Below are positions 1 to 64,000 of a stretch of DNA of 64,000 nt, in pieces. The notes beneath the pieces were generated by a model. It saw only the letters and a list, made by a program, of their open reading frames with translations, did not search any database and was not told the origin of the DNA. The DNA comes from an uncultured Erysipelotrichaceae bacterium (GTDB taxonomy: Bacteria; Bacillota_I; Bacilli_A; RF39; UBA660), in the NCBI GenBank assembly GCA_902793375.1, contig CADBDE010000005.1, positions 1 to 64,000 on the forward strand, read 5' to 3'. Positions within the stretch are counted from its first letter, which is position 1; each line of letters starts with the position of its first letter. The position numbers and the translations under genes are program-made.

Positions 1-1
1 T

Positions 2-1060
2 GGTAAATTAGAAATGTATTCTACCAATACAACATATTATATTCCAACAAGTTGTATAAAAACAGAAAATGCACAAAAATCACCATATGGAGATTTTACT
101 AAAGCATATGTAGGAGTAATATATGATGGAAAAGGATACAAATATTACTGGATAAGCGTAGATGATGCAGGACAAGGAGTATCAAAAATAACACCACTAG
201 ATAAACTAGATACAGAGATAATCGAAAGTGATTTGAAAGACTCTGATATAGAAGGAGTAGTACAAACAACAGGAATAGGAAATAGAAGTGAGATAAAGAT
301 ACTAAATTGTAGTACAAATACTTGGGATGGACAATATCATTTGGATAATACAAGTAATAATGTATCAGAAGATGGAGGAGGATCTAGCTCTGGAGGTTCA
401 GGAAGCGGATCTTCAAGTAACGCAGTAGTATATCCAGAAGGAAAGACAAAAGATACAGTGGTAACTGGAGACATAGTAACAATAGATACAGAAGAGTTCT
501 ATGTAGTAAAACATGATGGAAGTGATTTAATACTACTTTCACACTATAACTTAAATGTAGGAGACAATAAGAAAGCAGGAGCAATAGAAGGAATCCAAGA
601 TAGTGAAGTAAAAGGATATGTAGAGGGTGGAACAAAATATGGAAATATTGTATTCTCAAGTACAAGCTATTGGAATGGAAAAGTAGGAGAAGGATTGGAT
701 TATCCAGGAAGCTATTGTGCAAGTAATACATATACATCTGGAACAAATTGTGCATATGTATATGATGCAAATAGTAATTTAAAGACATATGTAGATAGCT
801 ATAAAACATATTTAGAAGGAAAAGGAGCAACAATAAAGAGCGCAAGATTATTAAGAGTAGAAGAAGCATTTGAACTAGGCTGTGGAAATGGAGCATGGAA
901 CTGTAACAATGCACCAGCCTTCTTAAAAGAGACATCATACTGGCTTGGGTCTGCTCGCAACACTAGCGTCGTTTGGGGCGTGTACTCTTACGGCGACTTC
1001 TACGGCTGCACCTATGACTACGGCGGCGACTTCGGTGTTCGCCCAGTTATAGTAATATAA
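2..1060 (+). CDS. Surface/secreted protein with DGR-like variable C-terminus (5' partial)
   Basis: The reading frame is open to the window edge, so the N-terminus is missing. Counted from the first internal Met (base 14) it has 348 residues: a first region (about 1-110) with two Cys, a Gly/Ser linker (about 119-136), then a globular domain (about 140-348) ending in a WLGSA ... GVRPVIVI motif. That ending is typical of DUF6273-like and C-type-lectin-fold variable proteins. Codons 315-341 are almost all NNC or NNT, unlike the A/T-ending codons elsewhere in the gene. No membrane anchor is seen in the visible part. An intrinsic terminator follows directly. The ligand is unknown; a role in adhesion or ligand binding is inferred from the fold resemblance only. 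Confidence 0.75.
   Translation, partial: GKLEMYSTNTTYYIPTSCIKTENAQKSPYGDFTKAYVGVIYDGKGYKYYWISVDDAGQGVSKITPLDKLDTEIIESDLKDSDIEGVVQTTGIGNRSEIKILNCSTNTWDGQYHLDNTSNNVSEDGGGSSSGGSGSGSSSNAVVYPEGKTKDTVVTGDIVTIDTEEFYVVKHDGSDLILLSHYNLNVGDNKKAGAIEGIQDSEVKGYVEGGTKYGNIVFSSTSYWNGKVGEGLDYPGSYCASNTYTSGTNCAYVYDANSNLKTYVDSYKTYLEGKGATIKSARLLRVEEAFELGCGNGAWNCNNAPAFLKETSYWLGSARNTSVVWGVYSYGDFYGCTYDYGGDFGVRPVIVI
941..1045 (+). other. Candidate diversity-generating retroelement variable region (VR)
   Basis: By hand count 59 of the 100 bases 941-1040 are G or C, against 40 of 100 just upstream and far less in most of the window. Codons 315-341 end in C or T except TGG and GTG. The variable-looking ones (cgc, aac, act, agc, ggc, tac, tct, gac, tgc, acc, tat) are all reachable from AAC or AAT by changing only the adenines. 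They sit between a WLGSA lead and a GVRPV tail, as in known DGR targets. No template repeat, Avd gene or reverse transcriptase is in the window, so the assignment rests on codon pattern and protein fold. Confidence 0.6.
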
Positions 1061-1064
1061 TAAT

Positions 1065-1090
1065 AAAAGTATCATTATGATACTTTTTTT
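1065..1090 (+). terminator. Intrinsic terminator after the variable-protein gene
   Basis: AAAAGTATCA pairs with TGATACTTTT across a short loop and runs into a T tract. It covers an upstream in-frame ATG (1077) of murE, which supports the later murE start. Confidence 0.75.
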
Positions 1091-1115
1091 CATATCTTAT
1101 TATGAAAGAGGTATT

Positions 1116-2519
1116 ATGAAAAAACTTAATGAATTGTATAAGGGATATCCTAATATTTTAATAAATGATATTAAGACTAATTCTAAAGAAGTAATTAATT
1201 GTGATTTATTTGTGTGTATTAAAGGAATTACTACTGATAGAAATGATTTTATTGAAGAAGCAGTTAAAAATGGTGCTAGTGCAATAGTTACTAATAAAGA
1301 TATATCGCTTGATATTCCAGTTATTAAAGTAAAAGATCCTAATAAAGAATTAATTAGATTATGTATAAAGTTTTATGATTTTAAACAAGATGATTTTAAA
1401 ATAATTGGAGTAACTGGAACTAATGGAAAAACAACAGTTGCATCAATAATTAAAGATTTAATTGGAGGCACTTGTGGCTATATAGGTACAAATGGATTAC
1501 TATCTAAAAATATTAATGAATCTATTAAGAATACAACTCCTGACGCTGATAGATTATATAAATATTTTAAAAGATTAAAAGATGATAACTGTAATGTTAT
1601 TAGTATGGAAACATCAAGTGAAGCATTCTTTAGAAATAGACTTAATGGGTTAAAATTTGATATAGGTATAGTTACTAATGTTACAGAAGATCATTTAAAT
1701 GTACATAAAACAATTAAAAATTATCTAAATTGTAAGAAAAAACTAGTAAAAAATGTTAAAGAAAATGGTTATTCAATATTAAATGTTGATGATAAGTATT
1801 TTAATGAATTTAAAAAAGAAGCTAAAGGAAATATATTAACTTACGGTAAAAAAGAATCTGATTTACAAATAATAGATTTTAAAGAATATATTAATAAAAC
1901 AAATATTACTTTAAAATATAAAAATAAATTATATAAAATTGATACTTTATTATTGGGTGAATATAACATATATAATTTATGTGCTGGAGTTCTATCTTTA
2001 TTAGCACTTAATTATAATATAAAAGATATAATAAAAAGAGTAAAAAATATTAAAATACCAAGTGGAAGATGTGAATTTATTAATTTTGATCAAGATTATA
2101 ATATAATTCTTGATTATGCTCATACTACTGATGCATTTATAAAAATATATAATTTCTTAAATAAAGTTAAAAAAGGAAGAATTATTACAGTAACTGGAAG
2201 TGCAGGGGGAAGGGAAAAAGAAAAAAGAAGTATTATGGGTAAAGTGATATTAAATAATTCTGATTATGTAATATTTACTATGGATGATCCAAGATATGAA
2301 GATGTAAATGATATTATTAATGATTTAATTAGTAAGTCAAATAATACTAATTTTGAAAGAATAATTAATAGAGAAGAAGCTATAAAAAAAGCTTTAAGTA
2401 TTGCAAAAAGAGATGATATAGTTTTAATTGCAGGAAAAGGAAGAGATAATTATATGGCTATTAAGAATAAATATATAGAATATAGTGATTATAAAGTAAT
2501 AAGTAATTATTTTATATAA
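1116..2519 (+). CDS. murE: MurE-like UDP-N-acetylmuramyl-tripeptide synthetase
   Basis: ATP-dependent ligase of the Mur family, which adds the third amino acid to the peptidoglycan precursor UDP-MurNAc-L-Ala-D-Glu in the cytoplasm. 467 residues from ATG 1116, chosen because AAAGAGGT lies four bases upstream while the ATG at 1077 is inside a terminator hairpin. Visible are the N-terminal TNSKEV/GATDR-like segment, the P-loop GTNGKTT, NTTPD, the METSSEA motif, the central LDYAHTTDA segment and a C-terminal DDPR-x-ED motif. DAP-type MurE enzymes usually show DNPR there; the Arg is kept but Asn is Asp, so the amino acid added (meso-DAP, Lys or other) is open. The gene stands between two terminators. 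Confidence 0.87.
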   Translation: MKKLNELYKGYPNILINDIKTNSKEVINCDLFVCIKGITTDRNDFIEEAVKNGASAIVTNKDISLDIPVIKVKDPNKELIRLCIKFYDFKQDDFKIIGVTGTNGKTTVASIIKDLIGGTCGYIGTNGLLSKNINESIKNTTPDADRLYKYFKRLKDDNCNVISMETSSEAFFRNRLNGLKFDIGIVTNVTEDHLNVHKTIKNYLNCKKKLVKNVKENGYSILNVDDKYFNEFKKEAKGNILTYGKKESDLQIIDFKEYINKTNITLKYKNKLYKIDTLLLGEYNIYNLCAGVLSLLALNYNIKDIIKRVKNIKIPSGRCEFINFDQDYNIILDYAHTTDAFIKIYNFLNKVKKGRIITVTGSAGGREKEKRSIMGKVILNNSDYVIFTMDDPRYEDVNDIINDLISKSNNTNFERIINREEAIKKALSIAKRDDIVLIAGKGRDNYMAIKNKYIEYSDYKVISNYFI

Positions 2520-2528
2520 AGCAAATTG

Positions 2529-2557
2529 AAAATGCCTTTTTATGTGGCATTTTTTTA
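2529..2557 (+). terminator. Intrinsic terminator after murE
   Basis: AAAATGCC and GGCATTTTTTT form a stem around a nine-base loop, followed by T residues. Confidence 0.8.
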
Positions 2558-2590
2558 TTTTCTTTTGTATAATTTTCTTAGGTGATTATT

Positions 2591-3460
2591 ATGTCAATTA
2601 TCGTTATTGTTGGACCTACTGGCGTTGGTAAGACTAAGTTATCAGTAGAACTTGCTAAAAAAGTAAATGGTGAGATAATAAACGCTGATTCTATGCAAGT
2701 TTATAAAGGTCTTGATATTGGAACAGCAAAGATTAAAGAAAACGAAAAAGAAGGTATTCCTCATCACTTATTTGATATTAAAGATGTAGAAGATATGTAT
2801 ACAATATTTGATTATCAAATAGACTGTAGAAATACTATTAATGACATAATTAATCGTGGTAAAACTCCTATATTAGTTGGAGGAAGTGGCTTATATATAA
2901 GAGCAGCTCTATATGACTATAAACTTGATTTTGAAAACAAGAAAAATGATTATAGTAGTTTATCTAATCAAGAATTACTTGATATGTGTTTAAAAATAGA
3001 TAATAATTGTGATATTCATCTAAATAATCGTAAAAGACTTGAAAGATTTTTAGATAAATCATTAAATGAAAATGAAATTATTAAAGATTCAAAACCAATA
3101 TATGATTTTAAAATAATAGGTCTTACTACTAATCGTGATAACTTATATAACATAATTAATAAAAGAGTAGATAAAATGGTTGAAGATGGTCTTTTAGATG
3201 AGGTTAAATCATTTTATGATAAAAATATTAAAAGTAAATCAATTATGACTGGAATTGGTTATAAAGAGCTATATTCTTATTTTGATGGAGATATTTCAAA
3301 AGAAGAAGCTATTGATTTAATCAAAAAGAATTCTAGGCACTTAGCAAAAAGACAATATACATTCTTTAATAATCAATTTGATAATATTAAATGGTTTAAT
3401 ACAGATTATGATAACTTTAATAATACAATAAATGAAGTATATGAATATATTAAGAGGTAA
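2591..3460 (+). CDS. miaA: tRNA dimethylallyltransferase MiaA
   Basis: Transfers a dimethylallyl group from DMAPP to N6 of A37 in tRNAs reading UNN codons. 289 residues, normal family length. The P-loop GPTGVGKT is at residues 8-15, followed by the family motifs NADSMQVYKGLDIGTAK and HHLFDI. The ATG at 2591 is preferred over the GTG at 2582 because the GTG lies inside the AGGTGA ribosome-binding site. The next gene starts two bases after the stop, so miaA, rsmE, the 4182 gene and mtaB look like one RNA-modification operon. Confidence 0.95.
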   Translation: MSIIVIVGPTGVGKTKLSVELAKKVNGEIINADSMQVYKGLDIGTAKIKENEKEGIPHHLFDIKDVEDMYTIFDYQIDCRNTINDIINRGKTPILVGGSGLYIRAALYDYKLDFENKKNDYSSLSNQELLDMCLKIDNNCDIHLNNRKRLERFLDKSLNENEIIKDSKPIYDFKIIGLTTNRDNLYNIINKRVDKMVEDGLLDEVKSFYDKNIKSKSIMTGIGYKELYSYFDGDISKEEAIDLIKKNSRHLAKRQYTFFNNQFDNIKWFNTDYDNFNNTINEVYEYIKR

Positions 3461-3462
3461 AT

Positions 3463-4176
3463 ATGCAAAGATATTTTGTAAATAACAAAGAAAATGATTT
3501 ATTTATTTTAAGTAATGAAGACTCTCATCATGTAATAAATGTTATGAGAATGAATTTAAATGATGAAGTAGAAATAGTATTTAATAATACACTTTATTTA
3601 GCAAGTATTATTAATCTAGATATTCCAGTTAAGTGTAGACTTATTAAAGAACTTGATATTAATGAAAGACGTATTCCCAAAGTAGTTATTGTACAAGCCC
3701 TTGTTAAAGAACAAAAAATGGATTATATATTACAAAAAGCTTGTGAACTTGGAGTATATCAAATAATTCCAGTAAATACCTCTAGATCTGTAGTTAAAAT
3801 AGATAAAAATGATTCTAAAAAGATTATTAGATGGAATAAAATATTAAAAGAAGCGAGTGAACAATCTAAAAGAATAGATATTCCAATTTTAGATAAAATT
3901 TTAAATTTTAATGATCTTTTAAAGCTTGATTTTAAAGGGAAATTTATATGTAGTACTAAAGAAAATAAAAAATTATTAAAAAGTACCTTATCAAATTTTA
4001 ATATTAATGATAAAATAGTATATGTAATAGGTCCGGAGGGTGGATTTAGTGAAACTGAAGAGGATTTATTAATAGAAAATGGTTATATTCCTATTAGTTT
4101 AGGAAGTAATATTTTAAGAACTGAAACAGCTTCATTATTTATAATGAGTGCTATAAATTATGAATTTGAGAGGTGA
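3463..4176 (+). CDS. rsmE: 16S rRNA (uracil-1498-N3) methyltransferase RsmE
   Basis: SPOUT-family methyltransferase acting on U1498 in helix 44 of 16S rRNA. 237 residues. The N-terminal PUA-like part has HHVINVMRM; the catalytic part has KEQKMDYILQKACELG, the SAM-binding GPEGGFSETE and the knotted C-terminal SLGSNILRTETAS. AGAGGT lies before the ATG. In Bacillus rsmE sits just before mtaB in the dnaK region; here one membrane-protein gene separates them and the dnaK cluster is about 20 kb away. Confidence 0.95.
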   Translation: MQRYFVNNKENDLFILSNEDSHHVINVMRMNLNDEVEIVFNNTLYLASIINLDIPVKCRLIKELDINERRIPKVVIVQALVKEQKMDYILQKACELGVYQIIPVNTSRSVVKIDKNDSKKIIRWNKILKEASEQSKRIDIPILDKILNFNDLLKLDFKGKFICSTKENKKLLKSTLSNFNINDKIVYVIGPEGGFSETEEDLLIENGYIPISLGSNILRTETASLFIMSAINYEFER

Positions 4177-4181
4177 TATTT

Positions 4182-5081
4182 ATGACAGATTTACTTGATA
4201 GTTTAACTTCAGATAGTTTAGTTATGATTTGCTTAGTTTTAGGAGTAATTGCTTTATGTCTAGCTATTGGTATATCTGTAGAAATATATACTTCTAATAA
4301 AAAATATAAAGAAATGCATAAAGATGAGTTAGAAGAAGAAAATACTCAAACAAGATTAAATATTAAAGAAAGTGCAGATGTTAAATACGTTGAAGAAGAC
4401 AGAGAACTTGAAAAAACAAAAGCTAAAATGGAACTTGAACAGTTAAGAGAAAAACTAAAACGTGAAGAAGAAGAAAAGCAAAAAGTAATTGAACAAAATT
4501 TAGCTTTAGAACAAGAAAAGAAAAAACAACAAGAAAAAATAGAAGTATTAGAAGACACAATAGTAGATTTAAAACCAATTAAAAATGAAGAAAAAGAACA
4601 AGAATTAAGAAATGCTATTGAAAGTACTAAATTAGAAGATACAATTACTAAACTTGAAAACACATTAGAACTTGAAAGAACAAAAGAAATTGCTATACCT
4701 GCTATAAAAGAAATTGAATCTTTACAAGATGAAGAAGAAGCAATTATTAGTTATGAAGAATTAAAAAATGCAAAAAACTTTGGATATACTGATGAAGAAA
4801 TGTATAACAATGTAGATGAAAAAGATGCAATTATAAGTGTACATGAATTAGAGAAGTTATATAGTGAATCAAATAGTATAAGTACTACTCCAGTAGAAGA
4901 AAATAAAATTGATAGTAATGTTAGACCAAGTTCTTACGATTCTCCAGTTTATAGTTATTCTAAAACAGATCAAGATTTAATTCTTGAACAAACAGCTAAT
5001 TTAGAAAAATTAAATGAAGAGATTAGGAAAACAAATGAATTCTTAAAAATGCTTAAAGATCTTAAAAAGAACTTAGATTAG
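4182..5081 (+). CDS. Single-pass membrane protein with long coiled coil, function unknown
   Basis: 299 residues from ATG 4182; the GTG at 4173 lies within the AGGTGAT ribosome-binding site and overlaps rsmE. One hydrophobic segment (about residues 10-35) is followed by a charged, Glu/Lys-rich region (about 45-170) with heptad-like spacing, then a lower-complexity linker and a final short coiled coil (about 262-298). The topology suggests a membrane-tethered cytoplasmic rod, as in divisome or scaffold proteins, but no family was recognised. Its place between rsmE and mtaB gives no functional clue beyond co-transcription. Confidence 0.75.
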   Translation: MTDLLDSLTSDSLVMICLVLGVIALCLAIGISVEIYTSNKKYKEMHKDELEEENTQTRLNIKESADVKYVEEDRELEKTKAKMELEQLREKLKREEEEKQKVIEQNLALEQEKKKQQEKIEVLEDTIVDLKPIKNEEKEQELRNAIESTKLEDTITKLENTLELERTKEIAIPAIKEIESLQDEEEAIISYEELKNAKNFGYTDEEMYNNVDEKDAIISVHELEKLYSESNSISTTPVEENKIDSNVRPSSYDSPVYSYSKTDQDLILEQTANLEKLNEEIRKTNEFLKMLKDLKKNLD

Positions 5082-5097
5082 TTCTTTTCTTTTTTTT
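5065..5097 (+). terminator. Intrinsic terminator overlapping the 4182 gene end
   Basis: AAAAGAAC and GTTCTTTT pair around an eight-base loop holding the stop codon region, then C and eight T. It may only partly block read-through into mtaB, which starts 12 bases on. Confidence 0.65.
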
Positions 5098-5108
5098 AGA
5101 GGTGAAAT

Positions 5109-6431
5109 ATGAAGGTAGGATTATATACTCTTGGATGTAAAGTTAATACTTATGAGAGTGAATATGTTTTAAATGAATTAAAAAAGAATGGTTTTACAAT
5201 TAATAAATTTGATGATATTAACGATATTTATATTATTAATACTTGTACAGTTACTAATACATCAGATTCAAAAAGTAAAAAAATGATAAGACATGCAAGA
5301 AAACTTAATAAAGATGCATGTATTGTAGCGCTTGGATGTTTTATTGAATATAATAAAGATAAAATAAAAGATTTAATGCCTGAAATAGATATTATAATTG
5401 GTAATAAAGATAAAAAGAATATAGTTAATATAATAAATGATTATTTAAAGAAAAAAGATAGAATAATTGATTTATATGATGACTTTGATAAAGAGTTTGA
5501 AGATATGTTTATAGATTCTTTTAACACAAGAACAAGAGCATTTGTTAAAATTCAAGATGGATGTGAAAATTTTTGTAGTTATTGTGTAATTCCAAGAGTA
5601 AGAGGAAAATGTAGAAGTAAGAAAAAAGAAGAAGTTTTAAAGGAAATTAATTCTCTAGTTAAAAACGGATATAAAGAAATTATTTTAACTGGTATACATA
5701 CTGGTAATTATGGAGTAGATTTAGGTATTACTTTTGCAGATCTTTTAAAAGAAATAGTTAAAATCGAAGGTTTAGAAAGATTAAGAATATCTTCAATAGA
5801 AATTACTGAAATTACTGATGAAGTATTAGATATTATTAAAGATAATAAAGTTATTGTAAATCATTTCCATATTCCTATTCAATCAGGTAGTGATAAAGTA
5901 CTTAAATTAATGAATAGAAAGTATGATACTAATAAATTTATTGAAATAATAAATAAGATTAGAGAAGCTGTTCCTGATGTTTCTATAACAACAGATATTA
6001 TTACTGGACATCCTGGAGAAAATGATGAAGAATTTGAAAATACACTAAAAACAATTAATGAAATTCAGTTCTCTAAATTACATGTATTTCCATATTCTCC
6101 AAGAGATAATACACCATCAAGTAAACTACCACAAATACCTGATTATGTTAAAAAGAATCAAACAGATATATTGCTTGAATTATCTAAAAAATTAGAGATT
6201 AAATACATGAAGAAATTTATTTCAAAAGATACTGATGTTTTAATTGAAGTAACTAAAGATGGTTATTCCTATGGACATACAACTAATTATTTAGCAGTTA
6301 AAGTAATTGGAACCTTTAAAAGTTCTACTATGTTAAGAGTTAAATTAATTAATGTTGAATATCCTTATATTTATGGAGAAATTATTAAAGATGATGAAGA
6401 CGAAAATCAAGATCAATTTCAAATGGAATAG
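5109..6431 (+). CDS. mtaB: tRNA t6A37 methylthiotransferase MtaB
   Basis: Radical-SAM methylthiotransferase converting t6A37 to ms2t6A37 in tRNAs reading ANN codons. 440 residues. The N-terminal UPF0004 domain has TLGCKVN, NTCTVTN and ALGC, whose Cys hold the auxiliary 4Fe-4S cluster. The radical-SAM core has DGCENFCSYCVIPRVRG, whose CxxxCxxC holds the SAM cluster. PIQSGSD, DIITGHPGE and a C-terminal TRAM-like region follow. GAGGTGAAAT precedes the ATG. The 3' end overlaps the AlkD-like gene. Confidence 0.95.
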   Translation: MKVGLYTLGCKVNTYESEYVLNELKKNGFTINKFDDINDIYIINTCTVTNTSDSKSKKMIRHARKLNKDACIVALGCFIEYNKDKIKDLMPEIDIIIGNKDKKNIVNIINDYLKKKDRIIDLYDDFDKEFEDMFIDSFNTRTRAFVKIQDGCENFCSYCVIPRVRGKCRSKKKEEVLKEINSLVKNGYKEIILTGIHTGNYGVDLGITFADLLKEIVKIEGLERLRISSIEITEITDEVLDIIKDNKVIVNHFHIPIQSGSDKVLKLMNRKYDTNKFIEIINKIREAVPDVSITTDIITGHPGENDEEFENTLKTINEIQFSKLHVFPYSPRDNTPSSKLPQIPDYVKKNQTDILLELSKKLEIKYMKKFISKDTDVLIEVTKDGYSYGHTTNYLAVKVIGTFKSSTMLRVKLINVEYPYIYGEIIKDDEDENQDQFQME

Positions 6432-7104
6432 TAAAACATATAATGATTTTATTAAATATTTAGAAAGTATTGGGGATTCTAAGACAAAAGAGTTTAATGA
6501 AAGAATAATGCATACTAAATATGAAATATTAGGTATTAAAGTCCCTATTCTTAGAACAATTGCTAAAGATATAAGTAAAACTGATTTTAAAGAATTCTTT
6601 AAGTATATTAAAAATGAATATTATGAAGTTGTATTAATTGAAGGAATTCTTTTAAGTTATATTAAAGATAATAATGAATTCTTAGAATACTTTCATAAAT
6701 TTATTTATAAAATTGATGATTGGAGTATTTGTGATACTTGTATTAATAGTTATAAGTTTATGAAAGATAATGATTTTTCAGATATTGCATATTCGTTAAT
6801 ACTTGATTCTCATGAATATATTGAAAGAGTAGGGTATGTAATACTTCTTAACTATTATATAGATGAAGAACATATTGATACAATTCTTTCGTTATGTACT
6901 AAAGAGTCTGATTACTATTATGTTAATATGGCTATTTCATGGCTATTATGCGAATGTTTTATTAAAAGTAGAACAAAGACATTAAATTTAATAAAATCGA
7001 AGAATTTAAGCCATTTTGTACAAAATAAGACTATATCTAAAATAAGAGAATCTTATAAAGTATCAAAAGAAGATAAAGAATTAGTAAAAGAATTGAAGTA
7101 TTAA
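6391..7104 (+). CDS. AlkD-like DNA alkylation repair protein
   Basis: HEAT-repeat DNA glycosylase family (AlkD/AlkC type), which removes alkylated bases without flipping them. About 237 residues of alternating helices; the recognisable AlkD features are GIKVPILRTIAK near the N-terminus, the IDDWSICDTC segment and the helical repeat YIERVGYVILL. Starts at 6352, 6373, 6391 and 6394 are all in frame; GGAGAA at 6375-6380 favours 6391 or 6394. It overlaps mtaB by about 40 bases, so translation is probably coupled. Its stop overlaps the converging flippase gene by four bases. Confidence 0.8.
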   Translation: MMKTKIKINFKWNSKTYNDFIKYLESIGDSKTKEFNERIMHTKYEILGIKVPILRTIAKDISKTDFKEFFKYIKNEYYEVVLIEGILLSYIKDNNEFLEYFHKFIYKIDDWSICDTCINSYKFMKDNDFSDIAYSLILDSHEYIERVGYVILLNYYIDEEHIDTILSLCTKESDYYYVNMAISWLLCECFIKSRTKTLNLIKSKNLSHFVQNKTISKIRESYKVSKEDKELVKELKY

Positions 7105-7119
7105 TATAATACTTCTTTT
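7095..7119 (+). terminator. Terminator between converging genes
   Basis: GAAGTATT and AATACTTC pair around a five-base loop, with T residues after it on the plus strand. It lies across both converging stop codons. Confidence 0.6.
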
Positions 7120-8384
7120 ATTTTCCTATAATGTAAATATGTGGTAATAAATATATTAGCAATTATTCCAATAATTAAATTATAAAGCCCTATATTGAAG
7201 AAACTAAATATAATTATTATTAATAGTTTAGTTATAATTCCTATTATATTATTCTTCATAATATCTTTTGATTTATTTAACCCTTGTAATATACTTTCTA
7301 ATGGATATTGTAAGTATAATAAGATAAAAAATGGTATTAATATTTTTAAATAGTTAGAACCTTTAGTTGTTTTATAAATAAAGTTTAAATAAAAAGATGG
7401 ATTAATATATAAAATAATAGATACAACTATTCCTATTGTTAAAGATATTTTTACTACTTGTTTCATTCTTCTTTTAATGCCCTTTATATCCCTTTTAACA
7501 TACTTTTTAGATATATCTGGTATAAGAGCACTACTTAAAGCATTTGTTAAGAAAGAAGGCATTAATAGAAGTGGTAATACAAAACCTTCTATTATTCCAT
7601 ATTCTTCTATAATATAATTAATATTATATCCATTAATACTTAATAAAGTAGTTATTATTATTGGTTCGAAAAAATAAGATATTGATCCAATTAATCTTGA
7701 AGTAGTTGTAGGAATAGCAATAGAAAATATACTTTTAATTTCTTTTAGATTTGGTAATAAATCTTTCTTTTTAATACTTTTATCTTTAATAAATAATAAA
7801 AGAACTAGTATTGAAATAAATTCACTTATCATATTTATACCAATTAAAAAAGATACAGTTATAGTAATTCCTTTATATAGAATGCTTGGTATAAAAAATA
7901 TTATTAATATTAATCTAATTATTTGTTCTGTAAGTAGTGATAATATATGAGGTAACATCTTTTGCTTTCCAAAAAAGTATCCTCTTAATATATTTGATAA
8001 AGAATCAAATGGAATTACTATTATTATAGATAATATTGGAAAATAAGTTCTACTATCATTTAATAAATTAGAAAGTAGGGGAGCTATTATTAGTATTATC
8101 AATATAAGAATAATATTAAATATTATAGATATAGGAATGATTGATAATACAATATTTTTATTATTATGTGTTTCTTCTGAAATTGTTTTAGATATAGCTG
8201 TTGGAAGTCCTAACTGAGATATTGTCATAAATAAAGAAAAAGTAGGGAAGACTAACATATATAATGATATTCCTTCTATTCCTACTATTCTAGTCATTAT
8301 TATTTTAATAATCATTCCAAGTATTTTTGTTAAGAACCCTCCAATTAACAAAATAATTGTAGATTTAAAAAAAGTATCTTTCAT
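7101..8384 (-). CDS. Polysaccharide/lipid II flippase (MurJ/SpoVB-type, MOP superfamily)
   Basis: 427 residues with about 12 hydrophobic segments spread over the whole length. The N-terminal GGFLTKILGMIIKIIMTRIVG motif and the following LGLPTAISK segment are typical of the SpoVB/RfbX branch of the multidrug/oligosaccharidyl-lipid/polysaccharide superfamily. The family moves lipid-linked cell-wall or polysaccharide precursors across the membrane. It is shorter than Bacillus SpoVB (about 518 residues). AGGTGACAT precedes the start. The exact substrate (lipid II or another polymer) cannot be told from sequence. Confidence 0.85.
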   Translation of the reverse strand: MKDTFFKSTIILLIGGFLTKILGMIIKIIMTRIVGIEGISLYMLVFPTFSLFMTISQLGLPTAISKTISEETHNNKNIVLSIIPISIIFNIILILIILIIAPLLSNLLNDSRTYFPILSIIIVIPFDSLSNILRGYFFGKQKMLPHILSLLTEQIIRLILIIFFIPSILYKGITITVSFLIGINMISEFISILVLLLFIKDKSIKKKDLLPNLKEIKSIFSIAIPTTTSRLIGSISYFFEPIIITTLLSINGYNINYIIEEYGIIEGFVLPLLLMPSFLTNALSSALIPDISKKYVKRDIKGIKRRMKQVVKISLTIGIVVSIILYINPSFYLNFIYKTTKGSNYLKILIPFFILLYLQYPLESILQGLNKSKDIMKNNIIGIITKLLIIIIFSFFNIGLYNLIIGIIANIFITTYLHYRKIKEVLY

Positions 8385-8417
8385 ATGTCACCTATGACAT
8401 ATTATGAAGATACTTAA

Positions 8418-9281
8418 TTATTTAATAATATTTTTTGCTTTATTTTCAATCTTTTTTAATATAAATTCTTTTGTAGTTTTTTTATTAGAATCTTTAACAA
8501 CTTTTTCATTTAATTTACCTTTAATCATTTCTCTTAATTCATAATACTCTTCAAAATCAGGTTTACTATTAAGTTCACATTCTATTTCTTTATTTGTTAA
8601 TTCATCATATACTCCATTATAGAATTTACCATCTATAGAAACGAATCCAATAATAGTTGATGCATAAGAAATATTATTAATTACTAAAGAACAATTAATT
8701 CTATCAATAAACTTAAATATATTTCCATTTGTATTATCTACTTCTTCTAAATTAATAAATGGTGGAGTAATATACTTCTTTTCTTTTACAGAATATAAAA
8801 TAGAACTAGGTATAAGATTTTTTCTTGTTTCTATTAGAATTGTATCCTTTTTATCATTTGGAAACTCAAATAATTCTAATCTTTTGTTATTACCATCATA
8901 TAAATTATTAACTTTAGTTAATTCTTTTCCATCATATGAATAATGATCTATTTTCTTAAACATTCTTTTTTTAACCATTTTAGGAGCTATAACAATATAA
9001 TCTCCAATTATTATGTCATTATCATTAACATATTTTATTACTGTATTGTCATTTCTTAAATCATCAAATCTAAGTAATACTTTTCCATATGTATCAGTAA
9101 GAATTAATCCTTTTCTATCTATTTTTATATTTTTAAAAATATTTGCTAAAGGAATAATTTCCAATTCTTTCTCATTGTTTTCATTTTTTATATAATCACA
9201 TAGTATAAAAGAAGAGTTATTTGGATAAAATCCAATTTCTCTTAGTGAATCATATTTTTCTTTAACTTCTTCAATAACCAT
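8418..9281 (-). CDS. Hypothetical protein, function unknown
   Basis: 287 residues, soluble and rich in Asn, Lys and Ile, no signal peptide or membrane segment. Short beta-rich stretches alternate with turns; the C-terminus is a Lys-rich helix. A strong GGAGGG lies five bases before the ATG. It sits 33 bases upstream of the flippase gene on the same strand, so the two are probably co-transcribed. No family was recognised. Confidence 0.7.
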   Translation of the reverse strand: MVIEEVKEKYDSLREIGFYPNNSSFILCDYIKNENNEKELEIIPLANIFKNIKIDRKGLILTDTYGKVLLRFDDLRNDNTVIKYVNDNDIIIGDYIVIAPKMVKKRMFKKIDHYSYDGKELTKVNNLYDGNNKRLELFEFPNDKKDTILIETRKNLIPSSILYSVKEKKYITPPFINLEEVDNTNGNIFKFIDRINCSLVINNISYASTIIGFVSIDGKFYNGVYDELTNKEIECELNSKPDFEEYYELREMIKGKLNEKVVKDSNKKTTKEFILKKIENKAKNIIK

Positions 9282-9295
9282 AAACCCTCCATAAA

Positions 9296-9329
9296 CAAAA
9301 AAAGTTATTAATTATTTAGCATTAATAAC
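9296..9329 (-). terminator. Intrinsic terminator of the 31-residue peptide gene
   Basis: On the minus strand GTTATTAAT pairs with ATTAATAAC, followed by seven T. The stem includes the last codons of the small gene. Confidence 0.75.
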
Positions 9330-9403
9330 CATCCAGCTACAAGTGAAAATATCATAACACCTGCTAAAACTAATGATACTATTTTTATAGTTTTTTGGCT
9401 CAT
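9308..9403 (-). CDS. 31-residue single-pass membrane peptide (Prli42-like)
   Basis: Too short for ordinary ORF calling. The peptide begins MSQKTIKIVSLVLAG and continues with one hydrophobic helix containing Gly-Trp near its end. GAGGTG lies six bases before the ATG, a promoter-like TATAAT lies upstream and a clear terminator overlaps its end, which together support a real gene. Size, a polar N-terminus with Lys and one helix resemble Prli42, the membrane anchor of the stressosome in Firmicutes, and DUF4044-type miniproteins. The assignment to either family is a guess. Confidence 0.7.
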   Translation of the reverse strand: MSQKTIKIVSLVLAGVMIFSLVAGWLLMLNN

Positions 9404-9422
9404 CTAAAACACCTCATTATTA

Positions 9423-9451
9423 ATTATATATAAAATAATTATAAAAGTCTA
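9423..9451 (-). promoter_or_regulatory. Putative promoter of the 31-residue peptide gene
   Basis: TAGACT, 17 bases, TATAAT on the minus strand, ending about 20 bases before the start codon. The -10 is perfect, the -35 weak. Confidence 0.45.
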
Positions 9452-9502
9452 CTTTTTTAGAATATTTTAATAAATCATTAATATCATTATATTGGTGATA
9501 AT

Positions 9503-10105
9503 ATGAAAAAAAGAAATAAGATATTAAAAAATAGTACTAAAAATCAGAAAAGATTATACTTATTATTAATTGGACTAGCTTTATTATCATTTATTATTGG
9601 AATTATTTTTATATTTTTAATATCTAATGACAATAAAATACTTATAAAAGATAATTTAACAAGTTATTTCAATAATTATAATTCATCTTTAGAATTATTC
9701 TTTAAAACATTATTTAATTATTTTATATATATTATAGTAATATGGATACTTGGAATATCTATTATAGGAATACCTTTAATATTATTTATGTATTTATTTA
9801 AGTTCTTCGTATTTGGATTTTCTTTATCAAGTATTATTAATTCATTTGGTTTTAAAGGGATAGTTATATCTTTATTAGATTTATTTCCTCATAAATTTTC
9901 TTTTTTAATTATTCTATTATTAATTACTTTTTATTCTTTATCATTTTCAATTAAATTAATTAAAAATTTATTTTTTAAAAAAGTTATAAATTTGAAAGAA
10001 GCAATGAGTAAATATTTTAAAATACTAATTATATGTTTATCAATATCGTTAATAATAACTTTGTATGAAGTATTTATAAGTAGTTTCTTTATTAAACTTC
10101 TTTAA
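9503..10105 (+). CDS. SpoIIM-family membrane protein
   Basis: 200 residues with five or so membrane helices. The central part, ILGISIIGIPLILFM followed by GFSLSS, matches the conserved core of SpoIIM/DUF95 proteins. SpoIIM is part of the DMP peptidoglycan-remodelling complex that drives engulfment in sporulation; related proteins occur in non-sporulators. In Bacillus spoIIM lies near xerD and drm (deoB); here xerD and deoB are about 5 kb further on, so the neighbourhood is loosely kept. GGTGATAAT precedes the ATG. Confidence 0.7.
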   Translation: MKKRNKILKNSTKNQKRLYLLLIGLALLSFIIGIIFIFLISNDNKILIKDNLTSYFNNYNSSLELFFKTLFNYFIYIIVIWILGISIIGIPLILFMYLFKFFVFGFSLSSIINSFGFKGIVISLLDLFPHKFSFLIILLLITFYSLSFSIKLIKNLFFKKVINLKEAMSKYFKILIICLSISLIITLYEVFISSFFIKLL

Positions 10106-10144
10106 TATTTTAATATTTTGTTATATAATACATTTGGTGATTTT

Positions 10145-11251
10145 ATGAGTAAAGTTATTGTTGGAATTAGTGGTGGAGTAGATTCAAGTGTAGCAGCTAT
10201 TCTATTACAAAAACAAGGGTATGAAGTAGAAGGATTATTTATGAGAAATTGGGATTCATCAATTAATAATGATATATTAGGAAATCCTAATTTAAATAAT
10301 AATATATGTCCACAAGAGCAAGATTATAATGATGCAGTAGAAGTATGTAAAAAGCTTAATATACCACTTCACAGAATTGATTTTGTTAAAGAATATTGGG
10401 ATTATGTATTTGAATATTTTTTAAGTGAATTAAAAAAAGGAAGAACTCCAAACCCTGATATTATGTGTAATAAATATATTAAATTTGATTATTTTGCAAA
10501 AGAAGCTAAAAGACTTGGAGCAGACTATATTGCAACTGGTCATTATGCAAAAATGGAAGATGGATATTTAAAAAAAGCAAAAGATTCAAATAAAGATCAA
10601 ACATATTTTTTGTGTCAGTTATCTCATGAACAATTAGAAAATGTATTATTTCCTTTAGGAGATATAGATAAATCAGAAGTAAGGCGTATTGCTGAAGAAT
10701 ATGATTTAATAACTGCTCATAAAAAAGATTCTACTGGTATTTGTTTTATTGGAGAAAGACATTTTAAAGAATTCTTAACTAATTATTTACCTAATCAAAA
10801 AGGTGATGTAATAGATATAGATACTAATAAGAAAGTAGGGGAGCATATTGGACTTATGTACTACACTATTGGTCAAAGAAAAGGACTAGATATAGGTGGT
10901 AATAAAGATAGATTATTTGTTGTTGGTAAGAATTTAGATAAGAATGTTTTATATGTATCTTTTAAGGAAGATAATGAATATTTAATATCTACTAGCTGTA
11001 TTGTAGAAGACATTAATTTTAACTGTGATTTAAGACCAAATAAATGTAATGCAAAGTTTAGATATAGAGCAGAAGAATATCCAGTTGAATTAGAATATTT
11101 AGAAGATGGAAATATTTTAGTTAAATATGATGGAGTAAAAGCAGTAACACCAGGACAAGCTTGTGTATTCTATTTAGATGATAAATGTATTGGTGGAGGC
11201 TTAATTAAAGAAGTTAGAAAGAATAATGAAAAATTGTGGTATTTATTATAA
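10145..11251 (+). CDS. mnmA: tRNA-specific 2-thiouridylase MnmA
   Basis: Thiolates U34 at position 2 in tRNAs for Lys, Glu and Gln. 368 residues. The PP-loop GISGGVDSSVAA begins at about residue 6; the two catalytic Cys are in NPDIMCNKYIK and STGICFIGER; DQTYFLCQL and GLMYYTIGQRKGL are family motifs. The ATG at 10145 is preferred over 10118, because a TATAAT at 10124-10129 lies between them and GGTGA precedes the later start. Confidence 0.95.
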   Translation: MSKVIVGISGGVDSSVAAILLQKQGYEVEGLFMRNWDSSINNDILGNPNLNNNICPQEQDYNDAVEVCKKLNIPLHRIDFVKEYWDYVFEYFLSELKKGRTPNPDIMCNKYIKFDYFAKEAKRLGADYIATGHYAKMEDGYLKKAKDSNKDQTYFLCQLSHEQLENVLFPLGDIDKSEVRRIAEEYDLITAHKKDSTGICFIGERHFKEFLTNYLPNQKGDVIDIDTNKKVGEHIGLMYYTIGQRKGLDIGGNKDRLFVVGKNLDKNVLYVSFKEDNEYLISTSCIVEDINFNCDLRPNKCNAKFRYRAEEYPVELEYLEDGNILVKYDGVKAVTPGQACVFYLDDKCIGGGLIKEVRKNNEKLWYLL

Positions 11252-11264
11252 ATATCACATTTTC
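11236..11264 (+). terminator. Intrinsic terminator overlapping the mnmA stop
   Basis: GTGGTATTT and AAATATCAC pair (one G-T pair) around ATTAT, followed by a short T-rich run. Confidence 0.55.
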
Positions 11265-11291
11265 ATTAAAAAAATAAAAAAATCATTATAC

Positions 11292-11311
11292 TTTACACTT
11301 GACAATGTAAA
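11292..11311. promoter_or_regulatory. Palindrome over the -35 of the HTH regulator gene
   Basis: TTTACA-N8-TGTAAA encloses the TTGACA -35 hexamer, and outer arms AATCATT (11281) and AATGATT (11311) extend it imperfectly. A repressor bound here would block the promoter; autoregulation by the downstream HTH protein is the simplest guess. Confidence 0.5.
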
Positions 11312-11326
11312 ATGATTTGATAAAAT
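11299..11326 (+). promoter_or_regulatory. Promoter of the HTH regulator gene
   Basis: TTGACA, 16 bases, TAAAAT, preceded by TG (extended -10). It ends 26 bases before the start codon. Confidence 0.7.
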
Positions 11327-11352
11327 TAAATTAGATATTATGGAGGTAGTTT

Positions 11353-12120
11353 ATGGATAGAGTAAATGAGATATTAAGTGAATTAGGAGTTTCAAAAGTA
11401 AAATTAGCAAAATATCTTGGTGTATCAAGACAAATGCTTTACAATTATCTAGCTATGAATAGTATTAATGAGTGGCCAAAAGAAAAATCAACTAAGTTTT
11501 TAGGTCTTTTGGGAGTTAAAGATGAAAAAGAATTAAAAGATATTGAACTTGATAGTGATTTTATATTAGCAGTTGAAGCAAAATTAGCTGATGGTGTTAA
11601 AGATGGGCAAGATAAAGATTCTTTAACTACATTAAAAGGATTTAATAAAAAAGAGCAAGAATTACTTTCAGATATTATATTTTTATTAAAACAAAGATTA
11701 ACCGAAGATAAATCTAAAGAAACATTTTATGCATATAGTTATTTATATCATTATCTTCAATCAATGGAAACTAATAAGGAATTGAAATATATCTTAGCTT
11801 ATATGTCTAAATCAATGGGATTTACCGATCCTAATGAATTTGCATTTAATCAAGATCAACAATTTATTTTTGAAGCAATATTATTCTCTGGACTTACTTT
11901 ATATAATAATGGTGGTTCATCTAAGATTAAACTTGCTGAAGCTCATAAGAGATTTGTCCAAGATATTGAACATAAAAATGAAGAAAAGTTATCAAGAACT
12001 CAAGAGTTAAATACTGCTAAAGTACAAGCTTTAAGAGAACTTGGATATACTGAAATAAATGAAGATAATGCTAAAGAAGTACTTGAAAAAATAGCTGAAA
12101 TTCAATCAAGAAAAGTATAA
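11353..12120 (+). CDS. HTH-XRE-type DNA-binding protein, unknown regulon
   Basis: 255 residues. Residues about 5-50 form a Cro/CI-like helix-turn-helix (ELGVSKVKLAKYLGVSRQML). The rest is mostly helical, with a Lys/Glu-rich C-terminal coiled coil (about 195-250) likely used for oligomerisation. GGAGGT precedes the ATG. The gene has its own promoter, overlapped by a palindrome, and its own terminator, so it is monocistronic. The partner genes it controls are not evident. Confidence 0.8.
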   Translation: MDRVNEILSELGVSKVKLAKYLGVSRQMLYNYLAMNSINEWPKEKSTKFLGLLGVKDEKELKDIELDSDFILAVEAKLADGVKDGQDKDSLTTLKGFNKKEQELLSDIIFLLKQRLTEDKSKETFYAYSYLYHYLQSMETNKELKYILAYMSKSMGFTDPNEFAFNQDQQFIFEAILFSGLTLYNNGGSSKIKLAEAHKRFVQDIEHKNEEKLSRTQELNTAKVQALRELGYTEINEDNAKEVLEKIAEIQSRKV

Positions 12121-12142
12121 TAATAAAATAGGTTAGGGAAGA

Positions 12143-12174
12143 GATAGATTATATACCATAATTTATCTTTTTTT
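12143..12174 (+). terminator. Intrinsic terminator after the HTH regulator gene
   Basis: GATAGATTAT and ATAATTTATC pair around ATACC and run into seven T. Confidence 0.8.
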
Positions 12175-12687
12175 ATGCCCTATTTTAAGCAAAATAACAT
12201 AAATTAGTATAAATATACTATGATTATATTAAATTAATTATATTGGCTTTAAAATAATAAAATAACATAATAATATAGATTAAATATATAATTAATAGCT
12301 AAAAAAATATTTAACTCCCCTATTATTTTTATTATAAAAAAAGAGGGGATAAGAGAGTGCATTTTAATATCATATTTAATATAAAAGATGAATAATTATT
12401 CATCTAGAATTAAAATATAGATAATAATATATATAAACAAATAGAAATAAAATATATTTAAAAATATAAAATAATATATATAATAGATATCTAATATAGA
12501 TGTTATTAACATAATTAATATATAATATAAAAGAATATATAATTACTTATTAAATAAGAATTAATAGTATATAAAATATGCTTAAAAAACGTATAATTAT
12601 CCATCTTTTAATATAAATATTCAACTTCCTATAATTAAAGTTATGTTGCCTTGAATAAAAATATAAAAAATAGTAATAATATTACTA
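12175..12687. other. Extremely AT-rich non-coding gap
   Basis: About 510 bases, almost only A and T, without a credible open frame on either strand. The one GC-containing structure is at about 12313-12348: TCCCCT and AGGGGA flank a T/A-rich spacer of some 20 bases. Short near-repeats (TTATTCATCT near 12397, TTATCCATCT near 12597) occur but no ordered array. No tRNA, riboswitch or known ncRNA was recognised. Confidence 0.5.
12670..12687 (-). terminator. Possible weak terminator of the 12688 gene
   Basis: On the minus strand AGTAAT pairs with ATTACT across three bases, followed by ATTTTTTAT. The stem is short. Confidence 0.4.
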
Positions 12688-13935
12688 CTACTCTTCATAT
12701 AATATATTTTCTATAGTTATATAATCATCTATATTAGATTTATTTATTCTTATATTTAATTCTTTTACTTTTAATTCTGGATCATATAATATAATATTTG
12801 ATTCATATGTAATTGTATCTACAATAATAAGTTTATATAGAGTTATATTAAATATTTTAATTGTATCTATATAATTAATAATTTTATATTCATTTATAGA
12901 ATATTTCTTTTTATCTATAAATCTATCATTTAATGAAGATAAATATCTTATTAAGTATACTTTATCTTTAATAATAGTGTAGAGAAGAATTAGATATATA
13001 CTAATTGATGTATAACTAAATATACTCTCCCCTAACCCATAATAAGCGATACTAGAGAAGACTAGCATAATTGTAAATATTATCATTTTTTTCAATAATA
13101 ATATATCTCTTGTAAATTGAAATGCATATATTATTCCTGGTTGTACTTTAGTAAATGATATTGTCTTATTTAATTTATCACTTTCGAAACTAATTTTCTT
13201 AATCTTTCTATATATTAAATATATTAGAAATATAGCCAATAATAAATAAAATATATAAATAAATGGTATATTTATATAGAAGAATAATATATATCCTGCT
13301 ATATATATTAAATGATTAACTCCCCTCTTTATATCTATTTTTGAATAAAACTTAATATCTTCTAAATAGTATTCTTTATCATATGTATAATTACAATAAT
13401 CTTTATTTTTTACTAAAATATCTATTATATATCTAAAAGAATATAATATTATTAATACACAAATTATCCTTATTATAAGATGATAATTTAGTAAGAAATT
13501 GTGTATTTTTTGTGCACTATCCCCTACTTCATTATAATTAAATGTTACTTTTTCAATAATAAATAAAATATATATTGCTATTACTAGTAATGATATTCTA
13601 TTATCTATTAGTTTTTTATCAATCAACTTGAACTTTTGCTTATTTTGTTTTGTTAAATATTCTAATATTATGTAAGACACAATATCTAATGAAAATAAAA
13701 TAAAATATATATAATAATATTCAATATTAGTTATTCCAACATATAATAGAATAAATACTAAATGTATTAAATAAATAATTATATATCCAATATTTATATA
13801 TCTAAATATATATTTTAATCTTAATTTATTAAATCTAATTTTTTCTTTAGAGTAATCATTATCACCCTTATTAAATGATTTATATAAAAAATAGAATAAT
13901 ATATTTAAAATAATGATTAATATTGATACAAACAT
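12688..13935 (-). CDS. Polytopic membrane protein, function unknown
   Basis: 415 residues, very rich in Ile, Tyr, Lys and Phe, with about nine or ten hydrophobic segments over residues 1-330 and a soluble, beta-looking C-terminal tail. No catalytic or transport motif is visible. The base composition is even more AT-rich than the neighbours and matches the adjoining gap, which may mean weak selection or foreign origin. GGAGTTGATAAT precedes the ATG. A terminator of deoB lies just upstream, so it has its own promoter. Confidence 0.7.
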   Translation of the reverse strand: MFVSILIIILNILFYFLYKSFNKGDNDYSKEKIRFNKLRLKYIFRYINIGYIIIYLIHLVFILLYVGITNIEYYYIYFILFSLDIVSYIILEYLTKQNKQKFKLIDKKLIDNRISLLVIAIYILFIIEKVTFNYNEVGDSAQKIHNFLLNYHLIIRIICVLIILYSFRYIIDILVKNKDYCNYTYDKEYYLEDIKFYSKIDIKRGVNHLIYIAGYILFFYINIPFIYIFYLLLAIFLIYLIYRKIKKISFESDKLNKTISFTKVQPGIIYAFQFTRDILLLKKMIIFTIMLVFSSIAYYGLGESIFSYTSISIYLILLYTIIKDKVYLIRYLSSLNDRFIDKKKYSINEYKIINYIDTIKIFNITLYKLIIVDTITYESNIILYDPELKVKELNIRINKSNIDDYITIENILYEE

Positions 13936-13970
13936 ATTATCAACTCCATTATAATTGTAATATTTTATTA

Positions 13971-13997
13971 AAGAAAAAACAACACAAATGTGTTGTT
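13971..13997 (-). terminator. Intrinsic terminator after deoB
   Basis: On the minus strand AACAACACA pairs with TGTGTTGTT, followed by TTTTTTC. Confidence 0.85.
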
Positions 13998-14000
13998 ATA

Positions 14001-15167
14001 TTATTTTAGTTTTTCTAAGAAACTAGTTCCAATTTCTGGTTTTTCCACTTCAAAGTTTTCTGCAATAGTAGCTCCAATATCTGCCATTGTTTGTAGTATA
14101 TCAAGCTTTTTTGGTTCTAAAAATCTTCTAGAATATATTATTACTGGAACATTTTCTCTTGTATGAGAGTTACCAGGGAATGTTGGATCATTTCCATGAT
14201 CTGCAGTAATTATTAATAAATCATCTTTTTCAAGTTTATTAAGTATTAGAGGAATTTCTACATCAAATTCTTCAATAGAATTAGCATATCCTTCAATATC
14301 TCTATTATGAGCATATAAAGCATCGAAATCATTTAGATTAATAAAGCAAAGACCAGTAAACTTTTTACTCATAATATCAGTTAATTTAGTTAATGTATCC
14401 ATATTATTATTTGATGATTTAATAATTTTTGTAATTCCTTCTCCATCAAATATATCATTTATTTTACCTATTGAAATAACACTGTAACCATTATCTTTTA
14501 ATGAATTTAAAACACTTCTTTTTGGAGGTTTTACAGAGTAATCTTTTCTATCTTGAGTAAATTTAAACTTACCTGGCTTACCAGTAAATGGTCTTGCAAT
14601 TACTCTAGCTACTCTAAATTCATCATCAAGTGTTATTTTACGTATTTTTTCGCAATATTGATAAAGCTTTGGAATAGGAACAACTTCTTCATGAGCTGCA
14701 ACTTGTAATGTTGAATCAGTAGAAGTATATATAATTAAACTTCCATATGATAGATGTCTTTCACCAAGCTCATTTATTATTTGTTCTCCATTTATTACTT
14801 TATTACCTATTATTCTTTTACCTGTTTCATTTTCTATTTTTTCAAGTAATTCTCTTGGAAATGCTTTTTCAGTAAATAGCTTAAAAGGTTGTATAGTTCT
14901 TATTCCCATCAACTCATAATGTGATGTTAAACTATCTTTTCCAACATTTGTTGGTTTTGCAATAGTATAATATGCTTCTGTATCTTCCTTATCACTCATG
15001 TTAATTGTATTTAAAAATCCTAGTTTTTGTAAATTTGGTACAAATAAATCATGATTATCCATAATATGTTTTAATGTATTTGCTCCAACATCGTTATATT
15101 GATTAGCATCAATAGCTTCCCCTACTCCTAGTGAATCAAGCACTAGTAAAAATATTCTTTTATACAT
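14001..15167 (-). CDS. deoB: Phosphopentomutase DeoB
   Basis: Interconverts (deoxy)ribose 1-phosphate and 5-phosphate, linking nucleoside salvage to the pentose phosphate pathway. 388 residues of the alkaline-phosphatase superfamily: the metal/nucleophile site VLDSLGVGEA near the N-terminus, KDSLTSHYELMG, and the C-terminal metal site ADHGNDPTFPGNSHTRE. AGGAGTGTTTAC precedes the ATG. xerD ends 10 bases upstream; the xerD-deoB order is the same as in Bacillus (ripX-drm). Confidence 0.95.
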   Translation of the reverse strand: MYKRIFLLVLDSLGVGEAIDANQYNDVGANTLKHIMDNHDLFVPNLQKLGFLNTINMSDKEDTEAYYTIAKPTNVGKDSLTSHYELMGIRTIQPFKLFTEKAFPRELLEKIENETGKRIIGNKVINGEQIINELGERHLSYGSLIIYTSTDSTLQVAAHEEVVPIPKLYQYCEKIRKITLDDEFRVARVIARPFTGKPGKFKFTQDRKDYSVKPPKRSVLNSLKDNGYSVISIGKINDIFDGEGITKIIKSSNNNMDTLTKLTDIMSKKFTGLCFINLNDFDALYAHNRDIEGYANSIEEFDVEIPLILNKLEKDDLLIITADHGNDPTFPGNSHTRENVPVIIYSRRFLEPKKLDILQTMADIGATIAENFEVEKPEIGTSFLEKLK

Positions 15168-15177
15168 GTAAACACTC

Positions 15178-16074
15178 CTATTTCTTACTTCTTGGATGAT
15201 ATTCTATATAATCATTCTCTACTTTTTTATTAGTTATATGGGTATAGATTCTTGTTGTGGCTATGTCACTATGACCTAAAAGTTCTTGAATACTTCTTAA
15301 GTCAGCACCATTTTCAAGCATATGTGTTGCAAATGAGTGACGGAGACTATGAGGAGAAACATTCTTTTTAATATCTTTATCTCTTAATAATTTCTTAAGT
15401 ATTTTAAAGAAACTAAATCTTGAAATTCTATCTCCCCTACTATTTAAAAATAAATAATCAGATACTTTCTTTTTATTAATTAAAAGATTTCTTCCGTTAT
15501 TTAAGTAATTATTTAAAGAATCTATAATATATTCTCCTATTGGCACAATTCGCTCTTTACTTCCTTTTCCAAAGCATCTTACTACACAGTTTTCAAAGTC
15601 AACATCAGTTAATTTTAAATCTAGCATTTCAGATATTCTAAGTCCTGTGCCATATAACAATTCTAACATAGCTTTATTACGATAGTCAAATGGTGTAATT
15701 GTATTTATATCAAGAAGTTTGTCTACTTCGTCAACTGTTAAGACATTAGGTAAACTTTTTCTTAATTTAGGTCTTTCTATTGTTAAAGATTCATCTGTTT
15801 TTAATCTATTTATTGCAAATAAATATTTATGAAAATTCTTTATTGCAGTTAGTTTTCTTGCAATAGATGTAGTTGTATAATCATTTTTATTTAAGTATTC
15901 TAGATATGACTCTATATCAAATTTAGATATATTATCTACACTAAATACTTTTCTATTTTCTTCTAAGTATGTTGCATAGTGCTCTAGATCTCTTTTATAA
16001 GAACTAGTAGTATTCTTTGCCATTCTTCTTTCATAAATTAGGTAATTTTCATAATCTTCGATTTCTTTATTCAT
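15178..16074 (-). CDS. xerD: Tyrosine recombinase XerD (chromosome dimer resolution)
   Basis: 298 residues, the usual size for XerC/XerD. N-terminal SAM-like DNA-binding domain (about 1-90), then the catalytic domain with Arg in GTGLRISEM, HSLRHSF, LLGHSDIATT and the nucleophile Tyr in RIYTHI. The start at 16074 has AGGTGATAAT upstream; the longer frame starting at 16104 lacks a site. Position before deoB points to XerD rather than XerC or a phage integrase. Confidence 0.9.
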   Translation of the reverse strand: MNKEIEDYENYLIYERRMAKNTTSSYKRDLEHYATYLEENRKVFSVDNISKFDIESYLEYLNKNDYTTTSIARKLTAIKNFHKYLFAINRLKTDESLTIERPKLRKSLPNVLTVDEVDKLLDINTITPFDYRNKAMLELLYGTGLRISEMLDLKLTDVDFENCVVRCFGKGSKERIVPIGEYIIDSLNNYLNNGRNLLINKKKVSDYLFLNSRGDRISRFSFFKILKKLLRDKDIKKNVSPHSLRHSFATHMLENGADLRSIQELLGHSDIATTRIYTHITNKKVENDYIEYHPRSKK

Positions 16075-16090
16075 ATTATCACCTATAATC

Positions 16091-16119
16091 ATTATATAAC
16101 ACATTTTCTTATTATCTAA
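16091..16119 (-). promoter_or_regulatory. Putative xerD promoter
   Basis: TTAGAT, 17 bases, TATAAT on the minus strand, implying a very short leader before the AGGTGA site. Confidence 0.5.
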
Positions 16120-16166
16120 TAATTTATTAATAATTTATGTTAAAATAGTGTTAAGGAAGTGTTTAT

Positions 16167-16595
16167 ATGTTTAAAGCAAATAAATTAAATGAATCAAAAG
16201 ATGAGAAACTTGAAATTAGTTATATTAATAATGAAATATATAATCCAAAAGAAAAAACAAGAGATTCTTTTAAATCATTATCATTTGATTTTACTGGTAA
16301 AATAAATAATGACGAATATTGTCTTTCCTTTGCTTTAAATTGTAGAAATGAAGTATTATTAGATTTTCCTTTGAATGAACAAATAAATTTAAAAAAATAT
16401 ATACATGGAGGAGAAACGTTCTTTTATGTAAATAATGAGTATGATATTGATCCAGAAATGGATATAATTATAATGAGATATATAAAAAATAATTATATTA
16501 TTCGTGTTAAGATAAATGCTAATTTAGGAATTAAAATTGGAGATTATGCTGCAATAATAGAATTCGAATTCAATTTAGATGATTATTTGATATAA
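16167..16595 (+). CDS. Small hypothetical protein
   Basis: 142 residues, acidic, soluble and beta-rich by appearance, without membrane segment or recognised motif. AAGGAAGTG precedes the ATG. It is followed 22 bases later by rarA on the same strand and is divergent from xerD, so it is probably the first gene of a two-gene unit. Confidence 0.65.
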   Translation: MFKANKLNESKDEKLEISYINNEIYNPKEKTRDSFKSLSFDFTGKINNDEYCLSFALNCRNEVLLDFPLNEQINLKKYIHGGETFFYVNNEYDIDPEMDIIIMRYIKNNYIIRVKINANLGIKIGDYAAIIEFEFNLDDYLI

Positions 16596-16617
16596 TATTT
16601 GTACTGGAGATGATTAT

Positions 16618-17841
16618 ATGGATAAACCTCTTGCTTTAAAACTAGCTCCTAAATCTATTGATGATGTTATTGGACAAAAACATTTATTAGGTGAAGGAAA
16701 AATACTTAGAAATTTAGTTAAAAATAAAAAACTTCCATCTATTATTCTATATGGAAGACCTGGAATTGGTAAAACTTCTATTGCTAATGCTATAGTAAAT
16801 GACTTAGGAGTTCGTTATAGATTTTTTAATGCTACTATTAATAATAAACATGATTTTGATGTTATTGTAGAAGAAGCCAAGATGTATGATGGATTAGTAT
16901 TAATTATGGATGAGATTCATAGATTAAATAAAGATAAGCAAGATTTATTACTTCCTCAAATAGAAAGTGGTTTAATTACTTTAATTGGAATGACTACAAG
17001 TAATCCATATCATAAGATTAATCCTGCAATTAGAAGTAGATGCCATATATTTGAACTTTTACCTTTATCTGAAGAAGATATAATAGAAGGACTTGAAAGA
17101 GCTTGTAAATCTAAAGAATTAAAAGGAATAAAAATAGACAAAGATGCAATTAAGTATATTGCAGCAATTTCTAATAATGACTTAAGATATGCATATAATT
17201 TATTAGAGGTTGCATACTACTCTACTGATGATAAAAATATTACTATAGATCATATTAAAACAATAAATAATAAACCAGCATTCTTTCATGATAAAGATCA
17301 AGATGGTCATTATGATGTTTTATCAGCATTTCAAAAGTCAATTAGAGGAAGTGATGTAAATGCTTCACTTCATTATCTAGCAAGACTTTTAGAAGCAGGA
17401 GACTTAGATAGTATTTATAGAAGATTATCAGTAATTGTTTATGAGGATATTGGACTTGCTAATCCTGCGCTTGGTCCAAGACTAAACGCTGCAATTGATG
17501 CATCAGAACTTGTTGGATTTCCAGAATGCGTTATTCCTCTTGGAGAAATAGTAATTGAAATGGCACTATCTCCTAAATCAAATTCAGCAGTATGCGCAAT
17601 AAATGCAGCTTTAGATGATGTTAGGACTGGTAAATGTGGTAAAGTACCTACTCATATAAATTCAACAGCATTTGGTTATCTCTACCCTCACGATTTTCCA
17701 GGAGACTTCGTTAAACAAGAATATATGCCTGATAACTTACAGAATAAGAATTATTATGTACCTAAAGAAACAAGTCAATATGAAAGGCAATTAAAACAAA
17801 TAAAAGATCATTTAGATAAGTTATTTAAAGCTTATAAATAA
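16618..17841 (+). CDS. rarA: Replication-associated recombination protein RarA (MgsA)
   Basis: AAA+ ATPase related to clamp-loader subunits, acting at stalled replication forks. 407 residues. Walker A GRPGIGKTS at about 45, Walker B LIMDEIHR, sensor 1 TTSNPY, an arginine-finger INPAIRSRC, and the C-terminal tetramerisation part with YEDIGLANP and ALSPKSNSA. GGAGATGATTAT precedes the ATG. No strong terminator follows; the toxin locus promoter begins about 30 bases later. Confidence 0.93.
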   Translation: MDKPLALKLAPKSIDDVIGQKHLLGEGKILRNLVKNKKLPSIILYGRPGIGKTSIANAIVNDLGVRYRFFNATINNKHDFDVIVEEAKMYDGLVLIMDEIHRLNKDKQDLLLPQIESGLITLIGMTTSNPYHKINPAIRSRCHIFELLPLSEEDIIEGLERACKSKELKGIKIDKDAIKYIAAISNNDLRYAYNLLEVAYYSTDDKNITIDHIKTINNKPAFFHDKDQDGHYDVLSAFQKSIRGSDVNASLHYLARLLEAGDLDSIYRRLSVIVYEDIGLANPALGPRLNAAIDASELVGFPECVIPLGEIVIEMALSPKSNSAVCAINAALDDVRTGKCGKVPTHINSTAFGYLYPHDFPGDFVKQEYMPDNLQNKNYYVPKETSQYERQLKQIKDHLDKLFKAYK

Positions 17842-17874
17842 TCTTTTTTTATTTGTAAATAAATGTAAATTTAA

Positions 17875-17903
17875 TTGATATACAAACAAACGTTTTATAT
17901 AAT
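17875..17903 (+). promoter_or_regulatory. Promoter of the type I toxin mRNA
   Basis: TTGATA, exactly 17 bases, TATAAT. Transcription would start near 17910, giving a leader of about 60 bases. Confidence 0.75.
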
Positions 17904-17935
17904 ATAAAACTGGAACATTTAGTTGTTGGGTGTCT

Positions 17936-17960
17936 ACCTTCTATTCTAAAGAAAGGAGGT
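17936..17960 (+). promoter_or_regulatory. Anti-Shine-Dalgarno hairpin in the toxin leader
   Basis: ACCTTCT (17936-17942) can pair with all of AGGAGGT (17954-17960), including one T-G pair, and so hides the ribosome-binding site. SD sequestration is common in type I toxin mRNAs. Confidence 0.6.
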
Positions 17961-17968
17961 TTGATATA

Positions 17969-18061
17969 ATGAAAAATAAGACTTTTATATTAAAAGTCCT
18001 AAGATTCATATCTATCATTTTATTCCTAATAATCATAATGATTATTGTAATAAAAAAGTGA
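17969..18061 (+). CDS. Candidate type I toxin: 30-residue hydrophobic peptide
   Basis: The peptide starts MKNKTFILKVLRF and ends with an Ile-rich single helix (roughly residues 13-28) and two Lys. A short basic hydrophobic peptide of this kind inserts in the membrane in known type I systems such as BsrG/TxpA. It has a perfect AAAGGAGGT site, its own promoter and terminator, and a convergent antisense transcript unit covering its 3' end. It is not similar enough to a named toxin family to assign one by eye. Toxicity is inferred from architecture. Confidence 0.7.
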   Translation: MKNKTFILKVLRFISIILFLIIIMIIVIKK

Positions 18062-18167
18062 CACTTAATTACATAAAGTAATTAAATGTCTATCCAAATA
18101 TTGAGGAAGACATTCAACATATGAAAACTGAATGTTCCCTTTTTTATTATATGAAGTTTCCTTCATC
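18050..18167 (-). ncRNA. Candidate antisense antitoxin RNA
   Basis: About 118 bases predicted from a minus-strand promoter (18174-18202) to a minus-strand terminator: the stem 18060-18072/18078-18090 (12 pairs, one mismatch), followed on the minus strand by A, C and six T. Its 5' end forms ATGAAG/CTTCAT. It is complementary to the last codons and the whole 3' untranslated part of the toxin mRNA, the arrangement of bsrG/SR4 and txpA/RatA, where the antisense RNA triggers duplex cleavage. Confidence 0.65.
18105..18147 (+). terminator. Terminator of the toxin mRNA
   Basis: ACATTCA pairs with TGAATGT, extended by GGA/TCC with a two-base bulge, followed by CCTTTTTT. Confidence 0.75.
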
Positions 18168-18173
18168 AAATAC

Positions 18174-18202
18174 ATTATAACATAAAGAATACATTTTATC
18201 AA
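18174..18202 (-). promoter_or_regulatory. Promoter of the antisense RNA
   Basis: On the minus strand TTGATA, exactly 17 bases, TATAAT: the same hexamers and spacing as the toxin promoter, pointing towards it. Confidence 0.7.
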
Positions 18203-18207
18203 ATAAT

Positions 18208-18888
18208 CTAAATATTTATGTTATTAATAATATCAAACATTCCTTTAGCAATTATTTTAGAACTATCTTCTACAAATTCTTCATATGTAACTACATTATC
18301 ATTATTTGGAACATCAGATATACTTCTTATAACTAAGAATGGTATATGACAAAGGTAGCAAACATGAGCAATTGAAGCTCCTTCCATTTCACAACATAAA
18401 GCATTAAACTTCTTATTTATTTTTTTACTCATCCATTCTTCTGTAACAAAAATATCTCCACTTGCTATAACCCCCGTTTTAGCCTTTCTAAGACACTTTT
18501 CTGCTAATTTGATTAAATACTCATCTGAATCAATAAAAGTTCCTACATTTGGTATTTGGCCCTTCTGATAGTTAAATGGTGTTACATCAAAATCATGTTG
18601 AACTAATCTTTCTCCAATTACTATATCTCCAACTTTTAAAGACTTATCTATTCCCCCTGCTACTCCAACATTAAATATATAATCTACTTTCATATTATCA
18701 ATTAGAATTTGAGCAGTTCTAGCAGCATTAACCTTACCTACTCCACATTGAACTAAAACACATAAATTTTTATTAATAGAACACTCATAAAAAGTAAGAT
18801 CAAATATATTATATTCTTTATCTATTTTAATTAGTTTTTTAAAAGACTCTAATTCTTCTTCTATAGCAAATATTATTCCAAATTTCAT
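18208..18888 (-). CDS. mtnN: 5'-methylthioadenosine/S-adenosylhomocysteine nucleosidase
   Basis: Hydrolyses MTA and SAH to adenine plus the thioribose or ribosylhomocysteine, recycling products of SAM-dependent reactions. 226 residues, family size. FAIEEELE (catalytic Glu), CGVGKVNAA, NVGVAGG, the ASGD loop, the CCEMEGASIAH substrate-binding Met/Glu and RSISD with the catalytic Asp are all present. It stands alone between the toxin locus and the surface-protein gene; a GGAAG site lies 11 bases before the ATG. Confidence 0.94.
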   Translation of the reverse strand: MKFGIIFAIEEELESFKKLIKIDKEYNIFDLTFYECSINKNLCVLVQCGVGKVNAARTAQILIDNMKVDYIFNVGVAGGIDKSLKVGDIVIGERLVQHDFDVTPFNYQKGQIPNVGTFIDSDEYLIKLAEKCLRKAKTGVIASGDIFVTEEWMSKKINKKFNALCCEMEGASIAHVCYLCHIPFLVIRSISDVPNNDNVVTYEEFVEDSSKIIAKGMFDIINNINI

Positions 18889-18923
18889 AAATTAATATTC
18901 TTCCTTTCTAGTAATTAAATTAT

Positions 18924-18953
18924 ATAAAAAAAGAATGATTTTGTCATTCTTTT
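18924..18953 (-). terminator. Intrinsic terminator after the ChW surface protein
   Basis: On the minus strand AAAGAATGA pairs with TCATTCTTT, followed by further T. Confidence 0.85.
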
Positions 18954-21900
18954 ATTTTTGATAAAAAGCTTTTAGACCTAATGATATATTAGTTGGTGTT
19001 TCACCTTTAGGTACTAGTTTTATTTCTATTCCCTCTAGTCTATATGCAAAACCTGCTGTTCCTGCTTGTTCACCATTTTTTGCCCATCCTAACCATCCAA
19101 AGTTCTGTGCATGAACTCTATAATAAATATCAAAGTGTTCTGCCATTTCTCCAGTTAGTTTTATTTCTATTGCTTCAAGTCTTAAACTTTTTCCGCTAGT
19201 TCCACTCATTTCATCATTTTTCTTAAATTCTGTTTCCCATCCAATATTTTGGATATGTGTTCTATATTCTATATTTCCAGTATAATCTTGATTTAGAAGT
19301 TTTACTTTTATTCCTTCTAATCTTAAGGATTTTCCTTGAGTTCCAGCCATATTTCCATCATATACATAATTTTGCCATCCTACATTTTGTACATGTGTTG
19401 TATATGACACTTTTGCATCATCTGGAATTGGTGTTATAGATCCTTGATTTTTATCATAGAATATAACAGATTTCCCATATCCAGACATTTTTTCTCCTTT
19501 TGGTACTAGTTTAATTTCTATACCTTCAAGTCGATATGCGTATCCAGCAGTTCCTGAGCTTTCTCCATTTCTAGCCCATCCTAGCCATCCAAAGTTTTGT
19601 GCATGTACTCTATAATATAAATCATAGTGTTCTGCCATTTCTCCAGTTAATCTTAACTCTATTGCTTCTAGTCTATATGAACGTCCACTAGTTCCACTCA
19701 TTTCATTATTTTTCTTGAAACTTGTTTCCCATCCAATGTTTTCTATATGAGTTCTATATTCTATATCTCCAGGATAATCTTGATTATCTAATTTAACTTT
19801 AATTCCTTCAAGTCTTAATGAAAGTCCTTGAGTTCCTGCCATTGCTCCATTACTTACATAATCTTGCCATCCAATATTTTGTATATGTGTTGTATATGAA
19901 ATTCCTGCTTCTGGTATAGGACTTAAAACAACACTAGCATCTACTTCAACAGTAGCAGTTCTTGTTCCGTTTACTTCAGTTGCAGTTATAACATATGTTC
20001 CTTCATAATTACCAACAATACCAGCAAATGAACTACTCTTATTTGCAATTACAGTTATATCAAATGATTCATTTGGAGCAAGTACATGACTATTATCAAA
20101 TCCTATGCTTCCAAATGGTCCACTTCCAGTTGGATTTGTTATAGATAATGTTACTGAAACATTACCATTATTTGTTATTGTTAATGTTCTAGAAACATTT
20201 TCATTAAAGTTTACGTATACTTCTCCAAAATCAACAGTTGATGGATTAGAAGTAATAGATATAGTATCAACAGGTGTTGTATTACCTTCTTTTTCTACTA
20301 TTGCATATGTACTAAAATGATTTGTACTAAATTTAGCTATAAAGTCGTCAAGTACTATTTGATGTTCTTCAACTGTTCCATTATCATTTATATAAATAGC
20401 TTTTAATTCTCTATTATTTAATAAACTTGTATCAATAGGTACTTCTACATCAAATTCTTCTCCATTAAATTCTTCAATTTGCCCAATTGTTGGAGAGAAT
20501 AAATCAATATCAATAACTAAAACATTAGTTAATCCTGCATTACTTATATATTGGTTATAAGTTTGATTATCAGTAATAATATTAGAAGATACTAATGTAT
20601 TAGCAGGATATACAGCATTATCAGATGAAACATTAACACTAGTATTAACATCACTTGCAATAAATGTTGAATTCTTTATTTTACTTGAATCTTTTATGAT
20701 TAATAACATTTTTTCTCTACCTTGATAAGTTATTCTATAAATGTTATTATTTGATCCAGTTGGGTCCATATATTGATCTGAATGTAGTGGATTCTCTTCT
20801 GTTCTTAAGAATTCAATTTTTACACCTGAATTTTCTCCAAGATAATTATCTACTCTTTGCTGAGCTGCTGCAACATATGCTTCAGTTGTTTCAGCTGTAT
20901 CATCTGGAATATAAAGAATATGATCCATTGCTATCTCAAAAAATTGATTTGCTATTCCATAAGCAATTCCATCATAATATAATACTAGTTTTCCGCCAGT
21001 TACTTCATATAATCCATCACCTAAACCACCATCTATTGAAAAGAAATAACTAACATGCTTATTATTTATTAAACTACCTATTTCATCATTTATTATTTTA
21101 GAATTATAACTTCCGCTTCCAATTGCATCTATACTTAAATCATTATAGAAACTATTAATAAACTCTAAATCATCTACTTTTATTATAAATGTATCAAATG
21201 CAATATTATCAGATGATTCTACAGTATTTTCTTTATTATTTTTCTTAACGCTACTTGCTTTAATAACTCTATCATCATTATCTATATCTTCAATAATACT
21301 ATCTATTACTTGTTTATGAGCTTGATTTCCTTCTGCATACACTATATTCATAGTATGAGATTCTAAATTATTGAATATTAAATTTGCTGTATTATTATTA
21401 AAGTTTTGTAAATAAGACCAAGATTTTGTTTTAGATGATAATGTTCCTTGAGATGCTCTATATAAGAATTCTTCATTATCTAGATAAATTGAATTGATTT
21501 CTAGTGTATCTCCAGAGAATGCTTCATCAAATTCTGTACTTCTTCCTTGTTTAATATTAATTCTTACATTTTGTATTTCTAAATGTCCTGCTGAATATAT
21601 AATTACAGAACAAGTTGAATTATTCGTACTACATTGAAGAGGACGTACTGTGCTTTTATAAGAACCATCTTTAGTAAATAATTCATTTGAATAAGAAAGT
21701 CTATTCCAATAATCTGTTGATTCACCAGGATAAATATCTAGTTCTGCTTTTGCAAGTGCTAAGAATGCATCAGTTGGATCAGATCTAACTATAGTAAATG
21801 GAAATGTATGTGTTTCATTTTTATTAATAGCATAATTCATCATATTAAGTCTACATTGTCCTGTAGTGTTACTTCCATCATCTAAATTACAATTGTAACT

Positions 21901-23418
21901 TAAAGAATTTTGTGTTTGGTCATTATAAATGTAGTGATAAAAATTACCATAATTAAGAGTTACACCATTACCCATAATTATTTCTAAGCTATCATTTTCT
22001 ATATTAAATTCATCTATAAATTCATCTGATACAGTATTATCTAATATTATATGTAAATTATGTATTTCAATTGTTCTATTATTTTCATCATATAAAGATA
22101 TATCACAGTATGAATAATCAGAATTGCATCCTAATACACGAGCATTGTAAGAATAATTATTTAATCCATTTTGAATTGAGTCCATATCAAGAGAATCTGA
22201 ATTAATTGTTATTTCTTCTCCAAAAGTATTACTATATTCCTCACTTACTGTATTAGAGTATCCACTAAATACAACAGGTATTCTATGAAATTGTGTTTGA
22301 TAAAGTCCTGTATTATAATTTCTTCTTTCATATTTTACTATTACATAATCAGCAGAATTATATCCTTCAAAAATAGTTGTAAAACTATAATGTTCATTTT
22401 CATTAACACTATATGATCTTGAAGTTGCGTTAGAATAATTCATCACATACGAATATGGATTAGTAGGAACAGCTGCAGCAATAGTAAATGATGTTCTATA
22501 TCCAGGAATATCATATAAATCTAAGTCTATATTTTCATCTTTAATTAATGTAATTAAATGTCTTTCACTTTCTTGGAAATTTCCATTTACCCATGATCCC
22601 ATTTTAATCATTACTTTATTATTAGAAATATTACCATCTATTTGAAAGTTAAGTGTGTTAAATGATGGTATAGCAGATTGTAATATATCTCTTGTAATAT
22701 CTGTATCTGATTTTATTGTAAATGTACCTGAAGAAAATTGTTTAAAATCATCACTATAATCTGCTTCTGTATAACTAAATACTACATTATTTACTACTTT
22801 TCTAGTTACTTTACTTGGTAAATTACCAGTATAACCATTATATTCAATTTTAGTAATGCAAACAGGTTGAATATATTGATTATACCTATAATTTATACTA
22901 TTTTCTCCATTAGAATCAAAATTCATTAAATAATTAGATATTACTGTATTTCTTTCATTTTCATTAGCAATCAAATCTTCTGGATAATCTATTGTTAATG
23001 TATCATTTTGAACCATTGTAAAATCTTGACTAATATTTGAATTAATTGTAAGTACAATGTTTTCATAAGTTTTTAATGTTTCACTATTATATTGACCATT
23101 TTCAGAAAAACCTCTTCTTAATTCAACATCACATGTTAAATTATCAAAATTACAATTATTTGGTTCTACTTGATAAACTGTATAAGTTGTGCTTGTACTA
23201 AAACTCTTTTGATAGTTATAGTATAAAATATTATACAATTCATTACGTAGTGAAGTACTATCAGTTATTGCTACATCAGAATTAATAGTAAATGTACCTG
23301 ATTCAAACAAAGAATCATATAAAGCTACATAATCAGTAGCCCAAACATTTGACTTACCTATTATCACGTAACCAAATAAAGCAAATAATAATACAACTAA
23401 ATATTTTAATTTTTTCAT
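18952..23418 (-). CDS. Large secreted ChW-repeat surface protein
   Basis: 1488 residues. Signal peptide at 1-27 (MKKLKYLVVLLF ..., ending NVWA). Residues about 28-740 contain degenerate repeats that begin with a F-x-SGTFTI-x-SD-like phrase; about 750-1040 is an uncharacterised region; about 1050-1160 is an Ig-like ASPM/Hydin-type domain (DFGEVYVNF ... LTITNNGNV). Residues about 1168-1306 and 1329-1470 each hold three ChW repeats with the H-x-QN-x-GW ... GTxGxxxRLEGI pattern. No LPXTG motif or C-terminal anchor helix is present, so cell attachment may rely on the ChW repeats. AGGAGGATTTT precedes the ATG. Role in adhesion or polymer binding is inferred. Confidence 0.85.
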   Translation of the reverse strand: MKKLKYLVVLLFALFGYVIIGKSNVWATDYVALYDSLFESGTFTINSDVAITDSTSLRNELYNILYYNYQKSFSTSTTYTVYQVEPNNCNFDNLTCDVELRRGFSENGQYNSETLKTYENIVLTINSNISQDFTMVQNDTLTIDYPEDLIANENERNTVISNYLMNFDSNGENSINYRYNQYIQPVCITKIEYNGYTGNLPSKVTRKVVNNVVFSYTEADYSDDFKQFSSGTFTIKSDTDITRDILQSAIPSFNTLNFQIDGNISNNKVMIKMGSWVNGNFQESERHLITLIKDENIDLDLYDIPGYRTSFTIAAAVPTNPYSYVMNYSNATSRSYSVNENEHYSFTTIFEGYNSADYVIVKYERRNYNTGLYQTQFHRIPVVFSGYSNTVSEEYSNTFGEEITINSDSLDMDSIQNGLNNYSYNARVLGCNSDYSYCDISLYDENNRTIEIHNLHIILDNTVSDEFIDEFNIENDSLEIIMGNGVTLNYGNFYHYIYNDQTQNSLSYNCNLDDGSNTTGQCRLNMMNYAINKNETHTFPFTIVRSDPTDAFLALAKAELDIYPGESTDYWNRLSYSNELFTKDGSYKSTVRPLQCSTNNSTCSVIIYSAGHLEIQNVRINIKQGRSTEFDEAFSGDTLEINSIYLDNEEFLYRASQGTLSSKTKSWSYLQNFNNNTANLIFNNLESHTMNIVYAEGNQAHKQVIDSIIEDIDNDDRVIKASSVKKNNKENTVESSDNIAFDTFIIKVDDLEFINSFYNDLSIDAIGSGSYNSKIINDEIGSLINNKHVSYFFSIDGGLGDGLYEVTGGKLVLYYDGIAYGIANQFFEIAMDHILYIPDDTAETTEAYVAAAQQRVDNYLGENSGVKIEFLRTEENPLHSDQYMDPTGSNNNIYRITYQGREKMLLIIKDSSKIKNSTFIASDVNTSVNVSSDNAVYPANTLVSSNIITDNQTYNQYISNAGLTNVLVIDIDLFSPTIGQIEEFNGEEFDVEVPIDTSLLNNRELKAIYINDNGTVEEHQIVLDDFIAKFSTNHFSTYAIVEKEGNTTPVDTISITSNPSTVDFGEVYVNFNENVSRTLTITNNGNVSVTLSITNPTGSGPFGSIGFDNSHVLAPNESFDITVIANKSSSFAGIVGNYEGTYVITATEVNGTRTATVEVDASVVLSPIPEAGISYTTHIQNIGWQDYVSNGAMAGTQGLSLRLEGIKVKLDNQDYPGDIEYRTHIENIGWETSFKKNNEMSGTSGRSYRLEAIELRLTGEMAEHYDLYYRVHAQNFGWLGWARNGESSGTAGYAYRLEGIEIKLVPKGEKMSGYGKSVIFYDKNQGSITPIPDDAKVSYTTHVQNVGWQNYVYDGNMAGTQGKSLRLEGIKVKLLNQDYTGNIEYRTHIQNIGWETEFKKNDEMSGTSGKSLRLEAIEIKLTGEMAEHFDIYYRVHAQNFGWLGWAKNGEQAGTAGFAYRLEGIEIKLVPKGETPTNISLGLKAFYQK
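19010..19920 (-). repeat. Duplicated triple-ChW block
   Basis: The coding sequence at about 19010-19430 and 19500-19915 encodes the same order of three ChW repeats with near-identical wording (for example MAGTQG, MSGTSG and NFGWLGWA phrases in both). The offset is about 490 bases, consistent with one internal duplication of a three-repeat unit. Confidence 0.8.
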
Positions 23419-23557
23419 AAAATCCTCCTATTATTGAAGAAAAAAATATAAAATAACAACTTAAGACAAAAAAATACTGAGAGAAAATACCCTTTTTTCT
23501 TAAAATAAAATTATTATATTTTCCTAAAGCTTATCTTCAACTAGAGTATAACATATA

Positions 23558-23590
23558 AATAAAAAAAAATACACTATAAAGTGTATTTTT
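23558..23590 (-). terminator. Terminator of the heat-shock operon after dnaJ
   Basis: On the minus strand AAATACACT pairs with AGTGTATTT around a four-base loop and runs into a long T tract. Confidence 0.88.
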
Positions 23591-24698
23591 ATCTATCATT
23601 TTTTTCAGTAAATTTATCAAAGTCTCTTATTACTGTATCATCTAGTTCTGTATCTTCTAATTCTTCAAATAATTTCTTTTGATCTCTTGATATTTTTTTA
23701 GGAATTCTAACATCCATTATTATGTACATGTCTCCTTTATTAATACCTTTTCCTTTAATTCTTTGCTTGTCACCAGTGTTAGTTCCTTCTGGAATTGTAA
23801 GTACTACGTTTCCAAATAAAGTAGGTATTTCTTTTTTAGTTCCTAAAACTGCTTCAGTAATATTAATTGGAACTTTTAAGTAAATATCATCTCCATCACG
23901 GTTATAATATTCATGTTTTTCTACAACAAACTCTAAATATAAATCTCCATTAGGCCCACCATTAATTCCAGCTTCACCTTTTCCTGATATTCTAAGCCTA
24001 TTTCCAGTATCTACTCCTTCTGGAACATTAACTGTAATAACTTTATTTTTAATAATTCTTCCAGAACCCTTACAATTAGAACATCTATTTTTATAAGTTT
24101 TTCCTTTTCCACCACATTTTTTACAAGTAGTTTTAGACATAAATGTTCCAAAAAGTGTTCTTTGTTCACTAGTTATTGTTCCACTTCCATGACACTCTGA
24201 ACATGTTTCTTCTCCAGTTCCACCATGTCCATCACATTCATCACATTCTTCATTAACTTCCAATTTTATTTCTTTTTCGCATCCAAAAACAGCTTCTTCG
24301 AAAGTTAATCTAACTCTCATTAATCTATCAGAACCTTGTTGAGCAGTACTTCTAGAGGATCCTCCAAATCCTCCTCCAAAAATATTATCAAAAATATCTC
24401 CAAAGTCAAATCCAGAAGCATCAAAACCTCCAAATCCTCCGAAGCCACCAGCTCCACCATAACCACCTGCACCTTGTTCAAATGCAGCATGCCCAAATTG
24501 ATCATATTGTTTACGTTTATTTTCGTCGCCTAATACTTCATATGCTTCCTGAATCTCTTTAAATTTTTGTTCTGCATCCGCTTCTTTACATACATCTGGA
24601 TGGTATTTTTTTGCTAATTTTCTAAATGCACTTTTAATTTCAGCATCACTTGCATCTTTCGATACTCCTAATACCTCATAATAATCTCTTTTATCCAT
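23589..24698 (-). CDS. dnaJ: Chaperone DnaJ (Hsp40)
   Basis: Co-chaperone that stimulates DnaK ATPase and delivers unfolded clients. 369 residues. J domain at 1-70 with KKYHPDV, Gly/Phe-rich linker at about 72-115, four CxxCxGxG zinc-binding repeats at about 145-210, then the C-terminal substrate-binding domains. It is the last gene of the operon and directly precedes a strong terminator. pepF lies between it and dnaK, which is unusual. Confidence 0.97.
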
Positions 24699-24709
24699 TT
24701 ATATCACCA

Positions 24710-26521
24710 CTACTTTTTATTATTTTTTTTATATAATTTTTCAAATTCATCTACTATTTCACTAAACATTTTTATTGCATTATCACAAACTTCTTTTTTA
24801 GTTAAATCTACACCATTAATTTTTAATTCTTCATTAGGTGGAAGAGTACCACCAGTTGATAAGAACTTAAGATAATTATTTACTGCATCTTTCTTTCCAT
24901 CTAAAATTTGATTAACTATTTGACACGCTGCTGAAAGACCAGTTGCATATTTATACATATAGAAGTTGTAATATAAGTGAGGCATTCTTCCCCATTCATA
25001 TTTGATTACATCATCAAGTACAACATCTTTTCCATAATATTTTTTATTTAATTCATAGAATTTTTTTGCTAAAACATCAGATGTAAGAGATTCTTCATTT
25101 TCTACTTTATCAAACAAAAACTTCTCAAATTCTTCATACATCGTTTGTCTATAAATAGTTCCTTTAAATAAACTAATTAATCTATCTAATATATATAATT
25201 TTTCTTGATCATCATTTGATGTTTTAAGAACATGTTTTGCAAGTAATAATTCGTTAACTGTAGATGCTACTTCTGCAACAACTATTGAGTAATCAGCATT
25301 TTGATAACTATTATTATTTCTTGAATAATAGCTATGCATAGAATGACCTAATTCGTGTATTAAAGTTGAAACATCATTAAATTCTCCTTGAAAGTTTGTA
25401 AGAATATATGGATTAGTATCAAAACATCCTCCAGAGTATGCTCCGCCTCTTTTACCAGTATTAGGCATAACATCAATCCAATTTTCATTAAATGCTTTAT
25501 CAATATTTTTTAAGTAATCTTCTCCAAAAACAGATAAAGTATCTTTAATTAGTTTCTTTGCATCATCATAGCTATACTTTTTATTATATGTGGGGATAAT
25601 ATCAGCATATGTATCATAGATATGTAACTCATCTAATCCAAGTATCTCTTTTTTTAATCTAAAATACCTAAATAATGGATCAAAACCATTTGAAACACTT
25701 TCTATTAATGAATTAAATACTTTTGAATTTAATTCATCTTTATACATTGCAGCATCCAAACTTGATTTATATCCTCTTATTTTATTAAATGTACTAGTTT
25801 GTTCTACTTCTCCTTCAAGTAATTTAGATAAAGTTGTTTTATATCTTTCATATGTTCCATATAATTTTAAAAATGCCTCTTGTCTTACTCTTCTATTACT
25901 TGATTTAACATATATTGAATAATTAGTATTAGTTAATTGTACTTCTTTATTATCTTCATCTTTTATAGTTCCAAAATCAATATCACTATCAGTTAGTGAA
26001 CTAAATATATCTTCATTATCAGAAAAAGTTTTAGATAAATCGCTAATTAGTTTTTCTTCTAATTCAGATAGTTTGTAATCTTGATATCTAAATTCAATTT
26101 CTAAATATCTTTGATACTCTTTTAATTTTGGATATTCTTTATACATTTTTTCAATATCTTCATATTTAACACTTAATAATTTAGGAGAAAAATACGAAAT
26201 AGTTTGACTGAATTTAATATAAATTGTTTCAGCTTTATTCATTAATTCAATAGAACTTGATAAAGAAATATCCTCATCATTTTTTAAATGAGCATAAGTA
26301 TATATTTTTTCAATTATTCTTGATACTTCAAATAAATTATTTAAAGCATCATACAAATCTTTACCACTATTTAACATAGTATCTTTATATTTTAATAAAT
26401 TTGGTAATTCTTTTTCAATATTTTTAATTTCATTTAAAAATTCTTTATCTGATTTATATATTTTAGATAAATCCCATTTATAAATATTATCTATTTCACT
26501 TCTATCTTTAATTTTATTCAT
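24710..26521 (-). CDS. pepF: Oligoendopeptidase F (M3 family)
   Basis: Cytoplasmic zinc metallopeptidase that cleaves short peptides. 603 residues, family length. The N-terminal helical lid region is followed by the catalytic domain with the zinc motif HELGHSMHS (about residues 390-398) and a downstream EVASTVNE Glu ligand. It starts 49 bases after dnaK, across a hairpin, and ends 11 bases before dnaJ. Its place inside a CIRCE-controlled operon suggests heat-inducible peptide turnover, feeding on chaperone or protease products; that link is inference. Confidence 0.93.
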   Translation of the reverse strand: MNKIKDRSEIDNIYKWDLSKIYKSDKEFLNEIKNIEKELPNLLKYKDTMLNSGKDLYDALNNLFEVSRIIEKIYTYAHLKNDEDISLSSSIELMNKAETIYIKFSQTISYFSPKLLSVKYEDIEKMYKEYPKLKEYQRYLEIEFRYQDYKLSELEEKLISDLSKTFSDNEDIFSSLTDSDIDFGTIKDEDNKEVQLTNTNYSIYVKSSNRRVRQEAFLKLYGTYERYKTTLSKLLEGEVEQTSTFNKIRGYKSSLDAAMYKDELNSKVFNSLIESVSNGFDPLFRYFRLKKEILGLDELHIYDTYADIIPTYNKKYSYDDAKKLIKDTLSVFGEDYLKNIDKAFNENWIDVMPNTGKRGGAYSGGCFDTNPYILTNFQGEFNDVSTLIHELGHSMHSYYSRNNNSYQNADYSIVVAEVASTVNELLLAKHVLKTSNDDQEKLYILDRLISLFKGTIYRQTMYEEFEKFLFDKVENEESLTSDVLAKKFYELNKKYYGKDVVLDDVIKYEWGRMPHLYYNFYMYKYATGLSAACQIVNQILDGKKDAVNNYLKFLSTGGTLPPNEELKINGVDLTKKEVCDNAIKMFSEIVDEFEKLYKKNNKK

Positions 26522-26537
26522 ATTTTTCTCCTAAAAG

Positions 26538-26561
26538 GAAGTTCTAGATTCCTAGAACTTC
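26538..26561 (-). terminator. Hairpin between dnaK and pepF (attenuator or processing site)
   Basis: A perfect ten-pair stem (GAAGTTCTAG/CTAGAACTTC) with a four-base loop lies in the dnaK-pepF gap. On the minus strand only CTTTT follows, so it may stabilise dnaK mRNA or terminate only partly. Confidence 0.55.
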
Positions 26562-26570
26562 TTATAATTA

Positions 26571-28442
<1,872 letters not shown>

Positions 28443-28483
28443 TTATCTTTATCTATTATTTTCATTATTATAGTAATTTCTAA

Positions 28484-29032
28484 TTAATCTAGTTTATTTA
28501 CAACTACTTTTGCAGCTCTTATGACCTTACCTTTTAAAGTATATCCTTTAAGTAAACATTCAAGTACTTCTTCATCTGCTCTATTAGGATCACTCTTAGT
28601 CATTAAAGCTTCATGAACATTAGGATCAAAAACCTTTCCTACTGTTTCTATTTCTTCAACACCAAACTTTTTTAATACCTCAGTAAGGTGTGAATATATC
28701 ATTTTAAATCCATCTAAGAATTTAGATAATTCATCGTTTAGATTTGTATCATCTAATTTAATAGCTCTTTCAAAATTATCTGCAACAGGTATTAGTTCAA
28801 GTATTAAATCTTTATTAGCAAACTTTAAAAGACCAGCTGTTTCTTCATCTTTTCTTTTTCTATAATTAATTAATTCTGCTTGAGAATATTTTATTTTATT
28901 TTCTAATTCAGTTATGTTATCTTTTAACTTTTTTAATTCATCATCACTTATTGTAGCTTGAACTGGTTCAGTATCAAGTACTACATTTGTTTGTTCTTTC
29001 TTATCTTCTTCTTTTTTATTCATAAATATCAT
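28484..29032 (-). CDS. grpE: Nucleotide exchange factor GrpE
   Basis: Releases ADP from DnaK. About 182 residues: a disordered charged N-terminus, a long dimerising helix (about 28-75), and the C-terminal beta domain with DNFERAI, the VLKKFGVEEIE segment and GKVFDPNVHEALM. Starts at 29038, 29032 and 29023 are possible; AAAGGA, embedded in the end of hrcA, is best spaced for 29032. The ATG at 29038 overlaps the hrcA stop as ATGA, so translation is probably coupled. Confidence 0.93.
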   Translation of the reverse strand: MIFMNKKEEDKKEQTNVVLDTEPVQATISDDELKKLKDNITELENKIKYSQAELINYRKRKDEETAGLLKFANKDLILELIPVADNFERAIKLDDTNLNDELSKFLDGFKMIYSHLTEVLKKFGVEEIETVGKVFDPNVHEALMTKSDPNRADEEVLECLLKGYTLKGKVIRAAKVVVNKLD

Positions 29033-29034
29033 AT

Positions 29035-30024
29035 TCATTTCCTTTCAATATTCTCTTTAATATATTCTAGTAAGTTTACAACACGGTCATATTCCATTCT
29101 TTTAGGTCCTACAATCGCTATTGTGCCTTCTTCCTTATCAGTTTTATACTTTGTTCTAATAACAGTCATATCATCGTCTATTTTAGTTTCTTTACCTATG
29201 TATATATTAATATCTCCACCATCACTTGATTCTTCTACAATACTTTCAATATTATCATCCAATTTTTCTAATATATTTCTTACTTTATCTACACTAGAAA
29301 ACTCTGGAAGTTTAAGTATATTACTTTTTCCCATTACATCAACATTCTTATTAGTAAAGTTATTAAACACATTATAGAACACATTATATAGTCTTTCATG
29401 TTCTTTAACATATCTACCAATAATTGGTTTTACTTCAAACTCTAATTTAGATGATATTTCATCAATTGGTGTTCCAACAATCATATTATTTATTAATGTA
29501 ACTGTTTTCTTAACTTCTTCCAAAGATATTCCTTGAACATCAATTGTTTTATGTTCAACAAATCCTTTATCAGTTATTACAACTACAACCATTGAAGTAT
29601 CACTAAGTGGAACTATATTTACTTCTTTTAAAGTATTATCATGCGATTTGGTTCCAAGTACAACAGATGTGTAATTAGTAATATCTGATACTATTTCCAA
29701 ACTTCTTTTAATACAATCAGATAACTCTAATTGATTATTACTAAATATTAATTGAAGTTTAAGCATATCCTCTCCACTGATTTCCTTTGGCTTCATTAAA
29801 TTATTTACATAATATCTATATCCTTCTTCACTAGGTACTCTTCCACTTGATGTATGTGTTTTTTCAAGATAACCTAATTCTTCAAGAGCAGCCATCTCGC
29901 TTCTTACTGTTGCACTAGAGCAGTTTAACGTTTCACATATTTGATGTGATCCAACTGGTTTTGCTCCTTGGATATATTCCATTACAATTAGTTTTAATAT
30001 TTCTTTTTGTCTATCTGTTATCAT
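29035..30024 (-). CDS. hrcA: Heat-inducible transcription repressor HrcA
   Basis: Represses class I heat-shock genes by binding CIRCE, with GroEL tuning its activity in Bacilli. 329 residues. The N-terminal winged helix (TDRQKEILKLIVMEYI ... CSSATVRSEM) is followed by the GAF-like dimerisation domain. ATG 30024 is used; a GTG at 30033 lies inside the GAGGTG site. It is the first gene of the operon, so it regulates itself through the CIRCE just upstream. Confidence 0.95.
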   Translation of the reverse strand: MITDRQKEILKLIVMEYIQGAKPVGSHQICETLNCSSATVRSEMAALEELGYLEKTHTSSGRVPSEEGYRYYVNNLMKPKEISGEDMLKLQLIFSNNQLELSDCIKRSLEIVSDITNYTSVVLGTKSHDNTLKEVNIVPLSDTSMVVVVITDKGFVEHKTIDVQGISLEEVKKTVTLINNMIVGTPIDEISSKLEFEVKPIIGRYVKEHERLYNVFYNVFNNFTNKNVDVMGKSNILKLPEFSSVDKVRNILEKLDDNIESIVEESSDGGDINIYIGKETKIDDDMTVIRTKYKTDKEEGTIAIVGPKRMEYDRVVNLLEYIKENIERK

Positions 30025-30037
30025 ATAGAACACCTCA

Positions 30038-30064
30038 TAAGCACTTCTTTATCTCAAGTGCTAA
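30038..30064 (-). promoter_or_regulatory. CIRCE operator
   Basis: On the minus strand TTAGCACTT-N9-AAGTGCTTA, close to the consensus TTAGCACTC-N9-GAGTGCTAA. It lies directly at the predicted transcription start, the classical HrcA site. Confidence 0.93.
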
Positions 30065-30068
30065 TATC

Positions 30069-30097
30069 ATTATAATATTATGTTTAGCACTTGTCAA
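30069..30097 (-). promoter_or_regulatory. Promoter of hrcA-grpE-dnaK-pepF-dnaJ
   Basis: On the minus strand a consensus TTGACA, 17 bases, TATAAT. An extra CIRCE half site (AAGTGCTAA) overlaps the end of the -35. Confidence 0.9.
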
Positions 30098-30111
30098 CTA
30101 TTACTGCTAAT

Positions 30112-30151
30112 TTTTTAAAAAAATAAAATGTCATATATAATTATGACATTT
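30112..30151 (-). terminator. Terminator after the 30207 gene
   Basis: On the minus strand AAATGTCATA pairs with TATGACATTT around a short loop, followed by TATTTTTTT. It isolates the heat-shock promoter from upstream transcription. Confidence 0.8.
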
Positions 30152-30206
30152 ATAATCTACTACTCTATTGTAATAATTCTTTAGATTGAAATAAATAGCA
30201 CATTTT

Positions 30207-30752
30207 TTACATTACAATTCCAGATTGATTTTTTCTTACATCATTAGGAATATAATTAACCTTAGATAACTCTTTTAAACATATACTTAAGGCTGAATCT
30301 TTACTTATATTCTTTGGAAGTGGAACTCCACTATTAATTACTTTTTCTAAATCATTAAAAAAATCAAATTCCTGTATTTCTCTATTATTTAAACTCCAAA
30401 TATTCTCGTTCTTTGATTGTTCTATTAAAATACTTGCAATTTTCTCTTTATCATTTTGATTAAGTGATTCAAATAATCTATCTACATATTGTTTAATACC
30501 AACTACATTTGTAGCACATTTAGAAAGAAGATATTGTGTTTCCAAAATAACTATTAAATGTTGATCAAGAGTTGTATCATCATTTTCAAATAATTCAAAT
30601 AATTCATTTACTTTAGATAATAAGCTATTTGACACAGAAGGTACATTAATATTATTTAATATATCTTTAAGACAAATCCTAAAAGCATCTTCATGATGAA
30701 TCATTTGAGTAATATATTCAATATTTCTTTTTTTATATTCTTCGTTTGTCAT
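30207..30752 (-). CDS. Hypothetical helical protein
   Basis: 181 residues, soluble, mostly helical by composition, with two Cys-containing stretches (FRICLKDI and LSKCATNV). No signal peptide, membrane segment or recognised domain. AAAGGTGATTGT precedes the ATG. It is monocistronic, between the GH3 terminator and its own. Confidence 0.65.
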   Translation of the reverse strand: MTNEEYKKRNIEYITQMIHHEDAFRICLKDILNNINVPSVSNSLLSKVNELFELFENDDTTLDQHLIVILETQYLLSKCATNVVGIKQYVDRLFESLNQNDKEKIASILIEQSKNENIWSLNNREIQEFDFFNDLEKVINSGVPLPKNISKDSALSICLKELSKVNYIPNDVRKNQSGIVM

Positions 30753-30780
30753 ACAATCACCTTTTAATTAATCATATCAT

Positions 30781-30817
30781 AATAATAAAAAATAAAAAAG
30801 GATTTTTCTCCTTTTTT
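30781..30817 (-). terminator. Intrinsic terminator after the GH3 gene
   Basis: On the minus strand AAAAAAGGA pairs with TCCTTTTTT, followed by ATTTTTTATT. Confidence 0.85.
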
Positions 30818-30818
30818 A

Positions 30819-33572
30819 CTATGCATTCTTTTTCTTTTTTAATAAAATACCAATAACTACTAAAACAGTTGCAACTATTCCAGCTATTATAAATGGAATA
30901 ATATTAAAACTAGAACTACTTTCTTCTACATTAGTAGATTTAATATAAAAGTTAGTAGATATTTTTTTTTCTCCAAATATAAATGTTATTTCATGTTTTC
31001 CTTCATCTAATGTTTTTAAATAATTATTTCTTAATGTAAATACATTATCTTTATTAATTGAATAATCTACTTTATCTAATTCTTTATTATCTACCATAAC
31101 TTTAGTTAATTTACTAGTATTACTTAATTTAATATCTAAATCACTATCATCAATTGTTTGATTCTTACCAGAAAGAATTTCAAAACTATCATCAATAATA
31201 ATTGGTTTATCTTCTTGTTTCTCTTCTGGAATAATAACATTATTATACTTTCTTAAACTATTAATTGATTTTCTTATAAAATCTGCTAATTTATTTATTT
31301 CTTCTTGTTTATCAATTGATAATTCATTATTATTAATGAATTCTTTAGCATTATTATATGCTTTTCTTAAAGTATTTATTGTTTCAACTGTATATTCACT
31401 ACTATTTTTAAGAAATTCTTCTGCTTTATTCATATTATTGTTTAGTATACTTGTATCTGCACTTTTCTTTATTAAAGAATCAATAGCGTTTTTTAATTCA
31501 TTAGACATATTATCTATTAATGATTGTTTATTTTCTAGTAAACTATTATTCTCTTCTTTAAACTTTATTGCTTCTTGATACTTATTATTTAAATTGTTTA
31601 TTGAATCATCAGTATAGATATTTGAATTTAATAATTGATTAGCTTGGTTTATATAAGATACTAAAGTATCATAATTAGCAGGTCCATATTTTATAAGTCC
31701 AAATCCTCTTTCATATAGAATGTCTCTAGTATAATAGTTTAAATCTTCAGAAATCTTATAAATATTTACTGGAAGTTTTCCATTAAAGTTAATATTTTGA
31801 GCAAAAAGCATATATACTCCTGCTATCACATTAGCACTATATTTAGGATAATTAGTTTCATAATCATCTAAATTATAATTTAATCCGTTTGCTAAGTATG
31901 TACAAATGATTGCATCTGCGCTTTGAAATCTAGATGCATCATATGGAAGATGTGTACTCATATATATAACTTTTTTATTATTATTATGAGCATGTTCTAT
32001 TAATTGATCAATTCTTGGTGAAACTGTTCCGTTAATATTTGAGTCATCATAGAATCCATTCATAATAACTATATTATTAAAACCTTCCATTTTTGTTTTT
32101 GCTTCTTCAAGATTAGTTATATTTGATAACAATCTTAAACTTTCTATATTTGATCTATCACTTATTTCTGAATCATTTAATAAATATTTTAATGCGGTAT
32201 CTATAACATTCTTATGACTTCCAAAATAGTATAAGAATAATGTTTTTTCATTTTCTTTTAAAGGAATTATATTATTATCATTTTTAACCATTGTAACAGC
32301 TTCTTTAGCCATTTTAAGTTCTATTGCATGGTTTTCTTTAGTACTAATTAAAGATTTTGCATTATTTATTACTTGATTTTCATCGATATCACTATAACTA
32401 TCAAGTAAACCATATTTTTCTTTTAATTTTAATATTCTTCTTACAGAATTATTTACATTTTCTTCGCTTATTTCAGTTCCTATTTTAGATGCAAGTGTTG
32501 TTATAGTATTGCTAATATTTGCAAGTTCTGAAGGTTTTAATACTTCAAGGATAATATCAACTCCAGCATTAATAGCTCTTACTCTAGCATCAATTAAATC
32601 AAAGTTATCAGATATTGCTTTCATATTCATAGCATCTGAAATAATAACTCCTGTGTATCCTAATTTTTCTCTTAATATCTCAGTTAAAATTTTATAAGAT
32701 AAAGTAGCTGGAAGTGTGTATGTTTGTTGATCCAAAATAGACACATATGTTCCTGTTTCAATACTCGAATAACTTGAGTGAGATGTCATTATTACTTCAG
32801 CATCATTTTTAATAAGTTCTTTAAATGGTACTAATTCATATTTATTTAGTTCATTTAGACTTTTTTCAATATTTCCTCTATTAGTTTCATAGTTTTTATC
32901 AGAATCTCCTTGTCCTGGAAAATGTTTTAATGTAGTAATAACTCCACTTTTCTTTAATCCATCCATCATACTCTTACCAAACTTAGATACAAGTTCAGGA
33001 CTATCTGAGAATGAACGAATCCCTATTATTGGATTAGATGGATTCATATTAATATCTACTACAGGAGAAAAGTTTATATTAATTCCAAGAGATTTTAATT
33101 CTTTTCCAATCATCATTCCAGCATCATATGAATTTTGTTCATTATTTGTTGCAGCAAGGCCCATATTACCAAGAAGAGTTGTTCCAACACCAAGTCTTGA
33201 TACATATCCTCCCTCTTGATCAATTGCAATTAATAATCTTGTCTTATTATCTTTGTTTAGTTTTTGAAGATAGTTAGTTAATTTAACACTTTCTTCAATA
33301 TTTGTAACTGCTCCTGAATATAAAATAAAACCAGCAAAATTATAATTTGATATCGAATTAGTATAAATAGTATTTACTGCTTCATTATTTTGTAATCCAG
33401 AATAATTATAATCTATTGATGGCATAAGCATTAAAGCTATTTTTTCTTCATTATTCATTCCTGCAAGAATTGTTTCTATTTTATCATTCTCCGCACTAAT
33501 ACGTAATGGATTAACACATATAGTTAAGAATAAAAATAAAACAATTAATGTAATTTTCTTTATTGTTTTCAT
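30819..33572 (-). CDS. Membrane-anchored GH3 hydrolase (NagZ-like beta-N-acetylhexosaminidase)
   Basis: 917 residues. Signal peptide at 1-27; GH3 catalytic TIM barrel (about 30-370) with AIDQEGGYVSRL, FSPVVDI, KHFPGQG and the likely nucleophile Asp in GVIISDAMNM; a second alpha/beta GH3 domain (about 410-620); helical FIVAR-like repeats (about 640-780); a beta domain; then a C-terminal membrane helix (about 890-912) followed by KKKK. The family cleaves terminal GlcNAc from muropeptides or glycans. The usual FPGHGD His is Gln here and the DSH dyad appears altered, so activity or specificity may differ. It probably acts at the outer face of the membrane. Confidence 0.87.
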   Translation of the reverse strand: MKTIKKITLIVLFLFLTICVNPLRISAENDKIETILAGMNNEEKIALMLMPSIDYNYSGLQNNEAVNTIYTNSISNYNFAGFILYSGAVTNIEESVKLTNYLQKLNKDNKTRLLIAIDQEGGYVSRLGVGTTLLGNMGLAATNNEQNSYDAGMMIGKELKSLGININFSPVVDINMNPSNPIIGIRSFSDSPELVSKFGKSMMDGLKKSGVITTLKHFPGQGDSDKNYETNRGNIEKSLNELNKYELVPFKELIKNDAEVIMTSHSSYSSIETGTYVSILDQQTYTLPATLSYKILTEILREKLGYTGVIISDAMNMKAISDNFDLIDARVRAINAGVDIILEVLKPSELANISNTITTLASKIGTEISEENVNNSVRRILKLKEKYGLLDSYSDIDENQVINNAKSLISTKENHAIELKMAKEAVTMVKNDNNIIPLKENEKTLFLYYFGSHKNVIDTALKYLLNDSEISDRSNIESLRLLSNITNLEEAKTKMEGFNNIVIMNGFYDDSNINGTVSPRIDQLIEHAHNNNKKVIYMSTHLPYDASRFQSADAIICTYLANGLNYNLDDYETNYPKYSANVIAGVYMLFAQNINFNGKLPVNIYKISEDLNYYTRDILYERGFGLIKYGPANYDTLVSYINQANQLLNSNIYTDDSINNLNNKYQEAIKFKEENNSLLENKQSLIDNMSNELKNAIDSLIKKSADTSILNNNMNKAEEFLKNSSEYTVETINTLRKAYNNAKEFINNNELSIDKQEEINKLADFIRKSINSLRKYNNVIIPEEKQEDKPIIIDDSFEILSGKNQTIDDSDLDIKLSNTSKLTKVMVDNKELDKVDYSINKDNVFTLRNNYLKTLDEGKHEITFIFGEKKISTNFYIKSTNVEESSSSFNIIPFIIAGIVATVLVVIGILLKKKKNA

Positions 33573-33626
33573 ATATAGTCCCCCTATGAGGACTTATTCT
33601 AACATAAGCTAAATTCCTATTCAAGA

Positions 33627-33652
33627 AAAAATAGAGATTAATTCTCTATTTT
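33627..33652 (-). terminator. Intrinsic terminator after spoIVB
   Basis: On the minus strand AAATAGAGA pairs with TCTCTATTT, followed by TTTC. It closes the nusB-xseA-xseB-spoIVB unit. Confidence 0.8.
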
Positions 33653-34626
33653 TCTCCCTCTTCTAACATTTTAGTAATAAATATTCCATATCCCTTTAAA
33701 TTGTCATTAACTATTGCATGAGTTACTGCCCCAATTATTTTATTATTTTGAACAATGGGACTTCCACTCATTCCCTTAATAACTCCATTAGCTTTATTAA
33801 GTAATTCTTCATCAGTTATTTCAAATAAAATATTTTTAGTAGTAGAATCATCATTAATTTTAATTATATTTATATTATATTCTTTAATATTATTATCTTC
33901 TAATACAGAATATATTTTAGCAGGTCCTAATTTAATATCTTCAATTAGTCCAACATCTATTAGCTTATCATTTCCTACTTCATCAATATATGTTCCAAAA
34001 ACTCCATTAATTGTATTCTTATCTATTTCACCATATATTAAATTCTGATTAAATTTAGCTTGTTTCTCTCCAGTTTTATTATTTGTACTTTTAATAATAC
34101 CTGTTACTTTAGAATCAAATATATAACCATCTAGAATATCTATTATTCTTCCAGTTTTATTATCTACTATTTCATGACCTAAAGCTCCAAATATTTTTGT
34201 TTCTGGATCAATATATGTTAAAGTACCAACACCTGTTATTTGATCCTTGATATATAATCCAGTTTTATAATTATCTTTTTCTTTAACTAAATCAAGTTCA
34301 ATATCTTTGATCATATCTAATCTTTTAACAGTAAATATTACCCTATTTTTGTCAGATTTATTAATCTCCTTAACCAAATCTTCAATAGAATGAATATCAT
34401 TACCATTTACTTTAGTTATTCTATCTCCAATAATAAAACCAGAGTCTTTTGCAATATATTTATTATTTACTTTATAGAATCCAACTACCAAAACATCTTT
34501 AGTATTAACTGATATTCCAATATTGTCTCCACCTAATATAATTTTATCTGAATATGCAAGAGTAGCACATGGCAGTATAAATGTTAGAATAGAAATAATA
34601 ATTAGTAGTTTTTTCTTGAAATTCAT
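33646..34626 (-). CDS. spoIVB: SpoIVB-family serine peptidase (S55) with PDZ domain
   Basis: In Bacillus this secreted peptidase is made in the forespore and triggers pro-sigma-K processing by cleaving SpoIVFA. 326 residues from ATG 34626, which has AAAGGAGATGAAGAA upstream. N-terminal signal/anchor helix (about 5-25), PDZ domain (about 45-110), and the S55 domain with His in IFGALGHEI and Ser in IKGMSGSPIVQ followed by GAVTHAIVND. xseB and xseA lie just upstream; in Bacillus spoIVB is also near nusB-xseA-xseB. This is one of several sporulation-type genes in the window. Confidence 0.9.
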   Translation of the reverse strand: MNFKKKLLIIISILTFILPCATLAYSDKIILGGDNIGISVNTKDVLVVGFYKVNNKYIAKDSGFIIGDRITKVNGNDIHSIEDLVKEINKSDKNRVIFTVKRLDMIKDIELDLVKEKDNYKTGLYIKDQITGVGTLTYIDPETKIFGALGHEIVDNKTGRIIDILDGYIFDSKVTGIIKSTNNKTGEKQAKFNQNLIYGEIDKNTINGVFGTYIDEVGNDKLIDVGLIEDIKLGPAKIYSVLEDNNIKEYNINIIKINDDSTTKNILFEITDEELLNKANGVIKGMSGSPIVQNNKIIGAVTHAIVNDNLKGYGIFITKMLEEGEK

Positions 34627-34695
34627 TTCTTCATCTCCTTTAAAAACTACATTATTATTATTTCCATAATCGACAAAATAATACAAAAAAAGAAT

Positions 34696-34923
34696 TTAAT
34701 CTTCTATCTTAAATTCTTCTAGTTTACCATTTTCTTTTAAAATCTTATTAATATTTTCTTCTGCATTTTTAAGTTTTTCATTACATAATTTAGAAAGTTC
34801 CATTGCTTCAGTAAATTTAGAAATAGCGTCATCTAAAGGAACTTGTCCACCTTCTAAACTCTTTACTATTTCTTCTAATTTAACAAGTGATTCTTCAAAT
34901 GTTTTCTCTTTTTTTTCTGCCAT
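34696..34923 (-). CDS. xseB: Exodeoxyribonuclease VII small subunit
   Basis: 75 residues, usual size. Helical hairpin with FEESLVKLEEIVKSLE and PLDDAISKFTEAMEL. Forms the single-strand exonuclease with XseA. It starts nine bases after the xseA stop. Confidence 0.95.
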   Translation of the reverse strand: MAEKKEKTFEESLVKLEEIVKSLEGGQVPLDDAISKFTEAMELSKLCNEKLKNAEENINKILKENGKLEEFKIED

Positions 34924-34932
34924 AAATCCTCC

Positions 34933-36183
34933 TTATAATACTTCTAAATCAACTTTTCCATCAGTTAATTCAATCTCAACTTTATCTTTCTTCTTTAAAT
35001 CATTTTTACTAGTAATTACTTTATTATCTTTTCTTACTATAGAATATCCTCTTTTAATAGTTAAAAGAGGGTTTAAAACTTCTAATTTACTAAGTAGCTT
35101 AACAAAATTATTTTTATCACTATTATATTTGTTATTAATACTATTTATTAATTTATTATCTATAAGTTCAATTTTATTTTTATTATTTGATATAAGACTT
35201 TTATAGCTATTTATAAGTCTTTCAAATAAATTATCAAATTTTTCTTCTTTTATCTGATACATAGAAATTGGATTTTTAAGAATAAAGCTTTCTGATAATT
35301 TCTTTAATTTTTCTTTTCGGATATTAAGTATATTTGTAATTCCATTTATACTTCTTATTTCTATTTGATTTAATAATTTTGTAATATCTCTTATATCAGG
35401 AACAGCCATTTCAGCAGCTCCAGTTGGAGTTGGTGCACGTAAGTCTGCTACAAAATCAGAAATTGTAAAATCAATTTCATGTCCAACTGCAGATATTACA
35501 GGAACTTCTAGATCATATATAGCACGAGCTACTATTTCTTCGTTAAAGCACCATAAGTCTTCAATTGATCCTCCACCACGGCCTACAATTAAAACATCTA
35601 AATCGTAATTTTTTGATAGTTCAATATTTCTTACTATATCAGTTGCTGCTTCTGCTCCTTGTACTAAAGATGGAAATAAAATTGTTTCACATAAAGGCCA
35701 TCTTCTTTTTAAAGTAGATAATATATCTTTAATAGCTGCTCCAGTTGGTGCAGTAATAATTCCAATTCTATTAGGTATTTTAGGAATTGGTTTTTTATGT
35801 TCTTCTTTAAATAAACCTTCTTGTTCTAGTTTTTTCTTTAGTTGTTCAAACGCAATATATAAGTTTCCTAGTCCATCTTCAGTAATAGAATCAACATATA
35901 TTTGATATCCTCCTGTTGCTTCATACACTGATACTTTACCAGTAACAAGTACTTTCATACCATCTTGTATATCAAACTTAACATCTTTAGCATAAGTACT
36001 AAACATAACAGCATTTATTCTAGTGTTCTCATCTTTAATTGTAAAATAAAAATGTCCTCTAGTATGCGCTTTAAAATTAGATACTTCACCTTTTAAATAT
36101 ATCTTATTAAGATTTTGATCATTATCTATTTTATATTTTATATATTTAGTTAATTGAGTAACAGTTATATAATTATTGTTCAT
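34933..36183 (-). CDS. xseA: Exodeoxyribonuclease VII large subunit
   Basis: 416 residues from ATG 36183. N-terminal OB fold (TVTQLTKYIKYKID ... GEVSNFK ... GHFYFTIKD), then the catalytic core with GIITAPTGAAIKDIL, VGRGGGSIEDLW, AVGHEIDFTISDF and DLRAPTPTGAAE, and a C-terminal coiled coil. The start has GAGGAAACAA upstream and overlaps nusB by 11 bases; the longer frame from 36222 lies wholly inside nusB. Degrades single-stranded DNA in repair. Confidence 0.96.
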   Translation of the reverse strand: MNNNYITVTQLTKYIKYKIDNDQNLNKIYLKGEVSNFKAHTRGHFYFTIKDENTRINAVMFSTYAKDVKFDIQDGMKVLVTGKVSVYEATGGYQIYVDSITEDGLGNLYIAFEQLKKKLEQEGLFKEEHKKPIPKIPNRIGIITAPTGAAIKDILSTLKRRWPLCETILFPSLVQGAEAATDIVRNIELSKNYDLDVLIVGRGGGSIEDLWCFNEEIVARAIYDLEVPVISAVGHEIDFTISDFVADLRAPTPTGAAEMAVPDIRDITKLLNQIEIRSINGITNILNIRKEKLKKLSESFILKNPISMYQIKEEKFDNLFERLINSYKSLISNNKNKIELIDNKLINSINNKYNSDKNNFVKLLSKLEVLNPLLTIKRGYSIVRKDNKVITSKNDLKKKDKVEIELTDGKVDLEVL

Positions 36184-36583
36184 TTGTTTCCTCGTTATGA
36201 TAGATTTTATCAAGTGTTGCATTCATCATCTTAGTTACTTTTTCATCACTATATTTTTTAGATAACTCTACAGCTTCGTTAATTGCAACTACATTTGGAG
36301 TTTCAGTATACATAAGTTCATATATACCAATTGATAAAATTGCTTTATCTACTTTACTTAATCTATTTATATTCCAATCAACTAAATATTTATTAGCAAG
36401 TTTATTAATGTCTTTTTGTTTTTTTAGTATATTAAATACTAAATCATTAACAAATTCATTTTCTACTTCTAATTGCTCTTTAATAAGTTCATTAACATCG
36501 TATTCTTGATTACTATCTTGAAATATATAAACTTGATAAAGAACAGTCATTGCAACTTCTCTTAATTCACTTCTATTTTTCAT
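36173..36583 (-). CDS. nusB: Transcription antitermination factor NusB
   Basis: 136 residues. All-helical RNA-binding protein of the rRNA antitermination complex: RSELREVAMTVLYQ at the N-terminus, DWNINRLSKVDKAILSIGIYEL in the middle and the C-terminal VVAINEAVELSKKYSDEK motif. GGTGATTTTTT precedes the ATG. Confidence 0.95.
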   Translation of the reverse strand: MKNRSELREVAMTVLYQVYIFQDSNQEYDVNELIKEQLEVENEFVNDLVFNILKKQKDINKLANKYLVDWNINRLSKVDKAILSIGIYELMYTETPNVVAINEAVELSKKYSDEKVTKMMNATLDKIYHNEETNEQ

Positions 36584-36602
36584 AAAAAATCACCTACCTA
36601 GA

Positions 36603-36630
36603 ATTTTATCATAATTTATTAATAAGTAAA
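36603..36630 (-). promoter_or_regulatory. Putative promoter of the nusB operon
   Basis: TTTACT, 16 bases, TAAAAT with a preceding TG on the minus strand, just before the nusB ribosome-binding site. Confidence 0.45.
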
Positions 36631-36641
36631 GAAATAAGTTA

Positions 36642-38144
36642 TTATTTACTCTTAGAATAAATTGTAAATACATCTATTGAACCTAAATTATCATAATTAG
36701 ATATTACATATTCAATTATATCAAAAGGAATTTGATTATATATCTTATCTTTTGTTACATAATCATATAAATTTATTAAATAAATTGTATTATTAGATTT
36801 TTTAATATCATCAAGTAGTCTATCATTACCATTTTTTCCAAAATTCCCTCTCATAAATAAATCATAATCTTTATAATATTTGTTTTGTGTTAAATGATAT
36901 AATACTGCATCTTTATTAAGTATTATTGATTGATATCCTTCCTTATTTTTTTCTTTTTCAAATAAAACTAATTTGTCTATTTTTTCTTTTAATTCTTTTT
37001 TTAGAACCATACCATTTAGTGAGTAATAATCATCTTTTAAAACAGTATATTTCATATTGTTGTTATTATAGATTTTTATATACATACCAATTACTATAAA
37101 AGGAATAATAACTGCAACTGAAATTAAACATCTCTTAATTAATGTTATATATTCTTTTTTAATAATATTTATGTATTCTTTTACACGATTATTAATTAAT
37201 AGTAATACTAAAGGAATTATTGATAAAAATCCTGGAATTACATGATGCATATCCATAATTGGATAAATACATGCAAAACATATTAAATCATAATACAACA
37301 CAATATTTATTAGTTTTGAGTTCTTTTTCTTAATGCATTTGAATAAATAGATCATAATTGTTATAAAAGATATAATATAAAAAATAATAGTTACTATTGA
37401 ATAAGAAAGCATATTATTTATTTTCATAATATCAAGTATTGTAAGGCCATTATTAAATTCTTTTAATCCTAAAATACAGTAACTTACAAAATCAGATAAA
37501 GTATTTGAAAGTAATAAATATGTTATAAATATAGTAATAGGAATTAATATACCAAACAATCTATATAATATCATTTTTTTATTTTCTTTAAATAATATAG
37601 GTTTAAATAGTACAAATAATACAGTAAACAAACCAATTGATTGTTTTGATAATAATGATAAACTAGCGAGTATTCCTAATAGAAAAGATGTATAACAATT
37701 ATCCTTATTTTTTAATTCAATAAGTATTATTAATAAAACAAAAAAGCATGATAAAAAGTTATATTCGTAATAAAAAGTATACATTATAATCATAATTAAA
37801 AAAAATGATGTATAATTAATGCCTTTAAATTTATTGTTTAATATTATGTTTGTAATTTTAGATAAAGAAAAAATAAAGAAAAAATCAAATAATGACATTA
37901 ATATAGCAAAAGATACGATGCTTTTTCCAAAAATTTGAAGAAAAAAAGAAGTAATAAAATGAAATAATGGAGTTGTAATAATATTTATATCTTTATATGG
38001 CAATAACCCATTATTTATTTGTAATGAATTATTAAAATTCCAATAATAATCTAATCTACTTCCAAAGAATAGTAATTGAGTAAAGGTTAAAAATATAATA
38101 GATCCTAAAAAGAGTATAAAATACTTAGTCTTTTTATTTTTCAT
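36642..38144 (-). CDS. GT-C-type membrane glycosyltransferase-like protein
   Basis: 500 residues with about ten or eleven membrane helices and a soluble C-terminal part (about 375-500). The first outer loop has SRLDYYWNFNNS followed by LPYKDINIITTP, resembling the acidic motif of GT39/ArnT (PMT_2) lipid-linked glycosyltransferases. Substrate unknown; a role in decorating wall polymers or proteins is inferred. AAGGAATAAT precedes the ATG, and the start lies next to the ldh stop, so the two are probably co-transcribed. Confidence 0.7.
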   Translation of the reverse strand: MKNKKTKYFILFLGSIIFLTFTQLLFFGSRLDYYWNFNNSLQINNGLLPYKDINIITTPLFHFITSFFLQIFGKSIVSFAILMSLFDFFFIFSLSKITNIILNNKFKGINYTSFFLIMIIMYTFYYEYNFLSCFFVLLIILIELKNKDNCYTSFLLGILASLSLLSKQSIGLFTVLFVLFKPILFKENKKMILYRLFGILIPITIFITYLLLSNTLSDFVSYCILGLKEFNNGLTILDIMKINNMLSYSIVTIIFYIISFITIMIYLFKCIKKKNSKLINIVLYYDLICFACIYPIMDMHHVIPGFLSIIPLVLLLINNRVKEYINIIKKEYITLIKRCLISVAVIIPFIVIGMYIKIYNNNNMKYTVLKDDYYSLNGMVLKKELKEKIDKLVLFEKEKNKEGYQSIILNKDAVLYHLTQNKYYKDYDLFMRGNFGKNGNDRLLDDIKKSNNTIYLINLYDYVTKDKIYNQIPFDIIEYVISNYDNLGSIDVFTIYSKSK

Positions 38145-38145
38145 A

Positions 38146-39069
38146 TTATTCCTTAGAATTATTTAATTCATTAATAGCTTCTTTTAATACATTTATTGAA
38201 TTAATTAATTTATTAGTTTCTTCTTCGTTTAATTCAATATTAATCTTTCTCTCAGCACCATTTTTATTAATAACAGAAGGAAGTCCAATATATATATCAT
38301 TTGTAGGATCATATGTTGATACAACCATTACTGTGTTCTCGTCACCTAATATTGCATTAGTAATTCTAACTAAACACATTCCAATTCCATAATAAGTAGC
38401 TCCCTTAGCCTTTATTATCTTGTATGCTGCAGTCTTAACTTCCTCGCTAATTACGTCCATATCTTCTTTAGAAATAAAGTCACTTACTGGTTGTAATGCA
38501 ATTGAAACATCACTCCATGGTATGAACTCAGAATCACCATGTTCTCCAATTACATAGCCATGAATATTAGATGGAGATATATTTGTTTTTTCTCCTACTA
38601 AGAATCTAAGTCTTGCAGTATCTAGTGTAGTACCACTTCCAATTACTTTGTTTCTAGGAAGATTAGAATACTTTTGTGTAAGATATGTCATAATATCGAC
38701 TGGGTTTGTTGCAATTAAGAAAACTCCATTAAAACCATTGTTCATAACTTCAGTAACAATAGATTTAAAAATTGAAGCATTCTTCTTTAATAAATCAAGT
38801 CTAGTTTCTCCTTCTTTTTGATTTACTCCTGCTGCAATAACTATTAAATTAGCATCTCTACAGTCAGAATATTTTCCTGCTTTTATTTTCATTTTTGAAG
38901 GAGAAAAAGCAAGACAATGGTTAAGATCCATTACTTCTCCTTCTACTCTTTCTTCATTTAAATCAATTAAATAAAGTTCATTTACATGTGTTCTTTGGTT
39001 TAATAATGCATAAGCATAACTCATTCCAACATTACCACATCCAATTATAACTACTCTTTTATTATTCAT
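38146..39069 (-). CDS. ldh: L-lactate dehydrogenase
   Basis: Reduces pyruvate to L-lactate with NADH, a fermentative end step. 307 residues. Rossmann motif GCGNVGMSYA at about 9-18, the substrate loop AGVNQKEGETRLDL with Gln (lactate rather than malate specificity) and Arg, ATNPVD, and the catalytic His in GEHGDSEF. AGGTGATAAT precedes the ATG. Confidence 0.93.
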   Translation of the reverse strand: MNNKRVVIIGCGNVGMSYAYALLNQRTHVNELYLIDLNEERVEGEVMDLNHCLAFSPSKMKIKAGKYSDCRDANLIVIAAGVNQKEGETRLDLLKKNASIFKSIVTEVMNNGFNGVFLIATNPVDIMTYLTQKYSNLPRNKVIGSGTTLDTARLRFLVGEKTNISPSNIHGYVIGEHGDSEFIPWSDVSIALQPVSDFISKEDMDVISEEVKTAAYKIIKAKGATYYGIGMCLVRITNAILGDENTVMVVSTYDPTNDIYIGLPSVINKNGAERKINIELNEEETNKLINSINVLKEAINELNNSKE

Positions 39070-39085
39070 ATTATCACCTATAATT

Positions 39086-39091
39086 ATTATA
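39086..39091 (-). promoter_or_regulatory. Extended -10 of the ldh promoter
   Basis: TGATATAAT on the minus strand, an extended -10, with no good -35. It lies between the obg terminator and the ldh start. Confidence 0.5.
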
Positions 39092-39110
39092 TCAAATATT
39101 ATTATTAATA

Positions 39111-39138
39111 AAAGAAAAAAATAGGAAAAATCCTATTT
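39111..39138 (-). terminator. Intrinsic terminator after obg
   Basis: On the minus strand AAATAGGA pairs with TCCTATTT around four T, followed by TTTTC. Confidence 0.85.
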
Positions 39139-40407
39139 AAATTCAAATTCGTAATCAAGAATTCTTACTCTATCTCCTTCTTGTGCACCAAGTTCAATTA
39201 ATTTATCATCAATTCCCATCTTACGAAGTTTATTTGCAAATCTCGCAATTGCTTCTTCTGTATTAAATCTAGTCATTTCAAGAAGTTTTTCTACTTCTTT
39301 ACCTTTAATTACCCATACTCCATTATAATCTTTATCAATCGTATAAGCATCTTCCTTTTTAAATTTATAAAGAACATATGATTCATATTTTTCTTCTTCA
39401 ATTAATGGAGTTATAGGAATAGTATCAAGAATATCTGCTAAACGATTAATAACTGCATCAAGTCCTTTTCCTTCCATTGCACTTATTTCATATATATCTT
39501 TATTTTTAACTTGTTTTTTAAATTCTTTAAGATTTTTATCTGCACCATCAATATCCATTTTATTAGCTATTATTATTTCTGGTCTATTAAGAAGATTTTC
39601 ATCAAATTCTTTTAATTCATTTCTAATAGTATTATAGTCTTCAACTGGATTTCTTCCTTCAGTAGATCCCATATCAATTACATGAGCAATTACTCTTGTT
39701 CTTTCAATGTGTTTTAAGAATTTATCTCCAAGTCCTTCACCTAAAGACGCTCCTTCAATTAATCCAGGAAGGTCTGCAACTACAAAACTTCTATTGTTAT
39801 TTGCTTTTACAACACCAAGGTTTGGTGTAAGTGTAGTAAAGTGATATGCAGCAATTTTAGGCTTAGCTGCAGATATTTTAGAGATTATTGTACTTTTACC
39901 AACACTAGGAAGCCCAACAAGTCCAACATCAGCCAAAAGTTTAAGTTCTACTTTTAATGTTCTTTTTTCTCCAGGTTCACCATTTTCTGCAAAATTAGGT
40001 GCTGGATTACTTTGTGTTTTAAATGCAGTATTACCTCTTCCTCCACGTCCACCAAAAGCCACTACTACTTGATCATCTTTATTCTTTAAATCAGCAAGAA
40101 TAAGTCCGGTATCTTCATCCGTTACAATTGTTCCTTGTGGCACTTTTATAATAACATCTTCTGCATTTTTACCATTTTGATTCTTACCACTACCATTTTC
40201 TCCTTTTGGCCCTTTGACTACTTTCATATAACGAAGATCAATTAGAGTATGAAGTCCTTCATCTACAATAAACTTTATATCGCTTCCTTTTCCTCCATTA
40301 CCACCAAAAGGTCCTCCCATTGGAATATATTTTTCACGACGAAAAGCAAGACATCCATCTCCACCACGACCAGCTTCAACTTTTAGAATTACTTCATCTA
40401 CAAACAT
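39133..40407 (-). CDS. obg: GTPase Obg (CgtA)
   Basis: Ribosome-associated GTPase for 50S assembly and stress signalling. 424 residues. Gly-rich Obg fold (1-158, with GGRGGRGN), G domain with GLPSVGKST, DLPG and NKMD, and the C-terminal OCT domain (about 345-424) found in Bacilli. GAGGTGGTAGT precedes the ATG. The order rplU-prp-rpmA-(HAD)-obg keeps the usual Firmicute neighbourhood, with the HAD gene inserted. Confidence 0.97.
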   Translation of the reverse strand: MFVDEVILKVEAGRGGDGCLAFRREKYIPMGGPFGGNGGKGSDIKFIVDEGLHTLIDLRYMKVVKGPKGENGSGKNQNGKNAEDVIIKVPQGTIVTDEDTGLILADLKNKDDQVVVAFGGRGGRGNTAFKTQSNPAPNFAENGEPGEKRTLKVELKLLADVGLVGLPSVGKSTIISKISAAKPKIAAYHFTTLTPNLGVVKANNNRSFVVADLPGLIEGASLGEGLGDKFLKHIERTRVIAHVIDMGSTEGRNPVEDYNTIRNELKEFDENLLNRPEIIIANKMDIDGADKNLKEFKKQVKNKDIYEISAMEGKGLDAVINRLADILDTIPITPLIEEEKYESYVLYKFKKEDAYTIDKDYNGVWVIKGKEVEKLLEMTRFNTEEAIARFANKLRKMGIDDKLIELGAQEGDRVRILDYEFEFK

Positions 40408-40408
40408 A

Positions 40409-41143
40409 CTACCACCTCTTTAATACTTTTTTATTTTCTATATCATTTACTAGTTCATATACAGCATTATATTCTTTTAAAGATACATCAATTATATCTT
40501 TATTATTACCAATTCTATATCCATTATAATCTCTTATTAATTCTTTGTCATTAGTATTATCTCCAATTGTATAAACATTACTTTTATCAATATTATAAAA
40601 TTCTTCTAAAAAAGTTATTGGAGATGCTTTACTTACTCCATGTGGTCTAATTAAATAATAGAATTCCCTATCATAACCATAAATATCATACTGATATTCA
40701 GGATGTTCATCTCTTATTTTTTTTAATACTTTCATAAATTCTCTATCAACACTATCTTCATCAAGAGTAAATGCTACACTTCCAAGAAGTTTAATTCTAT
40801 CATATTTGGAAGAATATTCTTCAGGGTAAGCAAACTCTATTTTTTTATGTCTTTTTAATTCTTCTAATTCAAAAAAAATATTTTTTACATCATGAGAAAT
40901 AGTATTTGCATACATTAGCAACTTATCTTTATTAAATAAGAAACTACCATCACAACAAGATAAATGTGTATATGGTATATTATATTCATTTATTTTTCCC
41001 ATTAAAGATTTTAATGATCTTCCACTTGATAGTACAAACATATTACCTTCACTTATAAATCTTCTTATAACTTCACAATTAATTCTAATATTATTTTCAT
41101 CAGTATATAATGTTCCATCATAGTCACTTACTAATACTTTCAT
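40409..41143 (-). CDS. Cof-type HAD-IIB phosphatase
   Basis: 244 residues from ATG 41143, preceded by GAGGTGGGTTTTG; the frame upstream of it lacks a site. Motif I VSDYDGTL, motif II SSGRS, C-terminal GDNTNDKELI. Cof-type HAD proteins dephosphorylate sugar phosphates, flavin precursors or similar. It abuts obg (one base between them). Substrate unknown. Confidence 0.85.
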   Translation of the reverse strand: MKVLVSDYDGTLYTDENNIRINCEVIRRFISEGNMFVLSSGRSLKSLMGKINEYNIPYTHLSCCDGSFLFNKDKLLMYANTISHDVKNIFFELEELKRHKKIEFAYPEEYSSKYDRIKLLGSVAFTLDEDSVDREFMKVLKKIRDEHPEYQYDIYGYDREFYYLIRPHGVSKASPITFLEEFYNIDKSNVYTIGDNTNDKELIRDYNGYRIGNNKDIIDVSLKEYNAVYELVNDIENKKVLKRW

Positions 41144-41187
41144 CAAAACCCACCTCAAAATCTCAATTATTATAACACAGCTGAACC

Positions 41188-41215
41188 AAAAAGAAAAGAA
41201 CACAAATGTGTTCTT
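41188..41215 (-). terminator. Intrinsic terminator after rpmA
   Basis: On the minus strand AAGAACACA pairs with TGTGTTCTT, followed by TTCTTTTT. It ends the rplU-prp-rpmA unit. Confidence 0.85.
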
Positions 41216-41222
41216 GAATATT

Positions 41223-41510
41223 TTATTTTACTGGATAACAACTAACTTGTTTGCTATCTCTTCCTAAACGTTCAAATTTAACTGTTCCTGTAACTGTTGT
41301 ATAAAGAGTATCATCGTTTCCTCTTTTTACATTAACACCAGGATGTACTTTAGTTCCTCTTTGACGATATAATATTGATCCAGCAGTAACAACTTGTCCA
41401 TCACATGCTTTAGCACCTAATCTACGTCCAGCAGAGTCACGACCATTTGAAGTTGATCCTTGACCTTTATGGTGAGCAAATAATTGTAAATTTAATCTTA
41501 ATTTATTCAT
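41223..41510 (-). CDS. rpmA: 50S ribosomal protein L27 with cleavable N-terminus
   Basis: 95 residues. After an N-terminal extension [12 protein letters not shown] comes the mature sequence [14 protein letters not shown]. In Firmicutes the protease Prp must remove this extension to allow a functional peptidyl-transferase centre; the prp gene is directly upstream. AGGAGAACTAAATTT precedes the ATG. Confidence 0.97.
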
Positions 41511-41514
41511 AAAT

Positions 41515-41817
41515 TTAGTTCTCCTTTCCTATTTTAATGTTTTTAGGATAATCCTCTTCGATATTCTTTAACATATCTAACATATTTTTTATTAAATTAT
41601 CTACTATTTCATTATGAACATTTATACTAATAGTAAATTGATCTTTTTCACTTAGATAACTTATATAATCTTTATTAAAAGTAAGAATAGCATTTATTGT
41701 AGTAGTAACTACACTAGATACTCCAGCACATACTATATCTTTTCCAAAATCATCAAATAATGCATGTCCCTTAATTATAATCTTATCATTCTTACCTAAA
41801 ATATTTACTTTTATCAT
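41515..41817 (-). CDS. prp: Ribosomal-processing cysteine protease Prp
   Basis: 100 residues. The catalytic pair is visible as His in IKGHALF and Cys in [11 protein letters not shown]. It cleaves the N-terminal extension of L27 encoded by the next gene. Overlap-close spacing on both sides (one base after rplU, four before rpmA) shows one operon. Confidence 0.93.
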
Positions 41818-41818
41818 A

Positions 41819-42121
41819 TTATCCTACTATTTTTGTAATTGTAACTTTTGTATATGGTTGTCTATGACCATGAGTTCTTCTATTAGCACGGTCTTTTTGT
41901 TTATATTTGAAAACCAAGATTTTCTTTTGTTTTCCTTGCTTTTCAACATTACCTTCAACATAAGCACCATCTACATATGGATTACCTACTTTAGAATCAA
42001 GCATTAATACTTCATTAAACTTAACTGTTTGTCCAACTTCTGCATTAATTTTTTCTACATAGATAACATCATTTTCAGAAACAAGAACTTGTTTCCCACC
42101 AATTTTAATAACTGCTTTCAT
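41819..42121 (-). CDS. rplU: 50S ribosomal protein L21
   Basis: 100 residues from ATG 42121, which has AAGGAGGTAATAAA upstream. KIGGKQ at the N-terminus, the central VGQTVKFNEVLML and the C-terminal RRTHGHRQPYTKVTI are family features. First gene of the operon, behind the L21 leader. Confidence 0.97.
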   Translation of the reverse strand: MKAVIKIGGKQVLVSENDVIYVEKINAEVGQTVKFNEVLMLDSKVGNPYVDGAYVEGNVEKQGKQKKILVFKYKQKDRANRRTHGHRQPYTKVTITKIVG

Positions 42122-42129
42122 TTTATTAC

Positions 42130-42215
42130 CTCCTTTTTTATTGTTCTGGCTCGCTCTTAAGGTACACATAAGTGTTTAAACCTTTTCAATGCGGTTTGAG
42201 CTAGAGGCTACAAAC
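42130..42215 (-). promoter_or_regulatory. L21 leader RNA
   Basis: The roughly 90-base leader of rplU contains the paired parts GCTCG/CGAGC-like and TAAACACTTATGTG segments ending in ACCTTAAGAGCGAGCC, in the position of the Firmicute L21 leader (Rfam L21_leader), which is thought to let L21 repress its own operon. The family call rests on position and these conserved phrases only. Confidence 0.7.
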
Positions 42216-42221
42216 ATTTAG

Positions 42222-42250
42222 ATTTTATCATTTTTACTTATAATAGTCAA
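42222..42250 (-). promoter_or_regulatory. Promoter of rplU-prp-rpmA
   Basis: TTGACT, 17 bases, TAAAAT on the minus strand, placing the start near 42215. Confidence 0.75.
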
Positions 42251-42280
42251 TACTAAATTATATTTATTAAAAAAGAATTA

Positions 42281-42309
42281 TTTACTATTACTATAATTTA
42301 TGCTATAAT
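42281..42309 (+). promoter_or_regulatory. Promoter of the sigma-factor gene
   Basis: TTTACT, 17 bases, TATAAT with an extended TGC before it; 28 bases upstream of the ATG. Divergent from the rplU promoter. Confidence 0.65.
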
Positions 42310-42336
42310 AGCAAACTGGAAAAAGGAGTTGATAGA

Positions 42337-43452
42337 ATGAATACCAAAGAAGAATTAAAAAAAGAAGAAGAAATATTCAATACAGTAATTCAAAATCTAT
42401 CTTCTTTTCTTGTAAAAAATAATTATTATAATACAAATGAAGATGATTTAAAAAATGAAATATTTTTACTAGTATTAGAATCTAATCAAGAAGAATTCTA
42501 CAAGTCCAAAACTAAATATATTAATAAAATAAAAAATGAAATATTAAAAAAATATAGTAATCCAGATGATAAATCATTAAATAATTCTGTAAAAACATAC
42601 TTATTAGAAATTGGTCCATTTAAAAGATTAACTAAAGAAGAAGAATTTGATTTATTTAAAAGATACAAAAATGGCGATTTAAACGCAAAAAAAGAAATTA
42701 TTGAAAGAAATTTGAAATTGGTTGTTAGTGTAGCTAAATCATATTGTAAACTTGGAATTCCTTTTTTAGATATAATACAATATGGAAATATTGGATTAAT
42801 AAAAGCTATCGAAAGATTTAATCCAGATTTAGGCTTTAGATTTTCTACATATGCTGTACACTGGATAAAGCAAAATATATCAAGATCAATTACAAGTAAC
42901 GAAAGCGAAATAAGAATTCCATTATACGTAGTTTCAAATATATTAAAAATCAGAAAATATGAAAGAGAATATTTTCAAAAAAATGGAAAAGAAATATCTT
43001 TAAAAGAATTATCAAAAATATTAAACATAAAAGAAGAAGAAATTAAAGAAATTAAATCATATAACTATGATTTCACAAGTTTAAATAATCCAATTAATGA
43101 AGAAGAAGAATTAGAAGTTGGAGATACAATTTCATCTAATGATGATTTAGATGATAAAATAATTATTTCATCTTTATCAAGTGAAATTCTAAAATTTTTT
43201 CATGAAGCTAATCTAACTAAAGATCAAATGATTGTAATATCATATAGATTTGGATTAACTGGAGAAGCACCATACTCACTTGAAAAGGTTAGTAAAATAA
43301 TTAAAAAAACAAAACAATCAGTAAAACAAATTGAAACAAAAGCATTGCTAAAACTTAAAAAATCATCATATAAAAATAATATTAAAAACTATTATGATGA
43401 TAGTTATGATATAACAGAAATTAATAAAGAAAAAATTAAAAAAAGGCATTAA
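42337..43452 (+). CDS. Divergent sigma-70 family factor
   Basis: 371 residues. An unusual Lys/Asn-rich N-terminus (1-85) is followed by region 1.2/2.1 (YLLEIGPFKRLTKEEEFDLFKR), region 2 (GIPFLDIIQYGNIGLIKAIERF and FSTYAVHWIKQNISRSI), region 3 and region 4 (IIKKTKQSVKQIETKALLKLKK). It matches group 1/2 sigma factors in layout, but the -10 recognition helix and the region 4 helix-turn-helix are clearly degenerate relative to RpoD. It is therefore probably an alternative factor; a diverged primary factor cannot be excluded without the rest of the genome. AAAGGAGTTGATAGA precedes the ATG. Confidence 0.8.
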   Translation: MNTKEELKKEEEIFNTVIQNLSSFLVKNNYYNTNEDDLKNEIFLLVLESNQEEFYKSKTKYINKIKNEILKKYSNPDDKSLNNSVKTYLLEIGPFKRLTKEEEFDLFKRYKNGDLNAKKEIIERNLKLVVSVAKSYCKLGIPFLDIIQYGNIGLIKAIERFNPDLGFRFSTYAVHWIKQNISRSITSNESEIRIPLYVVSNILKIRKYEREYFQKNGKEISLKELSKILNIKEEEIKEIKSYNYDFTSLNNPINEEEELEVGDTISSNDDLDDKIIISSLSSEILKFFHEANLTKDQMIVISYRFGLTGEAPYSLEKVSKIIKKTKQSVKQIETKALLKLKKSSYKNNIKNYYDDSYDITEINKEKIKKRH

Positions 43453-43464
43453 CTGCCTTTTTTT
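43437..43464 (+). terminator. Bidirectional terminator between the sigma gene and yneF
   Basis: AAAAGGCA and TGCCTTTT pair around a six-base region, with A and T tracts on both sides, so it can act on both strands. Confidence 0.85.
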
Positions 43465-43678
43465 ACATATATTTTTCCATATTTTTCATCATTTGATTTA
43501 CTTGTTTTTGCGAAGGAGTTCTTCCCATTTGTCCCATTAAAGCTTTAATCATTTCTTCATTAATTGGAGGATTCTTTTTTAAATATTTAGTCATCACATG
43601 TCTTGCAACAAAAAATCCAGCTACTCCACCAGCTATAAATACTAATAAATATTTTAATATGTCTAAAAATAATTCCAT
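43463..43678 (-). CDS. yneF: YneF family membrane protein (UPF0154)
   Basis: 71 residues: one N-terminal helix (about 5-25, with [14 protein letters not shown]) and a conserved tail with [17 protein letters not shown] and [10 protein letters not shown]. Function unknown in the family. CAGGAGATGATTATTT precedes the ATG. In Bacillus yneF also follows sirA and tkt. Confidence 0.93.
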
Positions 43679-43720
43679 AAATAATCATCTCCTGTACATA
43701 ATATACTAAAAATATTTAAA

Positions 43721-44146
43721 TTATACAAGCATTTTTATATTTCTTAAATAAAAATACTTTTGATTATTAAAATCACATACTAAACATCCCTTGTAATATT
43801 TTTTTAATATATCAAAAAACTCTGAATAATCATTATTAGAATTAATTACAATATAACTTTTTTTAATTTTCATAATACTTATTTCATTCTTCCATAAATC
43901 ATTTATTATATGTTCATCTTTTCTTTTTAAATATCGCATTTTATTATGCATTTTTAAATATATTTTTAAATCGAGTAATTCTTTATTATATTTATTTGTT
44001 ATTTGTCTAAATACTGAATTAACATAATTTAAATCATATTTATTATTAATATATAAATTATAAAAGAAATTATATAAGACACTTGGAGTATCATCATATA
44101 TATCATATAATTCTTTTTTTATATTGAAAATATAATATATTTTCAT
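43721..44146 (-). CDS. sirA: SirA-like sporulation inhibitor of replication
   Basis: 141 residues from ATG 44146 (GGTGATATTA upstream). The C-terminal stretch FFDILKKYYKGCLVCDFNNQ followed by KYFYL lines up with the end of Bacillus SirA (FFEVLKK ... MDFNSKRYGWL), and the N-terminal MKIYYIFNIKKE and length also fit. SirA binds DnaA domain I to stop new replication rounds in sporulating cells. The gene order tkt-sirA-yneF is that of Bacillus (tkt-yneE-yneF), which supports the call strongly. Overall identity is low. Confidence 0.8.
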   Translation of the reverse strand: MKIYYIFNIKKELYDIYDDTPSVLYNFFYNLYINNKYDLNYVNSVFRQITNKYNKELLDLKIYLKMHNKMRYLKRKDEHIINDLWKNEISIMKIKKSYIVINSNNDYSEFFDILKKYYKGCLVCDFNNQKYFYLRNIKMLV

Positions 44147-44192
44147 TAATATCACCATTATTATAATATATTATAAAATAATTATAAAATGT

Positions 44193-44226
44193 CGAAAAAA
44201 AGAAAACTATTCATTTAGTTTTCTTT
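44193..44226 (-). terminator. Intrinsic terminator after tkt
   Basis: On the minus strand AAAGAAAACTA pairs with TAGTTTTCTTT, followed by TTTTC. sirA and yneF downstream therefore need their own promoter or read-through. Confidence 0.82.
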
Positions 44227-46195
44227 CAATTTTTTCAAGTATTGATTCTTTATTAAATCCAAATGCTTTATCTATATCAAGTGCATTCCCACTCTTTCCA
44301 AACTGATCAATAGTAAACATATATTCATCTGTTGTATATTTATACCAAGAAAGAGATGCAGATCTTTCAATTACAAATGTTTTTATATTTTTTGGAAGAA
44401 TAGCATTCTTATATTCTTCATCATTTTTTTCAAATCTAGACATAGAAGGCATACTTACTACTCTAATACCATATCCTTTTTCATTTAATGAGTCATATAC
44501 GTCCATTGTAAGCTCTAACTCTTCACCTGAAGTAATTATAATTGCATCTAAATTATTTCTTTCAGGCTCTACAATATAAGCTCCTTTAATAACTTCTCCA
44601 CCCTTTGTATTTTCTTGAATTTTAACTTTATTTCTTCCAAGTATAATTGCTGCAGGTTTTCTAAGTTCTAAAATAGCTTTATATGCTCCAATAGTTTCGT
44701 TTGCATCAGCTGGTCTATAAGTATCAAAATTTGGAAGTGCTCTAAGTGAAGCAAGTTGTTCTATTGGTTGATGAGTTGGACCATCTTCCCCTACACTTAT
44801 TGAATCATGACTAAATACATAAATAACTGGTAAATCCATTAATGCAGACATTCTAAGAGAAGGTTTTAAATAGTCAGAAAATGCAAAAAAAGTTGATACA
44901 AATGGAGTTAAATTAGAAAGTGCAATACCGTTTGCAATTGCTGCCATTGCGTTTTCTCTAATACCAAAATTAATGTTTCTTCCTAATGGCGTTTCTAATG
45001 AATTATCAGCTGTATCTTTTATTCTAGACATTGTTGATTTTGAAACATCAGCACTTCCTCCTATTAAGAATGGATAATACTTAGCAATGGAATTGATAAC
45101 ATTACCAGATACATTTCTTGTTGAATCTTTACCATTTTCTGGATAAACATAATCAATATCCATTATTTTAAGAGGAGATTTATTTTCCATTAATAAATTT
45201 AACTTTTCTTTTAATTGTATATCTAAGTTATTTACTTCATCATACCATTTTTTTATAGAATCAACATTTCTATTAAAAATATTACTTTTCATTTCACTTT
45301 GAGCTTCTAATGAGACACTAAAAGGAGTCTCTCTAACATTTAGTTTTTTCTTTATTTCTAGTATATCTTCTTCTTCCAAAGGAGAACCATGTACTTTACA
45401 ATTACCTTCATATTTGCTAAATCTTCCAATTTTTGTCTTAATTTCTATAATTGTTGGTTTTATAATAGATTCCTTTGCTTCAGTAATTGCATTATCTATT
45501 TTATTTGTATCTTCTCCATCATCTACAAATATATAATTCCAATTCATTGATTCAAATCTTTCTTTTATGTTTTCATTAAAAGAAAGATTAAGATTTCCAT
45601 CAAGTGTTACATCGTTTGAATCATATAGCACGATTAATTTATTTAAATTAAGGTGTCCAGCAAGTGATAAAGCTTCATATGAAATTCCTTCCATTAAATC
45701 TCCATCACCACACAAAACATAAGTATAGTAATTAAATATTTTATCTCCAAAATAATTTCTTAAAAATCTTTCACTAATTGCAAATCCAACACTTGATGAA
45801 ATTCCTTGCCCTAGAGGTCCAGTCGACATATCTACACCTTTAGTAACCCCTACTTCAGGATGTCCTGGAGTAAGTGAATCAATTTTTCTAAAATTCTTTA
45901 AATCATCAAGTGAGATATCAAATCCAGACATAAACAAAGTTGAATACAAAAGAGCAGAACCATGACCTGCAGACATAATAAAACGATCTCTATTTAGCCA
46001 TTTATCATTTTCAGGATCTATTTTAATATGATTATTATATAATGTTGTAATTATTGGTGCTGCACCTAAAACAATACCTGGATGACCACTCTTTGCTTCA
46101 TTAATCATATCAATTCCTAAAGCTCTTATATTTTCAATAATTTTATTTATTGAATTATCAACTTCAGCTTCTTCTCTTTTATTTATATTTAACAT
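44207..46195 (-). CDS. tkt: Transketolase
   Basis: Thiamine-diphosphate enzyme of the non-oxidative pentose phosphate pathway. 662 residues, family length. SGHPG near the N-terminus, the ThDP motif CGDGDLMEGISYEA, the catalytic Glu region NFGIRENAMAAIANG and SVGEDGPTHQPIEQLASLR with phosphate-binding residues. With deoB it links nucleoside ribose to glycolysis. GGAGGATAT precedes the ATG. Confidence 0.96.
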   Translation of the reverse strand: MLNINKREEAEVDNSINKIIENIRALGIDMINEAKSGHPGIVLGAAPIITTLYNNHIKIDPENDKWLNRDRFIMSAGHGSALLYSTLFMSGFDISLDDLKNFRKIDSLTPGHPEVGVTKGVDMSTGPLGQGISSSVGFAISERFLRNYFGDKIFNYYTYVLCGDGDLMEGISYEALSLAGHLNLNKLIVLYDSNDVTLDGNLNLSFNENIKERFESMNWNYIFVDDGEDTNKIDNAITEAKESIIKPTIIEIKTKIGRFSKYEGNCKVHGSPLEEEDILEIKKKLNVRETPFSVSLEAQSEMKSNIFNRNVDSIKKWYDEVNNLDIQLKEKLNLLMENKSPLKIMDIDYVYPENGKDSTRNVSGNVINSIAKYYPFLIGGSADVSKSTMSRIKDTADNSLETPLGRNINFGIRENAMAAIANGIALSNLTPFVSTFFAFSDYLKPSLRMSALMDLPVIYVFSHDSISVGEDGPTHQPIEQLASLRALPNFDTYRPADANETIGAYKAILELRKPAAIILGRNKVKIQENTKGGEVIKGAYIVEPERNNLDAIIITSGEELELTMDVYDSLNEKGYGIRVVSMPSMSRFEKNDEEYKNAILPKNIKTFVIERSASLSWYKYTTDEYMFTIDQFGKSGNALDIDKAFGFNKESILEKIERKLNE

Positions 46196-46203
46196 ATATC
46201 CTC

Positions 46204-47001
46204 CTATTGAGTTTTTTGATTATATAATTCATTTAATAGAGTAGCTACTCCATTTTGTTCATTTGATAATGTAATAATATTTGCTACTTTTTTAACTTCA
46301 TCTGACGCATTTTCAACAGCTGCTTTATATCCTACTAAATCAAGCATTTCAATATCATTTATTGAGTCTCCAATAGCCATTGCTCTTTTAGGATCTATTT
46401 TTAAATAGTTACATAATATTTCAACAGCTTTTCCTTTTGAAGTATCACTATTTACTATATCATAAAATAGCATTTTACCTTCAACAACATTTTTTGTTTT
46501 ATTAGCAATCTTTAACTCTTTATTTTCCATTAAGTCTTTCTTTGCTTCTATCATTACATTTACATCTAATGATTCAATTACTACTTGTGATATTTCTTCA
46601 TTAATATCTTTTAAATAATTACTAAATATAGCAGCTATATTTTTATCAGTTTTATTAGTATATCTTTTCTCTATTCCATTAGCAAAAAATAATAAATTAT
46701 GCTTTTCTATTAATGAATCTAAAAAATCTAAATTTTCTTTTGATATTACACTTCTATAAATAATATTCTTATTTAAAAAATTAAATACTTCAGCACCATT
46801 TGACGCAATTAAATAGTTACTTGTAGAAAATTGTTTACATAAAGGTACAGTATAAGGAATAGATCTTCCGGTACTTATTACTACAGGAATACCAATATTT
46901 GCAAGATTTTCAAATATTTTTTGATTCTTAATATCTATTTTACCTTCAGAATTTGTTAAAGTACAATCTAAGTCAGTAAACACTATTTTAACACTTTTCA
47001 T
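46204..47001 (-). CDS. Cof-type HAD-IIB phosphatase with DLDCT motif
   Basis: 265 residues. HAD motif I reads FTDLDCTLT: the Gly after the second Asp is Cys, unusual but compatible with activity, since both catalytic Asp are kept. Motif II is STGRS; the C-terminal motif is AIGDSINDIEML. It starts 50 bases or so before the 47071 gene terminator and ends eight bases before tkt, so it is probably in the tkt operon. Substrate unknown. Confidence 0.83.
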   Translation of the reverse strand: MKSVKIVFTDLDCTLTNSEGKIDIKNQKIFENLANIGIPVVISTGRSIPYTVPLCKQFSTSNYLIASNGAEVFNFLNKNIIYRSVISKENLDFLDSLIEKHNLLFFANGIEKRYTNKTDKNIAAIFSNYLKDINEEISQVVIESLDVNVMIEAKKDLMENKELKIANKTKNVVEGKMLFYDIVNSDTSKGKAVEILCNYLKIDPKRAMAIGDSINDIEMLDLVGYKAAVENASDEVKKVANIITLSNEQNGVATLLNELYNQKTQ

Positions 47002-47041
47002 ACTATCACCTTTTTATATTATATCACATATCTTAAAACAT

Positions 47042-47072
47042 ATAAAATAAAAAAAGCATATTATGCTTTTTT
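47042..47072 (-). terminator. Intrinsic terminator after the 47071 gene
   Basis: On the minus strand AAAAAAGCATA pairs with TATGCTTTTTT, overlapping the stop codon. Confidence 0.85.
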
Positions 47073-47667
47073 ACATATATAATGAATACTTTTTAATATG
47101 TTCCATATCATCTGCACAATCATATATACTTGAATTTATGACTGGAACATTTATTTTATTATCTTCTAACACTTTTTTTAAATTATTTAAAAATTTCTTA
47201 ATATCTTCATTTGTATAATTATCTTCTAGATGTTTCATTGGAATCCCTAATGCTAATAAGGATTTTTTTAATGATATTTTATCTTTTGTTTGCACTTCAT
47301 CACAATAATCACTATATCTTTGTTCATCATCATTATGAAGCATATTTTGCCACTCATTAACTGACATCATATCTTTATCAAATGTAGTAAATATATTAGG
47401 ATAAATTATATCAATATTTTTATAATCTAATACAAACATTGGTTTATTATAAATAAAATTATCATAAGCTATTCTATATATTTCTCTATCATCCTCAATT
47501 AACGTTTTTTGAGATAAAGATATATATTTAGTTCCATTGAATAAATTAAAATCATCTTTAATTTCTTCATTTTGCATACATCTTGGCAATATGTATCCAT
47601 TTTTAAGTATTTTAATCATTAAATCATAGTTATTCCACTTAATTCCATGATATAAATATGGTTCCAC
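47071..47667 (-). CDS. Hypothetical protein, weakly ADP-ribosyltransferase-like
   Basis: 198 residues from a GTG start with GGGGGAAATTTTA upstream. The N-terminal LYHGI, the KYISLSQ segment and a later DEVQTKDKIS segment are spaced a little like the three active-site strands of ADP-ribosyltransferases (H/R, S-T-S, E-x-E), but none of these is diagnostic and the similarity may be chance. It forms a two-gene unit with the next gene upstream (29 bases apart) and ends at its own terminator. No function is assigned. Confidence 0.6.
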   Translation of the reverse strand: MEPYLYHGIKWNNYDLMIKILKNGYILPRCMQNEEIKDDFNLFNGTKYISLSQKTLIEDDREIYRIAYDNFIYNKPMFVLDYKNIDIIYPNIFTTFDKDMMSVNEWQNMLHNDDEQRYSDYCDEVQTKDKISLKKSLLALGIPMKHLEDNYTNEDIKKFLNNLKKVLEDNKINVPVINSSIYDCADDMEHIKKYSLYM

Positions 47668-47696
47668 TAAAATTTCCCCCTTTTATAATTTCATTT

Positions 47697-48401
47697 TTAA
47701 TGCATTTTATATTTATAAACTTTTGGAGAAACATTTATTACTTCATCATATGAAACATCAATAAAGTTTAATAATCTTTTAGTTTCTTCTAATAATAATG
47801 TATAATCTCCATAATAAGTTCCTCTTACTTCTATCTTATCTACAATAGAATCTATATAATATACAAATAATGAAAATGTAGCATTATCTAATTTAATAGT
47901 TCTTGTACAAGAATCATTTTCTGTACTTTTATAAAAAGTATTATTTGTAATAATTCCATCAGTAAATAATTTAGATTCTGCTTTATATTCTGGAAGATTT
48001 GCCTTTGGCATATTATATACTCCATTAGGATTATCATATTTAAGTTGTGCTACACCTTTTGTAGAAATATTTAATAATTTAGCCATAGCACATTTATTAA
48101 TCGCTTGTTGTATATATCCAGCATCTATATGATTTTTAGATATTATTTCTGCTCTTTCTGATTCAGGAACTTCAAATGATACAATTCCATTATCATCAAA
48201 ATCTATAGTATATTTATTATTTATTATATTATCTTCTGAAAATTCATTAATATCTAATCTTGAAGAAATCATTTGAAATTCACTTGATGAGTAAATAATT
48301 TTAATTGTTTCTACAATATCAGTTATATCAACCGCTTCTATTTCATCATTATTCATTATTGAATAAAAAATATTTAAAAACTTATCTATTCCTATTTTCA
48401 T
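47697..48401 (-). CDS. Hypothetical protein, partner of the 47071 gene
   Basis: 234 residues from ATG 48401 (GGGGATTTT upstream). Helical N-terminus (1-60), then a mixed region with VSFEVPESERAEI and CAMAKLLN. Soluble, no known domain. It is the first gene of a two-gene unit with the 198-residue protein; such isolated pairs are often effector/immunity or toxin/antitoxin pairs, but nothing here proves that. Confidence 0.6.
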   Translation of the reverse strand: MKIGIDKFLNIFYSIMNNDEIEAVDITDIVETIKIIYSSSEFQMISSRLDINEFSEDNIINNKYTIDFDDNGIVSFEVPESERAEIISKNHIDAGYIQQAINKCAMAKLLNISTKGVAQLKYDNPNGVYNMPKANLPEYKAESKLFTDGIITNNTFYKSTENDSCTRTIKLDNATFSLFVYYIDSIVDKIEVRGTYYGDYTLLLEETKRLLNFIDVSYDEVINVSPKVYKYKMH

Positions 48402-48466
48402 AAAATCCCCCAATATATTTTAATATATTTCAAAACTAGTTCATTATTATACTACAATTTTGAAAA

Positions 48467-48507
48467 AAAGCAAATAAAAGCAATAGATATAAGCCTTTTC
48501 TATTGCT
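48467..48507 (-). terminator. Intrinsic terminator after tspO
   Basis: On the minus strand AGCAATAGA pairs with TCTATTGCT around an 11-base loop, followed by T-rich sequence. Confidence 0.7.
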
Positions 48508-48510
48508 ACT

Positions 48511-48999
48511 TTAATTTAATATTGCAATCATTATATTTAAATATCCTGCAAAAGTAACCCATATAATATATGGTATAAGTAAATAATATGCTATTTTATT
48601 AATTTTCTTTGCATTTATTATTAGTAATAAAATAAGTATCCATAAACAAATTAACCAAAAAAATGCAAAATAATATGCCTTTATATTAAAAAATATTATA
48701 CTCCAACAAAAGTTAAATATTAATTGTACAATATAAAGTATTAAATAATTATCCCTTTCTTTATACAAAAATACATTTTTATTTTTATATACTATATAAC
48801 TAGATATTCCCATTAATATATACAAAATTGTCCATGCTACTGGAAAAAGCCATGCTGGTGGTGATAAAAAAGGTTGATTTAAGTTTTTAAAATTTGCCAT
48901 AGCATCTTTTGTAAAAAAAGCTGATAAACCTCCTATTACTAAAGGAATTAAAATAGCTATTATTATTTTTCCTATTTCTTTTTTCTTATTACTCTCCAT
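48511..48999 (-). CDS. tspO: TspO/MBR family protein
   Basis: 162 residues with five membrane helices. Family hallmarks are PFLSPPAWLFPVAWTILYILMG at about 38-59 and the Trp-containing FNFCWSIIFFNIKAYYFAF segment. TspO proteins bind tetrapyrroles and are linked to stress and porphyrin handling. AGGAGAATTAT precedes the ATG. Monocistronic by spacing. Confidence 0.9.
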   Translation of the reverse strand: MESNKKKEIGKIIIAILIPLVIGGLSAFFTKDAMANFKNLNQPFLSPPAWLFPVAWTILYILMGISSYIVYKNKNVFLYKERDNYLILYIVQLIFNFCWSIIFFNIKAYYFAFFWLICLWILILLLIINAKKINKIAYYLLIPYIIWVTFAGYLNIMIAILN

Positions 49000-49052
49000 A
49001 TAATTCTCCTATTCATTATTATTTTATTTAAATAAGAGAAATGTATTCATAG

Positions 49053-49439
49053 TTATTGTATTTTTGTTATATTATCTATTTTAATAATAGTTCTATCCAT
49101 AAATATTATTTCTTTTTTTATATAATCTATTTTTTTTACTAAACCTTTCTTTTTAATATATTTACCACCAGTTTTTTTATTATCTTTAACAAAATATTCA
49201 AGATTTACTTCTTGATTTTTCTCTAAGCGAATTAACTTATCATTTATAATTGCTTTTAAATCATCATTTAATTCAATTTCTTTATCTGTAATTCTTTCTG
49301 TTTCTTCAACTTCTTCTTCAAATCCAGTTAAAGCAGCAAAAGGAGCAAATATAGCGCTTCTATTATAAATACTCATTCTAGGATGCTTACTATTTGGTTC
49401 AAATTTTTCTAAATCAATAATCTCTTTATACTCATCCAC
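49053..49439 (-). CDS. YolD-like protein
   Basis: About 128 residues. The conserved core HPRMSIYNRSAIFAPFAALTG is diagnostic of the YolD-like family, which accompanies Y-family polymerases in Bacilli. GGAGGT seven bases upstream selects the GTG at 49439, which overlaps the polymerase stop as GTGGATGA; the longer frame from 49484 has no site. It probably modulates the translesion polymerase. Confidence 0.9.
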   Translation of the reverse strand: MDEYKEIIDLEKFEPNSKHPRMSIYNRSAIFAPFAALTGFEEEVEETERITDKEIELNDDLKAIINDKLIRLEKNQEVNLEYFVKDNKKTGGKYIKKKGLVKKIDYIKKEIIFMDRTIIKIDNITKIQ

Positions 49440-50910
49440 TGCTATGACCTCCAATTTGTTTATTTCTAAGTATTGTTGTAGCACCTTCTTCTAAATCCAT
49501 TGCTTTTAGAATTGCATTTTTACCATATTTATTCTTAATTCTTATAATTGTTTCTTGAACTTTTTGTTCGTTATTTTCATCATATTCATTATTTATAGAC
49601 ATACTAAATAAATCCATTTGTTTATATTTAATTCTTTTATTATATTTATCTTTATTCTCTAAATTGCAAAAAGAAAGTCCTAACTTTCTAATTAATAATA
49701 ACGGATTAACTAATTTATCATATAGTTCTACAACATATTTATTAATTATATTTGTAGATGATGTTTTATGATCTATTCTAATAGTTCCATGAGATGGTTT
49801 TGGCATTTTTCTACCATAAAAGTCATATACTATTTCACCACTATATATTGATTTATATTTCTTACTTTTTAAATTATCTACGTCATATATAATAGTTAAA
49901 ACAATATGATCAGTTAAATATTCTTTGTTTACTAGACTTAGTGTCAATAGTTCTGATATTTCTTGTATTACAATTCTTGCTTTTTTATAGTCATATGGAG
50001 TATGAAGAACCTGACTTTGAGAAAGAGATGTACTAGTAGGTTTATAACTTTTAACATCTTTAATAGTACATGGTTCATATCCAAAAGCATGATCAATTAA
50101 TATTTCAGCATTTACTCCAAAGATTTTATATAATAAATCTTCATCTTCTATCGCACATTTTGCAACATCTCCCATTGTATATAATCCTTGCTCTTTTAAT
50201 CTATTAGAAATACCTTTACCTACTCTCCAAAAATCAGTAAGAGGTTCATGATTCCATAATTCATATTTATATTTTTTTTGATCTAAAAAAGCAATTCTTG
50301 CACCTTCTTTATTTGGATCTGCATGTTTTGCTACAATATCCATTGCAATTTTAGCAAGATATAAATTTGTTCCTATTCCAGCCGTTGCTGTTATTCCTGT
50401 AGTAGTATAAACATCTTTAATCATTTTTGTTATTAATTCATTTGAATTCATTTTATATAATTTCAAATAATCAGTTATATCAAAGAACACTTCATCAATT
50501 GAATATACAAACATATCATCTGGAGAAATGTATTTTAAATAAATATTATAAATATTTGTACTATATTTCATATATAAAGCCATCCTAGGAGGAGCTACTA
50601 TATAATCAAGTTCTAAATTTTTATTATTTTTTAGTTCTTCTAAATTAAAAGATTTTCCTATTAATTTGTTGTTATTCTCTATCTTTCTTATTTCATTTAT
50701 TTCTTTTACTTTTTGTACTACTTCATATAATCTTGCTCTTCCAGATAATCCAAAAGATTTAAGTGCTGGTGTAACTGCTAAACATATGGTCTTTTCTGTT
50801 CTAGATAAGTCTGCAACAACCAAATTTGTAGTTAATGGATTTAGGCCTCTTTCAACACATTCACACGAAGCATAAAAGCTTTTTAAATCAATACAGGCAT
50901 ATGTTCTCAA
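49432..50910 (-). CDS. Y-family DNA polymerase (UvrX/UmuC type)
   Basis: About 492 residues. Translesion polymerase: CIDLKSFYASCECVERGLNP with the catalytic Asp, VYSIDEVFFD with the Asp-Glu pair, GIGTNLYLAKIAMD and the little-finger domain with TSTSLSQSQVL. A GTG at 50919 lies within GAGGTG; the TTG at 50910 is six bases after that site and begins with the expected RTYACIDLKSFYAS. An SOS-type box lies about 50 bases upstream. With YolD it forms the usual UV-damage cassette. Confidence 0.92.
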   Translation of the reverse strand: MRTYACIDLKSFYASCECVERGLNPLTTNLVVADLSRTEKTICLAVTPALKSFGLSGRARLYEVVQKVKEINEIRKIENNNKLIGKSFNLEELKNNKNLELDYIVAPPRMALYMKYSTNIYNIYLKYISPDDMFVYSIDEVFFDITDYLKLYKMNSNELITKMIKDVYTTTGITATAGIGTNLYLAKIAMDIVAKHADPNKEGARIAFLDQKKYKYELWNHEPLTDFWRVGKGISNRLKEQGLYTMGDVAKCAIEDEDLLYKIFGVNAEILIDHAFGYEPCTIKDVKSYKPTSTSLSQSQVLHTPYDYKKARIVIQEISELLTLSLVNKEYLTDHIVLTIIYDVDNLKSKKYKSIYSGEIVYDFYGRKMPKPSHGTIRIDHKTSSTNIINKYVVELYDKLVNPLLLIRKLGLSFCNLENKDKYNKRIKYKQMDLFSMSINNEYDENNEQKVQETIIRIKNKYGKNAILKAMDLEEGATTILRNKQIGGHSSG

Positions 50911-50957
50911 TTCTCTCACCTCTAATACTAAAATAACATAAATTATAAAATATTACA

Positions 50958-50971
50958 AGAACAAATGTTCG
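50958..50971 (-). promoter_or_regulatory. LexA/DinR (SOS) box of the Y-polymerase operon
   Basis: On the minus strand CGAACATTTGTTCT, one base from the palindromic CGAAC-N4-GTTCG pattern of Gram-positive SOS boxes. It overlaps the -35 region of a promoter with TATAAT near 50939-50944. Confidence 0.75.
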
Positions 50972-50977
50972 TATACA

Positions 50978-51008
50978 ATATAAAAATAAAAAGCATTATT
51001 ATGCTTTT
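50978..51008 (-). terminator. Intrinsic terminator after the 50999 gene
   Basis: On the minus strand AAAAGCAT pairs with ATGCTTTT, followed by TATTTTTA. It insulates the SOS promoter. Confidence 0.82.
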
Positions 51009-51412
51009 ACTTTTTTAGATTTTTTAATTTTCTTATCTAATTCATCAAATTTATAAGAATTAGTATTTTCTATATCAATTATATTCTTATTTTTCTTTCT
51101 AGATTTCTTTTCTACTGTTTTAACTATTATTTCTTCTTTTTTCTTTTCATTAGTTTCACTTAATGCAATAACTGGTTCTAATACTTCTTCAGAAAAAATA
51201 GTTAATTGTTCTAATTTTGAAGTCTTTTCTTCTTTTACATCACTAAGTTCTGGATCTTTAACAAAACTACCAATTAATAATATTATAGCCCCAGTAATTA
51301 CCATAAATAAAGAACTTGATAATTTATAAATAATATAAAATGAAATTAAAATACATATAGATATTACAAGAATCATTTTAATCTTTCTTTTATTTTTTAA
51401 CTTATTAATCAT
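50999..51412 (-). CDS. Small membrane protein with charged tail, unknown
   Basis: 137 residues: two adjacent membrane helices (about 13-30 and 34-50) and a Lys/Glu-rich cytoplasmic tail. No recognised domain. GGGGGTAACGTT precedes the ATG. Confidence 0.65.
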   Translation of the reverse strand: MINKLKNKRKIKMILVISICILISFYIIYKLSSSLFMVITGAIILLIGSFVKDPELSDVKEEKTSKLEQLTIFSEEVLEPVIALSETNEKKKEEIIVKTVEKKSRKKNKNIIDIENTNSYKFDELDKKIKKSKKVKA

Positions 51413-51486
51413 AACGTTACCCCCAAAAGTGCTTTATATTATACAATAAACAATTCAATTTGTCAATTTATAAAATAATAGATAAG

Positions 51487-51933
51487 TTATATTCTAATTA
51501 AATTCTTTGTAATATTATTTTCACTTAAAACGCTTAATATTTTTTCATCTTCTTCATTTTTATTATTTCTATAATGAATTAAATCATAATAAATTTTATC
51601 AAGTTTAAATAAAGTATTTTTAAATTCTTCAACTTCAAATAAATTTTTTTTAGATTCTTTAGAAGTAGAAGAAATCTGTAAATATAATGGTTCTAATTCA
51701 AGTTCTATTTCACTAATTTTATTATCAAGTTCCTCATTAGATAAAAAACAAACTGTATCATAATCTATTATATCTTCTCTATTTTTAATATAATTAATAT
51801 CTTTTTCATCAGTAAAAACTACATACTCATTTTCTTCATAAAACTCTTTGTCATAATTAAACTTTTCAGGAAATCCAATTTCAATTAAATCTTTAAATTC
51901 AACATAACAAATATCATTTTTAAACAATTTCAT
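51487..51933 (-). CDS. Hypothetical coiled-coil protein
   Basis: 148 residues, acidic and soluble, with a predicted coiled coil (about 65-135). No known family. AGAGGTGCATT precedes the ATG. Its relation to the neighbouring genes is unclear. Confidence 0.6.
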   Translation of the reverse strand: MKLFKNDICYVEFKDLIEIGFPEKFNYDKEFYEENEYVVFTDEKDINYIKNREDIIDYDTVCFLSNEELDNKISEIELELEPLYLQISSTSKESKKNLFEVEEFKNTLFKLDKIYYDLIHYRNNKNEEDEKILSVLSENNITKNLIRI

Positions 51934-52012
51934 AATGCACCTCTAAACAATAAATTAATATCACTTATTATAATCATTTTTTTATTACAAACAAAGGATG
52001 TAATGATTATAC

Positions 52013-52585
52013 CTATAATTTTTTATTTAATAATTTTTTATGTTCTTGTTGTTTTTCCAAATTATTAACATACTCTTTTATGTTAGATATTTGAAGAATA
52101 CCTATTTCCATAACACTAAACAAATTCTCAACATAACGTGTTTTTATTCTTTTTGCTCCTTTTGAAATCCAAAAATTATAATTATCTAATTTCTCTGAAC
52201 TTTCAAGCACACAACTGTCAAAGCTAAAATTACTAATATTCATAAGAGTCCTATTAAATAAAGATATTCCTACATTATTTTCTCTATAAGATGGTGAGCA
52301 AACCATAAGATAAATTCTATATAAACAATCATAGTCTTTTGAATGTAAACAAAAGCCTATTACTTTATCATCTTTATAGGCTATTTCTATTAATCTATGA
52401 TTATAATCAGTATCTTCCCCAGTATATAAAGATAGATTTAATGTATTAATTAAAGAACTCATATCTATTATATTATTTGTCTCTTTATAATAATGATACA
52501 AATTAAATAAATAATTATTTTTTAAATTATTATTTTCAAATATAAATGTATCATATTCAATTTCACTTAATTGATTTTTTATCAT
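52013..52585 (-). CDS. GNAT-like N-acetyltransferase
   Basis: 190 residues from ATG 52585 (GAAAGGATTTAT upstream). The central beta strand with KVIGFCLHS, the following YLMVCSPSYRENNVGISLF (an acetyl-CoA-binding R/Q-x-x-G-x-A-like loop with NNVGISL) and FWISKGAKRIKTRY towards the end give the GNAT fold. Substrate unknown. Confidence 0.65.
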   Translation of the reverse strand: MIKNQLSEIEYDTFIFENNNLKNNYLFNLYHYYKETNNIIDMSSLINTLNLSLYTGEDTDYNHRLIEIAYKDDKVIGFCLHSKDYDCLYRIYLMVCSPSYRENNVGISLFNRTLMNISNFSFDSCVLESSEKLDNYNFWISKGAKRIKTRYVENLFSVMEIGILQISNIKEYVNNLEKQQEHKKLLNKKL

Positions 52586-52603
52586 ATAAATCCTTTCTAT
52601 CAA

Positions 52604-52798
52604 ACCAATGACGTCACCTTTTTAACAAAACTCTTCATATAATGTCTATTATCTGAATTTTTTTAAATTACTCAAAAACTAATTTTTTCAAGTTTTCTCA
52701 TAATATCCTTCAAAACAGATAATTATTATACATTACAAACTCTGTTATTGTAAATAAAAAGATAATTGCTCCTACTATATCTATTCTTTATTTTTTCA
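52604..52798. other. Intergenic region upstream of the GNAT gene
   Basis: AT-rich, no open frame of note. It holds TGACGTCA, a perfect eight-base palindrome, near 52608. No recognised RNA. Confidence 0.5.
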
Positions 52799-52826
52799 TA
52801 AAAAAAATCAATCAGAAATGATTGAT
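52799..52826 (-). terminator. Terminator downstream of the tRNA-Leu 3' fragment
   Basis: On the minus strand ATCAATCA pairs with TGATTGAT, followed by eight T. No gene upstream of it is intact, which suggests that it once ended a tRNA operon. Confidence 0.8.
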
Positions 52827-52837
52827 ATTTTCATAAA

Positions 52838-52848
52838 TGGTGCGGGTG
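52838..52848 (-). repeat. Copy of the tRNA-Leu 3' end (att-like)
   Basis: TGGTGCGGGTG is identical to plus-strand bases 54033-54043, the acceptor stem plus ACCA of tRNA-Leu. The rest of the tRNA is absent here. A 3'-end tRNA copy is a usual mark of an integrated or excised element. Confidence 0.6.
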
Positions 52849-52850
52849 TC

Positions 52851-52862
52851 GTAGATATCTAC
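52851..52862. repeat. Perfect 12-base palindrome beside the tRNA fragment
   Basis: GTAGATATCTAC, two bases inside the tRNA 3'-end copy. Confidence 0.6.
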
Positions 52863-52912
52863 AACTTTTCACAAGTACGAATGATATAAATATCACTCTC
52901 TAAACTCATTCT

Positions 52913-52936
52913 AACACAAATTTTAAGAAATGTGTT
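52913..52936. promoter_or_regulatory. Inverted repeat upstream of the 52988 gene
   Basis: AACACA ... TGTGTT with a 12-base spacer, touching the putative -35 of the next gene. Possible operator. Confidence 0.45.
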
Positions 52937-52963
52937 AAAAAATCTACAATTTTATGATAAAAT
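52935..52963 (+). promoter_or_regulatory. Putative promoter of the 52988 gene
   Basis: TTAAAA, 17 bases, TAAAAT; the -35 is weak. Confidence 0.45.
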
Positions 52964-52987
52964 ATTAACTGCAAAGGAAGATTTAAG

Positions 52988-53656
52988 ATGTTTAATTTGT
53001 ATATATTAGAAGATTGGTATGGAACTCCTCATATAATGAGTTCTTCAAAAATACATAAGAGAGTTATGGATGATAGTAGTAAATCTAATTATAATTGGAT
53101 AGCATCTGCTACTGATTTGATTAATGTTTGTAATAAAAGAAATTTTCCTGAAGAAAAGGCAAATGATATAAAAGTAGCGATTTTAAATTGTTATTCTTCA
53201 TTAATGTGGAGTGAAGATGATTATTCAAGAAGAAAAAAGACAGATTTAAATGCTGTATATTTTGCTTATAATTCATTATATGGTGTTGAAGATCAAAAAG
53301 TAATACAAGCAAGAACAAGATTTTTAAAATCATTTTTATCATTAGTTACACATTCATCATTTTTATTTATGGCTCATCATGGTGAAAATTTTAGAAATGC
53401 TGAAAAGGAATGGATAAATCATATATTTAGTAATTTATTCGTGCAAGAACAAATTGATTTTGCTAGTTTATTTTCTTTACTAAAAAACGATTTCACTCAA
53501 AGAATAAAACAATTAGAAGAGAGTGGACTTTTTGCTGAAGAAGATAAAATAGAACAAGAAAGATTAATTTGCTACATAGATGAAACAGTAAATCAATTTT
53601 TTGAACATCCTGAAAGACAAAAAGTATTAGCTAAAGTTCCACCAAAGAAGAAATAA
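52988..53656 (+). CDS. Orphan hypothetical protein in the mobile-element relic
   Basis: 222 residues, soluble, mostly helical. The N-terminal half has Trp-rich phrases (LEDWYG, NYNWIAS, SLMWSEDD); the middle has FLSLVTHSSFLFMAHH; the C-terminus ends in PPKKK. No domain recognised. AAAGGAAG seven bases before the ATG and a clear terminator after the stop support expression. It lies between a copied tRNA-Leu 3' end and the relaxase relic, so it is probably cargo of an integrated element. Confidence 0.7.
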   Translation: MFNLYILEDWYGTPHIMSSSKIHKRVMDDSSKSNYNWIASATDLINVCNKRNFPEEKANDIKVAILNCYSSLMWSEDDYSRRKKTDLNAVYFAYNSLYGVEDQKVIQARTRFLKSFLSLVTHSSFLFMAHHGENFRNAEKEWINHIFSNLFVQEQIDFASLFSLLKNDFTQRIKQLEESGLFAEEDKIEQERLICYIDETVNQFFEHPERQKVLAKVPPKKK

Positions 53657-53665
53657 TTGATTTTC

Positions 53666-53706
53666 AAGACGATTAGAATTCAATTTCGTAATCGTCTTTT
53701 TCTTTT
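53666..53706 (+). terminator. Intrinsic terminator after the 52988 gene
   Basis: AAGACGATTA pairs with TAATCGTCTT around a 13-base loop, followed by TTTCTTTT. Confidence 0.8.
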
Positions 53707-53915
53707 CCAAACATTTTATTTTTAATAAATTTGACTAATTTATCAAATAAGTTTTCAAAAAAATCAAAAGCATTTTGTAATTTAGAATTTTTCTCTTTAA
53801 GATCATCAATTTCATCTTCTTGTTTATCTACTTTTTTCTCAAGTGATTTAACTTTAATATTTATGGCATCATTATTTTCAGTTAGTATTTTAACTTTTTG
53901 TTTATTACAAAATAT
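53673..53915 (-). pseudogene. C-terminal relic of a Mob/Pre-type mobilization protein
   Basis: An 81-codon frame on the minus strand, closed upstream by a stop and without a usable start. It encodes a Lys/Glu coiled coil, then FFENLFDKLVKFIKNKMFGK and EKDDYEIEF. Coiled coil followed by a F-x-x-L-x-x-x-VKFIKNKMFGK-like end resembles the C-terminus of Mob/Pre relaxases of small mobilizable plasmids. The relaxase domain is missing. The identification is from memory of the family and needs a search. Confidence 0.5.
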
Positions 53916-53931
53916 TTAACCCCCTAGGTAT

Positions 53932-53955
53932 TTTGACATAAATATCAAAATATTG
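53932..53955. repeat. Inverted repeat TATTTTGA/TCAAAATA
   Basis: Two eight-base arms around an eight-base spacer, next to CCCCCTAGG. It lies upstream of the relaxase relic, where an origin of transfer could be expected, but no known oriT sequence was recognised. Confidence 0.45.
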
Positions 53956-53957
53956 GT

Positions 53958-53993
53958 CGAAAAAGAAAAGAACAATCATTTTCAGATTGTTCA
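53958..53993 (-). terminator. Terminator of the tRNA pair
   Basis: On the minus strand GAACAATC pairs with GATTGTTC, followed by TTTTCTTTTTC. Confidence 0.82.
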
Positions 53994-54004
53994 TATATTT
54001 TAAA

Positions 54005-54021
54005 GTTCGAATAGTTCGAAC
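54005..54021. repeat. Perfect inverted repeat beside tRNA-Leu
   Basis: GTTCGAA-TAG-TTCGAAC, 12 bases from the tRNA-Leu 3' end. Confidence 0.6.
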
Positions 54022-54032
54022 AGATTCGTCAC

Positions 54033-54116
54033 TGGTGCGGGTGACAGGAGTTGAACCTGCAAGCCAAAGGCGCTAGATCCTAAGTCTAGTGCGTCTGCCA
54101 ATTCCGCCACACCCGC
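54033..54116 (-). tRNA. tRNA-Leu (anticodon UAG)
   Basis: 84 bases on the minus strand with encoded CCA. Acceptor stem GCGGGTG/CACCCGC, long variable arm, anticodon stem CTAGA/TCTAG with loop CTTAGGA, T arm GGTTCAACTCC. Three bases after the next tRNA, so both share a transcript. Confidence 0.95.
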
Positions 54117-54119
54117 GAG

Positions 54120-54196
54120 TGGTGGACCCTATAGGACTCGAACCTATGACCGCCCGGTTATGAGCCGGATGCTCTAACCAACTGAGCTAAGGGTCC
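54120..54196 (-). tRNA. tRNA with CAU anticodon (probably Ile2, else elongator Met)
   Basis: 77 bases on the minus strand with encoded CCA. Acceptor stem GGACCCT/AGGGTCC, D arm GCTCAGTTGGTTAGAGC, anticodon loop CTCATAA, T arm GGTTCGAGTCC. The GGACC acceptor start is like the Bacillus tRNA-Ile2, whose C34 is modified to lysidine; the DNA alone does not settle Ile2 against Met. Confidence 0.92.
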
Positions 54197-54209
54197 ATCG
54201 ACAAGAATA

Positions 54210-54238
54210 ATGATATCATAAATTACCCATTCATGCAA
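54210..54238 (-). promoter_or_regulatory. Putative promoter of the tRNA pair
   Basis: TTGCAT, 17 bases, TATCAT on the minus strand. Confidence 0.55.
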
Positions 54239-54309
54239 GAAATTTTTATACTTTTATATATTTTATTTAATTAATTCTTTATTTTTATCTGAAAATCAGT
54301 TAGAATACG

Positions 54310-54318
54310 TGTTATAAT
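54310..54318 (+). promoter_or_regulatory. Extended -10 of rnhC
   Basis: TGTTATAAT, an extended -10, 18 bases before the ATG; no clear -35. Confidence 0.5.
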
Positions 54319-54336
54319 TTATTTAGAGGTGTTTTT

Positions 54337-55272
54337 ATGGCTAAAAAGAATAATTCAAATAATTGTGTGGTATTAAGAGTAAATGAGAAAACAAGAGAAA
54401 AAATGATTAAATATTACGAAGATAAAAAAAGAGATAAAGTTATTCCCTATGTTGTTTTTCAAGCACAAGATGGTGATACAGTTGTTACAATGTATGAATC
54501 AGGTAAAGTAATGTTTCAAGGAACTAGTGCTGATATAGATGCAGGTATGTGGCAAGATATAGATGGAGTTCAAAAACAAGATAAAGTAAAAATAAAAAAA
54601 GAAGAACTTAAGTACTATAACTCCTCTTCTATTGGATCTGATGAAGTTGGAACTGGTGATTATTTTGGACCTATTGTAGTAACTAGTTGTTTTGTTTCAA
54701 AAGAAGATATTCCATTTGTAGAAAATTTAGGTATAAAAGATTCTAAAAAACTAGATGACTCTAAAATAATCAAAATAGCACCTGAACTTATAAAAAAAAT
54801 TAAATATAAAAGTTTAATTATGAGTAATAAAGAATATAATGAAAAATATAGTTCTAGTTATAATATAAATAAAATAAAAGCAATAATGCACAATAAAGTT
54901 TTATGGAGAATGGTTCATGAAGAAAAATTAAAATATGACTATATTATAGTGGATGAATTTGCTCGTGAAGCAAGATATTATGAATATCTTGAAGGAAATC
55001 CAGAAATTCAAAAAAATATAACTTTTATGACAAAAGCAGAAGATAAAAACTTAGCAGTTGCTTGTGCATCAGTAATAAGTAGATATATATTTATTAAAGA
55101 ATTTGATAAAATATGTGATGAGATACATATTCCACTTGTTAAAGGTGCAGGAGTTGATGTAGATAACATTGGAAAAGAAGTTGTTGAAACATATGGTAAA
55201 GACAAATTAAAAGAAATTGCAAAATACAATTTCAAAAATACAGAAAGAATATTAGGAATTATGATTTTTTAA
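54337..55272 (+). CDS. rnhC: Ribonuclease HIII
   Basis: Cleaves RNA in RNA-DNA hybrids. 311 residues. N-terminal TBP-like substrate-binding domain (1-85), then the RNase H fold with GSDEVGTGDYFGPIVV carrying the Asp-Glu catalytic pair, GIKDSKKLDD, YIIVDEFA and ASVISRYIF. The DEVGTGD wording separates HIII from HII. GAGGTGTTTTT precedes the ATG. Confidence 0.95.
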   Translation: MAKKNNSNNCVVLRVNEKTREKMIKYYEDKKRDKVIPYVVFQAQDGDTVVTMYESGKVMFQGTSADIDAGMWQDIDGVQKQDKVKIKKEELKYYNSSSIGSDEVGTGDYFGPIVVTSCFVSKEDIPFVENLGIKDSKKLDDSKIIKIAPELIKKIKYKSLIMSNKEYNEKYSSSYNINKIKAIMHNKVLWRMVHEEKLKYDYIIVDEFAREARYYEYLEGNPEIQKNITFMTKAEDKNLAVACASVISRYIFIKEFDKICDEIHIPLVKGAGVDVDNIGKEVVETYGKDKLKEIAKYNFKNTERILGIMIF

Positions 55273-55287
55273 CATAATTCTTTTTTT
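55256..55287 (+). terminator. Intrinsic terminator overlapping the rnhC stop
   Basis: GAATTATG pairs with CATAATTC around nine bases, followed by seven T. Confidence 0.8.
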
Positions 55288-55960
55288 ATTTTATTACAAT
55301 AGAATATATTTCTTCACCAATATCTTCTATTGATCTTAATTTATTATCTTTAATGCATTCAATAGTATTCCAATTATAAAGTTCAGATAATTCTACATAT
55401 GCTCTTTCAGCATTTTTTAAGTGTTCTGGACTTTTTTCATGTTCATCAAGATTTTCTCTATTTTTTTCTAATTCCTTAGTAAAATCATATGGAACATGTA
55501 AGAAAATAGTTATATCTGGTTTAGGTAAATCTAAAAGCCAATACTCAAGTTTATCAATCCATTGATACATATAAAATCTTTCATCTTTATTTTCTATTTT
55601 ACATCCTTGATGAGCTAAATTACTAGTTACATATCTATCTAGAATTACATAATAACCTTGATTAATGTATTCTAATACTTTACCTATATTATATTTTCTA
55701 TCAGCAGCATAATAAAGGCACGAAACCTTAGGATCTAAATTTACAGGATCATCAAATAAACTTTTCCCTATTTCAGGTTTACCTAAATATGATCCCCCTA
55801 CTATTTTACCAGTTGGAGTCTCATACATTGGAAAACTAAAAGAAACACACTTTATGCCTTCTTTTTTAAATCTATTAATTAATAACTCTGTTTGAGTTGC
55901 TTTTCCTGAACAATCAGTTCCTTCTATTACAATTATTTTACCTTTATTTTCTTCGTTCAT
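55286..55960 (-). CDS. tmk: Thymidylate kinase
   Basis: Phosphorylates dTMP to dTDP. 224 residues. P-loop IEGTDCSGKATQT (Cys and Ala are unlike the usual GxDGAGKTT, and closer to the GxDCSGKxTQ type), the DRY motif in ILDRYVTSN, and the long substrate-binding YETPTGKIVGGSYLG segment. AGGTGATATAA precedes the ATG. With the ThyX-like protein 4 kb away it completes dTTP supply. Confidence 0.9.
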   Translation of the reverse strand: MNEENKGKIIVIEGTDCSGKATQTELLINRFKKEGIKCVSFSFPMYETPTGKIVGGSYLGKPEIGKSLFDDPVNLDPKVSCLYYAADRKYNIGKVLEYINQGYYVILDRYVTSNLAHQGCKIENKDERFYMYQWIDKLEYWLLDLPKPDITIFLHVPYDFTKELEKNRENLDEHEKSPEHLKNAERAYVELSELYNWNTIECIKDNKLRSIEDIGEEIYSIVIK

Positions 55961-55999
55961 TTATATCACCTACTATTAAATTATAACATAATTCAATAA

Positions 56000-56032
56000 A
56001 AAAAGAATATAAAGGTTTTTCTTTATATTCTT
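56000..56032 (-). terminator. Intrinsic terminator after the B-repeat surface protein
   Basis: On the minus strand AAGAATATAAAG pairs with CTTTATATTCTT around a short loop, followed by seven T. Confidence 0.85.
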
Positions 56033-59000
56033 AATTAATTAATATTGCTGTTTGATAAGTAACATTATCTATTACTTCAGTTCCATTTTGAATAGTTGTA
56101 TTTGCTTCTAAGAAAGATGAATTAGGAACATTACTAAATGCTGCTTCTTTTCCTTTTATTATTCCATCATAGAAATAAATATTGTTTCCATAAACTCCAT
56201 TTTTATTTCCTTGAATAATTGGATTTGTTGTACTTATTCCATTGCCACTTTCTCCAATATAAACTGTTCCTGATTCATTTCTAATAGCATTTGGAGTTTC
56301 ATAATTAGTATTAACTGAATTTCCAGTAGATATAATAGTTCCACCATTAATATATATTGTACCATTCTTTAAATTATGTACTGTTGCTCTTTCATCAGCT
56401 GAAGAAGTTAAATATGAATTGTTATTAATTGTAACTACTCCACCGTTATTATAAATAACTTGTCTTGAACCAGATGCTATAAAATTACCACTATTTATAG
56501 TAAGAACGCCAGTACTTGATATATCAATCATACCTGATCCTGCTGAAGTTTTAATAGTTCCTCCAATTATCGTAAAATTACCATTACTTTTAAATACGTT
56601 TGAAGTCCCTGTATAGTTATATGTATGTCCTTGCATATTTAATTCAACAATATAATCACTATTTATTGATAGAGTATTACTTTCCTCAAAGTCTTTCCAA
56701 ATTAATATTTCGTATTTAGTATTTTTAGTTTTTACTGCTGCAAAGGCACTTTTTAATGTAGTATAATATGATCCATTTACTTCTGCTACTACATCATTGC
56801 TTCTCCATTTTGCATATAAAGGAGTATCTTTTGAAACAATATAATCAGATGTTACTTTAGTTGTAAATGAACTATCTAAATACCATCCAACTAAAGTATT
56901 ATTATTTTTATTTGCTATAGGTAATTCTCCAATAGCAGTATTTTCTTTGACTGGAATACTATCAACTGGATCTCCACCATTTGTAACAAAACTAACTATA
57001 TAATAAGTAATATCATTATTTACATTAATTGTTACAGTTTTTGTAGAATTTGATTTTGCTCCTTTAATAGTAATTGTTGTTATTCCTTCATTAACTCCAG
57101 TAATTAAACCATTACTATCTACTAAAGCAACTTCTTCATTATTTGAAGTATAAATATATTCCTCATTATTTTCTAATGATTTTGTAATATTTATTTGAAC
57201 TGTATTTCCAATTTTAACACTCAAAAAATTATTTTCAAGTGTTGCACCATCTATTGAACCTGTCCATTTAGCAAATAATTCAGTATTATTATTTACTACA
57301 TAATTCTCATTAATTGCATTATTATCAGATAAAGAAGTAAACCATCCATCAAATAAATAACCATTTCTAACAGGTGTAGGAAGACTTCCAATAGAGTTTC
57401 CATCCTTAATTATTAATCCATGAACATTTATTTCTCCACCATTGGTATTAAATCTTACAGCAATACTATCATCCATTTTTGCAAGCGGTATTTCTATAAC
57501 AGGTCTAAATCCACTTTTCTCAGTATTTGCTTTTGATGGAAGAATATCATTAGTATCTCCACGGTAACGTTTTGGAGTTCCATTTGCATTAAGCCAACGA
57601 ACTGATCTTCCTTTTGTTTTATCGTCAGTATAATAAATTGTATTTTCAAGTATATAATTGCAATCAGTTAAATCACTTGGATTTGAACAAGCAGCTAACA
57701 AATCATCTTCATATGGTAGTCTTGATACTATACTATCTTCAATTAGAGGAATATTTGGCCATTCTTGTGATCTTGGTAAGTTATTGCTTGCTTCACTATA
57801 TAAATCAATAAAACTATTATCAACTACTCTATTTCCTTCATCATCATGAGAAAAACTTGAATTGTATATTAATACAGCTTTATTATTAAGAGTTCTTAAA
57901 TAATAAAATCTTTCTATGTCATCATCATATACTCCATCACCATTTACATCACAGTTAAATGCATTTCCTGGTGACAATTCATCTAAAGCAACATTTCCAT
58001 ATGTAATTGTTGTAGTATGTTTATTACCATCTAAAGTATATCCAGATAAAACACATCCTTCATTTTTTTCTTTATTACATTCTTGAGTATGAAGAACTAC
58101 TGCTTTTTTACAAATATAGGGATTTTCACTCCATTTAGCATATAATACTTTTGTGCCACTTTTTACTATATTTGTTACACTACTATTATCCTCAAATACA
58201 ACTTCTCCATCAATTGTTTCAGCCCATCCATCAAATGAATATCCCATTTTCTTATACCCATTAAGAGTTAGTGTACAAGATTCATCATATGTACATTCAA
58301 CACTATCAGTTGATCCACTAGTACTTTCATTTCCATCAAAATTAATTGTATATTTATTAGCAGTCCATTTAGCATACAAATTCATATTATCTGTTACTTT
58401 AGTTGTCGAACTAACTTTATTTACTAATCCTTCTTCAGTATACCATCCATCAAAAGAATATCCATCCTTAGTTGGATTAGGAAGACTTCCAAGTTGTTCA
58501 TCATAATCTTTATAGCTATTATCAAATTCTCCTCCACCATTTGAATGATATGTAATTATATATTTATCAATAATCCAATGTGCTTTATAACTTCTATTTT
58601 CAAAAGAACCTTTTTCTATAGTTACGTTATTAGATTTAGTATCAATACCAGTTCCTGTCCATCCATCAAATGTAGATCCATCTTTAGTAGGATTATTTAA
58701 TGTAAATGTATCAGTCTCAATTGTATACTTTAAAGGATTACTACTAGATACACTTCCACCATCTAAATCATACACAATATCATATTCAATTAATTCATAT
58801 TTTGGAGTTAACTCTTTATCAGTAATAATATCTGAATCAAAATTAAATTCATTATCTCCAATAAACCATCCAATAAAGTTATATCCATCCTTTAAAGGAT
58901 CTTCAGGTTTTTCCATCTTTTCTCCATATTTTATTACTTCTATTATTTCTTGACCATCTTCATCAGTATATGTAACAACTACTTTATCAAATAAATCAAG

Positions 59001-59684
59001 TTCATTAGTAATGGTAACAACAATACTTGGAGAAATTGCAAATATAGAAACAGGAATCAAAACTAATACTAATAATAAGTATTTAGTTTTTTTATTTTTA
59101 ATAAATAGACTTATAAGAACTATAAATGATATTATAGCACTTGCAATATAAAGATTTATATTATCATGAGTTTTTGGGTTTACAATTATATCTTCAGTAA
59201 CAACGTTTCCTTCTTCATCAATAAACTCAAAAGACAAATTAAATCTATTCTCTTGTTCTCTATAATTGATATCTAATAATTCGTTTTTATAAGTAGCTGT
59301 TAATACTATATCTAAAGTACTATCTTTTTGTATTGTTTGATTATCATAATCATCATATGTATATGTAATGTAATTATTAGAATTATCATCACTTATTAAT
59401 TTTACTTTGTAATCTTTATCAGATGTATTTTTTATGGTTAGTTTAAACTTAACAAATTCATCTAGATTATGAAAAGTAATATTTGTATTAAGCTCATTAT
59501 TATCAAAATTATCTATTGTAGCATCAACATTGGCTGACTTTTCTACAATTACTGCATCAATAAGTTTAAATCTAGGTTCACTAGCCAAAGCCTTATTAAT
59601 TCCAAAAATTGAGAATAAAAAAATAAATATAAAAATAAAAAATATTAACTTAAAAGCGTTAATCTTCGAAATCATATTCTTCAT
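56031..59684 (-). CDS. Large surface protein with InlB-type B-repeats, Big_2 and beta-helix regions
   Basis: 1217 residues from ATG 59684 (GGAGATACAGTT upstream); the longer frame from 59750 adds residues in front of the signal. Signal helix at about 10-33, a beta domain to about 170, two membrane helices (about 175-225), then several Listeria-Bacteroides B-repeats (about 235-515, phrases like GYxFDGWxT ... YAKW), a DUF6273-like domain (about 515-745, ending SGFRPVIEI), another B-repeat, a Big_2 Ig-like domain (about 816-893), a B-repeat and a C-terminal right-handed beta-helix-like region (about 970-1217). No LPXTG. The internal helices suggest membrane anchoring with the repeats outside. 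Adhesion is inferred. Confidence 0.85.
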   Translation of the reverse strand: MKNMISKINAFKLIFFIFIFIFLFSIFGINKALASEPRFKLIDAVIVEKSANVDATIDNFDNNELNTNITFHNLDEFVKFKLTIKNTSDKDYKVKLISDDNSNNYITYTYDDYDNQTIQKDSTLDIVLTATYKNELLDINYREQENRFNLSFEFIDEEGNVVTEDIIVNPKTHDNINLYIASAIISFIVLISLFIKNKKTKYLLLVLVLIPVSIFAISPSIVVTITNELDLFDKVVVTYTDEDGQEIIEVIKYGEKMEKPEDPLKDGYNFIGWFIGDNEFNFDSDIITDKELTPKYELIEYDIVYDLDGGSVSSSNPLKYTIETDTFTLNNPTKDGSTFDGWTGTGIDTKSNNVTIEKGSFENRSYKAHWIIDKYIITYHSNGGGEFDNSYKDYDEQLGSLPNPTKDGYSFDGWYTEEGLVNKVSSTTKVTDNMNLYAKWTANKYTINFDGNESTSGSTDSVECTYDESCTLTLNGYKKMGYSFDGWAETIDGEVVFEDNSSVTNIVKSGTKVLYAKWSENPYICKKAVVLHTQECNKEKNEGCVLSGYTLDGNKHTTTITYGNVALDELSPGNAFNCDVNGDGVYDDDIERFYYLRTLNNKAVLIYNSSFSHDDEGNRVVDNSFIDLYSEASNNLPRSQEWPNIPLIEDSIVSRLPYEDDLLAACSNPSDLTDCNYILENTIYYTDDKTKGRSVRWLNANGTPKRYRGDTNDILPSKANTEKSGFRPVIEIPLAKMDDSIAVRFNTNGGEINVHGLIIKDGNSIGSLPTPVRNGYLFDGWFTSLSDNNAINENYVVNNNTELFAKWTGSIDGATLENNFLSVKIGNTVQINITKSLENNEEYIYTSNNEEVALVDSNGLITGVNEGITTITIKGAKSNSTKTVTINVNNDITYYIVSFVTNGGDPVDSIPVKENTAIGELPIANKNNNTLVGWYLDSSFTTKVTSDYIVSKDTPLYAKWRSNDVVAEVNGSYYTTLKSAFAAVKTKNTKYEILIWKDFEESNTLSINSDYIVELNMQGHTYNYTGTSNVFKSNGNFTIIGGTIKTSAGSGMIDISSTGVLTINSGNFIASGSRQVIYNNGGVVTINNNSYLTSSADERATVHNLKNGTIYINGGTIISTGNSVNTNYETPNAIRNESGTVYIGESGNGISTTNPIIQGNKNGVYGNNIYFYDGIIKGKEAAFSNVPNSSFLEANTTIQNGTEVIDNVTYQTAILIN

Positions 59685-59745
59685 AACTGTATCTCCATAT
59701 TTTAAATATATATTTATATCATCATTTACTATTATAACACAATTC

Positions 59746-59778
59746 GACAAAAAAATATTAATTTTTTAAAAAATTAAT
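59746..59778 (-). terminator. Intrinsic terminator after the ThyX-like gene
   Basis: A perfect palindrome (TATTAATTTTTT and its complement) followed on the minus strand by seven T. Confidence 0.65.
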
Positions 59779-59789
59779 ACTTTATTATT

Positions 59790-60989
59790 TTATATTTTTC
59801 TTGATCCAATTATTCCTTCTCTAAATCCACATGGTTTATTACAAGTATAATCAGGATATCCACATCTTCTTTTTCCCATATATGGTTCAAGTTTTTTTAC
59901 ATATGGATGATCTTTTTCTTTTAGAGCTTCATAATATTTTTTCTTAGTTTCTTCAGTTTGTCTAAATATTTCAAGTTGAGCAGCAGAACAATCTCTTTCT
60001 TTTAATTTACTAATAAAAGTATCAAAAGTTCCTTCTTCATGAATAGTAACTAATTCTCCTTGTGGTACTTCTTCTTTAACTGAAATAATATCATTTAACC
60101 ATATATCTATTAAATTATGATAAAGCTCTAAAATAGGAGGTACAAAGAATCCGTTTAATTCATCACGTTCTAATGATGATTTTTCAATTCTATGTCTTTC
60201 TTTTTGAGCATATTCAGCAAAAGATCCTCTATAAGTTGTTGAGTAAGTTACTCCAAACTCTTCTGGAATACTATCTAAATTTTCTCCAAAAATTTTTAAA
60301 GTTCTTTCTTTTCTATTAGATTGTAATCTTTCATCCAATAGATTTAATCTATCACATTCAGATAAGAACATTTCAAAGTCTTTTGAAACTCTTTGTTCAA
60401 AATCATTTTTATCTTCTTTATCTAAATATTCCTTCATATATTTCGCAATTCTATTTAATTGTGCCAGTGGTAATGTATGCACCATTTCAGTATTAATAAA
60501 AGTTGAAGTCATATATCTTGCATTTTCTTTAGCAAGAGTTTTTATTTTAAATGGTTTTAATACATCTCCATATTGTGCAGTAATTAAATCAACAAATATT
60601 TTGTACCATTTTTCATATAAAAAGATTTCTCTTTTTGTTAAATTACATTCTCCATCTTTAACAGCAGTATATCTTAATGATCTTTCACTAGTTGAATATT
60701 GTCCTTCATCATTTAATACCATATTAAGCATTTTTGAAGAATCTTTCAAATACATTGAAACATTAACGTGTTCAAATACTGATTGATGTTCTCCTGCTGT
60801 AGAATTATTTATTCTTTTTTCAGTCTTTTCATCATCCTCAGCAAAAGAATCCATAAGACCATTTTCGTTATAACATATTCCACCAATTTTACCTGAGAAA
60901 TCCATTGCTTTATTAAGATTAAATGTTCCATCATCTTTTAGAAATGGTGTATTTTCTAAAAGTGTAATTTTTAAATTTGATAATTTCAT
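59790..60989 (-). CDS. thyX: Duplicated ThyX-like FAD-dependent thymidylate synthase
   Basis: 399 residues, nearly twice the usual ThyX length. The first half has EHQSVFEHVNVSMYLKDSSK and YSTSERSLRYT, matching the ThyX order H-x-S-x-x-EH ... S-x-x-E-x-S-x-RY, but the canonical RHR before it reads as NDEGQ. The second half has QKERHRIEKSSLE, an RHR-x(4)-S arrangement. The catalytic elements thus appear split between two fused ThyX-type domains. A four-Cys tail (RRCGYPDYTCNKPCGF) may bind a metal. ThyX makes dTMP from dUMP with methylene-tetrahydrofolate and FAD. GGGAGGTTTTAAAA precedes the ATG. It is co-directional with the HD gene. Confidence 0.7.
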   Translation of the reverse strand: MKLSNLKITLLENTPFLKDDGTFNLNKAMDFSGKIGGICYNENGLMDSFAEDDEKTEKRINNSTAGEHQSVFEHVNVSMYLKDSSKMLNMVLNDEGQYSTSERSLRYTAVKDGECNLTKREIFLYEKWYKIFVDLITAQYGDVLKPFKIKTLAKENARYMTSTFINTEMVHTLPLAQLNRIAKYMKEYLDKEDKNDFEQRVSKDFEMFLSECDRLNLLDERLQSNRKERTLKIFGENLDSIPEEFGVTYSTTYRGSFAEYAQKERHRIEKSSLERDELNGFFVPPILELYHNLIDIWLNDIISVKEEVPQGELVTIHEEGTFDTFISKLKERDCSAAQLEIFRQTEETKKKYYEALKEKDHPYVKKLEPYMGKRRCGYPDYTCNKPCGFREGIIGSRKI

Positions 60990-61016
60990 TTTTAAAACCT
61001 CCCTATAACTATATTA

Positions 61017-61628
61017 TTATCGACACTTTGATTCATCAATTACATTACTATTTTCATCAAAATCAAGATTAATAAATCTTCTACTTGCTAAATAATCACA
61101 CATATGAACAAATTTTTCCATTGGTGCTTTTGGTATTGGAAGAACTACTTCACTATATGAATTAGTATTCCATGGTCCCATATGTGATGCTACTGCTGCA
61201 CTCATTTTTTCAAGTTCTTCTTTACTCATATTCAATTTATCACTTTTTTCTTTAGCATAATTTGATGATAATATTGGATGTTCAAACTTTGTATATTCAC
61301 CTTTCTTATATGTATTTCCATATTTTAACCCATCATGAATTAAAAGAGCAATAATTATTAAATCTTTATCTCTATCACTATATGGTTTACCAATTATAGG
61401 ATTAGATAAAAGTTCATTGGCAAACTTACACGCTGATTTAACATGACGAGATAGCCCTCCATCTCCTGCTGCATACTTTGGATGATATTTACCAGAACTT
61501 GATGCATCTACTTGAAAGAAATAATCCGGTAAATCACCTACTAAAGTTTTAGCATCTTCTCTTAAATCAGAGTTCTTTATATACAAATACTCATTTTCAA
61601 ATACTTTAATTTTTTCTTCCTTCTTCAT
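61017..61628 (-). CDS. HD-domain hydrolase
   Basis: 203 residues from ATG 61628 (GGAGGTATTA upstream). Metal-binding HD motif: His in GGLSRHVKSA, His-Asp in LLIHDGLKYG, further His in FEHPILS and ASHMGPW. HD proteins hydrolyse nucleotides or phosphodiesters; a link to dTMP synthesis next door is only positional. It overlaps the hemW end by 23 bases. Confidence 0.85.
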   Translation of the reverse strand: MKKEEKIKVFENEYLYIKNSDLREDAKTLVGDLPDYFFQVDASSSGKYHPKYAAGDGGLSRHVKSACKFANELLSNPIIGKPYSDRDKDLIIIALLIHDGLKYGNTYKKGEYTKFEHPILSSNYAKEKSDKLNMSKEELEKMSAAVASHMGPWNTNSYSEVVLPIPKAPMEKFVHMCDYLASRRFINLDFDENSNVIDESKCR

Positions 61629-62718
61629 TAATACCTCCAATAAAATTTACTAATATACTATTAGATATATATAGCTTATCTTCAGGAATATAAATATTAT
61701 CTCCATCATCAATTAGTAATTTTTTATCGACTAAATCTATTATATCAAAAACATCATATAAATTTACATTATATTTATTAGAAAAAATATTTTTATTAAC
61801 TCCTTCAATCTTTCTAAGTCCAAATATCATTTCATTTTCCATATCTACTTCTTTAGATATTACTTCTTTATCTAATACATAGTTACCATTTAAATATTTA
61901 TCAATACTTCTTGTGTTTGTATATCTAATATCATTAATATAACCAGATGCTCCAAGTCCAAATCCATAATATTTATTATTATCCCAATATACTTTATTAT
62001 GATTAGATTCATATCTTTCTTTAGCAAAATTACTTATTTCATAATGATTATATCCATTATCTTTTAGTACATTAATAATATTATAATACATATCTGATTC
62101 AATTTCTTCAGAAATTGGATTAATCTTATCTATAAATAATTTTGTATGTTCTTCAATTATTAAAGAATAAATAGATATATGTAATGGATTAAGACTTATA
62201 ATGAATTTTAAATCATCAATTACTTCAGAAATAGTTTGATTTGGAAATGCATACATCAAATCAATATTAAAATTATTAAAATATTTTTTAACTAATTCTA
62301 TTTTTTTAATTACATCGTTTTTATCTGATTTTCTATTTAAAAAATCAAAATACTTTGGATTAACAGATTCAACTCCTATACTTAATCTATTAATGCCATT
62401 TTCTTTAAATACTTTTAACTTATCTTCACTTATATCAGATAAATTCATTTCAATTGTAAACTCATATTCTTTATCAGTCTTAAATAGTTTTATAATACTA
62501 AATAATCTTTTCAACTGATCTATAGATAATGAACTAGGAGTACCTCCACCAATATATAAAGTACTAAGTAATTCTCCTTTATAATTATCTTTTATTTCCT
62601 TTTCTAAAGAAGATAAATACTTATTTACTAATTCTTCATTATATAAAAGCTTACAAAAATCACAATAAGAACAAATTGAATTACAAAATGGAATATGAAT
62701 ATATACGCTTTTAATCAT
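61606..62718 (-). CDS. hemW: HemW-type radical-SAM protein
   Basis: 370 residues from ATG 62718, which overlaps the lepA stop. [16 protein letters not shown] carries the CxxxCxxC cluster; [18 protein letters not shown] and [12 protein letters not shown] follow. The family are heme chaperones or coproporphyrinogen III oxidase-like enzymes; HemW lacks the residues for that reaction and is a heme chaperone in Bacilli and Escherichia. lepA-hemW is the Bacillus order. Confidence 0.9.
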
Positions 62719-64000
62719 CAGAATCCATTGATAATACACTCATAAATGCTTCTTGTGGAAGTTCCACACTTCCTACTTGTTTCATTCTCTTTTTACCTTC
62801 TTTTTGCTTTTCAAGAAGTTTTCTTTTACGAGTAATATCTCCTCCATAACATTTTGCTAATACATCTTTTCTTAAAGCTTTAATTGTTTCTCTTGCAATT
62901 ACATGGTTTCCAAGGCTTGCTTGAACAGGAACTTCAAATAGTTGTCTTGGAATTGACTTTCTTAAAGATTGTACTATTGCTCTTCCACGAGTATATGCAA
63001 AATCTTTATGTACAATAACTGATAAAGCATCAATGATATCTCCATTTAATAATATATCCATTTTAACTAAATCACTTGATTTGTAACCAATTATTTCATA
63101 ATCAAAAGAAGCATATCCTTTTGTATAAGATTTTAGTTTATCAAAGAAATCATATACTATTTCAGATAAAGGTAGTTCGTAATGAATATTTACTCTTGTT
63201 GGATCAATATAATCCATTCCAATATAAATACCTCGTTTATTTTGACACAATTCCATTATTGGTCCAATATACTCGCTTGGTGTAAATATATTTGTTCTAA
63301 TGTATGGTTCTTTTATTTCTTTTATATAAGTTTTATCGGGCATCTTACTAGGAGCATCAATATTTACTGTTTCACCACTTGTTAGTATAGCTTCGTATAC
63401 TACTGATGGTGCAGTAGTAATTATTTCAATATTAAATTCACGTGTTATTCTTTCTTTAATGATGTCCATATGTAAAAGTCCTAAAAAACCACATCTAAAT
63501 CCAAAACCTAAGGCAGTTGAAGTTTCTGGTTCAAAGACTAAAGAAGCATCGTTTAATTGAAGTTTTGATAAAGCTTCTCTTAAATCTTCAAATCTAGATG
63601 ATTCAACTGGATATAGACCACAAAATACCATTGACTTCATTGGCTTATATCCAGGAAGAGGTGCACTAGCAGGATTTTTAGCAAGTGTTATTGTATCTCC
63701 AACTTTAACATCACTTATGCTTTTTATACTGGCAGAAATATAACCAACTTCACCAGCACTTAAACTATCTTTTTTAACTTCCCAAGGATTCTTTATATAT
63801 AAATCAACTATTTCATACGTTGCACCTGTCTCCATCATTTTAATGGAATCTCCTACTTTCAAAGTACCATTAAAAATACGAGCTGCTATTACAACACCAC
63901 GATAAGAATCAAAAATACTATCAAAAATTAATGCTTGAAGTGGTTCTTTTTCTTCTCCCTTTGGAGAAGGAATTTTCTTAACCACTTGATTTAATAAATC
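62711..64000 (-). CDS. lepA: Elongation factor 4, LepA (N-terminus beyond the window)
   Basis: The frame is open to the window end, so the GTPase domain is missing. The visible 429 codons hold domain II ([13 protein letters not shown]), domain III ([32 protein letters not shown]) and the LepA-specific C-terminal domain ([15 protein letters not shown] and the C-terminal [17 protein letters not shown]). Back-translocates stalled ribosomes. Confidence 0.96.

Follow-up and report, generated by a model that had tools for sequence, protein, structure and literature searches.

A G+C-Rich Gene End at the Start of a Contig

The first gene of the window, the whole stretch of 64,000 nucleotides analysed here from an uncultured Erysipelotrichaceae bacterium, ends in a short stretch of unusual composition. 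This raises the question of whether the stretch is the variable region (VR) of a diversity-generating retroelement (DGR) and, if so, where the template repeat (TR) and reverse transcriptase (RT) that would act on it are to be found. The gene (2–1060, forward strand) is prepilin-like; 352 codons are present, and the reading frame is open at its 5' end and ends in TAA. Base 1 of the window is also base 1 of contig C5; consequently, the DNA upstream of the window cannot be read, and because the contig start falls inside the gene, this copy lacks the prepilin N-terminus. A Gly/Ser-rich linker at 368–421 (forward strand), which reads EDGGGSSSGGSGSGSSSN in the sequence, joins the conserved prepilin part to a C-terminal domain (422–1057, forward strand) that ends in the VR (947–1051, forward strand). 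The VR is thus the terminal part of the open reading frame, at the 3' end of a surface-like gene, as in DGR targets. The C-terminal domain has no Pfam match, and neither a Pfam search of the window ORF nor a PDB profile search returned anything significant. A structure model of this domain, built from two sequences, reached a pLDDT of 42, which is too weak to show whether it has the C-type lectin fold expected of a DGR target. Just 3' of the stop codon, the sequence reads as a hairpin followed by a T run (1065–1089, forward strand); this is a predicted terminator that possibly doubles as a target-site hairpin, and different hairpins occur at a comparable place at the other loci of the same VR type (VR1). 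The next gene encodes Mur ligase domains consistent with MurE, in agreement with the preliminary description of this DNA, which had placed murE directly after the target.

The preliminary description had also put the G+C content of the gene end at 59% by hand count. The measured value is 0.600 over 941–1045, versus 0.332 over 2–940 and 0.248 for the whole window. This is the highest value among 12,779 intervals of 105 nt taken in steps of 5 nt, and no other interval reaches 0.600; among the intervals listed, the only others of at least 0.50 G+C start at 54006–54111 and lie over tRNA genes at 54033–54196. Of the 34 codons that start with codon 314, 30 are NNY and 21 are NNC, versus 39% NNY and 8% NNC in the preceding 313 codons. 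The run of NNC/NNT codons noticed earlier near codons 315–341 is therefore real, and its borders, WLGSA and GVRPVIVI, are as claimed. Paralogs on C1 and C2 that carry the same domain without a VR have 37% G+C and ordinary codons. The homology of the VR to the templates begins at about 941–947 and stops at about 1051, with the adenine-derived codons occupying 956–1030.

Variable Regions and Template Repeats Across the Genome

When used as a query, the VR matches nine places in its own genome (C5, C25, C8 twice, C18, C16, C7, C21, and C19), in addition to a shorter, template-like match on C21. Together with four copies of a second type, VR2 (C23 twice, C12, and C8:17929), the genome holds 13 VRs of two template types. 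In the codon alignment of the VR1 copies, the constant codons are GGG TCT GCT, GTT TGG, GTG, TCT, GGC, TTC, and GTT CGC CCA GTT ATA, and the copies diverge chiefly where a template would have AAC or AAT. When the inferred template served as query, C23 and C12 also proved to carry A-rich copies.

In total, the assembly contains four non-coding TR-like loci, three of which are chimeric. The complete second template, TR2, lies at the start of contig C13 (C13:130–231). At C21:24547–24645 (reverse strand) the 5' half of TR1 is joined to the 3' half of TR2, while C23:15017–15115 (reverse strand) has the reciprocal arrangement; judged by their sequences, these two templates look like reciprocal recombinants. 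The third chimeric locus, C12:35163–35243 (reverse strand), joins a 5' part of TR2 to a VR1-like end. None of the three chimeric loci adjoins an RT. The preliminary description had stated that no RT or template lies locally, which is true within the window (upstream of the contig start being unreadable), and had placed the template, Avd, and RT either upstream or elsewhere, suggesting a genome search for an A-rich template beside a DGR-type RT. The first part of this expectation stood, as template-like copies are present on other contigs; no DGR RT lies beside any of them, and neither a DGR-type RT nor Avd was found in the assembly.

Contigs C8 and C19 share at their starts (L013 and L015, 1–330) a template leader of 99 identical bases, which in each runs straight into a VR1-like end followed by its own downstream DNA. 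The copy at the C19 start has no prepilin gene in front of it, yet its adenine sites are diversified. Searches outside this genome returned little. The TR1 of the window gave a single weak match among 38 relatives, VR patterns and a VR-family profile matched no viral contigs, and VR and TR DNA matched no phages or plasmids. A contig search with the domain found one relative (L099), in which the domain lacks a G+C-rich VR.

Adenine Specificity of the Variation

The pattern of substitution was examined by comparing eight VR1 copies with a template assembled from the 5' part of the C21 locus and the 3' part of the C23 locus, both of which are chimeric. Changes occur in 150 of 289 cells at template adenines versus 37 of 479 at other bases, and 36 of 37 adenine columns are variable versus 9 of 62 others. 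For the window VR alone, changes affect 23 of 37 sites at template adenines and 5 of 62 elsewhere (p 1.2e-8). The p values are not exact, as the template is a composite of two chimeric copies and the VRs share ancestry, but the contrast is very large. One codon, AGC in the C21 template and ACT in most VRs, accounts for much of the non-adenine change. The VR2 copies follow the same pattern relative to TR2, more weakly (67/128 adenine versus 53/280 other sites changed).

Pairwise comparison of the VR1 copies separates the gene into three classes of site. Mean identity is 84% in the upstream coding DNA and 96% at non-adenine VR sites, versus 42% at adenine sites; likeness at the former VR sites combined with scatter at the latter is what copying from a template predicts. 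The C25/C21 pair has 94.6% identity upstream, 97.8% at non-adenine VR sites, and 40.6% at adenine sites. As the adenine sites differ strongly in copies that match at 95% of their upstream bases, the diversification was recent. Based on the homologous VRs, the non-coding template-like copies, and this very strong adenine bias, together with intact DGR cassettes in congeneric genomes, one of them acting on the same prepilin family, the earlier suggestion of a DGR target is upheld: 947–1051 is a DGR variable region, one of a set of prepilin targets dispersed over contigs (probability about 0.93).

Proposed Mechanism and the Missing Core

In the mechanism proposed for these genes, a TR RNA rich in AAC and AAT would be reverse transcribed by a DGR RT with Avd, and adenines would be miscopied in the process. 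The resulting cDNA would then replace the 3' ends of prepilin genes at many places in the chromosome, such that many pilus-like surface proteins would come to differ at about 20 residues while the scaffold remained fixed. The core of the system (RT, Avd, and probably a MutS domain I protein) would most likely be located next to a prepilin gene, in a gap of the assembly.

The assembly, which is 96.6% complete, was searched for this core. A profile built from the DGR-type RTs of relatives (11 sequences), which matches RTs in four congeners that themselves contributed to it, found nothing at E <= 10, and Avd (PF22296) likewise gave no match at E <= 10. The MutS_I profile has a single match in the assembly, in an 863-aa frame that is taken to be an ordinary MutS; no MutS_I partner was found. 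A candidate MutS_I remnant following the TR on C23 was dropped as too weak. The gene qualifies as a DGR target, and the RT and Avd of a complete DGR are not found in this 96.6%-complete, repeat-broken assembly. Many contigs end inside prepilin genes. An overlap of exactly 99 bases joins three pairs of contig ends, and 99 bases at the start of C13 also occur in the interior of C23. Because the assembly breaks at prepilin genes, it is plausible that the core is unassembled between prepilin repeats, and we regard an RT/Avd core residing in an assembly gap as the probable situation.

Recent loss of the core is the chief rival account of how the genome stands today, and we hold it to be appreciably possible. 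The VRs would still have been made by a DGR, with the RT and Avd since lost, for example through TR/VR recombination, and only ordinary mutation and recombination would operate now. This possibility draws on the same failure to find RT, Avd, or a MutS_I partner in the assembly, on TR-like loci that are chimeric or continue into unrelated DNA, on the fusions of a TR leader with a VR end that C8 and C19 carry at their starts, and on the several target genes that are broken (C21, C7, and C8:16797). There is also a precedent in Treponema denticola, as some strains without the core retain target genes in the absence of RT and TR (PMC4891356). Against loss stand the strong adenine-site differences between copies with 95% identical upstream DNA, a sign of recent diversification, and the breaking of the assembly at exactly these repeats.

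An origin without any DGR, through ordinary positive selection or gene conversion within a repetitive pilin family and in a G+C-rich domain acquired horizontally, is very unlikely. The family is indeed large and repetitive, and the chimeric junctions show that recombination occurs. However, such processes fit poorly with change that is limited to template-adenine columns next to non-adenine sites that are 96% identical, with non-coding template-like copies that retain A at the variable sites, with same-domain paralogs that lack the bias, and with congeners that possess intact DGRs.

The sole RVT_1 match in the assembly (C2:84774–85319; L001) is an RT resembling those of retron type VI (RT_VI, E 6e-48) with an HTH_36 gene nearby, and is, as far as its sequence indicates, a retron-type RT with its partner gene. 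That this enzyme performs the mutagenesis in trans is suggested by its being the only RT found, and is extremely improbable given this retron match and neighboring HTH gene, its motif IPQGYPTSP versus (L/I)PIGNxTSQ in DGR-type RTs, and the lack of any VR or TR match near it on C2. An RT similar to it by motif is present in G014 (L044).

Intact Cassettes in Congeners and Comparison with Known Systems

Two congeneric genomes, G008 (L049) and G002 (L050), contain cassettes in the order target, TR, MutS-like protein, Avd, and RT, with the domains confirmed for G008. In the repeat cores of both, the TR and VR differ mostly at adenines. The G008 target is a member of the prepilin family to which the first gene of the window belongs. 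In contrast to the system described here, both cassettes are intact and local, with RT, Avd, and a MutS_I protein, and their VR sequence is of another type. Because one genus includes both species with intact cassettes and the present, apparently coreless one, it lends itself to comparing how the system spreads and is lost. A TR–VR alignment for G015 (L053) found no TR within the stretch chosen. A small MutS domain I-like protein is encoded next to Avd in L049 (6666–7088; PF01624), and similar genes occur in L050 and L054–L059; in L059 this gene lies apart from Avd and RT.

Among known systems, the DGR of T. denticola (TvpA and remote targets) has 2–7 targets, mostly lipoproteins, served by a single TR and RT together with an accessory HRDC protein (PMC4891356). 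Like the present system, it has several surface-protein targets distant from the core, in all of which the 3' end of the gene is diversified at positions of template adenines. The differences are the 13 VRs, two template types, prepilin-like targets, and several TR loci found here, with no RT found, and the MutS_I and Avd accessory genes in congeners of this genome versus HRDC in T. denticola. The Bordetella phage BPP-1 DGR (Mtd) shares the adenine-specific copying from template into a VR that forms the 3' end of its target gene (PMC12875486). Its one phage tail target, however, is local, and TR, Avd, and RT lie beside it. PilB of Streptococcus sanguinis is, according to its abstract, a similarly modular type IV pilin with a prepilin part and an extra adhesion module; unlike for the genes described here, the abstract mentions no DGR diversification (PMC8179133).

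The literature already contains genomes with many VRs, and mentions pilin-like structures in relation to DGR target domains (PMC6642488). A literature search for a single paper containing both "diversity-generating retroelement" and "prepilin" found none, although its coverage was incomplete and this is weak evidence of novelty. Roux et al. note of their own survey that remote targets are missed when the VR is sought beside the RT (PMC8144416). Surveys of that design overlook remote targets like those described here.

The Prepilin Family and Its Possible Role

Pilins are classic variable antigens and adhesins, for which the well-known route of variation is recombination from silent copies. Complete paralogs of the window gene in this genome carry the prepilin N_methyl leader (PF07963 / TIGR02532), the N-terminal cleavage and methylation motif. 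Complete members of the family have this leader, then about 200 conserved residues, often followed by a Gly/Ser linker, and lastly a C-terminal domain that is of one of several kinds; linkers resembling that at 368–421 are present in several paralogs. A search with the prepilin N-terminal part gave 48 matches here and 4–21 in each of 11 congeneric genomes, some matches being fragments of one gene. A PilC/GspF-type protein, a component of pilus-assembly machinery, is encoded on C16.

Given the prepilin character of the targets, the VRs are probably exposed on pili or similar fibres. In this one small genome, a system of targeted hypermutation appears to alter the exposed ends of a large number of pilus-like proteins. 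A more elaborate picture, which we put forward tentatively and consider rather doubtful, is that of a pilin display system with a large modular prepilin family, many dispersed sites, and more than one template, in which RT-less template loci recombine with each other and with VRs while one RT is supplied in trans from an unassembled chromosomal piece or another replicon. If this were true, template-by-template recombination would create new template and target types.

Two further proteins of the window, both on the reverse strand, deserve mention. The first (56031–59750) is a 1239-aa protein with Listeria-Bacteroides repeats and a domain like the VR2-type C-terminal domain, without a G+C-rich VR. 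The second (18952–23418) is a putative surface protein of 1488 aa with an internal duplication, in which 18999–19419 and 19491–19911 are 82–84% identical.
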